6,416 nucleotides of DNA from NCBI GenBank assembly GCA_024710825.1, contig JANJUA010000094.1, positions 1 to 6,416 on the forward strand, given 5' to 3'. Position numbers and translations under genes: made by a program. Positions 1 through 6,416 of the stretch are shown in pieces; positions within the stretch are counted from its first letter, which is position 1, and the number at the start of each line of letters is the position of its first letter. Source of the DNA: Solirubrobacteraceae bacterium. Lineage in GTDB: Bacteria; Actinomycetota; Thermoleophilia; Solirubrobacterales; Solirubrobacteraceae. The notes beneath the pieces were generated by a model. That model had not been told where the DNA came from, did not search any database, and saw only the letters and a program-made list of their open reading frames with translations.

Positions 1-1
1 C

Positions 2-160
2 CCGCACGGCTGCTACGCGACGGCGACGTCGAGGCGGCTGGACCGGCGGTACTCGGGGCGGCGCGTGGCTTCCTGGCTGAGGGCTGACGGCGTGAAAGTC
101 GGAGGCGAACTGGAGCAAATCCTCGCCGTCGCCGCGCGGGACGCGGCCCGCCGTCGCTGA
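2..160 (+). CDS. C-terminal fragment of an unrecognised protein (5' end outside window)
   Basis: An open frame enters from the left edge and ends at TGA 158-160, giving 52 residues. Nearly all its codons end in G or C, as in the clear genes of this window, which supports real coding. The peptide is basic, with a run reading YSGRRVASWLRADG followed by a likely amphipathic helix and an Arg-rich end (ARDAARRR). I recognise no family. It lies upstream of the recombinase operon on the same strand and may be the host gene beside the insertion, or belong to the element. An antisense frame over 13-213 is its low-complexity Arg/Ser/Ala shadow. Confidence 0.5.
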   Translation, partial: PHGCYATATSRRLDRRYSGRRVASWLRADGVKVGGELEQILAVAARDAARRR

Positions 161-410
161 GTGACCGCAGTGGCAGCGCTGTCGCCGCGCCGGCACCGCA
201 TGCGCGCACGCACCGAAGCATGTGGTTCACGCGGTTTCGCGGACGCGTTTCGTCCACCGGGTCATTCTCGATTCGCCGCATACTCTGCCGCGTACGTCAT
301 CCCTGAGATTGCTCCCTAATCCATCTTATGTACACCGATAAGTTCACTGTCCACGACGTCCATGAGTAGCCGTCTTTGCCGTCCGGGACCGCCGATACGT
401 TGGCCCTGTC
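161..410. other. Intergenic region; probable left end and promoter region of the Tn554-like element
   Basis: I see no convincing gene here. Two near-identical 10-11-base direct repeats (ACGCGGTTTCG at 229-239 and ACGCGTTTCG at 243-252) lie in the GC-rich part. Composition then becomes clearly more AT-rich at about 300-345, standing out from the surroundings. That stretch contains the inverted repeat annotated separately. A weak -10-like GATACG occurs at 394-399, without a good -35. Tn554-family elements lack long terminal inverted repeats and do not duplicate their target, so the element boundary cannot be read from one copy. Confidence 0.4.
325..342. repeat. Short inverted repeat CTTAT-8 nt-ATAAG in an AT-rich patch
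   Basis: CTTAT (325-329) and ATAAG (338-342) are perfect 5-base inverted arms separated by 8 bases, with one further matching pair after a mismatch (A323/T344). Tyrosine recombinases typically bind two inverted arms around a 6-8-base crossover region, so this layout, about 70 bases before a tyrosine recombinase gene, could be a crossover or binding site. It could equally be a promoter or regulator site, or chance. The arms are short. Confidence 0.25.
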
Positions 411-1538
411 TTGGACGACCACGACGTCAACGAGCGAGCGCCGCTCTACAGGGTCCGGCGGGTCTTCCTGCCGACGAGTGCCACTGAGTCGTTCACGGTG
501 ATCGGGCCGGACCTGCGTCCGGTGGAGCTGATCGACGAGTACCTGGCGTGGTTGACCAACAACGAGCGCTCCCCGAACACGGTCGAGGCATACGCTCACG
601 ATCTGAGGGCGTTTTGGACGTTCCTCGACGAGCACGGTCTGTCCTGGGAGCAGGTCGGCGTCATGGAGCTCGCCGAGTTCGCTGCCTGGGCGCGGCGACC
701 GGCGAAGAACGTCGTCGTCCTCGCGGACGAGGCCGCGCGTCTGTCGCCTCGAACGGTCAATCGGATGCTGACCGGCGTTGTCGGGTTCTACGAGCTGCAG
801 GCCCGGCGCGGCAGCACGCTCGCGCAAGACCTGGTCGTCAAGACCCGCAGTGGGCGCGGCGGCTACAAGCCGTTCCTGCACAGCATCGCGCGCAGCCGAC
901 CGCGCGGTCGCGCCGTCCGGCTGCCGGAGACCAAGCAGCTACCCAAGACGCTCACGCTGGAGCAGGTCGCCGCGGTGATCGACGCTCAGGAGCACCTGCG
1001 AGATCGGTTTCTCTTCGCACTGCTGGCCAGCTCAGGAATGCGCGTCGGCCAGGCGCTTGGCTTGCGCCACGAGGACGTCATCGCGTGGGAACGACGCATC
1101 GCGATCAGGGCCCGCGCCGGTGCGCACCGGCGCGCGCGCAGCAAGCGAGGCGCCGAGGGCGACGTCCCGGTTGGCGGCGAGCTAATGCGCCTGTGGAGCG
1201 ACTACATGCACCAGGAGTACGGCGATCTCGACTGCGACTTCGTGTTCGTGAACCTCTGGGGAGGGAAGATCGGGCGGCCTCTGACCTACTCCAACGTCGA
1301 TCGGATCGTCGGCCGGACCGAGAAGAAGGTCGGGTTCGCGTTCACGCCGCACCAGTTCCGCCACACCTACGCGACGCTGGCCTATCGCGACGGCGTCCAA
1401 CTGGAGGTGATCGGGGCGCTGCTGACACATCGGTCGCCGACGTCGACGCTGGTCTACACCCATCCCACCGCCGAGGACCTGCGCAAGGCCCTCGCCGAAC
1501 GCGGCGTCCTGGACAAGGTCGCCGATCTGGTCGCATGA
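411..1538 (+). CDS. tnpA: Tyrosine recombinase, TnpA-like transposase A of Tn554 family
   Basis: Predicted DNA strand-exchange enzyme that cuts and rejoins DNA through a 3'-phosphotyrosine link. The 375-residue protein has a core-binding (SAM-like) domain at about 37-135 (with RSPNTVEAYAHDLRAF at 53-68) and a catalytic domain at about 180-360. The full catalytic set is visible: R211 (SSGMRVGQ), K245 as likely beta-hairpin lysine, H314-x-x-R317 (HQFRHTYAT), H340 and nucleophile Y349 (LVYTHP). Length fits the family. The start is TTG 411; there is no ATG or GTG between the upstream stop (363-365) and it. A later GTG at 498 is possible, but the TTG start keeps the N-terminal YRVRRV segment that I recall in relatives. 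There is no clear Shine-Dalgarno, so translation may be weak or near-leaderless. It overlaps the next gene by 4 bases. Confidence 0.9.
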   Translation: MDDHDVNERAPLYRVRRVFLPTSATESFTVIGPDLRPVELIDEYLAWLTNNERSPNTVEAYAHDLRAFWTFLDEHGLSWEQVGVMELAEFAAWARRPAKNVVVLADEAARLSPRTVNRMLTGVVGFYELQARRGSTLAQDLVVKTRSGRGGYKPFLHSIARSRPRGRAVRLPETKQLPKTLTLEQVAAVIDAQEHLRDRFLFALLASSGMRVGQALGLRHEDVIAWERRIAIRARAGAHRRARSKRGAEGDVPVGGELMRLWSDYMHQEYGDLDCDFVFVNLWGGKIGRPLTYSNVDRIVGRTEKKVGFAFTPHQFRHTYATLAYRDGVQLEVIGALLTHRSPTSTLVYTHPTAEDLRKALAERGVLDKVADLVA

Positions 1539-3064
1539 GCGCCGAAGCGCTGCGAGTCCTCGAGGGCGGCCGTGCGCCCCGCGGCTGGGAGGAGCTGTGG
1601 GCCAAAGACGTCTGGCGCCAGGACGAGTTGCCACACGGCGATCTGGCCTCGACCTATCGCGGCTCGGTCTATCTGCACTTCGAGCATCTGCGTCAGCCGT
1701 GGCTGAAGGAGGCGGCCAAGCGATGGGTCCGCGCCCGCCTGCTCGGCGACACAACGCCTCGCACGATGAGCGAGTATCTCTCGGACCTGCGTCATTTCAG
1801 CCAGTGGCTGGACGAGCACGCTCCACAGGTCACCAGTCCCGCGCTGCTCACGCGCGAGGTCCTCGAGAACTTCCTGCTCTGGTTGCGCGTCGATGCCGAT
1901 TGGAAGCCGGCCACCCGCCAGCGACGCGTGATCTCGCTGCGGAACTTGCTCGATGAGCAGTCCGAGGACGGGCTGGCCGGGCTACCGCGAGGCGCGACGA
2001 TCCACGGTGCTGAGGTCCCCCGCGTCGACTACCGCCTGCCCAAGGAGCTCGGCGACGACATCTTCGGCCAATGGGTCGACCCGCAGAACCTGGTCCTGCT
2101 CGAAAGCGAGCAGCACCGCACGATCGTCTTGCTGCTCGCCCACACGGGCTTTCGGGTCTCGAGCCTGATCACGCTCCCGCGCGACACGCTGCGAATCGGT
2201 CCCGACGGCCATCCCTACCTGCGCTACTGGAACATCAAGTCCAAGCGCGAGGCGATGCTGCCGGTCCCGCCGCAGCTCGCAGCCCAGCTTGAGCGCCACG
2301 AAGCGCATCTCTGTGAGCACTACCCGGATGGCACCGAGTGGCTGCTGCCTTCCCCGCCGCCCAGTCGGCGCGGCATGTCGCGTGGCGGAGAACACCACAT
2401 CACGCACAGCACCGTTCGCCGCGTCGTCAAGGGCTACGTCCGTCGCGCCGAGATCCGCACTCGTGACGGCCGGCTCGCTTTGGACATCCACCCACACCTG
2501 TTCCGCCACCACCTCGGAACGAGCATGGTCAACGACAACGTCCCGCTGCCGGTGATCCAGAAGATCCTCGACCACGGCTCGTTGGAGATGACCGGCCACT
2601 ACGCCCGCCTGCACGACGAGACGCTCAAGCGCGAAGTGCTGCGCTGGCATGAGCGCGTCAACCGCCGCGGCGAGCGCATCGCCCTGCCGATCGACGGGCC
2701 GCTCGAAGAAGCTACATGGATGAAGGAGCGGATCGCCCGAGCCAAGCAGGCGCTGCCCAACGGCTACTGCGGGCTCCCGCTCGTCCAGACATGCCCACAC
2801 CCCAACGCCTGCCTCAGCTGCGACAGCTTCCTGACGGACGGATCGTTCCGCGACATCCACGAGCAGCAGCGCGCTCAGACCCGCAATCTCCTCGGCCGCG
2901 CGCAGGACAACAACAACGTCCGCCTGATCGAGGTCCTCCAACGCGACGAGGCAAGCTTGACGCGCATCCTCGAAGCCCTCGATGCGATCGACGCCGACCA
3001 CAGCGACGACGCCGCTGTCGATCTGCGCGATCTCGCCACGCCTACGACGCAGGAGATCGCCTGA
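1535..3064 (+). CDS. tnpB: Tyrosine recombinase, TnpB-like transposase B of Tn554 family
   Basis: Second recombinase of the module, 509 residues, acting with TnpA in site-specific integration and excision. A core-binding domain spans about 55-145 and a catalytic domain about 190-365. Catalytic residues are R207 (HTGFRVSSL), K235 or K237 (NIKSKRE), H321-x-x-R324 (HLFRHH), H347 (LDHGS) and Y356 (TGHYAR). The C-terminal extension holds a cysteine cluster C412, C420, C426, C429 with H422 (CPHPNACLSCDSF), probably zinc-binding and characteristic of TnpB-type proteins. An acidic, helical tail follows. The frame is open upstream as far as 548, but that part is an Arg-rich shadow of tnpA. ATG 1535, overlapping the tnpA stop as ATGA, is the sensible start and implies translational coupling. 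Confidence 0.9.
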   Translation: MSAEALRVLEGGRAPRGWEELWAKDVWRQDELPHGDLASTYRGSVYLHFEHLRQPWLKEAAKRWVRARLLGDTTPRTMSEYLSDLRHFSQWLDEHAPQVTSPALLTREVLENFLLWLRVDADWKPATRQRRVISLRNLLDEQSEDGLAGLPRGATIHGAEVPRVDYRLPKELGDDIFGQWVDPQNLVLLESEQHRTIVLLLAHTGFRVSSLITLPRDTLRIGPDGHPYLRYWNIKSKREAMLPVPPQLAAQLERHEAHLCEHYPDGTEWLLPSPPPSRRGMSRGGEHHITHSTVRRVVKGYVRRAEIRTRDGRLALDIHPHLFRHHLGTSMVNDNVPLPVIQKILDHGSLEMTGHYARLHDETLKREVLRWHERVNRRGERIALPIDGPLEEATWMKERIARAKQALPNGYCGLPLVQTCPHPNACLSCDSFLTDGSFRDIHEQQRAQTRNLLGRAQDNNNVRLIEVLQRDEASLTRILEALDAIDADHSDDAAVDLRDLATPTTQEIA

Positions 3065-3465
3065 TGGCTGCCCAACCGGCCCGCACACCGCTCGAGGACG
3101 CCGCCGCACGGCGGACGCTCGAAGCCGAGAGGTGCGTCCGCAACGCGCTGCGCGAACTGGATCGAGAAGGCGAGACGATCAGCTTCGCCGCAGTCGCCCA
3201 GCGAGCCCACGTCAGCCGCGCCTTCCTCTACGGACACAACGACTTCCGCGCCGAGATCGAGGCGCTCCGAGCCACGCAAGGCGCCGCCCCGTCACGGCTG
3301 CCGGTCCGCCAGCGCGCCAGCGACGCCTCGCTACGCGCTCGCCTGCGCGCCGCCCTCGACGACAACCAGCGCCAACGCGAGGAGCTCGCCAGATTGCGCG
3401 AGGAGCTCGCGATCGCCCACGGCCGGGTTCGCGAACTGGAGCTCGACCGCCGGATCGCTCGATGA
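3064..3465 (+). CDS. tnpC: TnpC-like accessory protein (DUF6262-type), HTH plus coiled coil
   Basis: Small 133-residue protein in the place of TnpC, which in Tn554 influences the efficiency or orientation of transposition. An N-terminal TetR-like helix-turn-helix is visible at about 22-68 (ISFAAVAQRAHVSRAFLYGH), meaning it probably binds DNA. The C-terminal half from about 85 is a charged heptad-like helix rich in Leu, Glu and Arg, likely a coiled coil for dimerisation or contact with the recombinases. Length and architecture match the DUF6262 proteins that commonly follow such recombinase pairs. ATG 3064 overlaps the tnpB stop by one base (TGATG). The frame extends upstream to 2716 only as a shadow of tnpB. 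Confidence 0.82.
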   Translation: MAAQPARTPLEDAAARRTLEAERCVRNALRELDREGETISFAAVAQRAHVSRAFLYGHNDFRAEIEALRATQGAAPSRLPVRQRASDASLRARLRAALDDNQRQREELARLREELAIAHGRVRELELDRRIAR

Positions 3466-4673
3466 ACACCTGGCCCGCACCACCAGCAACCGCCGCGCTC
3501 TATGGCCCTGCCGGCGAGTTCGTCGAGCGCACCGCACCGCACACCGAAGCTGACCCGATGGCCCTGCTCGCACAGTTCCTGATCACATTCGGGGCCGCCG
3601 CCGGTCGCAACGTCCACTACGCCGTCGAAGCCACGCGCCACCACCTCAACGAGTTCTGCATCCTCGTCGGCCCTTCCGGCAAGGGCCGCAAGGGATCGTC
3701 CTGGGACCACGTCGAAGCGCTGTTCGCCGACGTCGACCACGGCTTCATCGACCAGTGCGTCTCCTCCGGGCTGTCATCAGGAGAAGGGCTCATCTGGGAA
3801 GTCCGCGACGACCAGGAAGGCGCCCAGCCGCGCCGCGACAAACGCCGGCTGGTCGTCGAATCCGAGTTCGCTCAGGTCCTCAAGGTTCTCGCCCGCGAAG
3901 GCAACACCCTCTCGCCCGTCGTCCGCAACGCATGGGACGGCAAGACCCTGCAGACGATCGCCAAGAACGCCCCGGTCCGGGCCCGCGACACACACATCTC
4001 AATCGTCGGCCACATCACCAAAGACGAACTGCTGCGCTTCGTCACCGGCACCGAACTCGCCAACGGCTTCTTCAATCGCTTCCTCGTCATCGCCGTCCAG
4101 CGCAGCCAAGAGCTGCCCTTCGGCGGGCGCCTGGCCGGCGACGACCTTGCCCACGTTCGCGACACCACCCTCACCGCGCTGCGCTTCGCCTCGCTGCCGC
4201 GGCAACTGACCTTCGACGGCCCGGCGCGCGAGCGCTGGATCGCCGTCTACGGCCCGCTGTCGCGCGGCACCGAAGGCCTCACCGGCGCAGCCACCCGCCG
4301 CGCCGAAGCACACGTCATCCGCCTGGCAGCGCTCTACGCCACCCTCGACTGCGCCGAACGCATCAGCCTCCCCCACCTCGACGCCGCGCTCGCCGTCTGG
4401 CACTACAGCGCCGCCTCAGCGAGCTGGATCTTCGGCGACAGCCTCGGCGACCCGACCGCCGACGAGATCTGGGCGCTCGCCAAAGACCGCCCCGGCGGCG
4501 TCACCCGCACCGAGGTTCGAGACCTGTTTAGCCGCAACAAGAAGGCCCGCGAGATCAACCGCGCTCTCACGGTCCTCGAGGAGGCCGGCCGCCTTCAGCG
4601 GACCACGATCAACGACGGGCGCGGCCGGCCCGCCGAAACCTGGCTGCCCGCCGCCGGCCGCCAGGCCGCTTGA
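3462..4673 (+). CDS. DUF3987-like putative ATPase with C-terminal winged helix, coupled to the transposase operon
   Basis: 403-residue protein resembling DUF3987/helicase-like proteins found on actinobacterial plasmids, phages and integrative elements, where they are thought to act in replication or DNA processing. A region resembling a P-loop but with unusual spacing lies at 68-81 (LVGPSGKGRKGSSW). A Walker B-like strand is at 130-135 (LVVESE), a sensor-like segment at 178-185 (HISIVGHI), and a possible arginine finger at R206 (GFFNRF). Residues about 345-395 look like a winged helix (TRTEVRDLF, then INRALTVLEEAGRL). The start ATG overlaps the tnpC stop (ATGA), so it is co-translated with the module. 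The longer open frame from 2982 is a shadow. The function in transposition is unknown; ATPase activity is inference. Confidence 0.75.
   Translation: MNTWPAPPATAALYGPAGEFVERTAPHTEADPMALLAQFLITFGAAAGRNVHYAVEATRHHLNEFCILVGPSGKGRKGSSWDHVEALFADVDHGFIDQCVSSGLSSGEGLIWEVRDDQEGAQPRRDKRRLVVESEFAQVLKVLAREGNTLSPVVRNAWDGKTLQTIAKNAPVRARDTHISIVGHITKDELLRFVTGTELANGFFNRFLVIAVQRSQELPFGGRLAGDDLAHVRDTTLTALRFASLPRQLTFDGPARERWIAVYGPLSRGTEGLTGAATRRAEAHVIRLAALYATLDCAERISLPHLDAALAVWHYSAASASWIFGDSLGDPTADEIWALAKDRPGGVTRTEVRDLFSRNKKAREINRALTVLEEAGRLQRTTINDGRGRPAETWLPAAGRQAA
3463..3494 (+). repeat. Left copy of a split direct repeat flanking the fourth transposon gene
   Basis: TGAACACC (3463-3470), containing the tnpC stop codon, and CACCAGCAACCGCC (3481-3494) recur at the end of the next gene. 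Here the two parts are separated by a short insert; in the right copy they are fused. The exact shared block is 14 bases. It may mark acquisition of the gene as a cassette, or be coincidence. Confidence 0.4.
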
Positions 4674-4688
4674 ACACCAGCAACCGCC
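4671..4688 (+). repeat. Right copy of the split direct repeat, starting at the stop codon of the fourth gene
   Basis: TGAACACCAGCAACCGCC matches the left copy at 3463-3494 over all 18 bases if a 14-base insert there is ignored. Each copy begins with the stop codon of the gene just before it, so the fourth gene sits precisely between the copies. Confidence 0.4.
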
Positions 4689-4926
4689 AAACCACCATCC
4701 GCGGACGCGGGTCACGGCGAGGACCAGTGGCTCACCCCGGCGTTCGCGGAATGGGCGGCGCTACGCCGCGGGCTGGATGGGGTTCGGCTCACCCCCCTAT
4801 GAAGTCGACGCGCTCGAGTTGACCCAAGGAGGTGCTCACCGGGATACGCCGCCACCTCGCGTTGTCGCTCGCCCGAGCCGGCTACACAGATCGCATGCGC
4901 TCTGGCTGATATCATGGAACCCACAT
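4674..4926. other. Intergenic region between transposase operon and metal-sensor operon
   Basis: There is no independent gene I can support. The frame of the upstream gene stays open after its stop for about 42 codons (to TGA 4800-4802) with coding-like composition, including a run reading DQWLTPAFAEWAALRRG. It has no ATG, GTG or TTG start of its own, so it looks like a lost C-terminal extension or gene remnant. A good Shine-Dalgarno-like AAGGAGG occurs at 4826-4832, but the only short frame it could serve (about 25 codons from GTG 4832) is unconvincing. A weak hairpin CCGC-GGAC-GCGG lies at 4699-4710. The right end of the transposon may lie here. Confidence 0.4.
4819..4848 (+). promoter_or_regulatory. 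Candidate promoter for the metal-sensor operon
   Basis: TTGACC (4819-4824) is one base from the consensus -35, and GATACG (4843-4848) is a weak -10 match at 18-base spacing. It would give a leader of roughly 70 bases before the ATG at 4927. An alternative -10 is TATCAT at 4910-4915, which would make the message nearly leaderless. Confidence 0.3.
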
Positions 4927-4929
4927 ATG
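4907..4929. promoter_or_regulatory. Paired palindromes at the regulator start: candidate ArsR/SmtB operator
   Basis: TGATATCA (4907-4914) and CATATG (4924-4929) are perfect palindromes in an AT-rich patch immediately at and before the regulator's start codon. ArsR/SmtB sensors usually repress their own operon by binding AT-rich dyads over the promoter or start region. The assignment rests on position and symmetry only. Confidence 0.3.
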
Positions 4930-5289
4930 AGCGCCGCGACCGAATCGATCACGCCCGCCCCAGAGCTGACGGCGAAGGTGTTTCGCGCGTTCGGCGATCC
5001 CACGCGGCTGGGGATCTTGCAGGCGCTGCATGGCGGCGAATTGTCAGTCGGCGAGCTCGTCGAGCGTCTGGCGATCGCTCAGCCGCAGGTGTCGAACCAT
5101 CTTGCGTGCCTTCGCTGGTGTGGCCTGGTCAGCTCGCGCCGCGAGCACCGACGGGTCTTCTACTCGGTCCCCGACGAACGCGTGGCGGCGGCGATCGCGC
5201 TCGTCGAGCAGCTCGGCGCCGACAACGCGCAGCACGTCGACGCCTGCGAACGGATCGACGGGCGCGCATCTTTCAAAGGAGGACGCTGA
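4927..5289 (+). CDS. ArsR/SmtB-family metal sensor, CmtR-like (Cd/Pb type)
   Basis: 120-residue winged-helix repressor. After a short N-terminal helix comes the family signature FRAFGDPTRLGILQAL (19-34). The recognition helix-turn-helix is at about 39-67 (SVGELVERLAIAQPQVSNHL) and the wing at about 68-80 (SSRREHRRVFYSV). Three cysteines stand out: C61 and C65 in CLRWCGLV, and C107 near the C-terminus. This matches the spacing of the Cd(II)/Pb(II) ligands of mycobacterial CmtR (C57, C61, C102). The ArsR-type ELCVCDL site is absent. I infer a soft-metal sensor that derepresses its operon. Start ATG 4927 is chosen because it gives normal family length; the frame runs upstream to 4777 without family features. 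GGAA at 4916-4919 is a weak ribosome site. It overlaps the next gene by one base (TGATG). Confidence 0.85.
   Translation: MSAATESITPAPELTAKVFRAFGDPTRLGILQALHGGELSVGELVERLAIAQPQVSNHLACLRWCGLVSSRREHRRVFYSVPDERVAAAIALVEQLGADNAQHVDACERIDGRASFKGGR
5275..5282 (+). promoter_or_regulatory. Strong ribosome binding site of the thioredoxin-fold gene
   Basis: AAAGGAGG ends 6 bases before ATG 5289 and lies inside the last codons of the sensor gene. It is the strongest Shine-Dalgarno associated with a gene in the window and fixes the start at 5289 rather than the upstream-extended shadow frame from 4914. Confidence 0.75.
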
Positions 5290-5597
5290 TGACCGTCGAG
5301 ATCCTCTACTTCGACGGCTGCCCGAGTTTCGAGCAGATCGTCCCGCGGGTCCGTGACCTCGCGCGCGACGCCGGCGCACAGGTCGTGCTGCGAGTGATCG
5401 AGACGCTCGAGGCCGCAGAGGCCGAGCAGTTCCTCGGCTCGCCGACGATCCGCGTCGACGGCCGCGACATCGACCCTACGGCGGCAAGCCGAACTGACTT
5501 CGGGCTGAAGTGCCGGCTCTACCGCGACGGCACGGAGCACAGCGCAGTCCCGCCCGAGGCATGGATCCGCGCTGCCCTCGAGGGCCGCGATGCCTGA
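5289..5597 (+). CDS. Small thioredoxin-fold protein
   Basis: 102-residue cytoplasmic protein of the small thioredoxin-like group often found beside metal or mercury genes in actinobacteria. It begins with a beta strand and a single-cysteine motif (EILYFDGCPSFEQ, C11), where classical thioredoxins have CxxC. Next is the typical GSPTIRVDGRDIDP segment (50-63), whose Pro corresponds to the cis-proline. A second cysteine, C75 (GLKCRLYRDGT), and a closing helix PPEAWIRAAL follow. The exact partner is unknown; a thiol or metal-transfer role beside a thiol-based sensor and a rhodanese is inference. From memory, some small proteins of this kind carry selenocysteine in place of the motif cysteine; here the codon is TGC. 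It overlaps the rhodanese start by 8 bases. Confidence 0.75.
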   Translation: MTVEILYFDGCPSFEQIVPRVRDLARDAGAQVVLRVIETLEAAEAEQFLGSPTIRVDGRDIDPTAASRTDFGLKCRLYRDGTEHSAVPPEAWIRAALEGRDA

Positions 5598-5793
5598 GCA
5601 AATCACGTTCCCCCGGCTGCGCGAGCTGCTCGACGCCGGCGCCCAGCTCGTCGACGTGCTGCCCGAACGCGAGTACCTCGAGGAGCATCTCCCCGGCGCC
5701 ATCAACATCCCGCTCAAGCAACTCGACGCACAGAACACCGCCAGCCTGGACCGCGCCCGGGCGGTGGTCGTCTACTGCTGGGACGGCCTCTGA
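5590..5793 (+). CDS. N-terminal half of rhodanese domain, as delimited by TGA
   Basis: 67 residues if TGA 5791-5793 terminates. It contains the rhodanese start (FPRLRELLDAGAQLVDV), the conserved HLPGAINIPL motif (33-42) and the active-site strand VVVYCWDGL with the catalytic cysteine C63. It then stops inside the active-site loop, lacking the following helix and the last strand, so it should not fold as a working rhodanese. ATG 5590 has GAGGG (5580-5584) 5 bases upstream and overlaps the previous gene by 8 bases, so it is the coupled third gene of the operon. Confidence 0.5.
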   Translation: MPEQITFPRLRELLDAGAQLVDVLPEREYLEEHLPGAINIPLKQLDAQNTASLDRARAVVVYCWDGL

Positions 5794-6276
5794 GACATGA
5801 GTCCACGAGCCGCGTGTCGGCTCGCCACGCTCGGGTTCACCGAGGTCTACGACTACATGCCCGGCAAGGTCGACTGGCTCGCCCGCGGCCTGCCGCGCGA
5901 AGGCGCAAACGCCAACGCGATGCGGGTGATCGACTTCGTCCGCGACGACGTGGCTGTCGCCACCCTCGGCGAGCGAGTCGGTGCGGTCGCCGACCGCGCG
6001 CGCCAGACGCCCAACAACTTCGCCTACGTCATCAGCGACGGCGGAGTGCTACTCGGCCGCCTGCGCCGACGAGCACTGGAGAGCGAAGCCGACGCGCTCG
6101 TCGACGATGTGATGGAGCCGGGCCCGTCAACCGTCCGCGCCGACACGGCGGCCGACGAACTGCACAAACGTCTCACTCGGCAAGAGCTCACGACCGCAGT
6201 CCTCACCGACCCCGACGGCCGGCTGCTCGGGACCGTTCACCGGAGCGACCTCCCCTCCACGCGCTCTGCGCGCTGA
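5590..6276 (+). CDS. Rhodanese-CBS protein read through an in-frame TGA: candidate selenoprotein
   Basis: Reading the TGA at 5791-5793 as an amino acid gives one 228-residue protein: a complete rhodanese domain (about 5-105) followed by two CBS motifs (about 117-222). The frames on both sides are identical, with no other stop or frameshift in 229 codons. The residue at the TGA (position 68) forms a C63-x4-[68] loop. Related rhodaneses have Cys there, as in YCWGPGCNGA-type loops (from memory), and selenocysteine replaces cysteine. A SECIS-like stem-loop follows directly. Alternatives are a recent TGC-to-TGA or TGT-to-TGA nonsense mutation, a sequencing error, or two separate polypeptides. Selenocysteine use would require selA, selB, selC and selD in the genome, none of which is in the window. 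Confidence 0.55.
5791..5824 (+). promoter_or_regulatory. SECIS-like stem-loop downstream of in-frame TGA
   Basis: CGAGCCG (5806-5812) pairs perfectly with CGGCTCG (5818-5824) around the 5-base loop CGTGT (5813-5817). The stem begins 12 bases and the loop 19 bases after the TGA. This fits the general bacterial SECIS layout: a hairpin just 3' of UGA inside the coding region, a small apical loop with G early in it, and GU available for SelB. A weak lower stem, GAG (5799-5801) with CTC (5830-5832), could extend it across an internal loop. GC-rich DNA forms hairpins easily, so this is supportive and not decisive. Confidence 0.45.
5797..6276 (+). CDS. C-terminal half of rhodanese plus paired CBS motifs
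   Basis: 159 residues if counted from ATG 5797, the second codon after the TGA. Residues 1-36 are clearly the rest of the rhodanese (SPRAACRLATLGFTEVYDY, then GKVDWLARGLP). CBS motif 1 spans about 48-98 (AYVISDGGVLLGRL), and CBS motif 2 about 103-153 (VMEPGPSTVRADTAADEL, then TAVLTDPDGRLLGTVHRSDL). CBS pairs usually bind adenosine nucleotides or similar ligands and regulate the attached domain. No Shine-Dalgarno serves ATG 5797. Re-initiation 3 bases after the TGA is possible, but the product would begin mid-domain, so I favour the continuous protein or a nonsense allele. Confidence 0.5.
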   Translation: MSPRAACRLATLGFTEVYDYMPGKVDWLARGLPREGANANAMRVIDFVRDDVAVATLGERVGAVADRARQTPNNFAYVISDGGVLLGRLRRRALESEADALVDDVMEPGPSTVRADTAADELHKRLTRQELTTAVLTDPDGRLLGTVHRSDLPSTRSAR

Positions 6277-6336
6277 CCCGAGCCCGGCAAGGCCCCTGCG
6301 CGCGCGGCCCGAGCTGGAACACGAAGGTCCGGCCTG

Positions 6337-6351
6337 CGGCGGCAGCCGCCG
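6337..6351. terminator. GC-rich inverted repeat, possible terminator of the rhodanese-CBS operon
   Basis: CGGCGGC-A-GCCGCCG is a perfect 7-base inverted repeat about 60 bases after the stop at 6276. There is no T-run behind it, so it is not a classical intrinsic terminator. In high-GC actinobacteria such bare hairpins may still act at transcript ends. Confidence 0.3.
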
Positions 6352-6367
6352 ATAGGTCGTTTCGGTC

Positions 6368-6416
6368 GTGCGTCCTTACCGCGTTGCGATCGCGGGGGAT
6401 GCCCTGCTCGTCGTTG
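6368..6416 (+). CDS. Possible start of another gene, cut by window end
   Basis: From GTG 6368 a frame stays open to the edge (16 codons, beginning MRPYRVAIAGDALLVV if initiated). The peptide is hydrophobic after a basic start, as at the beginning of many proteins. There is no good Shine-Dalgarno and the segment is too short for a codon-use argument. Confidence 0.2.
   Translation, partial: MRPYRVAIAGDALLVV

Follow-up and report, generated by a model that had tools for sequence, protein, structure and literature searches.

A gene at positions 5590-6276 of a contig from a soil bacterium of the Solirubrobacteraceae (JANJUA010000094.1, assembly GCA_024710825.1) very probably encodes one predicted selenoprotein of 228 residues, composed of a rhodanese domain and a CBS pair, in which the in-frame UGA at 5791-5793 is read as selenocysteine (Sec). 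The window, i.e. the whole stretch of DNA that was analysed, comprises 6,416 nucleotides of the forward strand. On comparative evidence the selenocysteine reading is well supported: UGA is most likely read in this way, since dozens of relatives share both this codon and the hairpin that follows it. The original prediction of a Sec codon, made from the letters of the window, is strengthened by further sequence evidence, namely the recurrent TGA, a SECIS-like hairpin, selD together with a partial tRNA-Sec gene, and a TGA-containing formate dehydrogenase gene in the same genome. The gene and its principal elements are:

5590..6276, + strand: rhodanese-CBS gene interrupted by an in-frame UGA; single frame of 228 codons and a stop; PF00581 and PF00571
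5776..5778, + strand: TGC, catalytic-loop Cys63; Cys codon in 47 of 52 DNA copies
5791..5793, + strand: TGA, predicted selenocysteine codon 68 (C-x4-U); TGA in 48 of 52 DNA copies
5806..5824, + strand: SECIS-like hairpin; 7-bp stem of 5806-5812 with 5818-5824 and loop CGTGT at 5813-5817

As originally described, the frame 5590-6276 (+) is intact except for just one internal TGA at 5791-5793, which is codon 68 of 228; the gene closes with a terminal TGA at 6274-6276 and contains no other stop. The active-site loop reads C63-W-D-G-L-TGA, so that the catalytic C63 (TGC, 5776-5778), invariant in alignment A1, lies five residues N-terminal of the TGA codon. In the read-through translation, Pfam places the rhodanese domain across the TGA in one frame, in agreement with the first description (PF00581, residues 9-98, 53.3 bits, cut-off 22.2), and recognizes a single CBS motif (PF00571, residues 171-221, 31.3 bits, cut-off 24). 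The second CBS motif is derived from structure only: an AlphaFold2 model generated from an alignment of 44 sequences (mean pLDDT 95.4) shows the rhodanese followed by a CBS pair, and CBS-pair chains (4gqw, 3k2v) match this model over 120-127 columns. The top Foldseek match is the BH2092 rhodanese (PDB 3nhv), with CBS-pair proteins and MgtE matching as well, and the modelled product is a predicted sulfurtransferase-type fold joined to a CBS pair. The solved BH2092 structure (PDB 3nhv/3o3w) also bears out the original statement that related rhodaneses carry C-x4-C in this loop, as its YCWGPACN aligns with C63 and position 68; unlike the window protein, BH2092 is a Cys form, and its chain of 126-144 residues matches the rhodanese part only. 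Many long antisense ORFs, and clusters of antisense matches, were dismissed as high-GC artefacts.

The residue at the TGA site was tabulated among the best 120 of 2185 protein database matches, of which 110 have Cys at position 68, 6 have Trp and 1 has Ser, the residue being absent from 3; position 63 is Cys in 117, the other three being truncated rows. Residue 68 is missing from the record of the window itself and from its two closest relatives, P0020 (82%) and P0075 (80%), whose calls start only at MSPRAA, directly after the TGA site. Codons were read from an alignment of DNA copies compiled from four sources: a contig scan of genomes (16 loci); 232 genomes of the order Solirubrobacterales, 25 of which contain the family (E <= 1e-20); 399 genomes of the class, with matches in 28 (E <= 1e-30); and plasmids (6 matched records, of which the 4 covering >=80% of the query were read). 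Once duplicates were removed, 52 distinct copies from Actinomycetota and Chloroflexota remained. In 48 of them codon 68 reads TGA, in 2 TGT (including the G041 copy) and in 2 TGC, with TAA or TAG in none of the 52. The suggestion that TGA sits where Cys is expected, the signature of a Cys/Sec family, thus agrees with both data sets (110 of the best 120 protein matches with Cys; among the 52 DNA copies, 48 with TGA and 4 with a Cys codon), and far from all relatives carrying a sense codon, 47 further copies have TGA at the same site.

This recurrence bears directly on the view that the window, taken from a 444-contig draft genome, holds a pseudogene or an assembly error in which TGC or TGG was misread as TGA. 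The 47 other TGA copies, two of which lie on finished Pseudonocardia plasmids (NZ_CP053565.1, NZ_AP018921.1), exclude a sequencing error or a lone mutation, and together with the window frame being free of any other stop they leave this explanation a negligible chance. The frame can be aligned on either side of the TGA in the window's order, in a further family of the class, in Rubrobacter, Pseudonocardia and Actinomycetospora, and in Chloroflexota; L039 alone presents a frame shift further downstream of the TGA. Codon 63 is TGC or TGT in 47 of the 52 DNA copies and TGA in 5, and these both-TGA copies (U-x4-U) all belong to Chloroflexota (records titled Chloroflexi or Dehalococcoidia; L032, L035 with two, L037 and L038). 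In them, two candidate Sec codons stand 15 bases apart, with a single hairpin behind the second.

Gene callers treat the TGA as a real stop, which would yield a 67-residue rhodanese fragment and a separate CBS protein restarting at ATG 5797. Accordingly, RefSeq annotates two CDS on both Pseudonocardia plasmids, one rhodanese-like and one CBS, split at the TGA, and the window does contain an ATG two codons past it. This restart ATG is, however, unconserved, 21 of 34 TGA copies having Met as residue 70, against 12 with Leu and 1 with Ile; moreover, the split would fall inside the rhodanese fold, a Cys codon replaces TGA in four copies, and the hairpin and its codon bias (see below) would be left unaccounted for, so that a genuine stop has only a slim chance of being correct. 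Split annotation of TGA genes is found at L178 (5992-6660) and L177 (438-1103), and the same fault may hold for other members.

Decoding of the UGA as another residue, either Trp or, via a suppressor tRNA, Cys, was considered in view of the Trp found at position 68 in 6 of the best 120 protein records (P0003, P0012, P0026, P0039, P0076 and P0105). These all stem from JGI contigs of 901-1470 bases; in the tree, four of them group with a TGA copy and the other two with Cys rows, and they probably represent gene calls made under code 4, in which TGA means Trp. Since the rhodanese-CBS gene itself ends in TGA, UGA also acts as a stop here, and the internal TGA is accompanied by a SECIS-like hairpin and selenocysteine genes. 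These points argue for selenocysteine and give decoding as Trp or Cys a very slim chance.

Counting from the TGA, the hairpin starts at base 16 and consists of the arms CGAGCCG and CGGCTCG enclosing the loop CGTGT; all seven of its seven pairs form in the window, and the distance from UGA to loop is 19 nt. The bacterial SECIS model, as quoted in the available part of a 2026 review (PMC13188914), requires a G within the first two positions of a 3-9-nt loop, a stem of 4-16 bp and a distance of 16-37 nt from the UGA, and the window hairpin (7 bp, loop CGUGU, 19 nt) agrees with these loop, stem and distance rules. Of the 48 TGA copies, 44 conform to the model in loop, stem and distance, with the G at the start of the loop; four Chloroflexota copies have the loop CTTGG, with no G in these positions under the 7-bp model. 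Complete stems (7/7 pairs) form in 41 of the 48 TGA copies and 6/7 pairs form in the remaining 7, compared with a mean of 1.26 and a maximum of 7 full stems of 48 over 2000 trials in which synonymous codons were redrawn from the same genes outside the hairpin region, a test that leans towards the stem, whose definition comes from this very set of related sequences. In addition, CGA encodes Arg73 in 35 of 48 TGA copies, whereas it makes up 84 of the 823 Arg codons in the remainder of these genes. Folding energy provides a weaker signal (mean z of -1.72 over the 48 copies, 26 of which are among the lowest 15 of 300), and the window itself reaches only rank 34 of 300. Rfam at gathering scores returned zero matches in the window. 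The conserved hairpin just behind the UGA would likely direct Sec insertion at codon 68. The four Cys copies form 5, 6, 3 and 7 of the stem pairs; the copy that keeps the full stem, L180 (Nonomuraea; 3001-3597), perhaps retains a remnant SECIS.

Selenocysteine insertion also depends on dedicated genes, and a search of the source genome for selA, selB, selC and selD, as originally proposed, recovered selD and the 5' part of a tRNA-Sec gene but neither selA nor selB. The window's assembly (G000) comprises 3.04 Mb in 444 contigs and is 90.2% complete. It contains selD at C383:192-1118 (381.8 bits), and the end of this contig (L174, 1-54) breaks in the middle of a tRNA-Sec gene adjoining selD, after the TCA anticodon; the broken end matches sister tRNA-Sec genes at 87% over 55 bases and 90% over 69. 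In the sister genome G079, selD, tRNA-Sec, selA and selB are consecutive. SelA and SelB over their cut-offs and a whole tRNA-Sec were not found in the 444-contig draft; the missing SelA and SelB carry less weight against Sec given selD and a tRNA-Sec gene truncated where its contig stops. The assembly's top tRNA-Sec match (46.1 bits, below 47) was identified as tRNA-Ser by ARAGORN, and its top SelB match, with 193.6 bits against a cut-off of 242.25, is probably EF-Tu, as it lies near another elongation-factor match. Among 41 sel loci scanned, most with short flanks only, ARAGORN detected tRNA-Sec in 8. The window's genome further encodes an FdnG-like formate dehydrogenase with an in-frame TGA (IENQARI*HSSTVPGL; L232, G000:C254:2346-3092), which we take to be the known Sec site of this enzyme; one FdnG-like copy in G079 has Cys at this site, and further copies in G077 and G079 also show one TGA.

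Across the order, 16 of the 22 genomes that carry a TGA copy have SelA, as do 1 of the 3 carrying a Cys copy and 60 of the 207 that lack the family (16/22 versus 60/207, Fisher p = 7.8e-5, kinship uncorrected); SelA is also found in 11 of the 13 TGA genomes of the order at >=85% completeness. Further class genomes, searched for SelA only, gave 7 of 10, and among ten named genomes outside the order and class sets a strong SelA match was obtained in 9, the tenth, G245, having a SelB match of 337.6 bits. The isolates Actinomycetospora cinnamomea DSM 45771 and A. lemnae DW7H6 each combine a TGA copy with SelA and SelB. Altogether, 33 of 42 TGA-copy genomes carry SelA or SelB (ten class genomes being searched for SelA only), and neither was found in G000, G078, G124, G161, G205, G224, G413, G415 and G464 (three class genomes: SelA only). 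In G078, which belongs to the window's genus, is 96% complete and has the TGA copy L134, selA, selB and selD were not found. These nine genomes, G078 above all, count against the selenocysteine reading. The gene could be a relic, a former selenoprotein gene whose machinery was lost in the window's lineage and which is now read only as a fragment, as selA and selB were found neither in the window's assembly nor in G078. Against this, the window's genome has selD, the contig-cut 5' part of tRNA-Sec and a TGA formate dehydrogenase gene, the hairpin is intact (7/7 pairs) and the downstream frame is open, and a relic is given a small chance relative to a functional Sec codon.

The gene was originally placed in a metal-sensor operon, and the upstream genes conform to this description, as an ArsR/SmtB-type regulator gene and a DF gene precede the rhodanese-CBS gene with overlapping ends:

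4927..5289, + strand: ArsR/SmtB-family metalloregulator gene; PF01022, 57.4 bits; NF033788, 92.3 bits (cut-off 55)
5289..5597, + strand: DF-family (seleno)protein gene, with no TGA here; NF049942, 104.5 bits (cut-off 70)

The DF gene lies directly upstream of the rhodanese gene and overlaps its start by 8 bases, giving the order ArsR, DF, rhodanese-CBS. A 'hypothetical protein DF' was reported by deep-Sep (PMC12013277) and tied to NF049942 by PMC13188914, according to the parts of both papers that were available. Within 3.5 kb of the 52 copies, some of which have short flanks, the same strand carries DF in 16, ArsR in 12, MerB in 7, MerR in 3 and MerA in 1, and the opposite strand DF in 3, ArsR in 3, MerA in 2 and MerR in 1; 30 of the 52 have no MerA, MerB, MerR, ArsR or DF gene within this distance on either strand. 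As a control, 60 selA or selB loci of ~4 kb each, an imperfect match to the copy neighbourhoods, contained no DF, MerB, MerA or MerR match and 1 ArsR. MerB (alkylmercury lyase, PF03243) is located directly upstream in L124, L131 and L134 (the G078 copy), MerR-MerB-DF upstream in L027, L031 and the Pseudonocardia autotrophica plasmid, and MerA (TIGR02053, 554 bits) directly upstream in L120. In the window, only ArsR and DF were detected, with no merA or merB beside the rhodanese-CBS gene within 3.5 kb (625 bases covered downstream). Because Mer genes adjoin only a minority of the 52 copies, mercury represents a recurrent and not a universal context, and the neighbourhood as a whole may point to thiophilic metals. 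The 45 of 52 copies with no MerB close by, and the 30 with none of the five neighbour genes, count against the proposed function.

Upstream of the operon, positions 411-4673 of the window hold four consecutive genes with overlapping ends, encoding two tyrosine recombinases (PF00589), a DUF6262 protein and a DUF3987 protein. This order resembles that of a Tn554-type element, and the metal operon of the window may therefore be mobile.

Several known proteins resemble parts of this family. Five rhodanese-like selenoprotein forms are listed in the available part of PMC13188914, and other rhodanese selenoproteins in the accessible portions of PMC9312934, PMC2398784 and PMC5029168. TsoB (NF045694) is a rhodanese/DsbD fusion-like selenoprotein which, like the window protein, has paired positions of this spacing, there as UxxxxU (PMC13188914, in the part available); the NF045694 model matches window residues 19-112 with 32.2 bits against a cut-off of 805. 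In contrast to TsoB, the window family has a CBS pair after the rhodanese and, in 47 of 52 copies, a Cys as the first of the paired residues, and the model of the Tso regulator TsoR matches the window's ArsR only weakly (50.8 bits, cut-off 115). Forms 1-4 (UxxS, UxxG, CxU of NF041203, and UxxG) share Sec in a rhodanese-like domain, but their motif spacing, as given in the same portion of PMC13188914, differs from the C-x4-U of the window; the rhodanese LYCAU model NF041203 scores 21.2 bits with the window protein (cut-off 115). Other selenoproteins tied to mercury or organometal chemistry in this source are SaoL, which is MerB-like, and HgcA, HgcB and a putative mercuric transport protein, which are not rhodaneses; all are families other than that of the window (PMC13188914, available part). 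NCBIfam (release 20.0, June 2026) has no model over its cut-off for the window rhodanese-CBS protein; among its selenoprotein models, TsoB and NF041203 come nearest. Neither a C-x4-U form nor a CBS fusion was found in the available part of PMC13188914, the terms 'CBS' and 'CxxxxU' being absent from its main text, and the literature search returned no paper combining selenoprotein, CBS domain and rhodanese. A rhodanese-CBS selenoprotein family was likewise not found in this search; a mention in Haft and Tolstoy 2025 or Haft and Gwadz 2023 is possible.

The distribution of both forms was placed on a tree of 96 rows, comprising 51 of the 52 DNA copies and 45 database proteins (L039, with 106 aligned residues, was left out). 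The Sec form occupies deep branches (Chloroflexota, Rubrobacter and the further family of the class) and also occurs among Cys rows, with at least 10 changes between Sec and Cys. As the tree is rooted at midpoint, supported by SH-aLRT only and starred at 24 of 93 inner branches, the direction of these changes is a matter of interpretation. One possible, rather doubtful reading is that Sec is ancestral in an overlooked Actinomycetota/Chloroflexota family of C-x4-U (in Chloroflexota U-x4-U) rhodaneses joined to a nucleotide-sensing CBS pair, that these would use selenolate to capture or pass on mercury or organomercury, that Sec was repeatedly lost to Cys, and that the family stayed hidden until now because annotation splits the gene in two.

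From the genomic context, C-x4-U may constitute a redox or soft-metal site. The existence of the double-Sec form suggests that both loop positions can take selenium, and it appears a better fit to a redox or metal-binding pair than to a structural Cys. In the mechanism proposed here, which as a whole is tentative and more likely to need revision than to stand complete, Cys63 and Sec68 would lie opposite one another in the active-site loop of the rhodanese. There, Cys63 would bind sulfane sulfur or a soft-metal thiol adduct, and Sec68 would either resolve this adduct as a selenenyl-sulfide or keep the metal as a second ligand, after which a cellular thiol system would reset the pair. Thiophilic-metal stress would act through the ArsR-type gene to turn the operon on; the CBS pair may tune activity via adenine nucleotide binding.

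If correct, the selenocysteine reading adds a rhodanese-CBS branch to the known selenoproteins. It also exposes an annotation fault, in that the best 120 protein matches are mostly of the Cys form, yet 48 of 52 DNA copies carry TGA. According to the available part of PMC13188914, aerobic bacteria rarely retain selenoproteins, and the presence of this family across soil Actinomycetota would therefore be worth explaining. The neighbouring MerB (7 of 52), MerA (1 of 52) and ArsR (12 of 52) genes make it testable whether selenocysteine is used by bacteria in handling mercury, and the double-Sec Chloroflexota form, together with the at least 10 Sec/Cys changes, offers a natural experiment on keeping or dropping selenium.
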